Assembly (NCBI GenBank): GCA_903844155.1 | Contig: CAIMSU010000156.1 | Coordinates: 59,994-123,993 of the forward strand | Length of the DNA stretch: 64,000 bases | Direction: 5' to 3' | From: an uncultured Pseudomonadota bacterium | Lineage (GTDB): Bacteria; Myxococcota_A; UBA796; SXON01 | In this document: piece after piece, positions 1 to 64,000 of the stretch | Layout: each line of letters starts with the position of its first letter | Numbering within the stretch: position 1 is the first letter of the stretch | The notes under the pieces: model-generated | Database searches by the model: none | Told to the model about the DNA's origin: nothing | Seen by the model: only the letters and a program-made list of their open reading frames with translations | Program-made: the position numbers and the translations under genes

Positions 1-500
1 GGGGCAGGGGTCTCGTGCCACGCCCGCAGCAGGTCCATCCGGGCGATGACGCCGAGCCCATCGTACAGATCGGGCGAGCCGCCGAACACGTAGCAGTCAG
101 GCGCCGTGACCTCGGGCAGCACGCGCGCGCGAAGGACGGTCCGGGTCGGCAGGTCCTTCGCTGCGCCGGGGGCGTGGACCGCGATCTCGTCCTCGGTCGC
201 GAGGTCGCGGAGCAGGACGACGTCGCCCTCCCAGCCGTCCACCACCCACATCGCCACGCGCGTCTCCCGCCCGAGCCGGAGCGCCCCAGCGTCGAGGGCG
301 CGCTCGTCCACGGCCCGCTCCAACGTCGTCCACCCCGCGGCATCCACCCACTCCACCACGAAGAATTCGAGGAACTCCCGCAATCCTTCGAGGTCGGTTG
401 GCGGCGGACCGCCGTGCAGCATCCTTGCCGCGAGCAGCAGCTCCTCGGGGTCGTGTGGCCGCGACATGAGCGCGGCGAGGACGGATCGGGTGCTGTCCAT
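1..500 (-). CDS. Hypothetical protein, C-terminus truncated by the window edge
   Basis: Reverse-strand frame open from ATG at 500 to the window start: MDSTRSVLAALMSRPHDPEELLLAARMLHGGPPPTDLEGLREFLEFFVVEWVDAAGW...; absent from the ORF track because it has no stop in the window. Confidence 0.7.
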   Translation of the reverse strand, partial: MDSTRSVLAALMSRPHDPEELLLAARMLHGGPPPTDLEGLREFLEFFVVEWVDAAGWTTLERAVDERALDAGALRLGRETRVAMWVVDGWEGDVVLLRDLATEDEIAVHAPGAAKDLPTRTVLRARVLPEVTAPDCYVFGGSPDLYDGLGVIARMDLLRAWHETPA

Positions 501-603
501 CGCCGCGACTTAGCCCGTCGCCCGCGCCCGGACGGTCGAGAAACCGGCGTGGGGGTAGCGGTTCGGCCACAGATCGTGTAGAAAGGCGGGCTTCGGTGCC
601 CGA

Positions 604-2058
604 ATGACCTTCTACGCTCCACTCGCTGCCCGTCGCCTCCGCGGTTCCCTCGCCACGGGGCTGGTCGTCGGCGGGTTTGCGGCCTCGTTGGTAGGCTGTA
701 CGGGCCAGAAAGTCAACGTCAACGTGGCGGATCCGCAGCTCGCGCTGAGCCCCACGTCGATCGATTTCGGCGAGGTGACCAGGGGCATCAAGTCGACGAT
801 CGGCATCAATGTGTCGAACAGCGGGTACGGCAGCCTGGACTTCAGCTCGATCGCCCTGGATAGTTTGACGTCGTCGGAGTTCCAGATCGTCTCCGCGCCG
901 ACCTCCGGCATGGGTCACGGCGATCCGCCGCAGCAGCTCGTCGTGAGCTACACGCCCACCGCGCAGGGCGAGGACATCGGAAACGTCGAGATCGTCTCGT
1001 CCGACCCCGTGAACCCGGATTTCCTGGTGCCGTTGACCGCGGTGGGCGTCGAGCCGGCGATCGACCTGAACCCGAGTGAGCTCAACTTCGGCATCGTCCC
1101 GATGGGAACGCCGAGCGACCCGCAGACGGTCATCGTCTCCGCCGTCGGATCGGGCAACCTCGTCATCCAGGGCACCACGATCACCGGCGCGGGTGCGGGC
1201 TCCTACGCGTTCACGGCGCCTGGCGACTACGTTGAGCCCTACACCCTCGAAAACGGGCATTCCATCAGCCTCTCCGTGGTGTTCACCCCGATTGACGACA
1301 CCGAGCAGGACGCGAACATCGAGATCGCGACGAACGCGGTCGACTCCCTCGGCGTCGTGCAGCTCATCGGCAACGTACCGGACGATCCGAACACGAACAC
1401 CCCGCCCACCGTGCAGATCACGGCACCCAACAACGGCGAGTACTTCGTGGACAACGTCCCTGCCGCGCTCACCGGCCACGTCGTCGACCCCGATGACGAC
1501 GTGACGCACGAGGTCTGCCAGTGGTTCGCCAACGGCACGCCCGAGGACGTCGGCTACCCGGATGCGGACGGCAACGTGGCGGCGGACGTGGAGCTGCCCG
1601 CCGGCGACACGACAGTCCAATTGCAGTGCATGGACGCCGCGCATGACACCGGGCAGGACTCCGTCGTGGTGACCGTCTGGCAGCACGACCAGCCGATGCA
1701 GTACGTGCTCTCGGGCGGTGCCACCGAGTTTGACTACATCAGCGTTGACGACGACCTCGAGATCGACCTCAACGGCAGCAAGGTCTACGCCGACAACGAC
1801 CACACCCGCACCAACCTGCCGCCCATCGCGCTGAACGCGGCATCGGGCGACCAGATCCGCCTCATCGTCACCGACCAGAACGCCTGCGACGCGTCCGCGC
1901 CTGCGATGCAGCTCCACTGGGGCACTGCCAGCTCGCAGGTGTTGAACAACGCTGTGTGCTACTCCTCCTGCCCCGATCACCCCTGCTACGACGGCACCTA
2001 CGCTGGTCCCTGGCCCGGTATTATCCTCGATGAAACCTACACGATCTCCATCCCGTAA
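604..2058 (+). CDS. Lipoprotein with choice-of-anchor-D / ASPM-SPD2-Hydin-like repeats
   Basis: Signal peptide with lipobox LVGC; LSPTSIDFGEVTRGIKSTIGINVSNSGYGSLDFSSI and LNPSELNFGIVPMGT repeats. Confidence 0.8.
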   Translation: MTFYAPLAARRLRGSLATGLVVGGFAASLVGCTGQKVNVNVADPQLALSPTSIDFGEVTRGIKSTIGINVSNSGYGSLDFSSIALDSLTSSEFQIVSAPTSGMGHGDPPQQLVVSYTPTAQGEDIGNVEIVSSDPVNPDFLVPLTAVGVEPAIDLNPSELNFGIVPMGTPSDPQTVIVSAVGSGNLVIQGTTITGAGAGSYAFTAPGDYVEPYTLENGHSISLSVVFTPIDDTEQDANIEIATNAVDSLGVVQLIGNVPDDPNTNTPPTVQITAPNNGEYFVDNVPAALTGHVVDPDDDVTHEVCQWFANGTPEDVGYPDADGNVAADVELPAGDTTVQLQCMDAAHDTGQDSVVVTVWQHDQPMQYVLSGGATEFDYISVDDDLEIDLNGSKVYADNDHTRTNLPPIALNAASGDQIRLIVTDQNACDASAPAMQLHWGTASSQVLNNAVCYSSCPDHPCYDGTYAGPWPGIILDETYTISIP

Positions 2059-2851
2059 CCCTCTCGCCGGTGCCGCGGCGCTCGTCGTCCTCGCGTCGCT
2101 TGCGTGCGACGGCAACAAGACGGTGCCCGCCCCCGTGCCCGCGGCGACCTCGAACACGCCCCTGCTCGGCCACGTCGGCGTCGATGACGCGCGCCTGACC
2201 GTGTTCAACGATGGCGACATCGAGTGGACGAACGTGGTCGCCACGGCGAACAACGCGCTGATCTGCAGCATCGGCATCATCCACCCGCACGACCAGGCCG
2301 GGATGAACTTCTCGTCGTGCTCGGGCGGGCCGCTGTCCGGGCCGATCGCGACCGTGCGGGTTGCGGCGACCCAGGGCTATTTTGAGGCCGCCACGGCCCC
2401 AGCGCCCGCTGTGGAGCAGGCCGCCCCGACCCCCGGGCCCGAGGCGCAGAGGCCGGCCTCCCATCCCACGTTCGCGCCCGCTGCACCGTCCGCGCCGGCT
2501 TCGTCGCCCGCCCCGTCCACCATCGTGGTCGCCGAGCCCGCCGCCCCCGTCGCCCCGCCCGCTCCTGCAGCCAGTGCAGCGCTCGCGCTCTCGGCCACGA
2601 TCTCCGGAGGCATCGGGCCGGCCCGTCGCCTGACCGTCTACAACAACAGCGCCGTTGCCTGGAGCGGCTGCACTGTCACGGCGAACGACCTGTATTCCTT
2701 CACGGTCGGGCCCATCGCCGCGCAGCAGCACAACGGCATCATGATGATCAAGTTCAAGGACAAGGCCGCCAACATCTTCACCTCGACCGCCCAGGTGATG
2801 AAGGTGGGCGTTCGCTGCGACCAGGGCTCGGCGACCGTCGTCCCGAGCTAG
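2030..2851 (+). CDS. Hypothetical Ala/Pro-rich lipoprotein
   Basis: Lipobox LASLAC; Pro/Ala-rich linker; overlaps the upstream stop by 29 bp. Confidence 0.65.
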   Translation: MKPTRSPSRNPLAGAAALVVLASLACDGNKTVPAPVPAATSNTPLLGHVGVDDARLTVFNDGDIEWTNVVATANNALICSIGIIHPHDQAGMNFSSCSGGPLSGPIATVRVAATQGYFEAATAPAPAVEQAAPTPGPEAQRPASHPTFAPAAPSAPASSPAPSTIVVAEPAAPVAPPAPAASAALALSATISGGIGPARRLTVYNNSAVAWSGCTVTANDLYSFTVGPIAAQQHNGIMMIKFKDKAANIFTSTAQVMKVGVRCDQGSATVVPS

Positions 2852-3014
2852 CGATCAGGCATGAATCGGGCGCCGCGTTTACGGTGCCGATCCATGCTGC
2901 TCGTCGGCTCGTAGGGAGGGCATGGTCTCTGCGTGTTCGAGCCCCCGAAGCCCCGACGTTGCGCTGCGATTGGCGCCACGCGTGCTGGGCTGCTACCGGG
3001 ACGGGGTCGCCGCT

Positions 3015-3611
3015 GTGAGCCGCCCCTTGCTTCGTTCTCCGCCCAAATCGCGCCTGCCCGAGCGCTCCGTACAGCTCGCAGATCTCGATGACGCCGGGTT
3101 GATCGTGGCCCTGGTGGCCGGTCGGGAGGAGGCGTTGGGGGAGCTATACGACCGCTACGGAGACCTGCTCATGGCCATCGGGCTGCGGATGCTCGGGAAC
3201 CACGCGGAGGCCGAGGATCTCGTCCACGACGTGATCGTGGAGGCTTGGCGCCGCGCCGCAGACTTTGACCCCGCGCGCGGTGGTGTGCGCGCGTGGCTGG
3301 TCACCCGGGCACGCTCGCGGGCGTTGGACCGGGTGAAGTCCCCGGGCCGCCAGCGGGTGCAGGCCCTCGACCCGGAGGCGCACGAGCGCCTGCCAGCGGC
3401 GTCGGCGGACCCGGGTGGGGCGGATCACGACCGGCTCCGCCGCGCGGTCGCCCTCCTCACGCCCGAGCAGCGCGCCGTTGTCGAGGCCGCCTATTTTGAC
3501 GGGCTCTCCAGCAGCGAGATGGCGACGGTGCTCGGGATCCCGATCGGAACCGTCAAGTCGCGAATGGCGTCCGGGCTCGCGAAGCTACGCGCGGCGTTGG
3601 GGGCCGAATGA
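3015..3611 (+). CDS. RNA polymerase ECF-type sigma factor
   Basis: ELYDRYGDLLMAIGLRMLGNHAEAEDLVHDVIVEAWRRA (sigma region 2) and LTPEQRAVVEAAYFDGLSSSEMATVLGIPIGTVKSRMASGLAKLR (region 4); GTG start at 3015 preferred over the 2922 ORF start. Confidence 0.92.
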   Translation: MSRPLLRSPPKSRLPERSVQLADLDDAGLIVALVAGREEALGELYDRYGDLLMAIGLRMLGNHAEAEDLVHDVIVEAWRRAADFDPARGGVRAWLVTRARSRALDRVKSPGRQRVQALDPEAHERLPAASADPGGADHDRLRRAVALLTPEQRAVVEAAYFDGLSSSEMATVLGIPIGTVKSRMASGLAKLRAALGAE

Positions 3612-4105
3612 GCAGGCACATCGATGCGAAGGCGCTGGCGGCGCTGGCGGTGGCGGGCAAACGACCCGTGCGTTCGCCGGATCGCGCGCGCCTGTTGGCG
3701 AGTGCCGTCCGACCGGGCTGGGAGCCGTGGACCGAGCGGGTCGCGGCGCTGTGGGACGTCTCGCCGGCCCAGGTGAGAGCGGAGTTTGGACGGGCGGGAT
3801 CGCCGCGGGAATGGGAGCCGTCGCCGGTCCCCCGCGTTGACGCGTTTCACCTTGACGGTGGGCCCGCGACTGCTGGCGCAGACGTCGGCCTGGTGCGGAT
3901 CCCGGATGGGTACGGCTTTCCGCTGCACGGCCACTCAGGTACGGAGGAGTACGTCGTCCTGCAGGGCGTCATGCGCTTTGCCGACGGCCATCGCGAGTAC
4001 CCCGGCGACCGCGTCCGGCACGGCGACAGCGTGACGCACAGCTACGTCGCAGAGGGCGACGTGGTCGTCGCGATCGTGATGCGCGGGGAGCTCACCGCCC
4101 CGTGA
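3608..4105 (+). CDS. Cupin-domain anti-sigma factor (ChrR-like)
   Basis: ATGA overlap with the ECF sigma gene; cupin motif PDGYGFPLHGHSGTEEYVVLQGVMRFADGHREYPGDRV. Confidence 0.78.
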   Translation: MSRHIDAKALAALAVAGKRPVRSPDRARLLASAVRPGWEPWTERVAALWDVSPAQVRAEFGRAGSPREWEPSPVPRVDAFHLDGGPATAGADVGLVRIPDGYGFPLHGHSGTEEYVVLQGVMRFADGHREYPGDRVRHGDSVTHSYVAEGDVVVAIVMRGELTAP

Positions 4106-5687
4106 CGCTGTCCATGTAGTCCCACCGGTCGCTCGCCCACTGCTTGAGGTACGCCACCTCGCCATCGTAGTCGTTGAGGTCTCCCCGCCAACCCCAGTAG
4201 CTGTCGTATTGATCGGCCCACTTGTCCCAGTCGCGGCGTGCCGCGGCGTCGATGATCGCGTACTCGTCGTCGTAGTGCTGCAGCACGGCAGCCTTGGCGA
4301 AGGGCCCGTCGAGCGCGGTGCGCATGCGCGACGTCATCTCCGGCGCGAGGTCCGGAAGGGCGAAGGCGCGCTCGAAGAACTTGTTGTTCTCGGTGAAGTC
4401 GTCTGAGTCCGTCGCGTCGACGCGGACGGTCTCCCAGTCCTGGCCCATCGAGTGGTTGAAGTCCCAGGGAGTGTAGTGCCAGATGCCGACGGGATCGAGG
4501 GGGTCGCGGTAGAGATAGCTGTTCTTCCCTGCCGAATCCCCGGCGTCGACGAAGCGGACGAACACCCACCAGTCCATGAAGTCGTCCCGCGACATCGTGG
4601 TGTCGAGGTTCGCCTCAAACGTCGCGTCGTCGGACGTCCCGACGAACTTCTCCAGGTCCTCGAGGTCCGTCCAGTCCGTCGCGCTGCCGGACTTCTTCTC
4701 ATAACCCTCGTCCAACGAAGATTTTCGACTGCCATTCCACTTCACGTCCAGGTTCGCGGAGTGGTCGATGGCTTTGTAGAGCGCCCCCGTGTTCGAGTAG
4801 CCGTTGTCATGCTCCCATTGACCGTCGACGTGGTCGGAGATGAGCATGAGCCCCTCGTACACGTCGTTGAGGTAGAGCACCACCATCTTCGTCTGGAACA
4901 CCGGGTGGGTGGTCGACAGCGAACTCCACAGGTCGTAGCACATCTTCTGCCGGATGTAGGTGTTGTCGTCGAAGGTGCTCGTGATCGAGATGTTGCGCCG
5001 ATGATGCCAACCGGGCGCGTCAAACTCGTCGGTCGCGTCAAAATGGACGGAGTAGCTGTGTTTTGGGTAGTAGGAGGACGACGCGCCGCGGTATTGGACG
5101 CCGACTGCGTACTGGTGGCCCTGCCAGTACAGGTTTCCAGGCGTATCAACGTCGTAGTTCGTCTGGGGAGGCAGGTCCATGTTCAGGACGGGAACGCCGT
5201 CCTCCTCGCTGTACTTGACAGGGTCAACCAGCGAATTTCCGGGGTCGCGCCAGTTGTCGGACACCCAGAGCGTCGCCGTGACGGGAACGCCGCTGCCGTC
5301 GATGTCGGCCACGAGGTCGAGATCGTAGCGACCGGCAGCGTCGAGCGGGGGCGTCCATGCGAGGGTGTTGGCCGACCAGGTCGCGTTGCCGGGGGGCGAG
5401 GCGAGCGAGAGAACGGCATCCGGGTGGTCGGAGCACGCCACTTGCCACGAGACCGCATCGCCTTCGACGGCGTAGAGGTTCAGTGCGTTGAAGCTCGGCG
5501 AACCGGCGAGGGTGACGAGGGTGCAGGTCGGCGACGAGACCGTTGGGACGGAGTCGACCGTGCTGTCCATCGCGGTGTCCGCGGTCACGGTGGAGTCGGC
5601 GGGGGCAGGGGAATCGCCCGCTGCGTCCTTCCCGCCGGGCGTGTGGGTGCAGGCGATGGAGAAGATGAGGATCAAGCTCGTGCGCAT
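4092..5687 (-). CDS. CotH kinase-family lipoprotein
   Basis: Lipobox IFSIAC, Asp/Ser/Thr linker, then CotH-like core (PVLNMDLPPQTNYDVDTPGNLYWQGHQYAVGVQYRGASSSYYPKHSYSVHFD...; WHYTPWDFNHSMGQDW). Confidence 0.82.
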   Translation of the reverse strand: MRTSLILIFSIACTHTPGGKDAAGDSPAPADSTVTADTAMDSTVDSVPTVSSPTCTLVTLAGSPSFNALNLYAVEGDAVSWQVACSDHPDAVLSLASPPGNATWSANTLAWTPPLDAAGRYDLDLVADIDGSGVPVTATLWVSDNWRDPGNSLVDPVKYSEEDGVPVLNMDLPPQTNYDVDTPGNLYWQGHQYAVGVQYRGASSSYYPKHSYSVHFDATDEFDAPGWHHRRNISITSTFDDNTYIRQKMCYDLWSSLSTTHPVFQTKMVVLYLNDVYEGLMLISDHVDGQWEHDNGYSNTGALYKAIDHSANLDVKWNGSRKSSLDEGYEKKSGSATDWTDLEDLEKFVGTSDDATFEANLDTTMSRDDFMDWWVFVRFVDAGDSAGKNSYLYRDPLDPVGIWHYTPWDFNHSMGQDWETVRVDATDSDDFTENNKFFERAFALPDLAPEMTSRMRTALDGPFAKAAVLQHYDDEYAIIDAAARRDWDKWADQYDSYWGWRGDLNDYDGEVAYLKQWASDRWDYMDSVTGR

Positions 5688-6973
5688 GCGGTCTCCACGT
5701 CGGCGATGGTCTTGGGGCAGGCCCGGGAGAGGACGTCGGGGTCGCCCTCGGTGACGAGCACGTCGTCCTCGATACGGACGCCGATGCCGCGCAGGGCCTC
5801 CGGAGCGTCGTGGTCGTCCGGTGCGATGTAAAGCCCGGGTTCTACCGTCACAACCTGACCCGCGGCGAGCGGCCGGGAGCTCAGGCCGATGTGGTAGGCC
5901 CCGACGTCGTGGACGTCCAGACCGAGCCAGTGCCCGGTGCCGTGCATGTAGTATTTGCGGTAGCGCTCTTCGACGATGAGCTCGTCCACGTCGCCGTCGA
6001 GCAGGTTCAGCTCGACCATCCCCGTCGTCAGCACCCGCACAGCGGCGTCGTGCATCTCGCGCCAGGGCCGGCCCGCACGTGCGCAGGCGATCGCGGCGAT
6101 CTGCGCGTCGAGCACGAGCTGGTAGACATCACGCTGGGGCCCCGAGAACCGGCCCGAGACCGGCCAGGTGCGCGTGACGTCCGCCGTGTACCACTCCACC
6201 TCCGCGCCCGCATCGACGAGACAGAGCGTGCCCGGCGCCAGGACGTCCCGGTTGTTCACGTAGTGCAGGACGCACGCGTTCACGCCGCCGCCGACGATGG
6301 TGGTGTAGCCGGCACCAGTCCCCCCGCGTCGCCGAAAGAGCCCCTCGATCGTCGCCTCGACCTCGTACTCGTAGGCACCCGGCTTCCCAGCCTGCATCGC
6401 CGCGATGTGGGCCTCCGCCGTGATCGCCGCCGCCCGACGCAACAACTCCAACTCGTGCTCGTCTTTCTGCAGTCGCAGCTCTCCCAGCAGCACCCGACTG
6501 TGCTCCATCTTCCACGGCAGGCAGAGCCCGTTCCGCAGCGCGGTGCGTGCGTTGGCCGTGGCTTTGAATACGATGCGGTCGTGGTCGGGGTGCTCACCAT
6601 AGGCGTGGTGCAGGCGCTCGTAGCCCTGGAGCAGGACCGGCAGCCTCGACCCCAGCTCGCTGTAGGGGAAGGCGAGGTCTGCCCCGTACCGTCCGCGTGC
6701 GCCCTCCACGCCCTCACGCCGCCCGGTCCACACCTCCTGCTCCTTGTCCTTCGCCTGCACGAAGAGCACGTAGGGATGCTCGCTCCCGGGTCGGAACACC
6801 ACGGCAACCTCGGGATCTTCCCAGCCGGTCAGGTACACCACATCGCTTTGCGGCCGGTACCGGTACTCGCTGTCCGAGTTGCGGGTGGCGTGCGGACCGC
6901 CAAACAGGATGCTCGCCGCGCCGCCCAGGCGTTGGAGGTAGCGGTCTCGTCGAGCGGGGCGGGGATCGGGCAC
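5672..6973 (-). CDS. pepP: Xaa-Pro aminopeptidase (M24B, PepP-like)
   Basis: AMP_N-like FGGPHATRNSDSEYRYRPQSDVVYLTGW; M24 metal-site regions LVDAGAEVEWYTADVTRTWPVSG, HGTGHWLGLDVHDVG and VTVEPGLYI; GTG start at 6973 likely. Confidence 0.88.
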   Translation of the reverse strand: MPDPRPARRDRYLQRLGGAASILFGGPHATRNSDSEYRYRPQSDVVYLTGWEDPEVAVVFRPGSEHPYVLFVQAKDKEQEVWTGRREGVEGARGRYGADLAFPYSELGSRLPVLLQGYERLHHAYGEHPDHDRIVFKATANARTALRNGLCLPWKMEHSRVLLGELRLQKDEHELELLRRAAAITAEAHIAAMQAGKPGAYEYEVEATIEGLFRRRGGTGAGYTTIVGGGVNACVLHYVNNRDVLAPGTLCLVDAGAEVEWYTADVTRTWPVSGRFSGPQRDVYQLVLDAQIAAIACARAGRPWREMHDAAVRVLTTGMVELNLLDGDVDELIVEERYRKYYMHGTGHWLGLDVHDVGAYHIGLSSRPLAAGQVVTVEPGLYIAPDDHDAPEALRGIGVRIEDDVLVTEGDPDVLSRACPKTIADVETACARA

Positions 6974-6990
6974 GCACGATCCTATAGCGA

Positions 6991-7551
6991 TCACGGCTTG
7001 ATCGGCGTGTCCGGGATGGCGGCCGGCGCGGGCTTGCTGCTGCCGGGACCCGGCACGGCGACCTCCGGGACGAAATCCCAGATGTGGAAGGCAGCGGCCC
7101 AGCCGATGAGCGCCACGCAGAAGAGGAGCACGCACACGAGCGAGTAGCCGTTCGCCGCGAGGGATGCCCTGACCTGGCCCTCGCGTGCCTCCTCCAACGC
7201 CCGTTCAAGCGCCGTCCGCTCCTTCTTCTGGCGCTCGGCCCACGCGCGAACGTCGTCGATCCCGAGCTCGCCGAGAACGGCGCCAAGGTCGACCGCCGGG
7301 ATCGCGACGCCGCTCGCCTCGATCCACCGTCGCACCTCGACCGCGAGCGGGTGCCCCGGAAACCGTTGGTAGATCGCCAACACTCGGGCCGGCAGGTCCG
7401 GGCTGTCGCGCTCCGAGAGCACGTCGAACAGCGGGAGGGTGCCCGGGTGGTCGACGAACCGCTCGAGCGCATCGATGATGGCGCTCTTGTCCGGGAGCGG
7501 TGGCGCGCGCTCCGCCTCGCCGCTCACGTCTTCGGGGCGATCAGCAGCCAC
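6991..7551 (-). CDS. Hypothetical single-TM protein
   Basis: ORF of 186 aa with coding-like composition and TM segment SLVCVLLFCVALIGWAAAFHIW. Confidence 0.7.
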   Translation of the reverse strand: MAADRPEDVSGEAERAPPLPDKSAIIDALERFVDHPGTLPLFDVLSERDSPDLPARVLAIYQRFPGHPLAVEVRRWIEASGVAIPAVDLGAVLGELGIDDVRAWAERQKKERTALERALEEAREGQVRASLAANGYSLVCVLLFCVALIGWAAAFHIWDFVPEVAVPGPGSSKPAPAAIPDTPIKP

Positions 7552-8330
7552 GTGAGGTACGGAGGCGTGGCCGTCAGGTTCACCGTCGTGCCGTCTGCCG
7601 TGGCGGAGCCGACAGGAGCGCCGATCTGCCCGATGGCGTCGACGGAGTAGACGTCGTAGTCACCGGCCGCGATGTCGCTGGTGATGGCCATCGTGAACGT
7701 GCCGGTGGCGACCGTGCCGAGCGGGCCAAAGGCGACTGCGAGCGAGGGGGTCACGCCCCAGAACGCGCCGATGCCGCTGGCCGGAACGACCCCGGCCCAG
7801 AGCGTGTTCGCGTCGCCCGCCAGGGGGTCGACCGTGAGGGTCGACGGGTCGACGGTCCAGGCGATGGGGCCAAAGGTGTAGGTCTTGGACGTGGTCATCA
7901 CCACCGGCCCGAAGAGCTGGGGAAGGAACATGGGCGACGGCGCGGTCCAGGCGCTCGCATCGTCGGCCAGGGTCGCGGGCACGCGCTCGTCGCCATGGTC
8001 GGTGGTGCCGAACCCGATCGCGTCAATCTTGTAGTTCCCGGCCCGCATCCCGGTGAAGTGGAACGCGCCGGTGGCGTCCGTGCGCGTCGTGTAGCACTGG
8101 GTGACGCAGGCCTGCACGCTGATGTTGCTCACGGGGCCGTCGTAGGCGACGACGGTGCCATCGACGGTCCCCGTGGGGCCCGCCGAATCACCGCCCATGT
8201 TGCTGTCCACGCTGTTCGTGTCGGTGTCCGCGGTGCTGTCCGACCCAGTGCTCGTGTCCTTGGTGCTCCCGGAGCAGCCGTAGGCGAGCGTGAGTGCCAG
8301 ACAGAGGGAGAGTGAGACGGGAGCGCGCAT
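7524..8330 (-). CDS. Lipoprotein with carboxypeptidase-regulatory-like domain
   Basis: Lipobox LAYGC followed by an Asp/Thr/Ser linker; VDGTVVAYDGPVSNISVQACVTQCYTTRTDATGAFHFTGMRAGNYKIDAIGFG. Confidence 0.75.
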   Translation of the reverse strand: MRAPVSLSLCLALTLAYGCSGSTKDTSTGSDSTADTDTNSVDSNMGGDSAGPTGTVDGTVVAYDGPVSNISVQACVTQCYTTRTDATGAFHFTGMRAGNYKIDAIGFGTTDHGDERVPATLADDASAWTAPSPMFLPQLFGPVVMTTSKTYTFGPIAWTVDPSTLTVDPLAGDANTLWAGVVPASGIGAFWGVTPSLAVAFGPLGTVATGTFTMAITSDIAAGDYDVYSVDAIGQIGAPVGSATADGTTVNLTATPPYLTWLLIAPKT

Positions 8331-8343
8331 CGGGGAGCCCTGG

Positions 8344-8883
8344 TTAGTGCAGCGTTCGCAGCGCCGCGTTGCAATTATACAGCACGTACTTGTCCGTGGT
8401 GGCCTCGCGCTTCTGAACGAGCGTATCGAGCACGGTCTTCTTCACGTCCGGTGGCAGCCCCTGTGCGCCGATGTTGCCGATGGCCCAGATCCCGGCGAGC
8501 TGGCCCCGGTCGTTCGCGTCAAAGGTCTTGATGAACGCCAGCAGCGCTGGGGCGGCGTCCTTGACCTCAAGTCGGCCGAGGGCATCGGCCGCGGCGGACT
8601 TGACCAGCGGGTCGGCGTCCGTCTGCAGCACATCGATGAGGGCGGGCCCCGCCATCGACGCGTCCGTGTACGCGAGCGATTCCATGGCGTTGAGCTTCGT
8701 TTTCTGCGAATCGTCCTTGAGTGTCTTGATGAGCGCCTGCCAGACCAGCGGGTCGGCGTAGTTCTGCGAGATCTTCGCGCCGTCTTCCCGCATGACGGGA
8801 TTGTCGGAGCTGACGGCCTTCGCGATGTCCGCGGCGGAGGGTGAGCAGCCGGCGAGGAGCGTGGGGAGCAGCAACGCGATCAC
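8344..8883 (-). CDS. HEAT-repeat lipoprotein
   Basis: Lipobox LLAGC; LIDVLQTDADPLVKSAAADALGRLEVKDAAPALLAFIK HEAT units; start overlaps the upstream Wzc stop. Confidence 0.8.
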   Translation of the reverse strand: MIALLLPTLLAGCSPSAADIAKAVSSDNPVMREDGAKISQNYADPLVWQALIKTLKDDSQKTKLNAMESLAYTDASMAGPALIDVLQTDADPLVKSAAADALGRLEVKDAAPALLAFIKTFDANDRGQLAGIWAIGNIGAQGLPPDVKKTVLDTLVQKREATTDKYVLYNCNAALRTLH

Positions 8884-11006
8884 GACGCCTCCCCAGCTTG
8901 ACGGGGCTCGGCGCTCTCGTTTGTCGCCTGTTTTGTGTAATGCTGGGCGTACTTCTTGTAATAGCCGTAGGTGCCGGAGCGCGGGTCGACCTTGTTCAGC
9001 ACGAAGCCGATCGGCTCGACACCGGCGCCGTCCATCCTCAGCTTCACGTCGGAGAGCATCCGCCGCGTCGTCTTGCCAGCCTCGACGACCATGACCACGC
9101 CCTTGCTCGCGCGGGAGAGCGCGACCGCGTCCGAGACGGCGAGCATCGGCGGCGCATCGACGATCACCATGTCGAACGTGCGTCCAAGCTCGGCGAACAT
9201 CGTGCGGAGCTTGAGGCTCTCGACGAGCCGGCCGGGGTTCGAGGGGAGCGCGCCGCTGGTGAGCACGCTGAAGTTCGGAACCGACGTGCCCTGAATGGAG
9301 TCCGCGAGCGTTGACGTACCCGCGAGGACTGTGGACACGCCGAACTGGTTGGTGAGGCTCGGGAAGTTCTTGTGCTGCGTCGGGCGCCGCAGGTCGCAGT
9401 CGACGACGATGACGCGCTTGCCGTCGGCGGCGAGGCAGATGGCGAGGTTGGTGCAGAACGTGCTCTTGCCCTCCCCCGGGATGCTGGAGGTGACGGTCAG
9501 CACGTTGATCTGCTGGTCAACCCCGGCGAACGCGATGCCCGAACGCACGGCCCGGTAGGCCTCCGCGAGGGGGTCGGTCGGCGGCACGCTGTCGATGAAC
9601 CGGCCGGTCTTCAGCTTGTACTTGGGAATGAAGCCGAGGACGGGGAGGGACCACGCGATCTTGATGTCCTCCTGGCTGCGGATCGAGTCGTCCACGTACT
9701 CAAGGAGGAACACCAGCGCGGCCCCGGCGCACACGCCCACGAACGCGCCCAGGATCGTGTACACCAGCACCTTCGGCGAGTCCGGCTTGTCCGGCTGCTT
9801 GGCGAGCTCGACCGACTTCATGTCGGAGACCGTGAGCGCCTCGGCGACCGCGATCTGGTACTGCTCTTCCATGAGCGACTCGTACACCGACTGGGTGGCC
9901 GAGACGCGGAGTTGCAGCTTGGCCAGTTGCTGGGCTTTCTTGGGGAGCGCGGCGCCGTTTTCGATGGTCTCGTTCAGGCGGGCTGCGATCTCGTCACGAC
10001 GCTGGCGCTCGCCGGAGAGCTGGACTTGCAGGGTCTCCATCTGCGGGTCGAGGTCGTGGGACTCCTTCTGCGAGACTTCGATCTCGTGCTGGACGGCGGC
10101 GATCTGCTTGTTGTCGGCGATGATGTCCGGGTGGTCTTCGGTCTTGTCGAGCATCGCGGCGTTCTTCGAGAGGCGCAGCTCGGTGAGCTTGTCACGCAGG
10201 GACCTCAGCGTGCTGTTGGAGGCCTCCGACGAGGGGGCGACGAGGTCCGGCGACTCCAGGAGGTTCTGCTGGCCGCGTTCGTGCAACTGCGCGGTGTTGT
10301 CTCGGATCTGCGCGTCGACCGTGTTCAATTCGTTGATGAGCTCGTTGACGCGGCCAACGGCGCCCTTGGTCTCCGAGTCCAGCTCGATGACGTGCTCCTT
10401 GGCCTGGCCCTCCGCGAGGTCCTGCAGCGAGGATGTGTACTGCTCGTCGAGCTGGCCGAGCTGGGCCTTGACGAAGGTGAGCGCCTGCTCCGTGTCGCCC
10501 TTCGCATAGTCGACGGAGAGCTTGAGGAAGACCTCTACGCCCGTGTCCGCGAGCAACGCCGAGAGCTCGGGGGTGTTCGCATCGGCGCTGATGATCAGGA
10601 TGTCGGTCCCCTGCGCCTGGGTGATCGAGAGCATCGGCATGGCCTCGATTGTCCCATCGATGCCGGGTGCGAGGAGCTTCTCGGGCTGCAGCAGCTTCCC
10701 ATAGATGTCTCGGAGCTGCAGGCGCCACACGATCTCGGACAGCACAGGCCGCATCTGGGAGAGCGACATCTTCGTCTCGATGTCGTTGGACGAGCTGTTC
10801 AGCGCCGACGCCATCTCGCCGAGGCCCATGTCGCCAAGGATCGAGAGCGCCGTAGACGAGGACGAGACGCTGATCTTGCTCGCCGAGACGTAGTGCCTGG
10901 GCATCACCATCGCGAGCGTGATCGCGCCTGCCGTGAAGAACACGACCGCCTGGATGAAGATCCATTTCCGGCGGAGGAGCGCGTTCCAGATCTTGAGAAG
11001 TTCCAT
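8880..11006 (-). CDS. wzc: Polysaccharide biosynthesis tyrosine autokinase (Wzc/BY-kinase)
   Basis: Wzz-type N-terminus MELLKIWNALLRRKWIFIQ; Walker A SSIPGEGKSTFCTNLA; C-terminal Tyr cluster YGYYKKYAQHY; ATG at 11006 preferred. Confidence 0.92.
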   Translation of the reverse strand: MELLKIWNALLRRKWIFIQAVVFFTAGAITLAMVMPRHYVSASKISVSSSSTALSILGDMGLGEMASALNSSSNDIETKMSLSQMRPVLSEIVWRLQLRDIYGKLLQPEKLLAPGIDGTIEAMPMLSITQAQGTDILIISADANTPELSALLADTGVEVFLKLSVDYAKGDTEQALTFVKAQLGQLDEQYTSSLQDLAEGQAKEHVIELDSETKGAVGRVNELINELNTVDAQIRDNTAQLHERGQQNLLESPDLVAPSSEASNSTLRSLRDKLTELRLSKNAAMLDKTEDHPDIIADNKQIAAVQHEIEVSQKESHDLDPQMETLQVQLSGERQRRDEIAARLNETIENGAALPKKAQQLAKLQLRVSATQSVYESLMEEQYQIAVAEALTVSDMKSVELAKQPDKPDSPKVLVYTILGAFVGVCAGAALVFLLEYVDDSIRSQEDIKIAWSLPVLGFIPKYKLKTGRFIDSVPPTDPLAEAYRAVRSGIAFAGVDQQINVLTVTSSIPGEGKSTFCTNLAICLAADGKRVIVVDCDLRRPTQHKNFPSLTNQFGVSTVLAGTSTLADSIQGTSVPNFSVLTSGALPSNPGRLVESLKLRTMFAELGRTFDMVIVDAPPMLAVSDAVALSRASKGVVMVVEAGKTTRRMLSDVKLRMDGAGVEPIGFVLNKVDPRSGTYGYYKKYAQHYTKQATNESAEPRQAGEAS

Positions 11007-11144
11007 GAATCTCGCCTCCCTCGCACCGGCAAACCCGTTTCGAGGGCCGCCCGTATAGCCGTGACCCGGGCCCGTTGCCAAGTGGCACGTCAACATCGCG
11101 GCCGTCGTTGACGATGGGGGTGGAACCCGGCTACACCGCGCCCT

Positions 11145-11966
11145 ATGCCAAACCCGTCCCGCGTTCCATCCCCGAGTTCGCCCCGGTCCCTCCTCCGCTC
11201 GGCCGCGCACGCCGGTCAGCGGGGCGTACTCGTCTCCCTGCTGCTCGCGCTCGGAGCGACCAGTGTTGGTGCGGCCGCCACGAAGAGCACGGCCAAGGCC
11301 GACACTGCGTCGGAGCCCAAGAACGTCGCCGACGCCGGTGTGGAGCTACGCCTCCCCCCTGAGGAGCGCTTCACCTTCGGCCCTGGTGACGGGATGAAGG
11401 TCTCCGTCTGGCGCCATGACGACCTGACGATGGAGGTTGTGATCGCTCCGGACGGCACCATCAGCTACCCCCTCGTGGGGCAATTGCATGTCGCGGACAA
11501 GACCCCGACCGAGGTCCGGCAGGTGCTCGCGGACGCCATTGCAAAGTATTACGTCGACCCGCAGGTGAGCGTCAACATCACCAACGTCACCAACCAGAAG
11601 GTGCTGGTGCTGGGTGAGGTGCAGAACCCGGCGGTCATCCAGATCACCAATGAGCTCTCGATCATGGAGGCGCTCGTCCGCACCGGCGGCATCAACCAGG
11701 ACGCGCACACCAGCAACATCCTGCTCATTCGCGGTGGGATGGAGAACCCGAAGCTCTACACCATCAACGTGGACGCCATCTTCAAGAAGGGCGACATGAG
11801 CCAGATGGTGTACCTGCAGCGTGGCGACATCATCGTCGTCCCGCCGAAGACGATCACGAACGTCCAGCGGTTCTTCCAGCGTGTGAGCTCGATCATCGGA
11901 CCCGCGGTGAGCGCCTCCACGATCTACCGCAACGTCGTGTACGGTCAGTCCCAGACCGGCAATTAG
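11145..11966 (+). CDS. wza: Polysaccharide export outer-membrane protein (Wza-like, SLBB)
   Basis: FGPGDGMKVSVWRHDDLTMEVVIAPDGTISYPLVGQLHVADKTPTEVRQVLADAIAKYYVDPQVSV; SLBB-like region. Confidence 0.9.
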   Translation: MPNPSRVPSPSSPRSLLRSAAHAGQRGVLVSLLLALGATSVGAAATKSTAKADTASEPKNVADAGVELRLPPEERFTFGPGDGMKVSVWRHDDLTMEVVIAPDGTISYPLVGQLHVADKTPTEVRQVLADAIAKYYVDPQVSVNITNVTNQKVLVLGEVQNPAVIQITNELSIMEALVRTGGINQDAHTSNILLIRGGMENPKLYTINVDAIFKKGDMSQMVYLQRGDIIVVPPKTITNVQRFFQRVSSIIGPAVSASTIYRNVVYGQSQTGN

Positions 11967-12002
11967 CCCGGCCGCTCGCCGAAAGGCCGGAAGTAGCGTG
12001 CG

Positions 12003-13442
12003 ATGAACCGCGGGATCGCCTTCGCCCTCGCCATCCTCGACGCCGCGTGCGTCATGCTGGGGCTCATGTGCTCCTGGGCGTTCTGGCTCTGGCTCGCGCC
12101 AAACCTCCAGCGCCTGGTGCAGGTCCAGTTCTGGGAGTTGCTCCTGCCGAACCCGTGGATGCCGGCGGGGGCTGTGTTGATCGTCGTCTGGCTCGTCGCA
12201 CTGCGGCAGCTTGGCCTGCACGACCCCGGGCGGATGGGCTCGAGCGTCAACATCGTCTCCGCGATCAGCCGGTCGGCCGTTGCGATGGCGGTGTTCACCA
12301 TCTTCTCCAACTTCCTCTTCGCCGAGCGCGTGTACCCGAAGGGGCTGGTGGTCCCCTTCATCCTGTTTTCCTGGGCGTGGCTCGTTGCCGCGCGCCTTGC
12401 GACCTTTCGGCTGCTTCTACGCCTTGAAACACCGCCGACCGCTGCCCGCGCGCTCATCGTGGGGATCGGCGAGGACGGCGTGGCGATGGCCGAGCACATC
12501 AGTCGCCACGCGCGCCATGTCTGCTCGGTCGCCGGCTTCCTGCGCACCGAGGCGTCGGGCGCCCCGGTCGTGCCCGTCGACCAGATCCTCGGCGGCATCG
12601 ACGACCTCCCCTCGCTCGTCAACGCCCTCGACATTCGCCTGATCATCCTTGCGACCCGGCGGATCGCCCGACACGACGCGCTCAAGCTCGCAGTGCAGGC
12701 CGATCACATGGGGCTGCGGGTGCTCCAGGCTCCGTATTCCTGGGGTGCCGTCAGCCCCCGACTCGGGTTCGCGCGCATCGGCGACCTCGACCTGATCGAC
12801 TTTGTCGGGATCCAGTACCCGACGCTGGGTGAGCAGGTGAAGCGGGCGTTTGACATCGCTGCGGTGCTGCTTGGCGGCGCGGTGATCCTCCTGCCGACGC
12901 TCCTGGTGGCGGCGATCATCCGGTTCCAGGATGGCGGGCCGATCCTCTACGTCGGCAAGCGGGTTGGAAAGGGAGGAAGAACCTTCGGCTTCTACAAGTT
13001 CCGGTCGATGGTCGTGAACGCACACGCGTTGAAGGACGCCCTGCGGGACCAGAACGAGGCGGACGGGCGACTGTTCAAGATCGCGAACGACCCCCGCGTC
13101 ACGCCTTTCGGCCAGTTCATTCGGAAGTATTCGGTGGACGAGCTGCCCCAGCTCCTCAACGTGCTCAAGGGCGAGATGAACCTCGTCGGCCCCCGCGCGC
13201 TGCCCGAGGAGGACCTGCGTGGCATCGAGCACGACGCGGAGATGCGGTACTGGTTTGACCAGCGCTCCAAGGTCACGCCGGGGATCACCGGGCTGTGGCA
13301 GGTGTCGGGCCGGTCGGACCTCGGCTTTGCGGACATGATGCGGCTCGACATCGCGTACATCCAGAACTGGTCCCTGTGGCTCGACCTGCAGATCCTCCTG
13401 AAGACGATCCCGGCGGTGCTGAAGGGTCGGGGCGCCCGATAG
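12003..13442 (+). CDS. Exopolysaccharide biosynthesis polyprenyl glycosylphosphotransferase (WbaP/WcaJ-like)
   Basis: Bacterial sugar transferase domain KRAFDIAAVLLGG...GPILYVGKRVGKGGRTFGFYKFRSMV...VDELPQLLNVLKGEMNLVGPRALP...PGITGLWQVSGRSDLGF. Confidence 0.93.
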   Translation: MNRGIAFALAILDAACVMLGLMCSWAFWLWLAPNLQRLVQVQFWELLLPNPWMPAGAVLIVVWLVALRQLGLHDPGRMGSSVNIVSAISRSAVAMAVFTIFSNFLFAERVYPKGLVVPFILFSWAWLVAARLATFRLLLRLETPPTAARALIVGIGEDGVAMAEHISRHARHVCSVAGFLRTEASGAPVVPVDQILGGIDDLPSLVNALDIRLIILATRRIARHDALKLAVQADHMGLRVLQAPYSWGAVSPRLGFARIGDLDLIDFVGIQYPTLGEQVKRAFDIAAVLLGGAVILLPTLLVAAIIRFQDGGPILYVGKRVGKGGRTFGFYKFRSMVVNAHALKDALRDQNEADGRLFKIANDPRVTPFGQFIRKYSVDELPQLLNVLKGEMNLVGPRALPEEDLRGIEHDAEMRYWFDQRSKVTPGITGLWQVSGRSDLGFADMMRLDIAYIQNWSLWLDLQILLKTIPAVLKGRGAR

Positions 13443-13498
13443 TCTCGCCGAGGCCGGCCCTTGCCACGTCAATACCCCCGTGTTAGCATCGGGCTCGC

Positions 13499-13804
13499 AT
13501 GCCTGTCCTCGCGCGCTTTTTTGTCCTCACCCTCCTCCCGGCGCTGATCGTCGCGGCGCTTGGCTACACGACCGTCTTCGGCGCCACGGGCTGGCTACAT
13601 CGGCAGCGCATCGACGCTGAGCTGATCGCTGCGAACCACCACCGTGAGGAGGTGGACGCGGATGTCGCCCGGCTCCAGCGGGAGACCGACCAGCTCCGCA
13701 ACGATCCGACCACGCTTGAGCGTGCGGCCGCCGAGGATCTGCTGCTGGTGCCGAAGTCGAGCACGGTCTACCGGTTTGACGACGCCGAGTCGACTGCTCG
13801 CTGA
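13499..13804 (+). CDS. Septum-formation initiator FtsB/DivIC-like protein
   Basis: N-terminal TM followed by a short coiled coil and YRFDDAE-like C-terminus. Confidence 0.65.
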   Translation: MPVLARFFVLTLLPALIVAALGYTTVFGATGWLHRQRIDAELIAANHHREEVDADVARLQRETDQLRNDPTTLERAAAEDLLLVPKSSTVYRFDDAESTAR

Positions 13805-13870
13805 CACCACGCGTCCGCGCGTTGCTGACGGGGTAACGGCAGGGCGTTACCGGGATGACTGGAGATTCGG

Positions 13871-14743
13871 ATGCGCGCGAACCTGAAGGTCGGAGTCATT
13901 GGCGGCAGCGGGCTTTACGAGATGGACGGGCTCGAGCGCGTTCGCGAGGAGAAGGTCACGACCCCCTGGGGCGCGCCTTCGGACAACCTCATCATCGGCG
14001 AGTACGGTGGCATCGAGCTTGTCTTCCTGCCGCGTCATGGTCGCGGGCACCGGTTCAACCCCTCCGAGGTGAACTACCGGGCCAACATCTTTGCGATGAA
14101 GCAGGCGGGGGTCGAGTGGATCATCTCCGTGAGCGCCGTGGGGTCTCTGCGCGCGGACATCGCGCCGGGCGACATCGTCGTCATCGACCAGTTCATCGAC
14201 AAGACATTCAAGCGCGAGAACACCTTCTTCGAGAAGGGGCTCGTCGCCCACGTCGCGTTCGGGGACCCGGTGTGTCGGACCCTGCGTGGCTTCCTTCTCC
14301 AGGGGGCGCGGGACGCGGGAGCGCGAGTACACGACGGTGGGACCTACGTTTGTATGGAGGGCCCGGCATTTTCGACGCGCGCGGAGTCCAACCTGCACCG
14401 CTCGTGGGGCGCCAGTGTCATCGGCATGACCAACATGCCGGAGGCAAAGCTGGCGCGTGAGGCGGAGATCTCCTACGCCACCCTCGCGATGTCGACCGAC
14501 TACGACTGCTGGCACTCCGAGCACGACGCGGTCACGGTCGATCAGGTCATCCGGGTGCTGAACCAGAACGCCGCCCTGGCCAAGCAGGTCGTCCGCAACG
14601 TCGTCCCCCAGATCGTTGCCTGGAATCGGCCCGCACCGGAGTCCAGCGCCCTCGCGACCGCCATCCTGACCCCCGCCGCCTCCGTCTCCGCCGAAACGCG
14701 GCGTGCCCTGGCACCGCTCATCGGCAAGTACATGCCCGTCTGA
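13871..14743 (+). CDS. mtnP: S-methyl-5'-thioadenosine phosphorylase family
   Basis: VGVIGGSGLYEMDGLERVREEKVTTPWGAPSDNLIIGEYGGIELVFLPRHGRGHRFNPSEVNYRANIFAMK; GMTNMPEAKLAREAEISYATLAMSTDYDCW. Confidence 0.93.
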   Translation: MRANLKVGVIGGSGLYEMDGLERVREEKVTTPWGAPSDNLIIGEYGGIELVFLPRHGRGHRFNPSEVNYRANIFAMKQAGVEWIISVSAVGSLRADIAPGDIVVIDQFIDKTFKRENTFFEKGLVAHVAFGDPVCRTLRGFLLQGARDAGARVHDGGTYVCMEGPAFSTRAESNLHRSWGASVIGMTNMPEAKLAREAEISYATLAMSTDYDCWHSEHDAVTVDQVIRVLNQNAALAKQVVRNVVPQIVAWNRPAPESSALATAILTPAASVSAETRRALAPLIGKYMPV

Positions 14744-14755
14744 TCCGAGGTTTCC

Positions 14756-15508
14756 ATGTCCGCAAGCCGTGTTCTGTCCTTCTGCCTCGTCGCCGTCCTG
14801 GCGCTTTCCCTTCCGGGATGCGTCTCGAAGCACAACATGGAGCGGGCCGCAGCGCAGGCCGATCTCGGCGCCGCCTACTACAAGGAGGGGAACCCCGAGG
14901 CCGCGGTCGAGGCGCTCCGCCACGCAAAGGAGCTTGATCCGAGAAGCTCGCGGGCGATGAACCTCCTCGCCATCTCGCTGCTCTCCAAGGGCCTGCCGGA
15001 CGAGGCCGAGGTGGAATTCAAGAAAGCGCTGCGAGTGAATCCAAACGAGGCGGAGATCCTTGTCAATTATGGCGCGATGAAGCTGCGTCAGGGCAAGACC
15101 ACCGAGGCGATCGCCATGTTCACGAAGGCGATGAACGATCTTGAGTACCGCAACGTGGCGTTGCTCCTGTCGGACCTGTCGCTCGCGTACACGGCGGACG
15201 GTCAGTACGACAAGGCGGTCTCTGCAGCGCGGGAAGCGACGCGACGCATGCCGACGCTCTGCCAGGGCTGGTTCAACCTCGGCACGGCCGAAGAGAAGGC
15301 GGGTCACGCCGACGATGCCATCGCCGCTTATGCGAGCTTGATCGAGAACTGTCCGACAGAGTCCGACGGTGCCAGGGTCCGCGTCGCGTGCCTGCAAGCG
15401 CAGGGGCCGACGCCGGATGAGGGCCTGGCCGCGCTCCGGGACCTCGTCGTGTCGACCCGGGGTACGCCGCTCGGGGATCAAGCCCGCGCCTGCCTGACCG
15501 GGTCATGA
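14756..15508 (+). CDS. TPR lipoprotein (PilF/PilW-like)
   Basis: Lipobox LPGC; tandem TPRs AAYYKEGNPEAAVEALRHAKELDPRSSRAMNLLAISLLSKGLPDEAEVEFKKAL. Confidence 0.82.
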   Translation: MSASRVLSFCLVAVLALSLPGCVSKHNMERAAAQADLGAAYYKEGNPEAAVEALRHAKELDPRSSRAMNLLAISLLSKGLPDEAEVEFKKALRVNPNEAEILVNYGAMKLRQGKTTEAIAMFTKAMNDLEYRNVALLLSDLSLAYTADGQYDKAVSAAREATRRMPTLCQGWFNLGTAEEKAGHADDAIAAYASLIENCPTESDGARVRVACLQAQGPTPDEGLAALRDLVVSTRGTPLGDQARACLTGS

Positions 15509-16137
15509 CGCCCGGGGAGGAGCTCCGCGCCGCGCGCGAGGCGATGGGCCTGACGATCGAGGAAGTGAGCGCGAGAACCCGCATCCATCAGCGTTACCTC
15601 GAAGCGCTGGAGCGAGACGACACAACCGCGTTCCCGCCTGGACCGTTCCTGGTCGGCTTCTCCAAGAAATACCGCACCCTGGTGGGCCTCGGGGAGCGAA
15701 CCCCGCTCGCCGCTCAAGCTCCCGACGAGCCCACCCACACCGTCACGAGCCCCGCCCGCCCCTCGTCGACGACCCGCCGCCGGGCCACGCGCGCCGCGGT
15801 GATCGGGGGCCTGGCGGTGCTGGCCGTGCTCGTGCTGATCCGGGCGTATCCGGCGAGCAAGCCGGCGGCCGAGCCCGCGCTCGGCGAGCCCATGGACCTC
15901 GCGGTACAGGTGAACGTCACCGAGGCGGTTCGGGCCCGGGTGTACGCCGACGGGGACCTGAAGTTCGCGGACGCCATCAAGCCCGGGCCCGGCATGCAGG
16001 TCGCGGGTCGGGACAAGGTCAGCGTCGAGCTGGAGACGCTCGAGGGCGTGGACCTGCAGTTCCAGGGCAAGCCGCTCAAGCCGCTTGGGCACCAGTCCCG
16101 GCCTCGCCGGCTGGTGTTCATCGACGACGGGCAGTAG
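15505..16137 (+). CDS. RodZ-like helix-turn-helix membrane protein
   Basis: ATGA overlap; GEELRAAREAMGLTIEEVSARTRIHQRYLEALERDDTTAFPPGPFLVGFSKKY; TM; RodZ C-terminal-like domain. Confidence 0.85.
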   Translation: MTPGEELRAAREAMGLTIEEVSARTRIHQRYLEALERDDTTAFPPGPFLVGFSKKYRTLVGLGERTPLAAQAPDEPTHTVTSPARPSSTTRRRATRAAVIGGLAVLAVLVLIRAYPASKPAAEPALGEPMDLAVQVNVTEAVRARVYADGDLKFADAIKPGPGMQVAGRDKVSVELETLEGVDLQFQGKPLKPLGHQSRPRRLVFIDDGQ

Positions 16138-16890
16138 TTGCCGGCGCTGCGGCGCGGGAGGGTGGAGACCCGGACCCTCGACGGCATCGTGGTGGGGCGG
16201 CAGGATCAAGGCGAGGAAGACCGGATCGTGCGCGTGCTGACGGCGGAGGAGGGCCTGGTCTCGGTGTGGGCCAGTCGGGCGCGCCGGGCGAGGAGCCCGT
16301 TCGCGGTGTTGGATCTTGCGGTCCGGGTGCGGCTGACGGTGCGGGGCGCACCGGGCAAAGGGGCGGGGGACCTGCACAACGCGGTGAGCGTGGAGGTTGT
16401 CGAGGCCCGCGTTGGCCTTAGGACCCGGCTGGAGCGCCTGGGCCCCGCCGCCGTCGCCTGCGAGACCGCCGGCGCCCTCGCGACCACCGTCCCAGATCCG
16501 CGGCTGTTCGGCTGTCTGGAGACCGCCCTCATCCTCCTCGACCAGCATGACGACGACCCGGCCCCCGGCTTTCTGGCCGCGCTCCTCACAAAGCTGCTGA
16601 CGTTCGGTGGGGTCGCGCCGGCCCTTGACCGGTGCCCGCACTGCGGCCTGCCGCCGTCGACGCCGATGGCGTGGTCCGAGGTCGGTGGGGGCGCGTTTCA
16701 CGTCCATTGCTTGCCGCCGGACGCCGCTGGGGCCGCGCGCGTCGACCTCGCAGACCTGGCCCAGCTCGCTCGGCTGCGGCGCCTCCCGATGCTGGACGCC
16801 TGGGCCGAGCCAGCCATTGTCGGCCCCATGCTCTCGCTGGTTGAGGCGCATCTGGGGCACGCGCTGCGGGCTCGGGCGTGGCTGGGTTAG
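16138..16890 (+). CDS. recO: DNA repair protein RecO
   Basis: LDGIVVGRQDQGEEDRIVRVLTAEEGLVSVWASRARRARSPFAVLD; zinc motif CPHCG...HC; start may be GTG at about 16162. Confidence 0.85.
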   Translation: MPALRRGRVETRTLDGIVVGRQDQGEEDRIVRVLTAEEGLVSVWASRARRARSPFAVLDLAVRVRLTVRGAPGKGAGDLHNAVSVEVVEARVGLRTRLERLGPAAVACETAGALATTVPDPRLFGCLETALILLDQHDDDPAPGFLAALLTKLLTFGGVAPALDRCPHCGLPPSTPMAWSEVGGGAFHVHCLPPDAAGAARVDLADLAQLARLRRLPMLDAWAEPAIVGPMLSLVEAHLGHALRARAWLG

Positions 16891-16899
16891 CGCTTTGCT

Positions 16900-17640
16900 G
16901 TGGTCCGCCCGTCCCCCTCCCTTGCGCTCGCACTCGCTCTGGCGCCAGCCTGCACCACCCAGTCCGCCGCCGACACCGGCCTCGTCCAGTGGGCGGGGTA
17001 CGTCTACACGGGGCCGCAGGCCGACGTGCTCTATTCGACGACGACCGACGCTGCGGCGACGGTGTCGTTCGTCCCGGACGGCGCGGCCGACGGGGGCGAC
17101 GGCGCGGCCGGTGACAGTGTGACCCTCGATGGTCCCTACGCCGCGTCCGAGCCCGGTCCGGCCGCCCACCCCGGGTACTGGTCGGTCAAGGTGCCGCCGT
17201 CGACGCCCTTCACGATCCGCCTCTCGACCAGCCCCGGGGCCGTCTGGCGCGCGACCAGCCCCACCGTCAACGCGAGCTGGTTCGCGGGTGCCTTGTTCGG
17301 GGCCGACGGCAGCGAGGTCGACGCGCTGCTCACCGCCCTCGGCGCGCCCGCGAGGGGGACCGACTCCATCGTCATCGGCAAGCCCTGGGACACCGGCTGG
17401 GACTGCGCCAACGTGCGCGTCGACGGGGTCGTCCCCGCGTGTTTCCTCGTCGACAGCGCCGGCAGCGTCAGCCCGGTCACGACCGGCGATCTCAGCTACT
17501 TCGTCTCATCGCCCGTCGTCGGGCCGACCACCACCGTCACGAGCGGCCTCGGGGCGACCGAGACCTACGCCCTCGACGCCGGCGACGTGGCGATGGCATA
17601 CTGGTTTACAGGCAACGCAATCGTAACGGTAACCCCATGA
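16900..17640 (+). CDS. Hypothetical lipoprotein
   Basis: Lipobox LAPAC; overlaps the next gene start. Confidence 0.7.
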   Translation: MVRPSPSLALALALAPACTTQSAADTGLVQWAGYVYTGPQADVLYSTTTDAAATVSFVPDGAADGGDGAAGDSVTLDGPYAASEPGPAAHPGYWSVKVPPSTPFTIRLSTSPGAVWRATSPTVNASWFAGALFGADGSEVDALLTALGAPARGTDSIVIGKPWDTGWDCANVRVDGVVPACFLVDSAGSVSPVTTGDLSYFVSSPVVGPTTTVTSGLGATETYALDAGDVAMAYWFTGNAIVTVTP

Positions 17641-18374
17641 CCCTCCTCCTCTCAGCCCTCATCGCCTGCATCCCCGCCGCCTCCACCGTCCAGATGACCG
17701 GCACCGTCTACGACGCGCCGAACGCCAGCGGCAGCGTAGTCGGTGGCGTCGACGTCAAGGCCCTCGACTCCTCCGGCGCCGTGGTTGACGAGCAGACGTC
17801 GGATGACGGAGGGGCCTTCGCGGTCACCATCACTGCCGGCGACGGGTTTTTCATCGAGACGGACGGGCCTGCTGGTCAGGGCTACGTCCCGACCGCGTTC
17901 TCCGGGACCGCCGGATTGGTGGATTTTGATGCCGGGGTCGGCTTTCCGTGGATCGCATCCCCGGACTGGTTTTCGACGCTGCAGTCCCAGTGGGTCGGCT
18001 GCCCGGGGGCGGACACGGCGGGGACGGCGGGGAGTGGCGTCGCCCTCACCGGTGAAATTCGCCTCTACATGAACATTTCGGACATCAACGAGATGCCCAT
18101 CAGCACCGGCGCCACGGTGCGGGTCACGCCTGCGATCGGGAGCGAGGTCGAGGCGTGCTACCACGACGACTCCGGTGTCTACGCGGGCGCCGCGACAGGC
18201 ACGGGCGCCGACGGGCAATTCGCGGTTTTCGGGGCCGCCGCGGGTGGGCTCGCCGTCAGCGTCGAGTACACGGACACCAGCGAGACCCGCCGGGTGGTGA
18301 TCTACCAGTACACGGCCGAGGACGGCGGTTTGGTGCCGATCCTCCCGACGTTTGTCTACGACGGGGGGAGTTGA
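17637..18374 (+). CDS. Hypothetical lipoprotein with carboxypeptidase-regulatory-like repeats
   Basis: ATG at 17637 overlapping the upstream TGA; lipobox LIAC; TGTVYDAPNASGSVVGGVDVKALDSSGAVVDEQTSDDGGAFAVTI. Confidence 0.72.
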   Translation: MTLLLSALIACIPAASTVQMTGTVYDAPNASGSVVGGVDVKALDSSGAVVDEQTSDDGGAFAVTITAGDGFFIETDGPAGQGYVPTAFSGTAGLVDFDAGVGFPWIASPDWFSTLQSQWVGCPGADTAGTAGSGVALTGEIRLYMNISDINEMPISTGATVRVTPAIGSEVEACYHDDSGVYAGAATGTGADGQFAVFGAAAGGLAVSVEYTDTSETRRVVIYQYTAEDGGLVPILPTFVYDGGS

Positions 18375-18435
18375 CGGTCCTCGCGCGCTGGCGCCAGGGT
18401 TCTTCGACCGTCGCCGGCTTTTTCGCCCTTCCGAG

Positions 18436-18464
18436 TTGACCGCTCGTCGATTTTGCACTACGGT
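18436..18464 (+). promoter_or_regulatory. Possible sigma70-type promoter upstream of the small membrane protein
   Basis: TTGACC, 17-bp spacer, TACGGT; weak -10. Confidence 0.25.
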
Positions 18465-18535
18465 CGCGCGTCAGTTTCGACACGCCCTCTCAACGCCCCC
18501 TGCACCGCTCCCAAAGAGCCTCCGGAGAATCCCCC

Positions 18536-18823
18536 ATGGGTCAGATGATCACCAAGCCCGACGCCAATCCCATCGTTTTCGGCGTTTGCAACCTCTTCAT
18601 TTTCGGCGCCCTCGGCTACTTCCTGATGGGCCAGCAGAAGAAGGCCATCATCGCCGCGATCGCGACGATCGTCCTGAGCAGCATCACCTGCGGCGCGGGC
18701 TCCTTCATCGTCTTCATCTTCGCGTACGATGCCTACCTCCTCGGCCAGAAGCTGCAGACCGGCCAGTCGATCGGCCAGAACGAGAACGGCCTCGAGTTCC
18801 TCAACGCGATCTTCAAGGACTGA
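18536..18823 (+). CDS. Small two-TM membrane protein
   Basis: MGQMITKPDANPIVFGVCNLFIFGALGYFLMGQQKKAIIAAIATIVLSSITCGAGSFIVFIFAYDAYLLGQKL; TM2-like. Confidence 0.8.
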   Translation: MGQMITKPDANPIVFGVCNLFIFGALGYFLMGQQKKAIIAAIATIVLSSITCGAGSFIVFIFAYDAYLLGQKLQTGQSIGQNENGLEFLNAIFKD

Positions 18824-18868
18824 TCTGGCCTGCCCGCTCGGCGGGCTGCGGACGCTTTGAACCCACTG

Positions 18869-18904
18869 GCCCGTCGCGCAAGCGGCGGGCTTTTGGTGTT
18901 TTCG
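18869..18904 (+). terminator. Rho-independent terminator
   Basis: GCCCGTCGC-GCAA-GCGGCGGGC stem with GCAA tetraloop, followed by TTTTGGTGTTTT, 45 bp after the stop at 18823. Confidence 0.85.
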
Positions 18905-18910
18905 CCTTGG

Positions 18911-18943
18911 ACCTCCAGCCTGTAGCCTCCAGCCTCCAGCCTT
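18911..18943. repeat. CCTCCAGCCY-type tandem repeat copy 1
   Basis: acctccagcctgtagcctccagcctccagcctt; same unit as 27469-27517. Confidence 0.7.
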
Positions 18944-18958
18944 CCTTGATACCCCGGA

Positions 18959-19951
18959 ATGATGCCAGCGATCGCGCGCTTCGACGACGCCTATGCCAAG
19001 CTCCTCCGAGGCTTTGTCGAGCAGGGCCTCCCCGACGGAACGCGCACACGCGCGGGCGACGCGGACTTCAGCGTCGAGCCCCTCCTACGCGGCACCGGTG
19101 GCATCGTCATGCGGTTCCCGGCGCCGGTGGCGTCGATGGACGATGGGTGGACGTACACGGTCAAGGTGCTGCCGGGCGCGGGCGAGCGGGTCGTCGTGCG
19201 TTGCGCGGAGACGCTGTTCCGGACGGTCTGGGATGCGGCGACGGAGCCCGACATCGCCGGGAGCGTACTCGCGACGTTGGTCGAACATAATCGCGTGTTC
19301 GGGGAGTGGGTGGAGGCTGGAAATGCCGTTACGCGCGTGCAGCGTACCGAGCTGCCGGACGACCCGGCGGACACCCCGCATCCCGAGTTTCGAAGCTGGC
19401 TTTCGCGACTCTACATGGGTGGGAAATCGCTGAACGACGGGCCGGCCCTGGAATGGTGGGACGGTGCGCGGGGCGACAAGCGGTCCGTCGGCGGGGCGAT
19501 CACAACGGGCAGCGGCAACGACCCGTTCTACCGGTTGGGGCCCGACGCCGGGCCAGCCCTGGACGCCGCCCACCTCGAACACCTCCACCACATGCACTCA
19601 GCCGGAACGGCCGTGTGGGTGACGGCTGCGATGACCCTGCTCGTCGCCTGCGCCGGTGGAAGCTGGAACACGTGGAAGTCCTACAGCATCGGCGCCATGC
19701 CGACGTTGGCGATCGCCGCGGCCGTGAGCGTGGGGGTGGTGGTGTTGTGGGTGCCGTTGGGCCAGGCGTTGCGGTCGCCATCGGAGCGCTGGTTGTTCCG
19801 GAAGAGCCCGGCGGCCGCCAGGTGGGTCCTGCTCGGCCTCGCCGTCGTCGGCATGCTGCCGTGCTCGCTCCCGTGTTGCATGGTCGGGTTTCCGGTGGGC
19901 GGCTGGGTCGTGTACCTCCTGCTGGACCACCGGGCGAAGGCGCTGTTGTAG
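18959..19951 (+). CDS. Hypothetical multi-TM protein
   Basis: 330 aa with soluble N-terminus and C-terminal hydrophobic segments. Confidence 0.75.
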   Translation: MMPAIARFDDAYAKLLRGFVEQGLPDGTRTRAGDADFSVEPLLRGTGGIVMRFPAPVASMDDGWTYTVKVLPGAGERVVVRCAETLFRTVWDAATEPDIAGSVLATLVEHNRVFGEWVEAGNAVTRVQRTELPDDPADTPHPEFRSWLSRLYMGGKSLNDGPALEWWDGARGDKRSVGGAITTGSGNDPFYRLGPDAGPALDAAHLEHLHHMHSAGTAVWVTAAMTLLVACAGGSWNTWKSYSIGAMPTLAIAAAVSVGVVVLWVPLGQALRSPSERWLFRKSPAAARWVLLGLAVVGMLPCSLPCCMVGFPVGGWVVYLLLDHRAKALL

Positions 19952-19957
19952 GCGGAC

Positions 19958-20860
19958 TCAGACCTGGTCGCGCCACCCGAGGCGCGGGAACCCCGGCCGT
20001 CGCAGGTACGGCGCAAAGAAGCCGTCGCAGGCGCCGTCCATCGGGCAGAACCGGCAGGCGTCGTCCTTGGCGAACGAGACGACGTCGGGAAAGAATAGGA
20101 TCGCACGGTCTTTCTGGCGGTCAGCGTCCACGTACCAGCGGTTGGCGCTGCGGCGCACCTTCGTCGCCAGCCCGGCTCCGGGCTCCGACGCGAGGTAGCA
20201 GCCGGGCAGGCCCTTGATCACGCAGGGGACACCGGCGTCGTCGAGGATGCGGACGGCCGAGGCGAGCGCTGCGACGGCGCGGGCGGCGGGGGGGAGCTCG
20301 CTCGGGGCGCCGCCGTCGACGGGGAAGGGGAAGGTGAAGGTGTGGCCGGAGGAGCCGGAGCGGGCGGCCGCGCGGGCGACGGCGTCGAGGAGGGGGAGGG
20401 AGCCGGCGTCCAGGACGGTGTTGGAGCTGGCGACGAGCTTCGCGGCGTTGCAGGCTGATAGCGCGCGCACGCCTGCGGTGAGGGAGGGGCCGCTCTCGCT
20501 GGGCTGGAGGGGCAGGGTGACGAGGTCGACGCCCAGCGCGCCTGGGACGAAGCTGTCGAGGTCCTCGACCCCCGCGTGGAGCGTGATGCGGACGATGCCG
20601 AGCGCCCGCGCGGCGGCGATCATTTCGGGCAGGTCCGGGCGACTTGCGACGCCGACACCGGAGAGGACGAGGCCGGTCATCGTCGCGCCACGTGGCCCAC
20701 CGGACTGAAAATAGCGGAGGTTGTCGACGACTTCGTCGCCGGTCATCGAGCGGGTGGGGACGGGCGCGCCGGCCCGCACGCGCCCGGGGTAGCTGCGCTG
20801 GACGCGGATCTGCACGACCCGCGGCCGCTCGACCGCCCCCGACCCCGTCCAGGTCAGCAT
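19958..20860 (-). CDS. Radical-SAM-fold-like protein lacking a recognisable CX3CX2C motif; C-terminal Cys cluster
   Basis: TMTGLVLSGVGVASRPDLPEMIAAARALGIVRITLHAG resembles the radical SAM GGEP/TNG region; C-terminal CRFCPMDGACDGFF; no N-terminal CX3CX2C seen. Confidence 0.6.
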   Translation of the reverse strand: MLTWTGSGAVERPRVVQIRVQRSYPGRVRAGAPVPTRSMTGDEVVDNLRYFQSGGPRGATMTGLVLSGVGVASRPDLPEMIAAARALGIVRITLHAGVEDLDSFVPGALGVDLVTLPLQPSESGPSLTAGVRALSACNAAKLVASSNTVLDAGSLPLLDAVARAAARSGSSGHTFTFPFPVDGGAPSELPPAARAVAALASAVRILDDAGVPCVIKGLPGCYLASEPGAGLATKVRRSANRWYVDADRQKDRAILFFPDVVSFAKDDACRFCPMDGACDGFFAPYLRRPGFPRLGWRDQV

Positions 20861-21735
20861 GCGCCCCAGGTCTGGTCCGGGTCCTGCAGCAGCTCGTTCA
20901 AGCGCGCGAGGATCCGTCCGCCCATCACCCCGTCTACGAGGCGGTGATCGAAGATGAAAGCGACGGGCAGCACGGTGCCGATGACGATCTTCTCGTCTCC
21001 CGCGGCGGTTTTCTCGACCAGCGCCGCGCGCTCCAACGGCCCGAGCCCGAACACCGATCCGACGTGGATCAACTTGGACGGCGGTGAAAACGCGACGGCG
21101 CGAAACCGCAGCCCCGGCGTCTCGGTGAGGGCCGCGCCGACGTTGGTGATCAGCGTCGACATCGGCAGGCTCTTGGCGAGGAGCGCGGCGCCATGCGGAT
21201 CGTGCGCGATGGTGGCGACGTGGTCGAGCGCGAACCGGAGCGCCCGCGGGCTCTGCGTGCCGAACTTGAGCATCGTCCGAACAAACGTATTGCCGGTCTT
21301 GCCCTCGCGTTCCTGCGCTACCTGTGGCCGCAGATTCGCCGCGACCTCCCTCGGGTTCATGCGGTCGACGTCGCGCAACGACACCATCGAGAGCTCGCGG
21401 CTCTTGACCGTGCTGTTGTCCCCCAGCAGGTTCACCGGCATCACGATGTCCACCGTTGGCAGCGTGCGGATCTCATTGCCGAAGATACGCGCGTTGATGA
21501 CCGGGAACTCGCGAAAGACCCGGCCGACGGCGCTCGTGAACACGTGCTGGGTGGTGATGCGACCCGCGCCCTGGCCGCCCGCGGCAGCCTCCGTATTCCG
21601 CGCTTCCATCCATGCCAACGCCCGGTCCCAGCGGATGTCCACCGTCGTCATGACATAGGGCTCGCCGTGCGGGACGTCAAAGAGCCAGAGCATGAACGAG
21701 CGGACGACGGAGGGCTTCGGCGACGTCGACGGCAT
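20854..21735 (-). CDS. Free-standing 2-oxoacid dehydrogenase acyltransferase (E2 catalytic) domain protein
   Basis: VMPVNLLGDNSTVKSRELSMVSLRDV; VGSVFGLGP; FIFDHRLVDGVMGGRILARLNELLQDP; no lipoyl domain. Confidence 0.75.
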   Translation of the reverse strand: MPSTSPKPSVVRSFMLWLFDVPHGEPYVMTTVDIRWDRALAWMEARNTEAAAGGQGAGRITTQHVFTSAVGRVFREFPVINARIFGNEIRTLPTVDIVMPVNLLGDNSTVKSRELSMVSLRDVDRMNPREVAANLRPQVAQEREGKTGNTFVRTMLKFGTQSPRALRFALDHVATIAHDPHGAALLAKSLPMSTLITNVGAALTETPGLRFRAVAFSPPSKLIHVGSVFGLGPLERAALVEKTAAGDEKIVIGTVLPVAFIFDHRLVDGVMGGRILARLNELLQDPDQTWGAC

Positions 21736-21849
21736 CGGGCGCCGTTATCCCGGTGGCCGGCTGGGGGTTTCGAGCCTTTTCGGGGGACGGACCACACAGG
21801 GGCACGGCGGGGGCGTGCTACGCTCGGCCGGCATTCCCGAGAACGATCC

Positions 21850-22584
21850 GTGCCCGATCTCCGCAGCTTCGCTGACTTCGACGACGCCCAGCGGCGCGCC
21901 ATCGCCCTCGCGAGCGACGTTGTTCATCGCCTCGAAGCAGGCATGTCCGAGCGCGACGTCGTCGACATCGCCATGACCCGCAGCGGTGACCACGGCTTTA
22001 CCGGCTGGTACCACGCGCCCGAGGTGCGGATCCGCCCCTTCGGCCCAGCGTCCCTGCTCAAGCGGCCGTCACCCGAGGGCACGCTCGCCCCCGGCGACAT
22101 CGTCAGCATCGACATCGGCCCCGCGTCCGGCGACGTGTACGGCGACTTTGGGACGAGCGTCACGTTCGCCCCCACCGACGAGTCCGAGCTGGCCGTCCTC
22201 TCCGTCGCGCGCGAGTGCGTGCGCGGGATCTGCGGGTACGCGTCGCGGTGGAAGACCAGCGGTGAGATCGCCATCTTCGCGCAGGCCTGGGCCGTGAACC
22301 ACCGCATGAACCTCGGGCAGAAGGAGGTCATCGGCCACAAGATCCTCGCCAAAGAAGGCGCCGTCGCCTTCGGTTTTCCGCGCTCAGCCCACCTCGCTAC
22401 GCGCCTGCGCCGGAACCAGATGCATCGCCTCAACCCGGTGCGGCTCCAGGGGATGTTCGCCGTGCGCCCCGAGGTCGACGACCACGGGCACCGCGCCAGT
22501 TTTGAGGAGATCCTGTGGGTGGACGGCGACCAGAAAGGCGTGCTTGGACGGGCGAACAACGGGGAAGTCGGGACCTTACCTTGA
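21850..22584 (+). CDS. M24-family metallopeptidase-like protein
   Basis: GTG start in frame; PEGTLAPGDIVSIDIGPASGDVYGDFGTSVTF. Confidence 0.75.
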   Translation: MPDLRSFADFDDAQRRAIALASDVVHRLEAGMSERDVVDIAMTRSGDHGFTGWYHAPEVRIRPFGPASLLKRPSPEGTLAPGDIVSIDIGPASGDVYGDFGTSVTFAPTDESELAVLSVARECVRGICGYASRWKTSGEIAIFAQAWAVNHRMNLGQKEVIGHKILAKEGAVAFGFPRSAHLATRLRRNQMHRLNPVRLQGMFAVRPEVDDHGHRASFEEILWVDGDQKGVLGRANNGEVGTLP

Positions 22585-22805
22585 TCGGTCGGGCCAGGGC
22601 TGGCTTGATGCCGTCGGGGAAAGTGGAGACCGACCTCGACGAGGCTTTCTTTGTTGGAGCTCGGAGCGACTCCGTTCGCCTCGCCGTGGCAGACCCACTG
22701 GCCCAGGTCGTGGTGGGCGGGGAGCGCATTGTCGAAACGGAGGCCGGGCGCGAGCCCTTTGCGGCGCACTTTCGCCGCATCGCGGGCGACGCCGCCGTCC
22801 TCTGA
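22581..22805 (+). CDS. Small hypothetical protein
   Basis: TTG start overlapping the upstream stop; acidic C-terminal part looks coding; start uncertain. Confidence 0.4.
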   Translation: MIGRARAGLMPSGKVETDLDEAFFVGARSDSVRLAVADPLAQVVVGGERIVETEAGREPFAAHFRRIAGDAAVL

Positions 22806-22846
22806 CGCGTACGGCCTGCATGTATCAAAAGTGACGTCGTCGGTTT

Positions 22847-23509
22847 TCATACACCCGCCAGCGCCATCCCCGCGAGCTCCAGCTCCGCCGCCCGCTTGGA
22901 CCGCGCGCGCACGGGCCCGAATTTCTTCCCGTCGACCCGGAGCTGGACCACCCACAGCCGGTCGTGATCGGGCCCTTCGCAGCCGACAACATCGTACTTT
23001 GGCGCATCCCGCTTCGCCTGTTGCTCGCGCTCCTCCAGCCGCGTCTTCGCGTGCTCGCTCGCGCCTTCCAACTCGCGGATCTGCGCGAGGAACACCGGTC
23101 CGAAGGCGAGCTTCACCGCATCCAAGCCGCCGTCCAGGTACACCGCGCCGATCAGCGCCTCCAGCGCGTCCGCCCGGACCTTCTCCCGCTGTCGCACGCC
23201 CTCGCGCTCGGCACCCTTGCCCAGCCGCAACGCCGCGCTGACGCCAAGATCCTGCGACAACCCTGCGATGTTCGTGTTCCCGACGAGGTGGCTGACCGTC
23301 TTGGCGAGGCTGCCCTCCGGCCAGCCCGGAAAGCTGGCGACGAGCAGGTCGACGACGAGCAGCTTCAGCACGGCGTCGCCGAGGAACTCCAGGCGTTGGT
23401 TCGATGGGATTCGCGCTTCGGAGGCGTAGGTGGAGTGGGTGAGGGCGGTGGCGAGCAACGACGGATTGGCGAACTGGTGCAGGCCCGCGGGACAGACAGG
23501 GGGGCTCAC
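22847..23509 (-). CDS. rnc: Ribonuclease III
   Basis: NQRLEFLGDAVLKLLVVDLL signature; ADALEALIGAVYLDGG; C-terminal dsRBD. Confidence 0.95.
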   Translation of the reverse strand: MSPPVCPAGLHQFANPSLLATALTHSTYASEARIPSNQRLEFLGDAVLKLLVVDLLVASFPGWPEGSLAKTVSHLVGNTNIAGLSQDLGVSAALRLGKGAEREGVRQREKVRADALEALIGAVYLDGGLDAVKLAFGPVFLAQIRELEGASEHAKTRLEEREQQAKRDAPKYDVVGCEGPDHDRLWVVQLRVDGKKFGPVRARSKRAAELELAGMALAGV

Positions 23510-24615
23510 AGGCTAAACTCCTGGCGTGCTTCCTTGGTGTGTGCCCGATGGATGGTGGCGCCGCCGAGGACCTCGTCGCCGGCGTAGAACACGAGCGCCT
23601 GGCCGGGGGCGGCTGCGCGCGCAGGAGCGAGGAAGCGCACGCGGAGTGAGGTGCCGTCGAGGTTTTCGACGGTGCAGGCGTGCAGGGCGCCGCGGTGACG
23701 GATGCGGGCGTGCAGCGGCGGGTCGTCGGCGGTCGGGCGACGGATCCAGTGCGCGCCAGTGACGTCCACCTCGACGTGCTCCAACCGCTCGGCCGGGCCG
23801 ACGACGACGCGGCGTGTACCCGGGTCCACGCGCAGCACGTAGAGGGGGTTCGCGGCGGCGATTCCAAGGCCGCGGCGCTGCCCGACGGTGTACCGGTAGT
23901 AGCCATCGTGGCGGCCGAGGACGGCGCCGGACTCGTCGACGACGTCGCCTGCGCAGTCCACGTCGGCGCCGAGCCGCCCCTCTGCGGAGAACGAGTCGCG
24001 GATGAAGCGCGCGTGGTCGTCGTCGGGGATGAAGCAGACCTCCATCGACTCGGGCTTCTGCGCGGTGATGAGATCCATGCGGACGGCGTGGGCGCGAACC
24101 TCGGGCTTGGTCATCGCGCCGAGCGGGAACAACGTGCAAGCGAGGGCTTCCGGCTTGATCGGGTAGAGGAAGTAGCTTTGGTCCTTGTCCGGGTCGGCGG
24201 CCGTGAAAAGCCGCGAGTCGCGGATGCGGGCGTAATGGCCGGTGGCGAGGGCGTCGGCACCGAGGGCGCGGGCGCGGGCGAGGAGGATGTCGAATTTCAG
24301 GATGCCGTTGCAGCGCACGCAGGGATTGGGGGTCGCCCCTGCGAGGTACGAGGCCGTGAAGTCGTCCATCACCGCGCGCTTGAAGGCCTCCTGCAGGTTC
24401 AGGACGTAGAACGGGATGCCGAGGCGCGTGGCGACGGCGCGGGCATCGAGCGCGTCGTCGAGGCCGCAGCAATGGCCGGGCGGATTCTCTCCCTTTTTGG
24501 GCGCCGGCTCGTGCAGCTTCATGTGGACGCCGATGACCTCGTGGCCGGCCTCGACGAGCAGGCCTGCGGCCACCGAGGAGTCCACACCACCGCTCATCGC
24601 CGTTACGATCCGCAT
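23506..24615 (-). CDS. mnmA: tRNA-specific 2-thiouridylase MnmA
   Basis: RIVTAMSGGVDSSVAAGLLVEAGHEVIGVHMK; TPNPCVRCNGILKF; TGHYARI; DQSYFLYPI; TVGQRRGLGIA. Confidence 0.96.
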   Translation of the reverse strand: MRIVTAMSGGVDSSVAAGLLVEAGHEVIGVHMKLHEPAPKKGENPPGHCCGLDDALDARAVATRLGIPFYVLNLQEAFKRAVMDDFTASYLAGATPNPCVRCNGILKFDILLARARALGADALATGHYARIRDSRLFTAADPDKDQSYFLYPIKPEALACTLFPLGAMTKPEVRAHAVRMDLITAQKPESMEVCFIPDDDHARFIRDSFSAEGRLGADVDCAGDVVDESGAVLGRHDGYYRYTVGQRRGLGIAAANPLYVLRVDPGTRRVVVGPAERLEHVEVDVTGAHWIRRPTADDPPLHARIRHRGALHACTVENLDGTSLRVRFLAPARAAAPGQALVFYAGDEVLGGATIHRAHTKEARQEFSL

Positions 24616-24635
24616 GCCGTGGGATAACCTCCCCC

Positions 24636-25856
24636 ATGAGCAACCCCACCCGTCTCGCGCTCGTGGCGTGCGTGGCCGTCGCGGCCATCGGCATCGCGCT
24701 CGCGCGGGGACGGAAGGGCGACGATCCCCCCGCGCCCGACGCCGCGCCCGTCGCCGCCGTCGACCAGCCCACGGCCGTCACCGTCGCCCCGCCGCCTCCC
24801 GCGCTTTTTCCGCCTTCGGCTACCGGTCCCGCCCTCCCCGTCGCCGTCGACGTCCTCCCCGCCGGTGTCGCATCCCTCTCAGCCCAGGGCTGCAACGCCT
24901 GCCACGCCGCCGCGCACGACACCTGGGCGCAGTCCCGCCACGGCCACGCCTGGTCCGACCCGGTCTTCCAGGCCGCGCTCGCCAGCGTCGGCGACAGCAC
25001 GCTCTGCCAGTCCTGCCACCTGCCGATCCGCAACCAGCACGAGAGCATCGCAGCCGGCTACGTCGACGGCGCCGTCTCCAAGCCCCAGCTCGTCGCCAAC
25101 CCGGCGTTTGACGCCGGTCTTCGTGCGGAAGGCGTCACCTGCGCCGCCTGCCACGTCCGCACGCTCCCGGACGGTACGGCCACCATCCTCGGCACCCACC
25201 CCTCCGCGAACAGCCCGCACCGCGTCACCGTCACCGACGACTTGCAGAAGCCTGAGCTCTGCGCGACCTGCCACGAGGTGACCTGGCCCGGCGCCGACCA
25301 GCCCTACTATGCGACGTACACCGAGTGGAAGGCGTCAGGCTGGGCGACGGCGGGCGTCACCTGCCAGTCCTGCCACATGGCCCCGACGACCGGGGAAAGC
25401 GTGCCTGGCAGCAACGGAATTGGCCCCGCGCACACCTTCGCGGCTGACCCCGGGCGCGCGCTGACCGCCCTCGTCCGCATGCCGGGCACGATCCACCGAA
25501 ACGAGGCGTTCGACCTCACGCTCACGCTGCAGAACACCGGCGCCGGCCACAGCCTGCCGACGGGCAACCCCGCGAATTCCGCCGTTGTCACGGTCGCTTT
25601 GCTTGATGCCGCCGGAAAGGATCTGGCGCCTGCGTGGCCGCAGACCTTCGCGCGGACGGTCGAGAGCGCCAGCCCGTACAAGACGCTCACCGACAACCGC
25701 ATCGCCGCAGGGGGTCAGGCAGCGGCGACGCACCGCTGGACGCCGAACGGAAAAGGCGCGCCGGGGCTGGGCTTTGCAGAAGTGCGGCTCACGCTCGGGA
25801 ACGGGAAGTCCGCAACGACGACGGTGCTGCAGCGGGTGCCCGTGAGGATCGAGTAG
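24636..25856 (+). CDS. Multiheme (five CXXCH) c-type cytochrome
   Basis: CNACH, CQSCH, CAACH, CATCH, CQSCH; N-terminal signal anchor. Confidence 0.88.
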   Translation: MSNPTRLALVACVAVAAIGIALARGRKGDDPPAPDAAPVAAVDQPTAVTVAPPPPALFPPSATGPALPVAVDVLPAGVASLSAQGCNACHAAAHDTWAQSRHGHAWSDPVFQAALASVGDSTLCQSCHLPIRNQHESIAAGYVDGAVSKPQLVANPAFDAGLRAEGVTCAACHVRTLPDGTATILGTHPSANSPHRVTVTDDLQKPELCATCHEVTWPGADQPYYATYTEWKASGWATAGVTCQSCHMAPTTGESVPGSNGIGPAHTFAADPGRALTALVRMPGTIHRNEAFDLTLTLQNTGAGHSLPTGNPANSAVVTVALLDAAGKDLAPAWPQTFARTVESASPYKTLTDNRIAAGGQAAATHRWTPNGKGAPGLGFAEVRLTLGNGKSATTTVLQRVPVRIE

Positions 25857-25860
25857 CTGG

Positions 25861-26493
25861 TCAGCCGAGCAGGTCGAGGAGCCGGTCCGGGTGGCTCAGG
25901 TGCGGGCGATGTCCGCCAGCGAGCACCGCAGGAACCCCGCCCCAACCTCGAACATCCGCCTCCGTCCACGTGGCGAAGCGGTCCCGTTCGCCCCAGACGC
26001 AGACGGTGCCAGTCGGGATCGGGGGCAGGCCCCAGGCTGCGATGGCGCGCAGGCGCGCACCGAGCACGTCAGCGGTGGGCAATCCCTCGCCGGACCACGG
26101 ACTGTCGGCGTCCTCCGCCCACTCCTGCGCGGCGCGGCGACCGTAGAGGGCGCGGTAGACGGGCGAGGGGAGGAGGGGGACGAGGCGGCCGAGGACGGCG
26201 CAACGACGGGCTTCGGGCGGGGCGAGCGGGTGGGGGAGCGTGGCGACGAGCACGAGCGTCGCGCGAGTCCGTCCGCTTGCCACGAGCGCGCGGGCGACGA
26301 GGCCGCCGAAGCTGGCGCCGATGATCACGTCCACGTCGATGAGATCCGCGTCGGGCAGGCGCGCGGCGATGGCGGCGAGGGTGTCGTCAAGGCTGGCCGG
26401 GAGGCCGAGCAGGCGCGCGGAGGGGAGGAGCGCGAGGAGCGGGCAGAACTCTGCGGGGTCGCCGCGCAGTCCGGGGAGGAGGGCGACCGTCAC
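25861..26493 (-). CDS. Alpha/beta hydrolase-like protein
   Basis: LLPGLRGDPAEFCPLL...GASFGGLVARALVA nucleophile elbow; GHRPHLSHPDRLLDLL. Confidence 0.78.
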   Translation of the reverse strand: MTVALLPGLRGDPAEFCPLLALLPSARLLGLPASLDDTLAAIAARLPDADLIDVDVIIGASFGGLVARALVASGRTRATLVLVATLPHPLAPPEARRCAVLGRLVPLLPSPVYRALYGRRAAQEWAEDADSPWSGEGLPTADVLGARLRAIAAWGLPPIPTGTVCVWGERDRFATWTEADVRGWGGVPAVLAGGHRPHLSHPDRLLDLLG

Positions 26494-27455
26494 CGCACGA
26501 CCACCGACCCCGCGGTCCCCGGGCCACCCGGCGCGCCGATGTACAGGTTCTCGCCACCCCAGGCCAGCGAAAATCCAAGTTGATCCTGCAGGTTATGGCC
26601 CGACTCCAACAGCGTGCAGGCCGTCGTCGGGTCGACCCGCGGATCGCACCTCCACACGGCGCCCTGCGCGTCGGTCCCCGCCATCGGCGCGCCGACGTAG
26701 ACGAACGTGCCATCTGTGGCCAGCGAAGCGCCGAATCGGCCCGTCCCCGGCGACCAGCTCGCCCGCAGCGCCAGGCTCGTCCCGTCGCGGATGTCAACCC
26801 GGTTGCCGCCCGGCGCGCCCACGATCCAGTCGGCGATGCCGTCGCCATCGGCATCGAAGGGCAGGACGGCCCAGCCGGCTTCGTCGAGGGTGTCGCGGGA
26901 GATGGTCAGGCCGTCTGCGACGAGGGCGACGGTGCCAAAGGCAAAGCCAACGCCGAGGGTCATCGTTCCGTCGGCTTCGGGGAGGATCGCGATGCTGTCG
27001 GGGCGAGCGCTATACGAGCTGACGGAGCCGTTGTCCCAGACCGCGCCGGTCGGTCCGCGCGTCACCCAGCGTGTGCCAGACGCCGCAAGCACGCCGCCAA
27101 TGCCCGTTCCCGTGGCCAGCACGGTGCCTGCATCGTCCTCCACCCGGCCGTCTCCGCCGACCAGCACGGTGTCGTCGTCGGCTACGAGCGCGGTGCCGAG
27201 GAATGGAACGCCGGTTCGGATCAGCGCCTCCTCTTTGTAGAGTCGGCCTCCGCCGGGGTCAAAAGGAGCTCCGACCCAGATGGCGCCCGCGCGCCACGCC
27301 AAGGCAGCGCCGTAGCCTTCGTCGGGCAACGACCCGTAGAGCGTGGCGTTCGCGCGCCTACCGTAAACGGGCGAATCACAGGTTCCAGTTGGACAACTCG
27401 TGTCCGTCGTCGGGTGATGGCAGCCGTTGCAGCCCGCCAGCAGCGTCGCCAGCAC
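26490..27455 (-). CDS. FG-GAP-like beta-propeller lipoprotein (start uncertain)
   Basis: Lipobox LLAGC; GYGAALAWRAGAIWVGAPFDPGGG, FGASLATDGTFVYVGAPMAGTDAQG, LGFSLAWGGENLYIGAPGGPGTAGSV; 5' end abuts the tandem repeat. Confidence 0.72.
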   Translation of the reverse strand: MLATLLAGCNGCHHPTTDTSCPTGTCDSPVYGRRANATLYGSLPDEGYGAALAWRAGAIWVGAPFDPGGGRLYKEEALIRTGVPFLGTALVADDDTVLVGGDGRVEDDAGTVLATGTGIGGVLAASGTRWVTRGPTGAVWDNGSVSSYSARPDSIAILPEADGTMTLGVGFAFGTVALVADGLTISRDTLDEAGWAVLPFDADGDGIADWIVGAPGGNRVDIRDGTSLALRASWSPGTGRFGASLATDGTFVYVGAPMAGTDAQGAVWRCDPRVDPTTACTLLESGHNLQDQLGFSLAWGGENLYIGAPGGPGTAGSVVVR

Positions 27456-27468
27456 GGCTGACCCCGTC

Positions 27469-27517
27469 AGCCTCCAGCCCGAAGCCTCCAGCCTGACGCC
27501 TCCAGCCTCCAGCCTCA
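27469..27517. repeat. CCTCCAGCCY-type tandem repeat copy 2
   Basis: agcctccagcccgaagcctccagcctgacgcctccagcctccagcctcag; about 14-bp units. Confidence 0.8.
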
Positions 27518-28159
27518 GTAGAACACCGCCCCCGCACCCGGGTTTGCCCGGCCGTCCAGCCCCTCCAACGCCGCGATCGCCGCCTTCGCCGCCTGCGCAA
27601 CCTCCTCCTCCGAGCCGCCGAGGTACAACCGCCCGAACGCGCCGAAGCTCACGATCTCCAGCACCTCGATGTCCGCTGCCTTTTCGGCCTCGTTCGCCGC
27701 GATGAGCGCGTAGCCGGCGGGGTGGCACTCCAGGATGTAGAGCGTCTGCCCGTCTTCGATGACGTTGCCGTGGCGCATGCGGTTGGTGATCTGCGCATGG
27801 TAGCCGTGGATCCCGGTGATCGTCTGCGAGCTGACGATGCGCGGCTTGAGCCGCTCCTGCGCGGTGATCGCGAGCGCGCCGAGGATCGCGTCACCCGCGG
27901 CGCGGATCTGGCCTTGATCGGTGTGTTGGAGCTGCAAGCAGCCGAACTGGCGTTCGACGATCTGCATCCCAGGGGTGCACGACGTCTGCTTCAGCGCGAT
28001 GTCCGTGACGACGTTCACGTCCATCCCCGGCGCCACCTCGACGAGCAAGCCCGCCTGTCCGGTCAGCGGCATGTACCCGCGCGAAACCGTGGCGAGGAAC
28101 GCCGCGGTCTGCGGCTGGAGGATGTCGAGGTAGGTGAAGCAGCGGAGCTCGATGGCCAT
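27515..28159 (-). CDS. Tandem bacterial-microcompartment (BMC)-domain shell-like protein
   Basis: C-terminal half LYILECHPAGYALIAANEAEKAADIEVLEIVSFGAFGRLYLGGSEEEVAQAAKAAIAALEG matches the BMC-domain pattern; N-terminal half (TDIALKQT...GMQIVERQFGCLQL...VRAAGDAIL-like) resembles a second copy. Confidence 0.78.
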   Translation of the reverse strand: MAIELRCFTYLDILQPQTAAFLATVSRGYMPLTGQAGLLVEVAPGMDVNVVTDIALKQTSCTPGMQIVERQFGCLQLQHTDQGQIRAAGDAILGALAITAQERLKPRIVSSQTITGIHGYHAQITNRMRHGNVIEDGQTLYILECHPAGYALIAANEAEKAADIEVLEIVSFGAFGRLYLGGSEEEVAQAAKAAIAALEGLDGRANPGAGAVFY

Positions 28160-28231
28160 CGGGGTCAGATAACCCGGCCTCGGGCCCTCCCCAACTTGCG
28201 CGCCCGCTCGCGCTCACCCGCTCCGGGGTTT

Positions 28232-28762
28232 CTACGCCTCGCCCCAGGTCTTCGGCATTCTGGCGGGCCCCTCTGGGACCAGCTCGACCCGGGACCGCGG
28301 CGCCACGCCAAACCACGTGATGTCGGCGCCGGAACGCCTACGCCCGCGCGTCTGGAACCCTGGACGCCCGTCCTGCCCAGCCGGTTCGATGCCGATCACC
28401 ACTTCGAACCGCTCGCCGAGGCACTCTCCGGCCACGAGCCACGCGCCCAGCGACCCCATCTCTGCCGGGACGATCGCCCGGAGTATGCCGGCCACGGCCA
28501 CCGCCTCATCGCGCCGGGCCAGCGCCCGGAACACGTCGTCGGTGTGTGCGGGGTCCTGTTCGCGCAGGATCCACTCGGTCGCTCTGCGCCCCCGCATCGT
28601 CACGAGGACGGGAGAGTCGAACTTCCCGGCTACGATATCCCGGAACAGCAGCCCCATCGCCGCGCGCACCACCGCCTCCGCCCCTTGCGGCGCCTGGCCG
28701 AGGACGTGCTCGCGCTTCAGCAGTTGGGTCTTTGTCAAGCCGTACCATCGTAACAAGACCAC
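28232..28762 (-). CDS. Hypothetical protein
   Basis: 176 aa coding-like ORF, GTG start. Confidence 0.6.
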   Translation of the reverse strand: MVLLRWYGLTKTQLLKREHVLGQAPQGAEAVVRAAMGLLFRDIVAGKFDSPVLVTMRGRRATEWILREQDPAHTDDVFRALARRDEAVAVAGILRAIVPAEMGSLGAWLVAGECLGERFEVVIGIEPAGQDGRPGFQTRGRRRSGADITWFGVAPRSRVELVPEGPARMPKTWGEA

Positions 28763-28774
28763 CCGGCGGGTGGT
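28758..28774. repeat. Perfect inverted repeat ACCACCC-GGC-GGGTGGT
   Basis: 7-bp arms, 3-nt loop, overlapping the GTG start of 28232..28762. Confidence 0.7.
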
Positions 28775-28802
28775 CGGTGGCCTGAGGGTCGGAGCACCCC
28801 GA

Positions 28803-29084
28803 TCAGGAGCGCGGGGCTCGTCGGTTCCCGGCGATCAGCATGGCAATTCCAGCGAGCACCCCTGCGCTCGCCCCACCGTCGCCCCCGCCCGCCGAACACC
28901 CGGGCGTCGCGCTTCGCACGTCCCCGACCGAAGCAGCCACCGCGTAGAGCGCGACGCCGTCGGCCACCCCGCGGGCCGCGATGTCGTGCCAGTCGTCGGT
29001 CAGGCCGGCGACGCTGGTGAGCGAGCGGGGGCGCGCCTGACGTGCGGGACGCGCGCTCGATCCGGGTGTCGGGCCCAACGGCAA
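28803..29084 (-). CDS. Short ORF with MYXO-CTERM-like tail; possible gene remnant
   Basis: Ends in PGCSAGGGDGGASAGVLAGIAMLIAGNRRAPRS (Cys-Gly-rich, hydrophobic segment, Arg-rich end). Confidence 0.45.
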   Translation of the reverse strand: MPLGPTPGSSARPARQARPRSLTSVAGLTDDWHDIAARGVADGVALYAVAASVGDVRSATPGCSAGGGDGGASAGVLAGIAMLIAGNRRAPRS

Positions 29085-29126
29085 CGCCGAGATCTGCTAC
29101 CCTCTCGGCGCCACCCCGGAGCGTTC

Positions 29127-29510
29127 ATGGTATGCCAGACCCACCCATCGGTCACCGCGGCGGCAAGCTGCGACGGTTGCGCAGAGCCATTCTGCAAGAA
29201 CTGCCTTGTGAGCGTGGGGGACCGGCGCTACTGCTCCGGCTGCAAGACGATGGCGGTGGCGCCAGACGTCACTCAGCGTGTGACGTGCCAGGAGGCGAAT
29301 GAGGCGCTGAAGATGGCGGTGCTCAGCATCTTTTGCTTCGGGATCTTCGTGGCTCCGCTCGCGATTCAAAAAGCGCTCAAGGCGAGGGCGCAGATCGCGG
29401 CGGACCCGTCGCTCCGGGGGGAGGGCGAGGCTACGTTCGCGCTTGTCCTCGCGACCTGCGTCCTGCTCCTCAACGTCCTCGGATTTCTCTCCAAGATCAC
29501 GAAGCTCTGA
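29127..29510 (+). CDS. B-box-like zinc-finger membrane protein (operon gene 1)
   Basis: MVCQTHPSVTAAASCDGCAEPFCKNCLVSVGDRRYCSGCK plus two hydrophobic segments; ATG at 29127. Confidence 0.8.
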   Translation: MVCQTHPSVTAAASCDGCAEPFCKNCLVSVGDRRYCSGCKTMAVAPDVTQRVTCQEANEALKMAVLSIFCFGIFVAPLAIQKALKARAQIAADPSLRGEGEATFALVLATCVLLLNVLGFLSKITKL

Positions 29511-29527
29511 CTCGACCCGGGACCACC

Positions 29528-29956
29528 ATGCCTGCTTGCTACGCGCACCCCGAACAGACCGCGCTCCACACGTGTACGTCCTGCGGTCGTGGCCTATGTG
29601 AGCTGTGCAGGTTCGTGGTCGGCGCCGAGCCCCGATGCCCCGACTGCATGCTCGCGGGCAGGCAACGCCCGCCCGAGTCCAAAAACCCCCAGTACTCCCT
29701 TGCACTGGGCGCTGTCGCTGTTGTCTTCCTGATGGCGTTCTTCGTGGTGGCGGCCCTGGGCGACAGTGCTGGATACGGAGTCCTGTTTCTGGGCGCACTC
29801 ATCTGCATGGTCGCCGGACTCACGCTCGGGCTCACCGCGCGACGCGATGCCAACAACAAGATGCCGGTGCTTGCGATCGTCGGAGCTTCACTCAATGGAT
29901 TGCTGCTGTTGCTGTTCGCTGTGCTCATCTGTGTGGGCATGAGCAAAGGAGGTTAG
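29528..29956 (+). CDS. B-box-like zinc-finger membrane protein (operon gene 2)
   Basis: MPACYAHPEQTALHTCTSCGRGLCELCRFVVGAEPRCPDC plus DUF4190-like TM region. Confidence 0.8.
   Translation: MPACYAHPEQTALHTCTSCGRGLCELCRFVVGAEPRCPDCMLAGRQRPPESKNPQYSLALGAVAVVFLMAFFVVAALGDSAGYGVLFLGALICMVAGLTLGLTARRDANNKMPVLAIVGASLNGLLLLLFAVLICVGMSKGG
29946..29952 (+). promoter_or_regulatory. Shine-Dalgarno for the ubiquitin-like gene
   Basis: AAGGAGG inside the 3' end of the preceding ORF, 5 nt before ATG 29958. Confidence 0.75.
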
Positions 29957-29957
29957 G

Positions 29958-30239
29958 ATGGGAATGATCACCGTAGAGGTCTGGGACGCTACCGGCAGCC
30001 GGAAGACTCCGGTTGAGCTGCCGGACGACGCACCGGTGAACCGCCTGCTGGTGGTGCTCGTCGAGCGCATGAAGCTGCCTCAGAACAGCCCGGACGGCCA
30101 AATCATGAGCTACAAGTTCCATCACAAGGCCAGCGGCCGACAGTTGTTGGACAGTCAGACCCTCGGTGAGGCCGGCGTGAAGGAGGGCGACGTCCTTCGC
30201 CTCCAACCCGAGATCACCGCGGGATCGGGCCCGAAATGA
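29958..30239 (+). CDS. Ubiquitin-like beta-grasp protein (YukD/EsaB-like)
   Basis: MITVEVWDATGSRKTPVELPDDAPVNRLLVVLVERMKLPQ...YKFHHKASGRQLLDSQTLGEAGVKEGDVLRLQPEITAGSGPK; adjacent to E1/E2/JAMM genes. Confidence 0.85.
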   Translation: MGMITVEVWDATGSRKTPVELPDDAPVNRLLVVLVERMKLPQNSPDGQIMSYKFHHKASGRQLLDSQTLGEAGVKEGDVLRLQPEITAGSGPK

Positions 30240-30964
30240 CCCAGGACGACGACCGCTTCGCGCGCTTCCGGCTGATCGAATGGTGGGACCAGGACATCAT
30301 CGCGGGTGCCAGGGTCCTGGTGGTCGGGGCGGGCGCGCTTGGCAACGAGATCCTGAAGAACCTCGCGCTCCTGGGGTTTCGGCAGCTCGTGGTCGTGGAC
30401 ATGGACCGCGTCGAAGAGTCGAACCTCTCGCGCTCCGTATTGTTCCGAACTGAGAATCAAGGCGAATTCAAGGCCGTCGTCGCGGCGCGCGCCGCGCGCG
30501 AGCTCTACCCGGATGCGGTGATCGAGCCTGTCGTGGCCAACGTCGTCCATGATCTCGGAGCCGGGATATTTCGCTGGGCAGATCTGGTGATCTGCGGGCT
30601 CGACAATCGGGAGGCACGGCTGCATGTGAACCGAATGTGCTACGCGGCCGGCACGCCCTGGATCGACGGCGCCATCGAGGTACTCTCGGGGGTCGCCCGC
30701 CTTTTCCGGCCCGCGGAGGGAGCCTGCTACGAATGCACGATGGGGGAGGCGGACTGGCGCCTGCTCGCACAGCGCCGGTCCTGCAGCCTTTTGGCTCGCC
30801 AGCTCGTCTCCGAGGGGAGGGTACCGACAACCCCGACCACGAGCGCGATCATCGCCGCAGTCCAATGCCAGGAGGCCGTCAAGCTGCTGCATGGCCGGTC
30901 CACGCTGGACGGCGCGGGCTGGGTGTTCGACGGGGTGCAACTGGACTCCTATCGGGTCGAGTAG
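30236..30964 (+). CDS. ThiF-family E1-like adenylyltransferase, N-terminal part up to an in-frame TAG
   Basis: ARVLVVGAGALGNEILKNLALLGFRQLVVVDMDRVEESNLSRSVLF; RRSCSLLARQLVSEGRVPTTPTTSAIIAAVQCQEAVKLLHG; ATGA overlap with the Ubl gene. Confidence 0.9.
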   Translation: MTQDDDRFARFRLIEWWDQDIIAGARVLVVGAGALGNEILKNLALLGFRQLVVVDMDRVEESNLSRSVLFRTENQGEFKAVVAARAARELYPDAVIEPVVANVVHDLGAGIFRWADLVICGLDNREARLHVNRMCYAAGTPWIDGAIEVLSGVARLFRPAEGACYECTMGEADWRLLAQRRSCSLLARQLVSEGRVPTTPTTSAIIAAVQCQEAVKLLHGRSTLDGAGWVFDGVQLDSYRVE

Positions 30965-31426
30965 CAGCGAAAAGCAGACTGCACAAGCCACGATCCCTGG
31001 CCGGACGTCCACATTCTGGCGCGCGGCGCGGCCGAGCTCACCGTTGCCCAGGCCCTCGAAATGGCGCAACTTGAACTCGGGGCCGGCGCCCGCATCGAGC
31101 TGGTCCGCGAGCTGCTCTGGGGGCTCGACTGCCTGGAGTGCGGTACCTTTCGGGTGCTGTTGCGCCCGCTCTCGGCGGTCACCGAGCGGGACGGGGAGTG
31201 TCCGGATTGTGGCGCGCGTCGCGCCCCCCGGCTCTTTCACGCGCTCGGCGAATCCAGTCCGTTCCTGGATCGGACGCTGTCCGAGCTCGGGGTACCCGAG
31301 GGTGATGTCCTCCTCGGGCGGGCCGGCGAGCGACGGGCGGCGTGGCAGCTCGCGGGCGGGCCTGCCGCCATGGGAAGGCCGAAGCCGGCGCCCCGGGACT
31401 CCCAACTGGCGGTGACGAATGGATGA
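30965..31426 (+). CDS. In-frame continuation of the E1-like protein after TAG (QRKADCTSHDPWP... plus zinc ribbon); ATG available at 31061
   Basis: Same frame as 30236 ORF; conserved-looking QRKxDCxSH segment, CLECG...CPDCG zinc ribbon; start codon of any independent gene uncertain. Confidence 0.7.
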   Translation, partial: QRKADCTSHDPWPDVHILARGAAELTVAQALEMAQLELGAGARIELVRELLWGLDCLECGTFRVLLRPLSAVTERDGECPDCGARRAPRLFHALGESSPFLDRTLSELGVPEGDVLLGRAGERRAAWQLAGGPAAMGRPKPAPRDSQLAVTNG

Positions 31427-32537
31427 ATTGGACTCGATGGCGTCGGCCCCCGCCGGAGTCTTTCCCGGGGGTGACGCAGCGCCGGAGCAGGGGGAGCTTC
31501 GGATCGCGTGGGACAAGCGGCCGTATGCCGCGGTGCTCGCGCATGGCGCGCGCGACCCGGAGGTGGAGATCTGCGGCGTCCTGGTCGGGAGGGTGGCGAC
31601 GGACAGGCACGGGTGCTTCGTGCAAGTCACCCACGCCATCGAGGGGGTCGGCGCGGCGGAACAGGGGGCCCACGTGACCTTCACCCACGACACCTGGAAC
31701 CACATCAACGCCGAGATGGACCGCCTGCACTCCGGCCCCGAGGGACGACGGATCGTCGGGTGGTACCATACCCACCCGGACTTCGGCGTGTTCCTCTCGG
31801 ACATGGACCTCTTCATCCACCAGAACTTCTTTGCCCAGTCCTGGCAACTGGCCTATGTCTACGACCCACTATCGGGGAACGAGGGGCTTTTTCGGCTGGT
31901 GGACGGCAAGCTCTGCAGCGCGGACCGGTACTGGCTGGGGGGGCGGCAACGACGGATCGCCGCAGGAAAGGACGCGGCGCCCGCCTCGTCCCCCGCCGAC
32001 ACCAACGTTGCCCTGACCCGCGCGCTGACCGTACTCACCCAGTCGCTCACGGAGTCGCGCGAACGATCCTCGGCGAGCTGGCCGCCGCTGTCCTGGATCA
32101 TCGCCGGTATGGTCGGGCTGTTCGCCGTGCTCCAGCTGAGCGGCGGTCTTGGGCAGCGCGATCACAGCGACCCGGCTGCGATGCTGATCCTCGACAAGGA
32201 CCCCCGAAGCGGGGTGGGCCTCGGGGTTCGCGTCTACCCGGTCGCTGCGAGTGATGGCGAGCTGGTGCCGCTGTACAAGGACGCCAGGTCGGATCAATAC
32301 TATGGTGTGGTCCTTGAGCGCGCCGACAAGGCGGGCCTGCCGGATCTCAAGCAGGTGCTGGCGGCGGCCACACAACCCGACCCCAAGCCTTCCGCGAGCG
32401 ACGGCGCCAGCGGCTCCACCACACTTTCCCGGGCCTGGATCGCCCTCCCCATCATCGCCGCTGTGATCCTGGCGGTGTTTGCGACCGTGGCGGGCCTCGC
32501 CCGCCGCAAACGACGCGAAGGCCGCGGAGCACCATGA
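31419..32537 (+). CDS. Membrane-anchored JAB/MPN (JAMM) metallopeptidase
   Basis: EICGVLVGRV...IVGWYHTHPDFGVFLSDMDLFIHQNFF (HxHx7SxxD); two C-terminal TM segments. Confidence 0.92.
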   Translation: MDELDSMASAPAGVFPGGDAAPEQGELRIAWDKRPYAAVLAHGARDPEVEICGVLVGRVATDRHGCFVQVTHAIEGVGAAEQGAHVTFTHDTWNHINAEMDRLHSGPEGRRIVGWYHTHPDFGVFLSDMDLFIHQNFFAQSWQLAYVYDPLSGNEGLFRLVDGKLCSADRYWLGGRQRRIAAGKDAAPASSPADTNVALTRALTVLTQSLTESRERSSASWPPLSWIIAGMVGLFAVLQLSGGLGQRDHSDPAAMLILDKDPRSGVGLGVRVYPVAASDGELVPLYKDARSDQYYGVVLERADKAGLPDLKQVLAAATQPDPKPSASDGASGSTTLSRAWIALPIIAAVILAVFATVAGLARRKRREGRGAP

Positions 32538-33898
32538 GTCAGCCCCACGACCCCTCCCGGGCGACCATCCGTATCCTCCCTGAGGACCTCGCCGATGCCC
32601 GGGTGGACGCTGCTCTCGCCGCCGCCCAGTCGTTTGGCATGGCAACGGCCCGGCCACCTCCACTGCCAGACGCGAAGACCGGACTCTGGTACCGCCCGTG
32701 GTTCGCGGTCATGCTGGCCGGAGGGCTTGGCGCGTTCGTTGCCTGGCTGGCGTTCGAGCCCTTCTTCGATGACTTCGACACGGTGCGTGGCAACTTGACG
32801 GACGTCCAGAGGATGTCGGCGGACAATGCCGAGTATCTTCGCCTCACCGTCTCCGGGACCCCCGTCTGGGTCAGCCCCGATTCAGTGGCGGTGCACCTGG
32901 ACGGCGTCACCGGCGACAGCGCCGGGCTGACGGTCGGGCAGGTGGTGGAGGTGCGCGGCACAATGTTGCAGGATGAAACGGGTATTCTCGGGCTCGCCGT
33001 GGATGTGGACACGCGGGACGACAAGACATACGCCCCCCTCGATCTGCGCGCGCTCAAAGCCCGTGACGCGGGGGTAAACCTTGCGATTTTCCCCCTCGTC
33101 GCCGCGTTCGTTGGCCTGTTCGTCGGGGCGGCGGACGGGATAGTCTCGCGTGCCGCGCATCGGGCGCTGACGTGCGGGGCGGTCGGACTTGGCTCGGGGC
33201 TCATCGGAGGAGCGCTCATGGGGGTCATCGCGAACCTTTTCTTCGGGTTCGCGTCGGAGCTGATCCCGATGGTCGACAGTGGACCTCGGGACCACCTCTC
33301 CACCGCTGCCTTCCTGCTTCAGGTTCTGATTCGCGGGATTGCCTGGTCCATTGCCGGCGTGGCCATGGGACTCGGGCAGGGCATCGCGCTCCAGTCGAGG
33401 CGATTGCTGCTGAACGGGCTCATCGGTGGCCTGATCGGCGGCCTGGTCGGCGGCCTCCTTTTCGACCCGATTGACCTCGGACTTCGGGGGTCTCTCGCCG
33501 TGGCCTCCGAGGCCTGGCTGAGCCGGGGCGTCGGGTTCACGGTCATCGGACTCTCGGTCGGCTTTACCATCGGGATGGTGGAGATTCTGGCCCGCGAAGC
33601 GTGGGTGAAGCTGCTCACCGGCCCGCTGGCCGGGAAGGAATTCGTCCTCTACCGAAACCCCACCCGGATCGGGAGCTCGCCCAAGTCGGACGTCTACCTG
33701 TTCAAGGACGCCGATGTGGAGCCGGCGCATGCCCTGGTCCACGCCGTCGGCGAGGAGTGGGAGATCGAGGATGAGGGGAGTGCTTCGGGCACCTGGGTGG
33801 ACGGCAGGAGGGTCCGCCGACATCGCCTGCGCCCGGGCGACCAGATCCGGATTGGAAAGACCGTCTTCGCCTACCATACCAAGACCGAGCAGACGTGA
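32534..33898 (+). CDS. Multi-TM protein with C-terminal FHA domain
   Basis: FVLYRNPTRIGSSPKSDVYLFKDADVEPAHALVHAVGEEWEIEDEGSASGTWVDGRRVRRHRLRPGDQIRIGKTVFAYH; ATGA overlap. Confidence 0.9.
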   Translation: MSQPHDPSRATIRILPEDLADARVDAALAAAQSFGMATARPPPLPDAKTGLWYRPWFAVMLAGGLGAFVAWLAFEPFFDDFDTVRGNLTDVQRMSADNAEYLRLTVSGTPVWVSPDSVAVHLDGVTGDSAGLTVGQVVEVRGTMLQDETGILGLAVDVDTRDDKTYAPLDLRALKARDAGVNLAIFPLVAAFVGLFVGAADGIVSRAAHRALTCGAVGLGSGLIGGALMGVIANLFFGFASELIPMVDSGPRDHLSTAAFLLQVLIRGIAWSIAGVAMGLGQGIALQSRRLLLNGLIGGLIGGLVGGLLFDPIDLGLRGSLAVASEAWLSRGVGFTVIGLSVGFTIGMVEILAREAWVKLLTGPLAGKEFVLYRNPTRIGSSPKSDVYLFKDADVEPAHALVHAVGEEWEIEDEGSASGTWVDGRRVRRHRLRPGDQIRIGKTVFAYHTKTEQT

Positions 33899-34524
33899 CG
33901 GTGAAGCTCGAAGAGGAGTCGGCCGGGCCCGGACTCGCGGGCGCCCTCTGCGCGATCTGCCAGACGCCGATTCGGGCGGGGGAGCGCACTGGGCCGTGCC
34001 CCGCATGCACATCGCCGTTCCACGTCGATTGCTGGGTCGAGAACGGCGGATGCGCGACCTACGGCTGCGAGCACATGCCTGAGTTGGTGAAGGAAAGCGC
34101 GCAGCCGACGCCTGTCTTTGCTGAGGCGACTGAGCGGCCCTGCCCAAGTTGCCGCAAGCCGATTCGAACAGCGGCCCGCAGGTGCAAGCATTGCGGCGTC
34201 ATCTTCGAATTGGCCGCCCAGCCAGTGGGGCCGGTCGGGCGATCCCAGACGCTATCGCGGAAACCGGCCCCGTCCCCGATGAGCGCTGACGCATCCGGCG
34301 CATCCGTCGAACGAGGGGGAGAGAAGGCGGCCCGCCTTGTGCTCATCCTCGGCTTCATCCCCTGCACGGCCCCGTTCGCGCTGCTGTTCGGCGGACTCTG
34401 GTATCTCTCGCAGCGCTCGGCGCGCAGCCGCCTCTCTCCCACCGGCGAGGCCGACGTCACGTTGGGCCTCGCGGTGAGCGCGGCCTTCACGGTCGTCGGG
34501 CTCGTCGTTCTGGCGCTGTCCTGA
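33895..34524 (+). CDS. Prokaryotic RING-like zinc-finger membrane protein (candidate E3)
   Basis: LCAICQTPIRAGERTGPCPACTSPFHVDCWVENGGCATYGC treble-clef/RING-type Cys-His pattern; second zinc ribbon CPSCRKPIRTAARRCKHCG; C-terminal TM. Confidence 0.85.
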   Translation: MTVKLEEESAGPGLAGALCAICQTPIRAGERTGPCPACTSPFHVDCWVENGGCATYGCEHMPELVKESAQPTPVFAEATERPCPSCRKPIRTAARRCKHCGVIFELAAQPVGPVGRSQTLSRKPAPSPMSADASGASVERGGEKAARLVLILGFIPCTAPFALLFGGLWYLSQRSARSRLSPTGEADVTLGLAVSAAFTVVGLVVLALS

Positions 34525-34847
34525 TGCCCGTGGAGAGCGCGACGGATCCGATCCGAATCACGGCGGAGGAAGCCTGGCAAGCGGTGCCCGCGAGTCCGCG
34601 GGCGCGGGTGGAGCCAAAGCGCCGTTCGGCCGGCCAATCCACCAGCCACCTGGCGTCGATCTCGGTCGTCGCTGGGGCGTTCGGCGTCCTGCTCCCGGGG
34701 TTGCTCCTTGGCCCCGTCGCGGTGGCGTGTGGGCTGCTGGCGCTTTGCAGCCCGGGGGAGGTCTCGCAGCCCGCGCAGCGAAACCGAGCCATCCTGGGTG
34801 TACTTCTGGGGTTTCTGGACTTCGTGGCCTGGGCACTGCTTGTCTGA
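34524..34847 (+). CDS. Small two-TM protein (DUF4190-like) of the same operon
   Basis: SISVVAGAFGVLLPGLLLGPVAVACGLLAL...RNRAILGVLLGFLDFVAWALLV; start overlaps the preceding stop. Confidence 0.75.
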   Translation: MPVESATDPIRITAEEAWQAVPASPRARVEPKRRSAGQSTSHLASISVVAGAFGVLLPGLLLGPVAVACGLLALCSPGEVSQPAQRNRAILGVLLGFLDFVAWALLV

Positions 34848-34972
34848 GGCCTCCTTGGCCCGGCGCCTCCCACCCGCAGCGCTCCGGTGCGGCCGCCGCC
34901 AGGCAGCCACACCGCGTCGTACCGGGAGCCTGGACCGTGCTCTTTCTCGGCCTTGCACCAGCAGGAACCCAC

Positions 34973-35758
34973 ATGAGCGTACGCCTCCGTCGATTGACTG
35001 CCGACGCCTTGCTTGTGCGGCGATGCTTCGCCGAGCATCCACACATCCGCGTGGTGGAGACGGAGGGCGATCCTCCGGAGCGCTACCGCGTCGAATACCG
35101 GCTCACAAGCTTGGTGATCCAGGCTGGCTCCGTCGTGGAGAAGGACAGGCAGCTCGTCGAGATCTTCCTGACCCTCGGCTACCCGCGTCAGGCACCCCAG
35201 TGTCGCATGCTGACCCCTGTGTTCCACCCCAACATCGCCCCGCACGCGGTGTGCGTCGGCGACCATTGGAGCGCGGGCGAGTCCCTGCCGGCTCTGATCG
35301 CGCGGATCGGCGAGATGATCACCTATCAAAGCTACAACCTGAAGAGTCCGCTCAACGGGCAGGCGGCACGCTGGGCGGCGGAGAACGTTGGGCGTCTCCC
35401 GGTGCAATCCGTGGACCTCTCCGTGGATCTCGCTGCGGCTCGCGCGTGGATCGCCTCCTCTGAGGCTGGCTCCCAGCACGGAGTGACGGCGCCATCGCCG
35501 GGCATCGACGTTGCATCCGAGGCGATGCGCCTGGGAAACGCGAGAGCGGCCATCGAGGTCCTCGACGGCGCGATCGCCGCTTCGCCCGCGGACGCTGAGG
35601 CCTGGAGGCTCCGGGCAGTGGCCCGTTCGATGCGTGGGGACCGCGAGGGCGCCGCCTACGACTTCGAGGCCGTGCTACGGCTGTGTCCCGACCATGAACG
35701 GGCCGAGTGGATGCATCGGTTCGTCCGCGACGTCCTTGGACGGGCGGCGCGCGCTTAG
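34973..35758 (+). CDS. E2-like ubiquitin-conjugating (UBC) domain protein with TPR-like C-terminus
   Basis: LGYPRQAPQCRMLTPVFHPNIAPHAVCVGDHWSAGESLPALIARIGEMITYQSYNLKSPLNGQAARWAAEN (HPN motif, Cys, W); C-terminal AMRLGNARAAIEVLDGAIAASPADAEAWRLRAVARSMRGDREGAAYDFEAVLRLCPDHERA. Confidence 0.9.
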   Translation: MSVRLRRLTADALLVRRCFAEHPHIRVVETEGDPPERYRVEYRLTSLVIQAGSVVEKDRQLVEIFLTLGYPRQAPQCRMLTPVFHPNIAPHAVCVGDHWSAGESLPALIARIGEMITYQSYNLKSPLNGQAARWAAENVGRLPVQSVDLSVDLAAARAWIASSEAGSQHGVTAPSPGIDVASEAMRLGNARAAIEVLDGAIAASPADAEAWRLRAVARSMRGDREGAAYDFEAVLRLCPDHERAEWMHRFVRDVLGRAARA

Positions 35759-35857
35759 CCGGAGGGCCCGAGCGCCAGGGCTTTGCCTTCCGCCGGACGA
35801 CCAACCGTCCGTCCCCGTCCCCGCCTCCCGTCGACCGTCGCGCTCCCCGCCCGTTTC

Positions 35858-38800
35858 ATGATAGCCCCCGCCGCTTCCCCGGCCTCGCTCCTGCTGCCCT
35901 CCCGCTCGCTCTCGCCCCTCCGCTCGGTCCTCCGGACGCCGCATCGCCCCGCCGCCGGGCTGTCGCTCCTGTCGATCGTGCTCCTGAGCGGGCTCCCCGC
36001 GTGCATCGAGAGCCGGCCGCTTCCCTTTGTCGGCGACTGCGCGTCCTACCCCAGCGGCACCTATGAGTACGGCCAGATCGGCATCGGAACGTGTCTTTCT
36101 GCGCCAGCCGACATCATCCCCCTCGCGACCGACGGCCAGTTCGCGGTCGTGAACGCGAACGCCTGGGGCGACTATACAGGCGGCTCCGTCTCCGTCATCG
36201 ACCTCGCGAACGTGGACGAGTCGCTCGGCCGGCAGACGATGACGGCGATCGGCACCACCGCGGTGGACCTGCCGAGCCTCTCCGGCGCCGCAACGCTCGT
36301 GGACGACGGCCTCCTCGCGGTCACGAATCGTCTTTCCCCCGGCGCCCGCACGCGCGAGCAGACCGATGACCTGTACTTCGTCGACGTGACGGACCCCGCC
36401 GCGCCGGCGCTGGCGACCGGCGTCACCGACACAGGGTCGTCCATCGGCATTGGCTACGACCCCAACGCGATCGCCTTTGATCCGGCCACGAAGCTCGCCT
36501 ACGTGCTCGACCGCACGTCGCACCAGATCACGATCCTCGACACCTCGACACGCCCCGTCGCCATCGTGCCCCCTGGTGGCGACGCGACGATCGACGCGTA
36601 CACCTTTGAGGACGCCGACAACTCGGGGTCGCGGGCCTCTTTCGCGGAGCTGGTGACGGAAGATGCGACCTCGCTCTCGCCTACCGGTTGGGAGATGGGC
36701 TGGGACCCGGGCACGATCCGGGCATGGCGCCCGGCGATCGGCACCGCAGCGGGCCTCTCCCGCGAGACGGGCAACGCCGAGGGGCTCTGGACGGCGACCA
36801 CCGGCGCCCCGGACGTGCGCGCCAGCGACTTCGGGGCGCTCAACGACCCCTATTTCTACCTCGACCTCGACGGCAACCCGCACATCCTCTACATCGACGC
36901 CACGTCGGGCGGGATCACCGACATCGACGGCAACGTGTCGCAGCTCACGTCCTGGGCCGCAGGCTCCCCGTTGCTCGCCACGGAGGCCAGCGGCGCCGAG
37001 ACGGTCATCGGCGGCCCGTCGCTACTGGAGCAGAGCGGCCTCTGGTCTTTGTTCTACGACGCGGGCGACGGTGTCACGCAGTCGATTGCGCTGGCCACGT
37101 CGGTCGACGGCTCCCGCTACGATCGCGACGGCACCGTGGTCGCGATCGACGGAGCGTCGCTCACGGACCCGTTCGTGCTCTACGACTCGGCGGTCGGCCG
37201 TTACCACATGTGGTTCTCGGTCGATGACGGCGCGGACGGCGTCGGGGACGGCATCGGCGAGGCCTGGAGCGACGACCTGACGACGTGGACCGCGACCGCC
37301 AACCGGTTCACGCCCGTGACGGGCGCGCACAGCCCGGTCGTGACCTGGATCGACGGCGTCTTCCACATGCTCTACACCGTGCCCGGCGTGCATCCGTACG
37401 CCGGCGAGGCGACGAGCGTGGACGGGACCAACTGGACCGTGCTCGGCGCGGCGTTCCCCCTGCAGACCGTCGGCGGCGGCGACGCGCGCATGGCCATCCA
37501 GGGCACGACCGAAGGCACCTTTTCACTCACCGGGACGAACGGGTCCGTCTTCACGCTCGCGATCACGCCTGGGGTTGAGGTCGAGGATCCGGTCGACGGC
37601 TGGAAGCTCATCGCCACGGCCGGTCAGAGCGTCGATCCGGCCGATGCCGGCGACTACTCCGTCGGCGGTGTGCAGCTCGACAGTTGGGTTGGCGACGAGG
37701 CCTACGTCACGTTCTACGACGCGAACGGCGTTGGCAGCATCGGTCGGGCGGCGCTCGGCGCGGGCGACGAGCTCGTCGTGGAGTCCGCGCCCGTCCTCAC
37801 AGCACCTTCGGGCATCGACAGCCTCGCCAGCGCCGTCGTGTTCGACGACAACGGCACCCTGCGGATGTACGTCGGCGGCACGTCGAACGGCCTCACCAGC
37901 GTCTACACCGCAACCAGCGCGGACGCCGGCGCGACCTGGACCCTCGACACGGCCCCCGTGTTCGTCCCCAGCACGGACTGGGACAGCGTCGGCACCATCC
38001 CCGGCAGCGTCGACGTCGAGAGCAACGGCACGATCGACCTGTGGTATACCGGCACGGACGGCTCCAACCCGCGGGTCGGATTGGCGCAGAGCACCGACGG
38101 GACGTCCTTCACTCGGGTCGCCGGGCCGGACGCGCAGTGGATGCTGAACGCTGGCGCGCCGGGGGACTGGGACGATTCGGGCGTCAAGGACCCGATGGCC
38201 CAGGTCGACGACAACGGCACGATCCACCTGTGGTTCTCTGGATTCGACGGGAACCAGTGGCACCTTGGCTATGCCGAGGACGCCGACGGGCTCTCAGGCA
38301 CGGGCGCGTTCGCTGTCTCCACGGACATCAACGGTTCGCCGCGCGCGGTCATGGACCCGGCCGAGGGCAGCTTCGGCGCCAGCGACCTCGTCCGCCCCGT
38401 GACCGTCCCGACGACCGATGGCTGGACGCTCTGGTACACCGGCCTCGACAGCGGCGTTGGACGATCTGGAAAGGGGATCCTCCATGATCCCGACCGTGCC
38501 TGGCGCGCCCCGGCGCTCCCCACGCGCTCCGACACCTGGGGCTTTGTCGCGCAACCCGCCAACCCCGAGGGCGCCATCGACCTCGACGTGACCGTCGACG
38601 GCACCACGCTCGCTCCCGTGCGCGGCTGCGCGGCCCTCGCGCGCGACGACGACCGGGGGTTCCTCTACGTCACCTGCAAGCTGGAACCGTACATCTTCGT
38701 CGTCGACATCCGCGACGACACGGACACCGCCACGGGCGGCTCGTTCGTCGACCTCAACTACCTGCAGGTCGAGAGCGTGATCAGCGTGTCCACGTCCACA

Positions 38801-39316
38801 GGCGGGTCGGCTGGACCTCGCGCCGCGATCATCGACCCGGTGCGCAACTGGCTGTGGACGATCTCGAACACGCCGTCGAGCCTCATCGCGTTTGACCTCA
38901 ACGCGGTCGAGGACAACGCCGACATCGAGTACGTCTACGACGACATGGCCGCGATGTTGCCGCTCCCCCGTGGCAATTCGCGTGACGAGGGCGTGAACAC
39001 CGAAGCCGACGTCGGCCCCGGGCAGCTCGTCATGCACCCGGACGGGCACCACCTGTTCGTCACGAACTACAACGACAATTCCGTGAGCTGCTACGACCTC
39101 TCCGTCGGCGCGTTCGGAACGCTTGTCGGCGAGACGACGGACCTCGGCGAAAACCCCTATTCGATCGCCCTGAACGCGGATGGGACGCGCGGGCTCATCG
39201 GGAACTACTCCGGCGAGGTCGACGGCACCGCGACGAATGCGACCATCGTCGTCCTCGACACGGACCCGACCAGCCCCACGTTCCTGCAACCGCTCACCTG
39301 GCTGGTGAACAAGTGA
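35858..39316 (+). CDS. Large lipoprotein with GH43-like/beta-propeller repeats
   Basis: Lipobox GLPAC; repeated DNGTIHLWFSGFDGNQWHLGYAED / NGTIDLWYTGTDGSNPRVGLAQSTDG blades. Confidence 0.82.
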   Translation: MIAPAASPASLLLPSRSLSPLRSVLRTPHRPAAGLSLLSIVLLSGLPACIESRPLPFVGDCASYPSGTYEYGQIGIGTCLSAPADIIPLATDGQFAVVNANAWGDYTGGSVSVIDLANVDESLGRQTMTAIGTTAVDLPSLSGAATLVDDGLLAVTNRLSPGARTREQTDDLYFVDVTDPAAPALATGVTDTGSSIGIGYDPNAIAFDPATKLAYVLDRTSHQITILDTSTRPVAIVPPGGDATIDAYTFEDADNSGSRASFAELVTEDATSLSPTGWEMGWDPGTIRAWRPAIGTAAGLSRETGNAEGLWTATTGAPDVRASDFGALNDPYFYLDLDGNPHILYIDATSGGITDIDGNVSQLTSWAAGSPLLATEASGAETVIGGPSLLEQSGLWSLFYDAGDGVTQSIALATSVDGSRYDRDGTVVAIDGASLTDPFVLYDSAVGRYHMWFSVDDGADGVGDGIGEAWSDDLTTWTATANRFTPVTGAHSPVVTWIDGVFHMLYTVPGVHPYAGEATSVDGTNWTVLGAAFPLQTVGGGDARMAIQGTTEGTFSLTGTNGSVFTLAITPGVEVEDPVDGWKLIATAGQSVDPADAGDYSVGGVQLDSWVGDEAYVTFYDANGVGSIGRAALGAGDELVVESAPVLTAPSGIDSLASAVVFDDNGTLRMYVGGTSNGLTSVYTATSADAGATWTLDTAPVFVPSTDWDSVGTIPGSVDVESNGTIDLWYTGTDGSNPRVGLAQSTDGTSFTRVAGPDAQWMLNAGAPGDWDDSGVKDPMAQVDDNGTIHLWFSGFDGNQWHLGYAEDADGLSGTGAFAVSTDINGSPRAVMDPAEGSFGASDLVRPVTVPTTDGWTLWYTGLDSGVGRSGKGILHDPDRAWRAPALPTRSDTWGFVAQPANPEGAIDLDVTVDGTTLAPVRGCAALARDDDRGFLYVTCKLEPYIFVVDIRDDTDTATGGSFVDLNYLQVESVISVSTSTGGSAGPRAAIIDPVRNWLWTISNTPSSLIAFDLNAVEDNADIEYVYDDMAAMLPLPRGNSRDEGVNTEADVGPGQLVMHPDGHHLFVTNYNDNSVSCYDLSVGAFGTLVGETTDLGENPYSIALNADGTRGLIGNYSGEVDGTATNATIVVLDTDPTSPTFLQPLTWLVNK

Positions 39317-41190
39317 GCGCAAACCTCCGTTATTTCGCTACGCTGGTCCTCCTCGCCGGCCTCGGCAGCGGCTGCACGACGAACACCGGCATCCTGCTGC
39401 ACTTTGACGGGCCGATCGCCGCTGCCATCATCCCGGGCGGGGCTAGCATCTTCGACGAGCCCGTGGGCCTCGTCGCCAACCAGCACTCGGGCGAGATCGT
39501 CCCGTTGGACCTGGAAGAAGGGCGGTTGCTCACGCTGTCGAAGACCGCGAGCTTCCTGCACACCCCCATGCTTCCCACCGGCCAGAACCGGCTCCTCGGC
39601 GACGTGGAGGTCTACGTGGCGGCCGACGGTGCGACGACGGTCTGGGCGACGGACACGTCCGGGCCAAGCGTCCTGCACCTGCCCTGGTACGCTGTCGACG
39701 CCGACGGCCTGCCCGTCCTCACCACCCCGACCACGAGCGGACGCGGCTTTGTCGACGCAGACGGCTCGGGGGACACCGCCAGCTTGTCCAACGTCGAGGC
39801 GCGCGACGGCTTTGCGACGACCGAGGACTGGACGATCAGCTACGACGGCACGCGGTGGTGGGTCGAGGGCACCGCCTCCGGGCCGCAGTCCAGCGAGCCG
39901 CTCGCGGACACCGCGTACTGGACGGACAACGGGGAGCTTGGCTTCACGATCTCCGGGAGCGCGACCGCCGGCGACCGGTTCGAGGTCCACACGGACAACG
40001 GCCTCGTCGAGACGCCGACGGACGAGCCCATCGTCGATCTGGCGGTTGTTGGCGACGAAGTCTGGGGCAGCTATTCGGACGCCACCGCGAGCGGCCTCAT
40101 CGGCTGGGACGCGGTCACCGGCGACGTCCGGCGGACGGTGCGTTTCGGCGTCGGCAGCGGCGCAGGCCGGATGACGACCGCGAACATCGATGGGAAGGAC
40201 GTGCTGTTTGTCGCGGACACGCGGCTGGCGCAGGTCCACGAGGTCGACGTGGCCACCGCGTTGGAGACCGCGACCATCCCGGCCGCCGCGCCGGTCGTGG
40301 ACGTCGCGTACAGCGCCGGCCTGGACGTGGAGGGAAATCCCTACACCCACCTGTTCGTCGCCCCCGTCGGGCTCTCGCGCGTGGACGTCTATGATCCCGT
40401 CGCCGGGCTCGCCGTCGACCCGAACCCGCTCACGCTCGCGGCCGATGGCGTCAACATCGGCTCGCCGATCTCGGGCCTCGCCGCCAGCATCGGCAGCGTC
40501 TGGCAGCAGAAGCTCACCACCTGGGGCGCCCGGCCGCGCGTGCCCACGATCGCGGTGGCGACCGCCGACGGCTACGTCTTCCAGCTCGACGCCTCCACCG
40601 GCTGCGCGGAGACCGACCTTCGCGGCCCGCACGGCCCCAACCAGCTCTGGCTGACGACCGACCAGTACGCGGTCGTCAACGACGTCGGTCCCATCTCCGA
40701 CTCGGCGCTCTGGGTCGACGCCGACTCGGGCGAGCAGGCCGCCTTCCCGGACTGCGGCGGCATCACCCAGTCCGAAACGTGGACGATCACCTACGACTCC
40801 GGCCTGAACTCGTGGTCCGTGACCGGCTCGCACAGCGGCCTCCAGGCGCGCCGCGCCTACGACGACGTGCGCTACATCAGCGACGAGGGCGGCATCAGCT
40901 TCCTCGTGGTGTCCGGCTCACAGCCCGCGACCGACGGCGACCAGTTCTACCTGACTGTGTCGGCAGGCCTGCTCGCCATCAAGGGCGTTGACACCACGCT
41001 CGACGGCACCGTCGACAGCGCGCTGCAATTCCCAGGGCGCCCGGCCGCCTACGAGACGAACGTTGGCGCTACGGGCGGCGGCTGGGATGCGGTCGACCGT
41101 CGCGAGGACGTGCTGCTGCCGATGACGGACGCGGACGCCGCAGCGCGCATCGAGCTCGACCCCGGCAAGTCCGAGGTTGAGTGGGAGTAG
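39313..41190 (+). CDS. Large beta-propeller-like lipoprotein
   Basis: GTGA overlap with preceding gene; lipobox GSGC; repeat architecture. Confidence 0.8.
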   Translation: MSANLRYFATLVLLAGLGSGCTTNTGILLHFDGPIAAAIIPGGASIFDEPVGLVANQHSGEIVPLDLEEGRLLTLSKTASFLHTPMLPTGQNRLLGDVEVYVAADGATTVWATDTSGPSVLHLPWYAVDADGLPVLTTPTTSGRGFVDADGSGDTASLSNVEARDGFATTEDWTISYDGTRWWVEGTASGPQSSEPLADTAYWTDNGELGFTISGSATAGDRFEVHTDNGLVETPTDEPIVDLAVVGDEVWGSYSDATASGLIGWDAVTGDVRRTVRFGVGSGAGRMTTANIDGKDVLFVADTRLAQVHEVDVATALETATIPAAAPVVDVAYSAGLDVEGNPYTHLFVAPVGLSRVDVYDPVAGLAVDPNPLTLAADGVNIGSPISGLAASIGSVWQQKLTTWGARPRVPTIAVATADGYVFQLDASTGCAETDLRGPHGPNQLWLTTDQYAVVNDVGPISDSALWVDADSGEQAAFPDCGGITQSETWTITYDSGLNSWSVTGSHSGLQARRAYDDVRYISDEGGISFLVVSGSQPATDGDQFYLTVSAGLLAIKGVDTTLDGTVDSALQFPGRPAAYETNVGATGGGWDAVDRREDVLLPMTDADAAARIELDPGKSEVEWE

Positions 41191-41206
41191 TCCCGCGTCT
41201 GGCCGG

Positions 41207-41767
41207 TCAGCCCGGCGTCGGCGCCGTGTAGTTCAGCGGGTACTCAAAGGTGTCACCGTCCGGCAGGGCGTGGGCAGGGAACGCCGCGTATTTGAGCACG
41301 TCCTGCACGCAGGTCTGGATCGCGGGCGTAGCTCCACCGTCGTCCTCGATCGCGACCTTCGCCACGCGCCCAGTGCACGCAACGTTCACGGACAACATGA
41401 GCTTCACGGATTGCGCGCCTTGAAAGCACTTCAGGGTGTTCTGGACGGCGGCGTGCATCACCGTCCGCACGGCGTCGGGGTCGAGGCCGGCCGAGGCGTC
41501 CATCGCGTCGTCGCCAACATCGGTCGGGCCCTTGAGACAGGGCTTTTCGGGCGGGAGGTGCAGGCCGCTCACCGCCGCGATGTTGCCTGAGAGCCTGGAG
41601 CCGCCGGGGGTGGCCTGGGACGGCGCGCCCGTCGCCCAGCCGCTGTTCTGGACCCGGCCGTTGCGCATGAGCGCGACACCCCCGAGCAGCAGGAGGGCGA
41701 TGGTGCCGATGGCGGCGAAGCTCCAGAGCGGGGAGCGTTCGGAGGCAGGTGGCGTGGGTTCGGGCAT
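41207..41767 (-). CDS. AgmX/PglI-like C-terminal-domain protein with N-terminal TM
   Basis: TM LWSFAAIGTIALLLLGGVALM; VMHAAVQNTLKCFQGAQSVKLMLSVNVACTGRVAKVAIEDDGGATPAIQTCVQDVLKYAAFPA. Confidence 0.7.
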   Translation of the reverse strand: MPEPTPPASERSPLWSFAAIGTIALLLLGGVALMRNGRVQNSGWATGAPSQATPGGSRLSGNIAAVSGLHLPPEKPCLKGPTDVGDDAMDASAGLDPDAVRTVMHAAVQNTLKCFQGAQSVKLMLSVNVACTGRVAKVAIEDDGGATPAIQTCVQDVLKYAAFPAHALPDGDTFEYPLNYTAPTPG

Positions 41768-41776
41768 TGGGAGGGA

Positions 41777-43411
41777 CTATCTGGGCGGAGCGGCGGCGGG
41801 TACCCAGCCGGCGGGATTCTGGGCGAGCACCCGGACCACGCGCGCGTGGACGTCGCCGACCGTCAGGGTTGAGACCGGCTCCACGATCAGGCCGCGCTCC
41901 AGGCGCGTCGCTGGCTCGCCATACGCGGATTCGATGAGCAGGGCGCCCTCGGCCAACGACACGGGCGTCGTCGAAAAATCGTACGATCGCACTGGGATGT
42001 CTGGGTAGCCGGTCCAGGTCCTGCCGACGCCGGCTGCGAGGTAGCTGCCGACCCAAGGAGTCGCCTGACTGGGCAACGACTCGAGCGCGGCGCGGTCTGC
42101 GTAGGCGCTGTCGATGCCGGCCATCGACGCCTCGGGGCCGTTCAGGTGCACGCGGTGCAACCAGAGAAGCTGGGCGAGCGCGAGCGGGACCGGCATCCTG
42201 GCCGCGGTCGTGACGACGAAGACCGCGACCGCGGGGAGCAGGTATCGGACGTGGGTGTACGCGTCGAGCGTGCCGTCGTTCGCGTAGTATCGGACGAAGG
42301 CGAAGAAGATGCAGGATGCGAGGACGAAGCTCAGCTCAGCGGGGGCGACCAGCAGGCCTCCCGCGCCAAGCAGGAGTAGCATCCGGCCCTGATCGACGGC
42401 GAGGAATCTACCGGTGCCAAGCAGGTTATCACCGAGCTCGGTCCAGGACGCCGGGGATTGCACCACGGGCGCGAGGCCACCGTGCACCGCAGCCCAGACT
42501 GCCAGCGCGCCGACAGGGGCGAGCACCGGGACCGGCGCCTCCCGTCGACGGAGCGCTTGCGCCAACCCGGGGACGACGAGAAGGACACCCGGCTCCTTGA
42601 TCCAGGTGGCAAGCGCTGCACAGACTGCGAACCTCGTCCAGGCACCCCGATTCAGCGCTTCGAGCGCCAACGGGACGCACGCGAGGAGCGGCAAGTCCAG
42701 CTCCGGCCTGAGAAGTTGAGCGAGGACGCCCGGAATCGTCCACACCGCGAGCCCTGCCAACGGCCGACGATGTGTGTCGGCGAGCGCGACGAAGCCCACG
42801 CCGATCGCTGCGGCCGGGAGCAGGCATGCTGCGCGCACCGAGCCGAGCGTGCACCCGAAGCGGAGGAATGCGCCCAACCACCAGTACCAGAGCGGGGGGT
42901 GCCCGTAGTCTGGGAGCCCGCTCGCCCACTGTGGCGGAATCGGTGCGCCGTGGCCGATGACGTCGAGGGGCAGCGGGCCGTGCGCCGCGAGCACGGGGCC
43001 GAACTCGGCTTGCTGGATCGCGGTGGGCACGAACCAGAACAGCGCGTCCTCCACGAGCGGGGCATCCCAGTGTCCGAGGATCCACAGGACCGGGATGAGT
43101 GCGCCAAGCGCGTAGCTGACCGATCGGCCGCTTGCCGTGGCCGAGGGCAGCCTCGCGCGGACAAAGCGGTTCCCGGTCGCTCCGGTGAGCCATCCTGCGA
43201 GGGACGCCGCACGCCCGGGTTGGGCTTCGTGCGTCGCAACTGGCGCTTTCGGGTGTTTGTCGACGTTTGGATGCTGCTCCGTGGAAAGGATTTCCGGCGT
43301 GCGGGCGCGCCTGGCTTCGCACCCAGCTGCGGGCGAATGCCTGAGGCGAGCTGCGGCGCCATCCGCTCGACTGGGCTCGGCCGCGCCAATGTGCCAGTCC
43401 TCGCCGCTCAT
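41777..43411 (-). CDS. GT39/ArnT-like membrane glycosyltransferase (start uncertain)
   Basis: Multi-TM; LVEDALFWFVPTAIQQAEFGPV and DYGHPPLWYWWLGAFLRFGCTLGSVRAACLLP. Confidence 0.75.
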   Translation of the reverse strand: MSGEDWHIGAAEPSRADGAAARLRHSPAAGCEARRARTPEILSTEQHPNVDKHPKAPVATHEAQPGRAASLAGWLTGATGNRFVRARLPSATASGRSVSYALGALIPVLWILGHWDAPLVEDALFWFVPTAIQQAEFGPVLAAHGPLPLDVIGHGAPIPPQWASGLPDYGHPPLWYWWLGAFLRFGCTLGSVRAACLLPAAAIGVGFVALADTHRRPLAGLAVWTIPGVLAQLLRPELDLPLLACVPLALEALNRGAWTRFAVCAALATWIKEPGVLLVVPGLAQALRRREAPVPVLAPVGALAVWAAVHGGLAPVVQSPASWTELGDNLLGTGRFLAVDQGRMLLLLGAGGLLVAPAELSFVLASCIFFAFVRYYANDGTLDAYTHVRYLLPAVAVFVVTTAARMPVPLALAQLLWLHRVHLNGPEASMAGIDSAYADRAALESLPSQATPWVGSYLAAGVGRTWTGYPDIPVRSYDFSTTPVSLAEGALLIESAYGEPATRLERGLIVEPVSTLTVGDVHARVVRVLAQNPAGWVPAAAPPR

Positions 43412-43440
43412 CCGAAAGCCTATCGCCTTAGAACCCCCGG

Positions 43441-44127
43441 ATGTCCGACCCCGTCGCCAACGCGCCCGCCGCCCCCCGTCTCGCCGCCACCATCGTGCTC
43501 CTGCGCGACAGCGACCGCGGCCCTGAAGTCTGGCTCCAGGAGCGCAGTCGCGCGGTCGGGTTCATGCCTTCTGCCTGGGTTTTTCCCGGCGGACGCGTGG
43601 ACCCCGGCGACGAAGACGGCCTGTCGTCGCCCGACGAGCGCGTCCCCCGCGCGTTCTGGACCGCCGCGGTGCGAGAGCTGGCGGAGGAAGCCAACATTCA
43701 GCTCCCGCTGGACGCCCTGCGCCCGTACGCTCGCTGGATCACGCCGACCGCGGAACCTCGGCGTTTTGACACACTCTTTTTCGTCGCGCGCGCTCCCGAG
43801 GGGGCAGCGCCTCGCGTGGACGGCCAGGAAGCGGTCGCGGGTGGGTGGTTCGGCGTTGGCGACGCCGTCGACCGTATCGAAGCCGGCACGCTGCCGACCG
43901 CGCCTCCCACCCTCCGCACGCTCTGGGAATTGCGCGATGAACCCGACGTGGCCGCGATCCTCGCCCCCGAGCGTCGCCTCGTCCCCTGCTGTCCTGCGTA
44001 CCACATCGACCCCGACGGCACGCACTTTGTGCTCCTCCCCGGGGACCCGGACCACCCGTCGCCCGACGCGGTCGACCCCCCGCACCGCTACGCATTCCTG
44101 CAGGGCCGGTGGTGGGCGCGGGGCTGA
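43441..44127 (+). CDS. NUDIX hydrolase family protein
   Basis: WVFPGGRVDPGDEDG...AFWTAAVRELAEEANIQLP. Confidence 0.8.
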   Translation: MSDPVANAPAAPRLAATIVLLRDSDRGPEVWLQERSRAVGFMPSAWVFPGGRVDPGDEDGLSSPDERVPRAFWTAAVRELAEEANIQLPLDALRPYARWITPTAEPRRFDTLFFVARAPEGAAPRVDGQEAVAGGWFGVGDAVDRIEAGTLPTAPPTLRTLWELRDEPDVAAILAPERRLVPCCPAYHIDPDGTHFVLLPGDPDHPSPDAVDPPHRYAFLQGRWWARG

Positions 44128-44155
44128 CCGCTGGCGGCCCCGTCAGGCGCCCCCG

Positions 44156-46477
44156 TCAGGCGCCCCCGCCCTGCACTGCGATTGCCCGGGTCGTCGTCGC
44201 GCCACCGGCGTCCATCACGCTCACGGTGTGCTTGCCGGGCGCCGGCGTCCACCATTGGCGCTCGCCCGCCCGCCCCCGCGCGAGCAGCCTGCCGTCGACG
44301 TACCAGACCAGCTCGCCCTCACCCTCCGCCTCAAGCGCCACCTGCTGGTCGGTGGCCGCCATGCCGGGGATCAGCAGGATGGTCTGGTTCTCGCCCGGCG
44401 CCAGGATCCGCGGCACTCGCGCGTTTGCCGGCGCGCAACCGGGCGCCCATGGCGGCACCGTAGGCTCGACGCTCAGGCGATCCCCGAGGTACCGTGCGAC
44501 ATTCGCGGGCCATTGCACGAAGGTCGCGGAGGTGGTCGGGCCGGTCGCACACTCCGGGGTGACGCGTTGCCCGGTAGCGGTCGAAACCTGCGCTGTGACG
44601 TGCAGCGGGCAGGCGACGTGTGGGGCGTGGCCGACGAGCCCGAGGACCCGGGTGCGGGGGCAGTCGGGGCCCGCTGCCTCCCCGGAGAGCGCGCAGGCCT
44701 CGACCTGCTCGACGTCGTTGGGCGCGGGATCGTCGCCGGCGGGGCCGGGTGGCAGGCCGTCGTGGAGGCCTTCGAGGGTGTCAAAAAGCAAGGGGGCGGC
44801 GGATTCTGCGCCGACCAGCGCCTGCGAGGGGGCCTCGTTGAAGTTCCCAAGCCAGACGACCACGGTGTATCGGGCCCCGGAGCCGACAGCCCATGCGTCG
44901 CGGTTTCCAAAACTCGTCCCGGTCTTCCAGTGGATTCGCAGCGGAGCGCCGGTCAGGGTGGCGCGCGAGGGGAAGTCGGGCCGGTCGCGCAGGCGCAGGG
45001 TCTCGCGGGTGATCCACGCGGCGCCGGGCGAGACGATGCGCGTCGTGGCGGCTTCGCGCTCATCGGCGAGCGCGGTGAGGGGGTGTACGCGCCCATCTTC
45101 GGCGATCGCCGTGTACAGTTGTGCGAGCTCCAGCGGGGTGACCTCCAGGCCCCCGACGATCGCCGACAGCCCGTAGGTGCCCGGCACGGGGGAGAGGTGG
45201 CGGACGCCGCCCGCGCGCAGCGTCCCGAGGAACGACTCCACGCCGAACCGGGAGAGGAGGTTGACGAACGGGACGTTGAGCGACCGCGAGAGCGCCTCGT
45301 CCATCCGGACCATCCCGGACCACTGGTGGTCGTAGTTGTCCGGGCTGTAGCTGCCATAGTGAGCGGGCACGTCGGCGACGAGCGATGCGGGGCGGACCAG
45401 CCCGCGGTCCATCGCGAGGCCGTAGAGGATGGGCTTGAGCGCGGAGCCGGGCGAGCGCGGTTGCGCGAACGGCGCGATCTGGGACCCGGGGTGGTCGCCG
45501 AGCCCATCCAGCCCCGCGAGTGCCTGGACCCGTCCGGTCGCGTGCTCCACGACGATGATGCAGCCGTTGTCGATGCCGGTCTCGTGCAGGCGATCGGAGG
45601 CGCCGTCGAGCGTTCGCGCGGCAACACGCTGGGCGCCGCGGTCGAGCGTTGTCCGCACCACGCGTTGCGAGTGCCGGGCTCCGACGGTGTCGAGCCAGAG
45701 CGCGGCGTGAGGGATGTCCCGGGGGATCGCCGCGAAGCCGACGGGGACGCTGGTCTGGACGACGGACGCGAGCGTCGCGCCGGACCAGAGTCGGGTGGCG
45801 ATGGCGTCCCGCGCGGAGGTCAGCCTTTCGCGGTTTGCCGGCGACGGCGACCGGTGGTTCGGATCCTGCGGGATGGCCAGCAGCGTCGCGATCTCCGCGG
45901 GCGAGAGCGCGGCCGACGTGTGCCCGAACATCCACAGCGAAGCGGCCTCGACGCCCTGGATGTTGCGGCCGTAGGGCACGTCCGTGAGGTAGGTCGCGAG
46001 CGTCTGGGACTTGGTGCGTCGAAGGTCGAATTGCAGTGCCCGGAGCGCGTCGAGCGCCTTGTTCGGCAACGTCCGCGCGCGGGGCTCGGTCATGCGCGCG
46101 ACCTGCATCGTCAGCGTGCTCGCACCGCTCACCACCCGGCCGCGGAGCAGGTCCAAGCCCGCTGCCCGAGCGATGGCGATGGGGTCGACGCCGGGGTGCA
46201 GCCAGTAGCGGGCGTCCTCCACTGCGAGGAGCGCCTTGACGTAGGCCGGGTCGACGGCGTCGAGCGCTACCGGCACGCGCCATTGCTCGTCGGCCGAGAG
46301 GCTCAGCCACGCTGCGGAGCCGTCCTCGTAGCGGATCTCTTCCGACCCCTCACGGTCGAGGGAGGCGGGGAGCGGGACGAGCCACGCGGTCGCGAGGAGC
46401 AGAGGCCAGAGCGCGAAGGCGAGCACCAGCATCGGCCCCAGGCCCCTCGAACCTCGCGATGGCACCAGGCTGCTCAC
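44156..46477 (-). CDS. pbpC: Penicillin-binding protein 1C
   Basis: Transglycosylase VEDARYWLHPGVDPIAIARAAGLDLLRGRVVSGASTLTMQVARM; transpeptidase SPGSALKPILYGLAMDRG; C-terminal BiPBP domain. Confidence 0.94.
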   Translation of the reverse strand: MSSLVPSRGSRGLGPMLVLAFALWPLLLATAWLVPLPASLDREGSEEIRYEDGSAAWLSLSADEQWRVPVALDAVDPAYVKALLAVEDARYWLHPGVDPIAIARAAGLDLLRGRVVSGASTLTMQVARMTEPRARTLPNKALDALRALQFDLRRTKSQTLATYLTDVPYGRNIQGVEAASLWMFGHTSAALSPAEIATLLAIPQDPNHRSPSPANRERLTSARDAIATRLWSGATLASVVQTSVPVGFAAIPRDIPHAALWLDTVGARHSQRVVRTTLDRGAQRVAARTLDGASDRLHETGIDNGCIIVVEHATGRVQALAGLDGLGDHPGSQIAPFAQPRSPGSALKPILYGLAMDRGLVRPASLVADVPAHYGSYSPDNYDHQWSGMVRMDEALSRSLNVPFVNLLSRFGVESFLGTLRAGGVRHLSPVPGTYGLSAIVGGLEVTPLELAQLYTAIAEDGRVHPLTALADEREAATTRIVSPGAAWITRETLRLRDRPDFPSRATLTGAPLRIHWKTGTSFGNRDAWAVGSGARYTVVVWLGNFNEAPSQALVGAESAAPLLFDTLEGLHDGLPPGPAGDDPAPNDVEQVEACALSGEAAGPDCPRTRVLGLVGHAPHVACPLHVTAQVSTATGQRVTPECATGPTTSATFVQWPANVARYLGDRLSVEPTVPPWAPGCAPANARVPRILAPGENQTILLIPGMAATDQQVALEAEGEGELVWYVDGRLLARGRAGERQWWTPAPGKHTVSVMDAGGATTTRAIAVQGGGA

Positions 46478-46486
46478 GGCCGTGTC

Positions 46487-49400
46487 CTACCGGACCTGTC
46501 CTTCCCAGGGCGCCGTCACCACGACGGGCCCGCCCGCCGTGCGCGCCCAAAGCTCCGGGTCGTACATCGCCTCCGTGCTCACGTCCGGCAGGTGAAAGCT
46601 CCCCGCGAACGTGGCCCGGACCATGTAGACGACATGCGCGCTCTGACCGGCCGCGAGCGTTCCGAACACCTCGACCCGGTCATCGCGGACGTTCATGTTG
46701 TCCGTCGTCCAGAGCGTGTCCGGGTCCGCCCAATCGGGCATCGCGCCGCGGCCGAGCCGCGGGTTCTCGATCTCCCATGCGGCGGGAATCCGGTCGGTCA
46801 GGGCGATGTTCTGGATGCCGTAGCCGGTCTTGTTCTCCACCGTGATGTCGACGTAGATCGGGTCACCGAGCTTGAGCGTCGCGGGATTCACCACGTCGCC
46901 CGCCGCGGTCTTCCACACCCGGCTCACAGCGAGACCCTGGCCGCCCCAGAGCTTCTCGCCCGCGACCCGGTTGCCGCTCGTGGTGACGACCGCGTAGAGC
47001 CCGGGCTTCCCGGCCACCGTCAGCGCACCGCGCGCCATCGTCGGCCGCGAGAGCAGCCAGGTCGCGCTGCCTGCCGCGCCGAGCGGTGGCTGCGTGATTC
47101 CACCCGCAAACAGCGTCGCCGTCACGCTTTCAGGGGCCTTGCCCACCGACTTGCCGAGGCCCGTCAAGCCCCATGCCAGCTCCTGAGTGGTGAACGCCCA
47201 GCTCTCTTTCGTCCCCGAGAGCTCCCCGGCGACGACGTCCGCGAGCGGCTGACCAGCCGGATCGTCGCCGAACAGGTCCCGGAAGATCGACAGGATCAAC
47301 CCACGCTCCCGCAGCTCCGACCAGAACGTCCAGTCGTTCTCGCGCTTCCAGGCCATGGACACCGCGGGGTGCTTCAACTCCTTCTCGTAGCGATGGTCGC
47401 CGGCCAGCCAGATCGCCGCCTGAAGCGTGTAGCGGTCCTCGTCGCGCGCGTCGTGGCCAAGGTTGTCGTAGAGGCGCTGGGCTGCAGCGAGCTGAGGCTG
47501 CCCCGCGCGTGCGAGCAGGTAGTGCGCGTAGGCCCGATCGTGGTCGGTGATGCGCGTGCTGTCGAGCTGGCGGCCGAGCCAGCGAACGGCGTCGTCGACG
47601 TCGTCCTTCGGTACGGCGTACCCGGCTTGTTGCGCGTCCAGCAGGAAGTGGACGGCGTAGGTCGTCCCCCACACCACGGGGTCACGCTCGCCTGGCCAGT
47701 ACGAAAACCCGCCCGATGGCGTCTGCATCGACAGCACCCGGTCGATGCCCGCCTGCACCATGTCCGCGATCTTGTGCTCGCGGATGCTGTCCGGCGCCAC
47801 CTTGGTGACGAGGTCCTGCGCGTAAAGGAGGGGTCGGGCGCTGGACGTCGTCTGCTCGATGCAGCCGTAGGGGTAGTGCAGGAGGTACTTCAGGTGGGAG
47901 AACGCCTGTGCGTAGGGGTTCGCCGTCACCCAGATCTGCGTGTGCTCACTCCCGGGCTTCCAGCCCGTCAACACGCCCGCCAGCGAGACCGGCGCATCGG
48001 CCAGGGGCACGCGGACGGTCTCGGTGACCTCGGGCTCCGAGAGCTCGACGGGGATGTCAAAATGGTCGGTCGACAGCTCCTTTCCGGCCGTAGCCCGGAT
48101 GTCGACGCGCGCCGCCCCGACACCCTTCGCCGCGAGCTGGAAGACCAGCGTTCCCGAGGCGTTCGGCGCGAGGGTGAGCGTGCCGGTTTGTGCGCCGCCC
48201 GAGGCGATCGCAAGCCCACCTCCGCCGAGGTCCACCCAGGCCAGTTGCGCGGGCGAGCCAGCCTCGCTCACCTTCATCTCCACGTTGACCGTCTGCGGGC
48301 CCCCCGTCAGGTTGGTGATCTGCACCGGAACCTGCGCGACGTCGCCCACCGTCAGGAACCGGGGCATCGTGGCGACGAGCGTGAGGGGGTCCCGGACCAC
48401 CGTGCTCTGGCTCGCGTGCCCCATTCGGGAGCGCGTGGCCGCGACCGCCATGATGTGGAGCGACCCGCGGTAGCTCGGAACCTGGAGCGTCACCGTCGCC
48501 TTTCCCGAGGAGGGCACGGCGACGACGCCGGACCACAGGGCGACGGGATGGACCATCTGCACGCGACCGAAGCCCGCGCCACCAGCGTCTCCGCCGGTGC
48601 CCCGACTGGCACCGCCCGGCTGGGAGAGCAGCGTCCAACCGACCGTTTCATAGCTCTCGACGCCGAGGGCCCGCCGGGCGAAGATCGCGGTGGCGGGATC
48701 CGGGTCGGGGAACTTCGTGAGCGAGAGGATGCCCTCGTCGACCGCCGCGATCGTGACGAACGCGGGCTCGGTCTGGGCGCCGATGTCCACCGAGACCGTG
48801 AGCGGGCTCTGCGGACGGACCTCGTCGGGGACGACGAGCTTGACCGGCATCGCGTATTGCTCTGGGAGGATGCGGAGATTTGCGACGCCGAACGCCCGGT
48901 CCGGGATGAACGCCGTCGGCGACTCCAGGTGCGGGTCCTTCACGATGAGCGCGGAGACGTAGACGTTCGGCCGGAACGCCTCCACTGGGAACGACCAGGA
49001 TGCCGGGCCCGCCTTCACTTCCTCCCAGTGGCTCTGGATCACGGAGTCCGCCTCGACCGTCCACAGCACGTGGCCGGCGTAAGGCGCGAGGGTGTGCACG
49101 GTCACGGAGTCTCCGACCTTCGCGGAGTCCGGGACGGTGAGCGCCAGGGAGTCCGGCAGTTGCGGCCGCGGCGTCTGGTCCACGGAGCTGTCCCAGCTTG
49201 ACCACCACCACCGGCGGCTGGCGCTGTCGACCCGAACTTCAGTTCGTTCGTGGCCGAGATCCGCGGTGACGACCCAACCCGCAGCGTCCCCGGCCGGCGC
49301 GAGATCGGTGCTGAACACGCCATTGACCGCGACGACCGCGACACCCGCCTCCCGCGCGCGCCTGGGCGTCCGCCGGTACACGGACTCATTCGTCGCGTCA

Positions 49401-52138
49401 TCCCAGGTCCAGCCCATCTCCTCCTCAACGCGGCTCAGCGTGAGCTGGACCGTCGTGTTCCCGGAAACAGCCTTGCCCTCCCAGTCGACGACCACCCCCT
49501 CGACCTTGAAGGGATGGCCGCTCTCCGCCTGATCCGGCGCCTTCAACCCGACATACGCGCGGTCCGGGTGCACCGGGAGGCGCACCTCCTGCACCGTTGT
49601 CCGTCCGCTGTCACCCTCGAACACTGCCGCCCTGGCGACGAGCGTTCCCGGCCCCGTCAACCCGCCCGCGGAGGGCGACGTTGGGCACGTCAGGTGGGCT
49701 TTTCCGAGGGCGTCCAACGCGCCATCGGCCACGCCAAGCGTGATCGGGCGCGGGGTGGGCTCGCCGTCGACCACGACGGGGCCGAAGCGGTAGTCGCCCG
49801 ACCCCTTCGGCGCGAACGTGCCCGGCTCGATCTGGCAGGTCAGCTCGACCTTGGAGCCGGTTGCGGCGCCGCCGAACAGCCAGTCACCCTCCACGTCTAC
49901 GGGCACGGAGTCCGTCGCCAGCGCATTCGCGACGGCGGCAGACGCCATCACCTTCAGCCGCTCGGGGACGAACTCCTCGACGTTGAAGCTCGCGCTTCCC
50001 ACGACCTTCGCGCCGATCTCGGCCGAGACCCGGTACGGGCCGGTCGTGGCCCAGTCGCCGAACGCCACGTCCCAGGTCGCGAGGCCGGCCTCGTTGGGCT
50101 CGACGACCTGCTTGCGCAGCTCCTTGCCGGTGGGGTCGTACAACTTGAGCGCCATCGGGACGGCGGGCTGCGGGGCGAGGTGGTCGTCGCCCCGGATGAG
50201 CACGGCCGTGTGCGCGGTGTCGCCGGGGCGGTACACGCCGCGGTCGGTCCAGATCGCGGCCTGGTAGGGGGCCTCGACCCCGGTGGCGCCCGCGGTGTCC
50301 TCGGGCAACTGCAGGCGGAGATCGGCGAACTTCAGGTACGTGAAGTCCTTCTTGTTGCGGGCGAGCAGGGCGATCGGCGCGGTCGTGTCGACGCCGTCGG
50401 CCGGGATCGCGAGCTGGCAGTGCCCGTCGCTGTCGGTGGTCCCGCGGGCGACGATCTGGCCGCTCGGGCGCACGAGCGTGATCGCCGAGTCCGGGACCGC
50501 CTTGTTGGTGTGGACGTCGATTGTCCAGACGTCGACCGCGCGGGCCCAGCTGTGGGTCGGATCGGTCGCGGCGACCTTCGCGATCAGGTGCATGTCGGTC
50601 AGGAGGATGCGCGAGACCGCCGCGGCCGTGCCGCTGCTCTCGGAGCTGTTGCCTTCGCCGCCGGTGTCGGTCTCATCGGGCGTGGGCACGGCGTCCGGGG
50701 CTTCCGGCGCGGGATCGGTCGTTGCGAGGCCGATCTCGTACACGCCGCTCTCGGCGTCCGGCAGCAGCGAGCCGACGTCCACGTACGATGTCACACGCTC
50801 GTCGATCGGGGCGGCCAACGCGACCTTCTTCTTCAGCACGACGTCGGACGTACGCTCGTCCGCCGGCTCGGCGCCCGAGAGCCAGAAAACAACGTTCTCT
50901 TCGGGGATGTGGCGGACTGTGAGCTCCACCGCCGGCACGTTCGTGTGCTGGATCGCCAGCGAGGTCCAGGCGGAGTGCGGAAGGTACCGCCCCTGGCTCG
51001 CAAAATCGATGCGCGCCGCGCGATGTGGCACGTCCAACGCCTGCTCCACGGAGGTCTGCAGCGTGGCGCCGTCGACGGTGCGGGCGCCGGTGTCGACGCG
51101 GAGGGTGGCCTGGCCATACGGGAGGTCGCCAAAAACCCGGAAGCCGGTGCTGGAGGCGGAAACAGTGATTGGTTCGTCCTTTCCGTCGATGGATAGGTGC
51201 ACGCTGTGCTGGGCGCTCTCGTCCGTGAGCATGCAGCGCGTAGACAGGTCGTAGTCGTCGTAGCTGTCGTGGTCCCAGTACCAGCGCTTGTCGGTGACGG
51301 CCCCATCGTCGCAGACGACGTCCACGTAGAATCCGTTCATCCCCTCGCGCACTTTCACGCCCAGGACCGCCAGTTTTGGCCCCGGGGCGACGACGAGCAC
51401 GGTGCTGCTGGCGGCCGGCGCGGTGACCGTCGGATCGCTCGTGAGGCCAATGCCGCCCGAGAGCGCGATGGCGACCTCGTTCCCGACCACCGACGCAAAC
51501 TCCGGTCCGCGAACCTCGGCCGTCACGATGTTGGGGGAGCCACCACCATTGTAGACCGCGTCCAGCGTGCGCTCGCCGGCGGTCAGCTTCACGTGCTTCG
51601 CAACGTCGTCAACGCTCACTGGTCCCGAGAATTCAAGCTGGATCACCGCCGACTTCTTGTCCCACTTCGCCAGGGTCGCGTGGGTGAAGCCGAACGGCGG
51701 CGTGGTGAACGTGGCAGTCCGCTCGGTCCACTTCTGCAGCCACTCGGGCGGCTTTTCGCCGCCGATCGCCTTGAGCCGCAGCGTGTAGGTCGTCGCGGGC
51801 TTGAGCGAGTCCGTCGGCGTGAACACCACCGAGTCCCGGTCTTCCACCGTCAACGACCCGGCGGCGGCGGGCTCCAACACCAGCTCCGTTCCCGCCGGCG
51901 GGGCCTTGCCGACCACCGCGGACGGAAAGATCGGCAGGTTCGCGTGGAACACCAGCGAGGTCGGAATCGCACCGTCCGGGCCTCGCGCCCGGAACACGAA
52001 CGCGAGCTCGCGCGGCGCGGCCTCGGGCATCGGCGCGTTCGTGGTGAGCACGGTCGACTGCGGGGTGCTGCTGCCCGTGCAGGCGGAGGCGAGCAGCAGG
52101 GGAAGCAAGGCGTAGGGGAGGGGGCGAAGGACGGTCAT
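46487..52138 (-). CDS. Alpha-2-macroglobulin family lipoprotein (YfhM-like)
   Basis: Lipobox ASAC; MG domains; thioester motif YPYGCIEQTTS; adjacent to pbpC. Confidence 0.94.
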   Translation of the reverse strand: MTVLRPLPYALLPLLLASACTGSSTPQSTVLTTNAPMPEAAPRELAFVFRARGPDGAIPTSLVFHANLPIFPSAVVGKAPPAGTELVLEPAAAGSLTVEDRDSVVFTPTDSLKPATTYTLRLKAIGGEKPPEWLQKWTERTATFTTPPFGFTHATLAKWDKKSAVIQLEFSGPVSVDDVAKHVKLTAGERTLDAVYNGGGSPNIVTAEVRGPEFASVVGNEVAIALSGGIGLTSDPTVTAPAASSTVLVVAPGPKLAVLGVKVREGMNGFYVDVVCDDGAVTDKRWYWDHDSYDDYDLSTRCMLTDESAQHSVHLSIDGKDEPITVSASSTGFRVFGDLPYGQATLRVDTGARTVDGATLQTSVEQALDVPHRAARIDFASQGRYLPHSAWTSLAIQHTNVPAVELTVRHIPEENVVFWLSGAEPADERTSDVVLKKKVALAAPIDERVTSYVDVGSLLPDAESGVYEIGLATTDPAPEAPDAVPTPDETDTGGEGNSSESSGTAAAVSRILLTDMHLIAKVAATDPTHSWARAVDVWTIDVHTNKAVPDSAITLVRPSGQIVARGTTDSDGHCQLAIPADGVDTTAPIALLARNKKDFTYLKFADLRLQLPEDTAGATGVEAPYQAAIWTDRGVYRPGDTAHTAVLIRGDDHLAPQPAVPMALKLYDPTGKELRKQVVEPNEAGLATWDVAFGDWATTGPYRVSAEIGAKVVGSASFNVEEFVPERLKVMASAAVANALATDSVPVDVEGDWLFGGAATGSKVELTCQIEPGTFAPKGSGDYRFGPVVVDGEPTPRPITLGVADGALDALGKAHLTCPTSPSAGGLTGPGTLVARAAVFEGDSGRTTVQEVRLPVHPDRAYVGLKAPDQAESGHPFKVEGVVVDWEGKAVSGNTTVQLTLSRVEEEMGWTWDDATNESVYRRTPRRAREAGVAVVAVNGVFSTDLAPAGDAAGWVVTADLGHERTEVRVDSASRRWWWSSWDSSVDQTPRPQLPDSLALTVPDSAKVGDSVTVHTLAPYAGHVLWTVEADSVIQSHWEEVKAGPASWSFPVEAFRPNVYVSALIVKDPHLESPTAFIPDRAFGVANLRILPEQYAMPVKLVVPDEVRPQSPLTVSVDIGAQTEPAFVTIAAVDEGILSLTKFPDPDPATAIFARRALGVESYETVGWTLLSQPGGASRGTGGDAGGAGFGRVQMVHPVALWSGVVAVPSSGKATVTLQVPSYRGSLHIMAVAATRSRMGHASQSTVVRDPLTLVATMPRFLTVGDVAQVPVQITNLTGGPQTVNVEMKVSEAGSPAQLAWVDLGGGGLAIASGGAQTGTLTLAPNASGTLVFQLAAKGVGAARVDIRATAGKELSTDHFDIPVELSEPEVTETVRVPLADAPVSLAGVLTGWKPGSEHTQIWVTANPYAQAFSHLKYLLHYPYGCIEQTTSSARPLLYAQDLVTKVAPDSIREHKIADMVQAGIDRVLSMQTPSGGFSYWPGERDPVVWGTTYAVHFLLDAQQAGYAVPKDDVDDAVRWLGRQLDSTRITDHDRAYAHYLLARAGQPQLAAAQRLYDNLGHDARDEDRYTLQAAIWLAGDHRYEKELKHPAVSMAWKRENDWTFWSELRERGLILSIFRDLFGDDPAGQPLADVVAGELSGTKESWAFTTQELAWGLTGLGKSVGKAPESVTATLFAGGITQPPLGAAGSATWLLSRPTMARGALTVAGKPGLYAVVTTSGNRVAGEKLWGGQGLAVSRVWKTAAGDVVNPATLKLGDPIYVDITVENKTGYGIQNIALTDRIPAAWEIENPRLGRGAMPDWADPDTLWTTDNMNVRDDRVEVFGTLAAGQSAHVVYMVRATFAGSFHLPDVSTEAMYDPELWARTAGGPVVVTAPWEGQVR

Positions 52139-52244
52139 GGGGACACCAGAGCGAGGGACAGGCAGCAGAGCAATCGGCGTGCCGAGAGCTTTTGCTCGGG
52201 AAGGCGCGGATCCGGCCCAGTTCGCGGCGACGCGGATCTACGAT

Positions 52245-52997
52245 TCATCGCGTCGCCCGGCGCGATTCGTAGACGTGCACGGCGGGTAGCTCGAGAGCCG
52301 TGAGGAACCCGCCTTTTCCGGAGCCGGTGTCGATCGCGTAGACGCAGGGGCCGGCCCAGAGATCCGTCGGATCCTCGGGGGTAAAGCTGGAGAGCTCGGG
52401 CGGCAGGACACCCGTGACCGTGTGCCCGACGACCATCGGTTTGCCCTCGTAGTGCGTGAAGAACTGCCGCGTTCGGAGCCACAGGAGCGGCAGCGGCGGA
52501 TCGACCTCGGAGGGGTGCAACCACCGCTCCCCGTTCCAGGGCACGCCCGCGTGGACGTAGATGCCGTGCGCATCCTCGTGCCACCAGCGCAGGTCCCGCA
52601 TCCACGCGACGACATCAGCCGGAAAGAACCGGCCTCGCTCGCGGGAAGCATCCTCCGGCGCCGTGAGATCGTGGTCCGCCGCGAGGCCGGAGAAGCTCCG
52701 AAAACACGCCTGCGTGCCGTTGTTCGGCGGATCGGTGAACGGGGAAAAGCCCTCGTCGATCGCGCGGAGCCAGGCGTCCTCGTGGTTTCCGCGGAGCGTG
52801 ACGACCTGCGCGGGGGTGCGGGCGCCGAGGGTGCGCACGAACGCGACGACGGCCGCCGAGTCGGGGCCGCGATCGACGTAGTCTCCGAGGAAGACAACCG
52901 TGTCTGCTCGGTCCAGCGGGGGAAGCATGCCCCACAACGCCGCGAGCGCGCGGATGTCGCCGTGGATGTCGCCGATGACGAAGGTGCGGTCAGCCAT
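52245..52997 (-). CDS. PPP-family metallophosphoesterase / Ser-Thr phosphatase
   Basis: FVIGDIHGDIRAL...VVFLGDYVDRGPDS...VVTLRGNHEDAWL. Confidence 0.93.
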   Translation of the reverse strand: MADRTFVIGDIHGDIRALAALWGMLPPLDRADTVVFLGDYVDRGPDSAAVVAFVRTLGARTPAQVVTLRGNHEDAWLRAIDEGFSPFTDPPNNGTQACFRSFSGLAADHDLTAPEDASRERGRFFPADVVAWMRDLRWWHEDAHGIYVHAGVPWNGERWLHPSEVDPPLPLLWLRTRQFFTHYEGKPMVVGHTVTGVLPPELSSFTPEDPTDLWAGPCVYAIDTGSGKGGFLTALELPAVHVYESRRATR

Positions 52998-53064
52998 GGG
53001 TGTGCGTCTCTGAACATCCGTATAGCCTGAAGCGGCGCCGTCGCAACCAGCCGGCTACGTTTTT

Positions 53065-54423
53065 TTGATGATGCTCGGGTTGTGGCTTTTGGCCGTTTCG
53101 GCTTCGTTCGCGCGGTCTGAACGCCCACCACCGGCGTTGAAACTCGTCTGGCAGGCGCCTGGCGCGGGTGTCGAGACGGTGTTCGTCAATGATCGGGGGC
53201 AGGCGTCGTTGGTGAGCCTCGTGTTCACGGGGACGATGCGGGCGCTGGTGCGCGCGGATCCCGTCAGCGGGCGCATCCTGTGGCAGACGAACGTCGCGCC
53301 GGGGGTTGGCTGGGACAGCTTCAAGGTGCTTGGGGACGACATCATCGTGCACGGTCAGCCCATCGGCGGCGCGGAGGGGGTCGGGACGGTCGCCGTGGTC
53401 AGCCTCACGACGGGCGAGCGCCGGTTCATGCGGCAGGTGACGGACGGGGTGAGCCTGAAGTTTGGCGTCGGTGGGGGGCTTTTTCTCAGCGGGGAGTGCG
53501 GCATCGTCCTCCTCGACGAGTCGGGGCGTGAGCTCGCGACGCTGCCAGGGGTGCCGAACGGGCTGGGCCTTGCTCCGCGCTGCGACCTCCTGCCGAGGGT
53601 GCTCGGCGAGGCGGCCGGTCGCTCGGTCGTGCTGGTTCCGCAGGCCGGGTCGCGGTGGCGGATGGACGCGGTCAGCGCGGCGGGGACTGGGTGGACGGTC
53701 GCGCTCGGTGTGATTGACGGCGTGCCCGAGGCCGACTGGCGGAGCGGCACCATCGGGTACGCGTCGGCCGAGGGCGAGGTCGTCGCCCGCTACGATCTCG
53801 GCGACGGGCACCTCGCGTGGCGATCCGTCCTCTCGACACGCGATGGGCCGGTCCGCGTCCGCCCCGTCGACGGTCCCCTCGGCGCGCCCGCATTGCTCGC
53901 GCAGGGGCCGTCGACGGTGGAGCTCATTGACCCGCACGATGGGGCGACGCTCTGGACGGTCGGCCACGTGGGCGGCGACGCTGTGATGGCAGGGGAGCGC
54001 GTCGGTCCGGGCGACCTCTGCGGGCGCGGCAGTTCGCCATGCAGGGTCGTCTGGTTCGACGCTCGCGGTGGGCAGACGGGCCAATCCGTATTGGACGCCG
54101 GGAGCCCTGCCGAGGCGATCGCAGGCGGAGTCCTCGTTCGCGGTGCGGGCAGCCTTCAGCGCCTCGACCAGCACGGCGCCGTGCTCTGGACGGTCCCAGT
54201 GATGACGCCGCGCTGGACGGCGTTTGACGACCTGGTGGTCGCTGTGGCAAACGAGGGCGAGGCCGATGAGCGCGAGGTGCTGGATCTCGCGACAGGCAAG
54301 GTCCTCGGCACATTCTCCGGCGGTGAGCCCGTGGGCGAGCTGGTCGGCGCGGGCCCCGGTGGCTCTGACATCCTTTACGTGCAGGGGACCGCGCTCGTCG
54401 CCTGCGCAGTGAAGATTCGGTGA
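53065..54423 (+). CDS. PQQ-like beta-propeller repeat protein
   Basis: Signal peptide; GRILWQTNVAPG, DPHDGATLWTVGHVGGDAV repeats. Confidence 0.75.
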   Translation: MMMLGLWLLAVSASFARSERPPPALKLVWQAPGAGVETVFVNDRGQASLVSLVFTGTMRALVRADPVSGRILWQTNVAPGVGWDSFKVLGDDIIVHGQPIGGAEGVGTVAVVSLTTGERRFMRQVTDGVSLKFGVGGGLFLSGECGIVLLDESGRELATLPGVPNGLGLAPRCDLLPRVLGEAAGRSVVLVPQAGSRWRMDAVSAAGTGWTVALGVIDGVPEADWRSGTIGYASAEGEVVARYDLGDGHLAWRSVLSTRDGPVRVRPVDGPLGAPALLAQGPSTVELIDPHDGATLWTVGHVGGDAVMAGERVGPGDLCGRGSSPCRVVWFDARGGQTGQSVLDAGSPAEAIAGGVLVRGAGSLQRLDQHGAVLWTVPVMTPRWTAFDDLVVAVANEGEADEREVLDLATGKVLGTFSGGEPVGELVGAGPGGSDILYVQGTALVACAVKIR

Positions 54424-54435
54424 TAGCAGGCGGCA

Positions 54436-56223
54436 ATGTCCCAGAACCTGCCCGTCGACACCATCCCGCACCGACTCCTCGCCCAGGCGAAAGCCCACGC
54501 TGACAGCCCCGCGCTCTACGAGAAGCGTGGCGCCGACTGGATCGCCACGTCCTACGCCGAGTACGCGGCGCAGGTCCGCAGCGCGGCGAAGGCGCTGATC
54601 GCCCTTGGCTTCCAGCCCGGCGAGACCGTCTGCATCCTCGGGTTCAACCGTGCAGAGTGGGCGATCGCCGACGTGGCCACGATGATGGCCGGCGGCGCGC
54701 CTGCGGGCATCTACACCACCTGCTCGGCGACCGAGGTGACGTACGTGCTGGCCCACGCGGAGGCGCGCGTTGTCGTCGTCGAGGACGCGTCGCAGTGGGA
54801 GAAGGTCCGGGCCAACCTGGAGAGCCTGCCCGCCCTGGTTCGGGTTGTGTGCATGCGAGGGCTCACGGTCGACCACCCGGTCGTACAGACGTGGGAGGCG
54901 TTCCTGGCGAGCGGCGCCAACGTGCCCGAGAGCGCGCTGGACGACCGCCTCGGGGCGTTGAAGGCCGATCAGATGGCGACGTTGATCTACACGTCGGGGA
55001 CCACCGGGCCGCCGAAGGGCGTGATGCTCTCGCACCGGAACCTCACCTGGACCGCAGATGCGGCGTTGAAGCTGGTTCCCGTGCAGCCGCACCACTGCTC
55101 GCTCTCCTACCTGCCCCTCTCGCACATCGCCGAGCAGATGTTCTCGATCCACCTGCCGATCTCGGCGGGGAGCCAGGTCTACTGGGCCGAGAGCATGGCG
55201 AAGCTCAAGGACAACCTCGCGGAGGTCCAGCCCCACGTCGTCTTCGGCGTTCCGCGCGTCTGGGAGAAGTTCTACGCGGGTCTGTCTGCGCGACTGGCGA
55301 CGGCGACGGGCGTGAAGGCAGCGTTGGTCGCGTGGAGTCGGGGCGTTGCGACCGAGGTGCACGCGGTGAAGAACCGGGGCGGTCAGCCGGGCGCTTTCCT
55401 TGGTCTGAAGTACGCGATTGCCAAAAAGCTGGTGTTCTCGAAGATGCACCCGCTGCTGGGACTCGGCCGCGCGGTCGTGTGCGTCAGCGGTGCGGCCCCA
55501 GTATCAAGGGAGATCCTCCAGTTTTTCGCGAGCGTGGACATTCCCATTCGGGAGGTCTACGGGCAGAGCGAGGGCAGCGGCCCGACCACATTCAACGCGA
55601 TGGACCGCACGCGCTTCGGTAGCGTCGGCCCGGCCATTCCGGGATGTGATGTGACCATCGCGCCCGATGGCGAGATCTGCCTGCGGGGACCCAACGTTTT
55701 CCTGGGGTACTACAAGGACAAACCGGCGACGGACGAGTGCCTCGTCGACGGGACCCTGCACTCCGGCGACCTCGGCGCGTTCGACGCCGACGGGTTCCTG
55801 ACCATCACCGGTCGAAAGAAGGACATCCTCATCACCGCCGGCGGCAAGAACATCGCGCCGAAGAACCTGGAGGCGTCACTCAAGCAGATCCCGCTCGTCG
55901 CAGACGCCGTGGTCATCGGCGACCGCCGCCGGTTCCTCTCCGCGCTTCTGACGCTTGATCCCGAGCAGCTGCAGAAGGCGGCCGACGCTGCGGGGACCAC
56001 GCCCGACGCGGTGCGCACCGCGCCCGCCACGCTCGCCGCGATCCAGACCGGCGTCGACGCGATGAACAAGGATCTCGCGCAGGTCGAGACGATCAAGAAG
56101 TTTACGGTCCTCCCTGCGCCCTTCTCGCCCGAGACCGGCGAGCTGACACCCTCGCTCAAGGTGAAGCGGAAGGTCGTGAACGACAAGTTTGTCGCGGAGA
56201 TCGAGGCGATGTACGGGGAGTAG
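54436..56223 (+). CDS. Long-chain fatty-acid--CoA ligase (AMP-binding)
   Basis: ATLIYTSGTTGPPKGVMLSHRNL; VYGQSEGSGPTTFN; LHSGDLGAFDADGFLTITGRKKDILITAGGKNIAPKNLE. Confidence 0.95.
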   Translation: MSQNLPVDTIPHRLLAQAKAHADSPALYEKRGADWIATSYAEYAAQVRSAAKALIALGFQPGETVCILGFNRAEWAIADVATMMAGGAPAGIYTTCSATEVTYVLAHAEARVVVVEDASQWEKVRANLESLPALVRVVCMRGLTVDHPVVQTWEAFLASGANVPESALDDRLGALKADQMATLIYTSGTTGPPKGVMLSHRNLTWTADAALKLVPVQPHHCSLSYLPLSHIAEQMFSIHLPISAGSQVYWAESMAKLKDNLAEVQPHVVFGVPRVWEKFYAGLSARLATATGVKAALVAWSRGVATEVHAVKNRGGQPGAFLGLKYAIAKKLVFSKMHPLLGLGRAVVCVSGAAPVSREILQFFASVDIPIREVYGQSEGSGPTTFNAMDRTRFGSVGPAIPGCDVTIAPDGEICLRGPNVFLGYYKDKPATDECLVDGTLHSGDLGAFDADGFLTITGRKKDILITAGGKNIAPKNLEASLKQIPLVADAVVIGDRRRFLSALLTLDPEQLQKAADAAGTTPDAVRTAPATLAAIQTGVDAMNKDLAQVETIKKFTVLPAPFSPETGELTPSLKVKRKVVNDKFVAEIEAMYGE

Positions 56224-56241
56224 GCTGTAAATCAGCCGCCC

Positions 56242-57291
56242 TCACCCGATCGCCGCCGCCCCCGGCCCGAGCACATACCAGTTGATCCCCCCGCAGCTCG
56301 CGCAGACGCCGTCAAACACCCCTTCGCGATGCTTTTTCCGCTGCAGCCGCGCCATCGGCCCCTCCCACAGCTCGCGGAACCCGTGCTCGGCCAGCGAACC
56401 GAGATCAAGCTCACTGTGCAGGTCCGCGCAGCACATTACGAGGTGGCCGTCCTGCCGCACCACAGGCGTGTACCAGAGGCCTGGACAGGCCCCGCGGGCG
56501 CGGTGGACGTCGTCGCGCTGCCAGGGGCGGTCGTCCCACACGGTGACAGAGAGAGCGTCGCCTTGCACGCCGACAATTCCGGCGTCCCTCAGCGTCCGGG
56601 TGTACAGCGCCATCGCCGCGTCCTGTCCGGGACCGCCGCCGCCCACCGAAAGCGGCTTGTAGAGGATCTCTCCGTGCCCGCCGCTCCCGGTGCAGGTGAG
56701 CGCCTCGGACCAATAAGCAAGGAAGTCTGCGGCTTCATGCGCGTTGGACTCCTGCACGACGAACTGCACCTGCACCCGCACCGCGCGGGGGGCTGCCAGC
56801 GCCTTGCGGCGTGCGAGGAGGTGCCGGATGTGGCGACGAGCGCGCTCCAGCCCGTCGCGGCCTTTCGTTCGCCGATACGTCGCCCCGGTGACGGCGTCCA
56901 GCGTGAAAACACAGGTGAGGGGCACGTTTGGCGCCAGCTCGGTGAGGATGCGGTCCATGCGGGAGGGCGTGAGCAGGATCGCGTTGGTGTCAAACCGCAA
57001 ATACCCGACCCGATCGCCAAGAACACGGCTCGCTTCGCCGATCATCCACTCGAGATCCGGGTGGAGCGAGGGGTCGCCCAGCCACTGGAGGATCAGGTGA
57101 TCGAAGCGCAGGTCGTCGTCGACGAGGCCGCGCAGGATCCGGCCATACAACGCGCGCGGCAGGTAGCCCTTCGGAACGCCGTGGACGGTCTCCCAGTGCT
57201 CGGCGTGCGGCGCGCACATGCGGCAGGCGAGGTTGCAGTGATCCGTCGGCTCGATCTGGAGAACACCGGCATGCTGTGGGATCGTAGGCAC
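56242..57291 (-). CDS. Radical SAM/SPASM-type protein
   Basis: LQIEPTDHCNLACRMCAPHAEHW (CX3CX2C); C-terminal CPGLWYTPVVRQDGHLVMCCADLHSELDLGSLAEHGFRELWEGP...CASCGG; GTG start at 57291. Confidence 0.9.
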   Translation of the reverse strand: MPTIPQHAGVLQIEPTDHCNLACRMCAPHAEHWETVHGVPKGYLPRALYGRILRGLVDDDLRFDHLILQWLGDPSLHPDLEWMIGEASRVLGDRVGYLRFDTNAILLTPSRMDRILTELAPNVPLTCVFTLDAVTGATYRRTKGRDGLERARRHIRHLLARRKALAAPRAVRVQVQFVVQESNAHEAADFLAYWSEALTCTGSGGHGEILYKPLSVGGGGPGQDAAMALYTRTLRDAGIVGVQGDALSVTVWDDRPWQRDDVHRARGACPGLWYTPVVRQDGHLVMCCADLHSELDLGSLAEHGFRELWEGPMARLQRKKHREGVFDGVCASCGGINWYVLGPGAAAIG

Positions 57292-57306
57292 GTGCGGTGC
57301 ATTATC

Positions 57307-57314
57307 ATTATACT
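57307..57314. promoter_or_regulatory. AT-rich divergent promoter region with -10-like elements on both strands
   Basis: ATTATACT: TATAAT on the minus strand (57312-57307) and TATACT on plus (57309-57314), in a GC-rich background between divergent genes. Confidence 0.4.
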
Positions 57315-57352
57315 GGTACTGTCTTGCCGCCTCACCCCGGTCCGGAGCCTGG

Positions 57353-57622
57353 ATGTCCCGTTTCGCCCTCGTCGCCCTCACGTTCGGCCTCGCCGGGTGC
57401 GGAAATGCGTGCCAGAACATCTGCACCCCCATGGCGGACTACGCGCGCTCGTGCGGATTGACCGTCACCTCCGGCGATATCGCCCAGTGTGAGCAGGCCA
57501 ATTCCGGAGACGTCAGCCAGCAGCAGGCGGACGTGTGCAACGAGTACTCCGACCCCGTGAAGATGCGCGCCTGGTGGTCCTGCTCGGACGTCAAGGCGAA
57601 CATGACCGGAGCAGCGCAGTAG
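57353..57622 (+). CDS. Small Cys-rich lipoprotein
   Basis: Lipobox LAGC; six further Cys in the mature part. Confidence 0.8.
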   Translation: MSRFALVALTFGLAGCGNACQNICTPMADYARSCGLTVTSGDIAQCEQANSGDVSQQQADVCNEYSDPVKMRAWWSCSDVKANMTGAAQ

Positions 57623-57624
57623 CG

Positions 57625-59625
57625 ATGAACCCAGGCGAGACCGTGCCGACGACCGAGGACACTGGAGCCGCTCCGTTCGCGCCCGAGGCGTTCGGGAAGT
57701 ACTACCTCATTGATCGCATCGCGATGGGTGGGATGGCGGAGATCTTCAGGGCGAAGTCGTTCGGACACGGCGGGTTCGAAAACCTGGTCGTCATCAAGCG
57801 AATTCTCGCCCATCTGTCGGTCAACGACCAGTTCGTCCGCATGTTCATGGACGAGGCGAAAGTCTCCGCGGTGTTGCAGGCCGCGAACATCGTTCGGATC
57901 TACGACTTCGGGAAGATCCGCGAGAACTATTTCATTGCGATGGAGTGCGTCGAGGGCAAAGACGTCAAGCTCCTGCTCCGCAAGCTTGCCGAGCGCAGAA
58001 AACCCCTGCCGCGAGAATTCGCGGTGTACATCGCGATGGAAGCCGCGAAGGGACTCGACTACGCCCACAAGCGCACGGCCATCAACGGGCAACCGCTCAA
58101 CATCGTCCATCGGGATGTGAGCCCGTCCAACATCCTCGTCTCCTACACGGGTGAGGTCAAGGTCGCCGACTTCGGCATCGTCAAGGCGGCGAATTGCGCG
58201 GAAGACACGGGCGCGGGCATGCTGAAGGGCAAGTTTGAGTACATGTCGCCGGAGCAGGCGAACGGGGCTGACCTCGACCGTCGCTCGGACATCTTCGCGC
58301 TTGGCATCATCCTGCACGAAATGTTGACGGGTCGCCGGCTCTTCAAGACCGACTCCGAGATCAAGACGTTGGAACGCGTGAAGCGGGCGGACGTCGACCC
58401 ACCCAGCGCCACGAACCCGACCGTGCCGGCGCGGCTCGACGAGATCGTCAGCAAGGCGCTCGATCGTGAGCCGGACCGTCGCTACCAGGACGCGCGGGAG
58501 CTTCACGCCGACCTGCTCGATTTTCTGTACCCCGCCTCGCCCGACCTCACCCAGCAGTCGCTGTCGCACTGGATGCGCGAGCTTTTTGCGGACGAGATGG
58601 AGACCGAGCGGTCGCGGACCGAGAGCGGGAGCGCCATCGCCCGGCAGATGCACGAGAGTCAGCCGGACACCGACCTCGAACCGGATTTTGATGGCGGGAC
58701 GCGCACGCCAACGCAGGCCGCGCCGCTGTTGCCGCCAAAACCGCAGAGCCGGCTGCCGATCGTGGTCGCGGTGAGCCTCATCGGCGTGCTGGCGCTCACG
58801 CTTGCGGGCGTGATCGGGTGGAACGCGATGCACCCCGGGCAGGTGCAGACGGTCACGGTGGCCACGGAGGTCAAGCCGACGACGGGCGGGATCTCGCTGA
58901 AGATCACGCCGGACAGCGCCTCGGTGTTGCTTGACGGGAAGCCCGCTGGGTCGGGCGCGACGGTCTCGCTCAAGGAGATCCCGCCGGGAGACCACGTGGT
59001 GAGCGTCGCAGCGCCCGGCTTCGTCACCCACGAGGAGAAAGTGACGGTCGAGGCGGGGGATCGCGTTCGCCTGCAGATCAACCTCGACGCCGAGCACGTG
59101 AACGTCCCCACGCCGCCCTCACAGAACAACCAGGTCCACACCGGGAATACGCCGCCGCCGCAGAACGTCCAGGCGCCGCCGACCGTCAAGGCCGTTGCCC
59201 AGTTCACCTCGTCGCCCTCCGGTGCCGACGTGTTCGTGGATGGCCGTTTAGTAGGCAAGACGCCGGTTTCCTGGGATGGTGGGTCGCCCGGAAACCGCTA
59301 TGGCGTCGAGTACCGTCTCGCTGGCTACGACTCCGCGAAATTCAACGCCTCGTTGCCTGACAGCGGCGGAAATACCCCTTTTGACCGCAACTTGTCCGAG
59401 AAGGCCCAGGGCACGGGCAAGGTGAACATCAACGTGTCGGGAAACCAGTGGGGCGACATCTACATCGACGGCAACAAGGTTGGGACAACGCCGAAGTTTG
59501 GCTACGAGCTGCCCGCAGGTCGTTACTCCGTCCGGATCCTGAACAAGGAGTCGGGTCTCGACCAGACCAAGGCGGTCGTGATCTCCGCGGGACAGACGCA
59601 GACGCTCGCGTTCGACGGGAAGTGA
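57625..59625 (+). CDS. Ser/Thr protein kinase with TM and PEGA repeats
   Basis: YYLIDRIAMGGMAEIFRAKSFG; IVHRDVSPSNILVSYTGEVKVADFGIVKA; TM; three PEGA-like repeats. Confidence 0.94.
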   Translation: MNPGETVPTTEDTGAAPFAPEAFGKYYLIDRIAMGGMAEIFRAKSFGHGGFENLVVIKRILAHLSVNDQFVRMFMDEAKVSAVLQAANIVRIYDFGKIRENYFIAMECVEGKDVKLLLRKLAERRKPLPREFAVYIAMEAAKGLDYAHKRTAINGQPLNIVHRDVSPSNILVSYTGEVKVADFGIVKAANCAEDTGAGMLKGKFEYMSPEQANGADLDRRSDIFALGIILHEMLTGRRLFKTDSEIKTLERVKRADVDPPSATNPTVPARLDEIVSKALDREPDRRYQDARELHADLLDFLYPASPDLTQQSLSHWMRELFADEMETERSRTESGSAIARQMHESQPDTDLEPDFDGGTRTPTQAAPLLPPKPQSRLPIVVAVSLIGVLALTLAGVIGWNAMHPGQVQTVTVATEVKPTTGGISLKITPDSASVLLDGKPAGSGATVSLKEIPPGDHVVSVAAPGFVTHEEKVTVEAGDRVRLQINLDAEHVNVPTPPSQNNQVHTGNTPPPQNVQAPPTVKAVAQFTSSPSGADVFVDGRLVGKTPVSWDGGSPGNRYGVEYRLAGYDSAKFNASLPDSGGNTPFDRNLSEKAQGTGKVNINVSGNQWGDIYIDGNKVGTTPKFGYELPAGRYSVRILNKESGLDQTKAVVISAGQTQTLAFDGK

Positions 59626-59658
59626 CGCCCGCTGGGCCCCTGATGGCTTGGGGTAGCG

Positions 59659-61278
59659 TTGCGACCGCTCCCTGACCTGCGACGGGACGCGCTGCAGTAC
59701 GCGAGTCGCATGGCCAATCGCGGCTGGGCGCCGCCGGACTGGCTTACAGTGAACGTGACCCTGCGGTGCAACCTCGCGTGCGTGATGTGCACGACCTGCT
59801 ACGACTCCCCGGAGCTCACGCGCGAGGAGCTGTATGGGTTGATCGATCAGGCCAGCGCCTGGGGCGTGAGGGTCTTCAATCCGCTCGGCGGTGAGCCGTT
59901 CATCCGGAAGGACCTCGAAGATGTCCTCGCCCATGCGGTGGCGCGGCGCATGTTCGTCACGCTCACTTCCAACGGTACGCTCATCACCCGGGCGCGGGCC
60001 GACCGTGTCGCCCAGTTGCCGCCGGAACAGCTCCACATCAACGTGTCCGTAGACGGGCTGCGAACCACGCATGACGGGGTGAGGGGAGTCGGTAACTTCA
60101 ACCGGATGATCGAGGGCTATCGGCACCTTCGCGCGGCGGACGTCGCCGCCCGACAGCCCCGACGCACCATCGTGGCCAACGTGATCCTGCACCGGCTGAA
60201 CATGCCGGAGATGAAGGAGCTTCTTGGCTTTCTCGCCGACGAGGGCTTCTCCGGCGTCCAGATCCTCAACCTGTTCCGCAGCGAGAAGGATGAGACGGTC
60301 GGCGGCATGTGGTTCCAGCCCGCGGACCTGCCGGCGCTCACCGAGCTCGTCGCCTGGATCGCGGATCAGTCACCGATCCGCCTGCGCACGCCGAGGGCCG
60401 ACCTGCTGCGGATTCCGCGGTATTACGCGGAGGGCCTGACGCCGCTGGAAGCGCCGTGCTGGGCCGGCTGGAAGGAGCTGTACGTGAATGCGGACGGTAC
60501 CGCCATCATGTGCGATGGGAAGCTCGATTTTCTCGCCGGGTCGTTTGGCAGCGTGCGCGAGCACACGTTGCGGGAGCTGTGGGCTTCGCCAGCGATCGCG
60601 CAACGGCGCGCGGTGGTCAAAACGTGCACCACGCCTTGCTTGCAGAACTGCTACCTGCGGCGGGAGGCCGACAGCGCACGGGTGATCGGGAGCGGCGTCG
60701 TTGAGCACGTGGAGCGGGCGATGCGAGCGCGCTTTCCCAGACGTCCCGTGGTCCGCACCGAGGTCCTCGCGTTGGAGCTCTGCGATGTCCCCGTCGACGC
60801 CGCCGATCGGCGCTTTCGATCGGTCGGACCAACCATCGCTCCGGAGGTGCTCCTAGCGGCCACGCTCGACGAGGAGGCCTGGGAGGACCTGCGTGATCGC
60901 GGGATCCTGTGCTTTGATCGCGGGTTCATGGGCGTTGGCGTCGTCCGGGGGTTCCTGGATGAGCTGCGGGCGTTCGGGCATGGCCTCGGGACGCTGGTGC
61001 TTGGGGGGCGCGGCGACCCTTTCCTGCATCCCGAGCTTTCGGCTGTGTTTGAGGCGCTGCGCGCCGCGGTTGAGGAAGGGCTCGTCCGCGAGGTCGTCGT
61101 CATGTCGGGCCTGCCGCGCAAAGTCCCGGCGTTCGTGCGGCAGATCGAGGCGCCGGCCTGCCGCTGGGTGTCGTGGGATGGGTGGGTGGGGATGGGCGAC
61201 GACCCCGGGCTGCAGCGTCCGGTGGGGGACGCGCTGAAGGAGGGGTTGCTCACGGTGTTGCCGCGGACGAAGGGCTGA
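59659..61278 (+). CDS. Radical SAM/SPASM protein with C-terminal extension
   Basis: LTVNVTLRCNLACVMCTTCYDSPELTREE; NPLGGEPFIRKDLEDV; TTG start. Confidence 0.9.
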   Translation: MRPLPDLRRDALQYASRMANRGWAPPDWLTVNVTLRCNLACVMCTTCYDSPELTREELYGLIDQASAWGVRVFNPLGGEPFIRKDLEDVLAHAVARRMFVTLTSNGTLITRARADRVAQLPPEQLHINVSVDGLRTTHDGVRGVGNFNRMIEGYRHLRAADVAARQPRRTIVANVILHRLNMPEMKELLGFLADEGFSGVQILNLFRSEKDETVGGMWFQPADLPALTELVAWIADQSPIRLRTPRADLLRIPRYYAEGLTPLEAPCWAGWKELYVNADGTAIMCDGKLDFLAGSFGSVREHTLRELWASPAIAQRRAVVKTCTTPCLQNCYLRREADSARVIGSGVVEHVERAMRARFPRRPVVRTEVLALELCDVPVDAADRRFRSVGPTIAPEVLLAATLDEEAWEDLRDRGILCFDRGFMGVGVVRGFLDELRAFGHGLGTLVLGGRGDPFLHPELSAVFEALRAAVEEGLVREVVVMSGLPRKVPAFVRQIEAPACRWVSWDGWVGMGDDPGLQRPVGDALKEGLLTVLPRTKG

Positions 61279-61296
61279 GACGGGCTACACGGCGCC

Positions 61297-63015
61297 GTGC
61301 TCTGGCTCCTCCCGCTTTTTCGGCCCGCCAGGCGGGAGCTCGCGCTCGTTGAGGCGCTGCTGCTCCTCGGATCCGGCGCTTCGGTGGTCGCGTCCCTGGG
61401 CATGGGGTGGGCGATCGACGCGGCCTCCGGAGGCGGCGGGATCGGTTGGATCCTCGGGGGGGCGCTCGCGTACGCGGGGCTGGTCGTCGTCTCGGCTGGT
61501 CTGACGTGGGTCGCACGGACGCGGATTGAGCGCGTCTCCCAAACGGCGATGCTGGCGCTCAAGGAGCGGCTGTTCTCCCACCTCCTTCGCCACGACATCG
61601 CGCTGCACGACCGCATCGGCGCCGGCGCGTTGCTCGCGCGAGTCAGCGGCGACATCGAGGCCATGCGCCTCCTGTTCAGCGAGGTGATCCTGCAATTGCC
61701 CGGCGACATCGCGCTCGTCGCCGGGATGTTCGTGGTGTTGGGGGTGACGGCGCCGCACCTCGCCCTGATCGTGGCGTCCACGGTGCCGCTCTGGGTCGGG
61801 CTGGTGGCCTGGTACCGCTGGGTGTCGCCCGCAGCGTTTGCCGAAGTGCGGTCACAGTCGGCGACGCTCTCGGGGTGGATGGCGGAGAGCGTCGCGGCGA
61901 TCCCGCTGTTGCGGACGATGGATCGGCTGGACTTCGCGCGCGAGCACACCGCCGCGCTCGGGCGGGCGCGCTTCGGCGCGGATCTCCGGTACGGCCTGCA
62001 GAGCGTGTGGTTCTTCAACGGGCTCTTCGGCGTTCGGGCGGCGGTGCTCGGCGCGGTGGTCTGGGTGGGTGCGGAGGAGGTCGCCGAGAAGACGCTCACG
62101 GCCGGCGTGCTGCTCGTCGCCGTCGACTACGTTCGCAAGATGGTCGAGCCCTTCCTCCGGCTGCAGTTCCACATCACGACGCTCGAGCGCGCTCGGGTGG
62201 GCGCCGCGCGGGTGAAGGACCTGCTCGACACGGCGCGCGAGGTCGTCGATCCCACCGATCCCCTGCACTGGGACGGGATCATCGGGCCATTCACCCTTGC
62301 CGACGTGTCGTTCGCGTACGACAGCGGCCCGCCAGTTTTTGAGCACGTCAGCCTGACGATCGCGGCCGGGAAGCGGACCGCGTTCGTCGGACCGACGGGC
62401 GGCGGGAAGTCCACGCTCGTCCAGCTCCTCGCCCGGTTTCGGGACCCCTCCGCCGGCGTCGTCGCCATGGACGGCCGCGACTTGCGGCGCTTCGCCCTCG
62501 CCGACCTGCGCACCGACATCGGCCTCGTCACGCAGAGCGTGCAGCTCCTGCCAGGCACCGTGGCCGAGAACCTCGGGATCGACCCCCAGCACACGGGGAC
62601 GTTGCTTCGGGAGGTCGGCCTCGATCGGCGGCTCTCGGCGGCGACGCGCGTGGGGGCGGGCGGCGAGACGCTTTCGCGCGGAGAAGCCCAGCTTCTATGC
62701 GTTGCGCGGGCCCTGGCGCACGAGCCGGACGTGCTGTTGCTGGACGAGGCGACGAGCGCCATGGACCCGGACACGGAGGCGCGGGTGATGGCGCTGCTCG
62801 CCGCACGACCCGGCCGGACGGTCGTCGCCGTGGCCCATCGCCTCAAAACCGTCGCGGCTTTTGACCACATCATCGTCATCGACCATGGCGTCGTGGAGCA
62901 GGGCACGCACGCGGAGTTGCTCGCGGCGAAGGGGGTGTACGCGGGGCTCTGGGCGGCGCAGGCTGCACGAGAAGGGTTGCCTGCACGTGTGGGCGCCGGA
63001 AGGGAGGCGCGGTGA
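61297..63015 (+). CDS. ABC transporter, fused permease and ATPase (MsbA/LapB-type)
   Basis: Six-TM region; Walker A GPTGGGKSTL; LSRGEAQLLCVARALAHEPDVLLLDEATSAMD. Confidence 0.94.
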   Translation: MLWLLPLFRPARRELALVEALLLLGSGASVVASLGMGWAIDAASGGGGIGWILGGALAYAGLVVVSAGLTWVARTRIERVSQTAMLALKERLFSHLLRHDIALHDRIGAGALLARVSGDIEAMRLLFSEVILQLPGDIALVAGMFVVLGVTAPHLALIVASTVPLWVGLVAWYRWVSPAAFAEVRSQSATLSGWMAESVAAIPLLRTMDRLDFAREHTAALGRARFGADLRYGLQSVWFFNGLFGVRAAVLGAVVWVGAEEVAEKTLTAGVLLVAVDYVRKMVEPFLRLQFHITTLERARVGAARVKDLLDTAREVVDPTDPLHWDGIIGPFTLADVSFAYDSGPPVFEHVSLTIAAGKRTAFVGPTGGGKSTLVQLLARFRDPSAGVVAMDGRDLRRFALADLRTDIGLVTQSVQLLPGTVAENLGIDPQHTGTLLREVGLDRRLSAATRVGAGGETLSRGEAQLLCVARALAHEPDVLLLDEATSAMDPDTEARVMALLAARPGRTVVAVAHRLKTVAAFDHIIVIDHGVVEQGTHAELLAAKGVYAGLWAAQAAREGLPARVGAGREAR

Positions 63016-63512
63016 CGAAGTCGGGCAGGGTGCTGGGCCTCACGGCGGCGACGTGCCTGGCGATGTCATCCTGCGCGGACGCTCCGAAGGCGCTCCCGGG
63101 GCACCTTGCGCCGTGTCCGTCGTCCCCGAATTGCGTGAGCAGCGAGGCGCTTCCGACGGATGTGATGCACTACATCGAGCCGCTGAGCGCGCCGCCCGGC
63201 CACACGATGCCGAACGACGCGCTGGTGCGCCTGCGCGCGATCGTCGTCGCCATGCCCCGGTGCCAGGTCGCGGGCGGTGGTCCGAGCTCGCTCCGCCTGA
63301 CGTTCTCGTCGCGGCTCTTCGGGTTCACGGACGACGTGGAGCTCCGCGAGGACGCCGAGCAGCACGTGATCCAGGTCCGATCAGCATCCCGTCATGGCTG
63401 GGGCGACATGGGTGTGAACCGCGACCGGGTGGAGGCGATCCGCGTGAGCTGGCTGGCGCGCTTTGACGAGGGCACCTCGACCCCTTCCGCGACCGACGGC
63501 CCGTCGAGGTAG
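63012..63512 (+). CDS. DUF1499-family lipoprotein
   Basis: Lipobox MSSC; CPSSPNCVSSEA...DDVELREDAEQHVIQVRSASRHGWGDMGVNRDRVEAIR. Confidence 0.85.
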   Translation: MTKSGRVLGLTAATCLAMSSCADAPKALPGHLAPCPSSPNCVSSEALPTDVMHYIEPLSAPPGHTMPNDALVRLRAIVVAMPRCQVAGGGPSSLRLTFSSRLFGFTDDVELREDAEQHVIQVRSASRHGWGDMGVNRDRVEAIRVSWLARFDEGTSTPSATDGPSR

Positions 63513-63534
63513 ATTGGGGAAACCTGGAGTCCCG

Positions 63535-64000
<466 letters not shown>

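What the first reader, a model, noticed from the sequence alone, without database searches (positions are those of the whole stretch)
27515..28159. Orphan tandem-BMC (microcompartment shell-like) protein with no enzymatic BMC locus nearby
The C-terminal half is a strong BMC-domain match by eye (ECHPAGYALIAANEAEKAADIEVLEIVSFGAFGRLYLGGSEEEVAQAAKAAIAALEG), and the N-terminal half looks like a divergent second BMC domain, implying a BMC-T-type pseudohexamer. Neighbours (FG-GAP-like lipoprotein, hydrolase, hypothetical) include no aldehyde dehydrogenase, BMC-P vertex protein or signature enzyme, so it may form a free-standing assembly or serve a non-compartment role.
Basis: partly seen in the sequence, partly recalled or inferred. 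Interest (0 to 1): 0.66.

Follow-up and report, generated by a model that had tools for sequence, protein, structure and literature searches.

The report
Satellite microcompartment shell protein, BMC-T3 type
This gene encodes one gated-pore tile of an ordinary bacterial microcompartment whose other shell and enzyme genes lie elsewhere in the same genome, exactly as in the model myxobacterium Haliangium ochraceum, so the "orphan" is a known kind of satellite gene.

Summary
The gene is real: an intact 214-codon ORF at 27515-28159, minus strand. It encodes a tandem, permuted, double-stacking BMC trimer protein (BMC-T^dp). It aligns end to end with Haliangium ochraceum HO-3341 (BMC-T3, PDB 5V76: 62.6% identity, E 8e-81) and with CcmP. 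The AlphaFold model (pLDDT 92.5) superposes on 5V76 at 1.2 A. All five gating-pathway residues described for CsoS1D/CcmP appear to be present. The same genome carries a complete HO-type metabolosome locus on contig C342 (BMC-T2, BMC-H, BMC-P, acylating aldehyde dehydrogenase, BMC-T1, two more BMC-P, class II aldolase) and an EutB/EutC/EutL satellite on C167. In 58 genomes of the order, the ortholog occurs in 38, and 37 of those also have BMC-P. The tree puts the window protein and HO-3341 in one Myxococcota clade of stand-alone genes (100/99), while relatives in other phyla lead main BMC operons. Sutter et al. 2021 already describe satellite loci for HO BMCs. Verdict: an ordinary satellite shell gene, low interest. 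In passing, a 7.7 kb ubiquitin-like conjugation island sits immediately upstream; it is absent at this site in four sister species and is most likely unrelated.

The parts
27515..28159 (-). Satellite BMC-T^dp shell protein, ortholog of Haliangium ochraceum HO-3341 (BMC-T3); 214 aa
27851..28153 (-). First permuted BMC domain (residues about 3-103)
   Evidence: full-length alignment to 5V76 and AlphaFold secondary structure E3-10...H81-95
27563..27850 (-). Second permuted BMC domain (residues about 104-199)
   Evidence: Pfam BMC 142-198; AlphaFold elements E106-113...H183-198
27950..27955 (-). Codons of the gating pair Glu69-Arg70 (= CcmP Glu69-Arg70)
   Evidence: ungapped alignment with CcmP; invariant in all 44 aligned relatives; role from PMC13316943

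Best explanation
The gene encodes BMC-T3, a low-copy gated tile of an HO-type metabolosome. The protein should form trimers that look like hexagonal tiles, with two trimers stacking face to face around a chamber. It would insert among the BMC-H tiles of the shell encoded on contig C342. Each stacked face has a central pore opened and closed by Glu69/Arg70, lined by Arg6, Arg127 and Arg177. This would act as an air-lock that admits bulky anionic metabolites such as sugar phosphates or cofactors while the shell retains the aldehyde made and consumed inside by the aldolase, the acylating aldehyde dehydrogenase and perhaps the EutBC lyase. The gene lies away from the main operon because the Myxococcota lineage carries T3 as a satellite, with a CsoS1D-like BMC-T2 in the operon. 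Separate expression may tune shell permeability. Shown here: sequence family, predicted fold, gating residues, presence of the main locus, and a single clade of satellite genes. Inferred: assembly into this shell, transported substrate, regulation.
For: The protein matches HO-3341 (5V76) over 206 residues at 62.6% without gaps, CcmP at 47.8% and HO-5816 at 49.5%. AlphaFold gives pLDDT 92.5 and pTM 0.88, and Foldseek's top hit is 5V76, TM 0.93/0.97, rmsd 1.2 A. Glu69, Arg70, Arg6 and Arg177 are invariant and Arg127 at least 90% conserved in 44 relatives; they correspond to the CsoS1D pathway residues of PMC13316943. The C342 locus holds BMC-T2, BMC-H, BMC-P, ALDH, BMC-T1, two further BMC-P and a class II aldolase in one direction. 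C167 holds EutB, EutC and EutL. Of 38 genomes with the ortholog, 37 have BMC-P; of 20 without it, 6 do. In the tree the window protein, HO-3341 and 30 stand-alone, mostly Myxococcota genes form one 100/99 clade, whereas relatives in other phyla head main BMC operons. PMC8217296 describes HO satellites and EUT modules. PMC11924220 uses T3 as a stacked tile of full HO shells.
Against: No expression, interaction or assembly data exist for this organism. One genome (G043, 83% complete, 740 contigs) has the ortholog but no detected BMC-P or BMC-H. An incomplete assembly is the likely reason, but a true orphan there is not excluded. The co-occurrence test does not correct for shared ancestry. The single-domain Pfam score is marginally below its cut-off.
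Confidence: 0.94

Rival explanations
1. A true orphan: the protein forms free-standing sheets, tubes or stacked trimers and has a non-compartment role.
For: No BMC gene lies beside it; one incomplete genome (G043) has it without detected BMC-P or BMC-H.
Against: A complete HO-type BMC locus is in the same genome; 37 of 38 genomes with the ortholog have BMC-P; the gating residues are retained; the H. ochraceum ortholog is used as a shell tile.
Confidence: 0.03
2. The shell protein is a functional partner of the adjacent ubiquitin-like conjugation genes (28.2-35.8 kb), for example as their target or scaffold.
For: The conjugation cluster begins within about 2 kb upstream of the BMC-T gene, with opposite orientation.
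Against: In four sister species the BMC-T gene sits directly beside the gene at 35855 with no conjugation genes between. The E1 is absent from all 62 other genomes of the order searched, most of which have the BMC. In the related class members the E1/Ubl/E2 genes sit by contractile-injection baseplate genes, with no BMC gene noted.
Confidence: 0.02
3. The satellite mainly serves the EutBCL module, letting the HO shell switch to ethanolamine, rather than the main aldolase pathway.
For: EutB/C/L module in the genome and EutB in most genomes of the family; PMC8217296 proposes EUT modules as functional extensions of HO BMCs.
Against: EutB is missing from nearly all genomes of families f4, f5 and f6 that keep the BMC-T3 ortholog, so T3 is not tied to ethanolamine.
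Confidence: 0.05

Closest known systems
Haliangium ochraceum HO-3341, BMC-T3 (PDB 5V76; BMC-T^dp tile of the HO shell)
   Same: Full-length gapless alignment, 62.6% identity, same fold at 1.2 A, same satellite clade, and the same combination with T1, T2, H and three BMC-P genes in the genome
   Different: About 37% residue divergence; gene neighbours of HO-3341 were not compared; assembly not tested
CcmP of beta-carboxysomes (PDB 4HT5, 5LSR)
   Same: Permuted tandem BMC, Glu69-Arg70 gate, 47.8% identity
   Different: Carboxysome component; the window protein scores below the NCBIfam CcmP equivalog cut-off, 260 against 340 bits
CsoS1D and HO-5816 (BMC-T2), the CsoS1D-like BMC-T^dp branch
   Same: Same architecture and gate; a paralog of this kind is in the C342 main locus
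   Different: Separate branch of the tree, 49% identity, located inside the main operon

Membership tests
BMC-T^dp (double-stacked permuted tandem BMC shell protein) | Two consecutive circularly permuted BMC (pfam00936) domains | tested here: met
   Full-length match to nine BMC-T^dp chains; AlphaFold model with two permuted BMC folds; Pfam itself detects only the second domain and slightly below cut-off
BMC-T^dp (double-stacked permuted tandem BMC shell protein) | Conserved pore-gating Glu-Arg pair | tested here: met
   Glu69-Arg70, aligned with CcmP Glu69-Arg70, invariant in 44 relatives
BMC-T^dp (double-stacked permuted tandem BMC shell protein) | Dimerisation of two trimers across their concave faces | not testable with these tools
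   Only a monomer model was made; needs crystallography or cryo-EM
HO-type BMC, satellite BMC-T3 (HO-3341) | Ortholog of HO-3341 rather than of HO-5816 | tested here: met
   Window protein and 5V76 in one clade with support 100/99, HO-5816 outside it
HO-type BMC, satellite BMC-T3 (HO-3341) | Main locus elsewhere in the genome with BMC-H, the BMC-P triplet, ALDH and a BMC-T^dp | tested here: met
   Contig C342: BMC-T2, BMC-H, BMC-P, ALDH, BMC-T1, BMC-P, BMC-P, class II aldolase
HO-type BMC, satellite BMC-T3 (HO-3341) | Gene located away from the main locus | tested here: met
   C156 against C342; 124-kb contig; no BMC gene within the flanks held in the 19 closest homologous loci
beta-carboxysome CcmP | Score over the NCBIfam CcmP equivalog cut-off, and carboxysome context | tested here: not met
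   260.5 bits against 340; context is a metabolosome with ALDH
Free-standing (non-compartment) BMC protein | No BMC-H or BMC-P in the genome | tested here: not met
   One BMC-H, one BMC-T1, one BMC-T2, one EutL and three BMC-P genes found

The most novel reading that the evidence does not exclude
The stand-alone placement is kept across Myxococcota because T3 is expressed under different conditions from the main operon, so the cell swaps the gated tile into a pre-existing HO shell to change its permeability. In this strain the 7.7 kb insertion directly upstream would have replaced that control region. Nothing here tests this.
Probability: 0.12. Interest if true: 0.35.

Novelty: new member of a known kind. 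Interest (0 to 1): 0.12.

Why it matters
It matters little as a discovery: it closes the orphan hypothesis and adds a clean myxobacterial example of a satellite BMC-T3 with its HO main locus and EUT module. The evolutionary contrast may help those who study HO shells: one satellite clade in Myxococcota, while relatives of the same protein head the main operon in many other phyla.

Tried and rejected
Orphan or free-standing assembly: rejected by whole-genome searches for BMC-H/T and BMC-P. Functional link with the adjacent ubiquitin-like genes: rejected by empty-site comparison with four sister species and by genome searches. Conserved satellite synteny pointing to a partner enzyme: none found; in the window's genus the shared neighbours are the FG-GAP lipoprotein and hydrolase on one side and the 35855 and 39313 genes on the other, and in other families a membrane protein and a lipoprotein upstream. 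Terminal repeats around the inserted island: none convincing. A literature search for Hoch_3341 found no paper. The N- and C-terminal halves give no BLASTP match to each other, so the tandem nature rests on the full-length homologs and the predicted fold.

Full report
OBSERVATION. Window 27515-28159, minus strand, is an intact ORF of 214 codons. The plus-strand frame at these coordinates is a shadow frame. The protein matches the NCBIfam CcmP profile over residues 1-207 at E 1.1e-77, below that model's equivalog cut-off. It matches nine solved BMC-T^dp chains over their length, with 5V76 best at E 8.1e-81, then CcmP (5LSR, 4HT5), HO-5816 (5V74), CsoS1D (3F56) and others. Gapless identities are 62.6% to 5V76, 47.8% to CcmP and 49.5% to HO-5816. 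Pfam BMC hits only the second domain, at 24.0 bits against a cut-off of 24.5. The AlphaFold model from 44 window and locus sequences has mean pLDDT 92.5 and shows two consecutive permuted BMC folds.

IS IT AN ORPHAN? No. The window lies on contig C156 of an 8.13-Mb, 375-contig assembly. PF00936 and PF03319 searches of that genome find further BMC genes on C342 and C167. Contig C342 (L010) reads in one direction: BMC-T^dp 4292-4903 (closest to HO-5816/6N07), BMC-H 4947-5237, BMC-P 5284-5610, an acylating-type aldehyde dehydrogenase 5619-7022, BMC-T1 7629-8228, BMC-P 8967-9275, BMC-P 9272-9550 and a class II aldolase 9547-10320. This is the HO-type locus with the BMC-P triplet and aldolase, as in type II HO loci of Sutter et al. 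2021 (PMC8217296). Contig C167 (L011) carries EutB, EutC and a EutL-type shell protein, the "EUT module" satellite that the same paper reports for HO BMCs.

CO-OCCURRENCE. In 58 genomes of the same order, an ortholog at 60% identity or more is present in 38. Of these 37 have BMC-P, against 6 of 20 genomes without it (Fisher p 5e-8, not corrected for shared ancestry). The exception, G043, is 83% complete in 740 contigs and gave no BMC-H hit either.

EVOLUTION. A genome-contig scan gave 80 loci. In Myxococcota the close relatives stand alone. In most of the loci from other phyla the relative sits in the main BMC locus, usually directly ahead of BMC-H, BMC-P, ALDH, T1, P, P. The maximum-likelihood tree places the window protein, HO-3341 and 30 stand-alone genes in one branch with support 100/99. 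HO-5816 and the genome's own T2 lie on another branch. The satellite state is thus old and shared with the model organism; that HO-3341 is itself distant from the main H. ochraceum locus is inferred from its locus number against HO-5816, and its neighbours were not inspected here.

MECHANISM. Shown: fold, gate residues, genomic partners. The pair Glu69-Arg70, aligned without gaps to CcmP Glu69-Arg70, is invariant in 44 relatives. Arg6 and Arg177 are invariant and Arg127 nearly so. They correspond to CsoS1D R57, R229 and R178 in the air-lock pathway of PMC13316943. The R229-Arg177 equivalence rests on a one-residue offset between the alignment ends and was not inspected residue by residue. Inferred: trimer stacking, insertion into the C342 shell, gated passage of bulky anionic metabolites, and separate regulation as a permeability control. 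The last is proposed generally for satellite shell genes in PMC8217296. T3 is an established stacked tile in recombinant full HO shells (PMC11924220).

NEIGHBOURHOOD. Window 28.2-35.8 kb holds a cluster for ubiquitin-like conjugation: a YukD/ubiquitin-like protein, a ThiF/E1, a zinc-ribbon protein, a JAB protease, a membrane FHA protein, a prokaryotic RING protein and a UBC/E2-TPR protein. In four sister species (L043-L046) the BMC-T gene lies 15-134 bp from the homolog of the gene at 35855, and flanking order is conserved on both sides. The cluster is therefore most simply an insertion of about 7.7 kb in this lineage. Conservation upstream of the BMC-T start ends within about 20-25 bp. The E1 is absent from 62 other genomes of the order but has 39-43% relatives in six genomes of the same class, where E1, Ubl and E2 genes lie near baseplate-J and, in one, gp19 tail-tube genes. 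It is not part of the BMC finding.

VERDICT. The sequence observation is right and the orphan interpretation is not. It is a new ortholog of a known satellite shell protein. Interest 0.12.

Noticed in passing
window 28160-35854: A ubiquitin-like conjugation cluster (Ubl 29958-30239+, E1/ThiF 30236-30964+, zinc ribbon 31061-31426+, JAB 31419-32537+, FHA membrane protein 32534-33898+, Prok-RING_1 33895-34524+, DUF4190-like 34524-34847+, UBC/E2 with TPR 34973-35758+) inserted between the BMC-T gene and the gene at 35855; empty site in four sister species, E1 absent in 62 other genomes of the order. Not matched here to a named system.
   Followed up: partly
L132, L133, L135 (same class, other families): Relatives of that E1 (39-43% identity) sit with YukD-like Ubl and/or UBC-like genes; baseplate-J genes of a contractile injection system lie nearby in L132 and L135, and a gp19-type tail-tube gene in L132, suggesting a Ubl-conjugation link to such particles.
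   Followed up: partly
L011:88-3016 (contig C167): EutB, EutC and EutL in a row at a contig end, an EUT module satellite in a genome with an HO-type BMC; EutB is found in most genomes of the family.
   Followed up: partly
L043, L054: Public MAG records titled Bifidobacterium breve and Klebsiella pneumoniae hold orthologs 98% and 79% identical to this myxobacterial protein, and L043 shares the window's gene order; the record names look wrong.
   Followed up: no
window 29127-29510 and 29531-29956: Two small adjacent genes with an N-terminal B-box-like zinc finger followed by a membrane region, within or at the edge of the inserted island.
   Followed up: no
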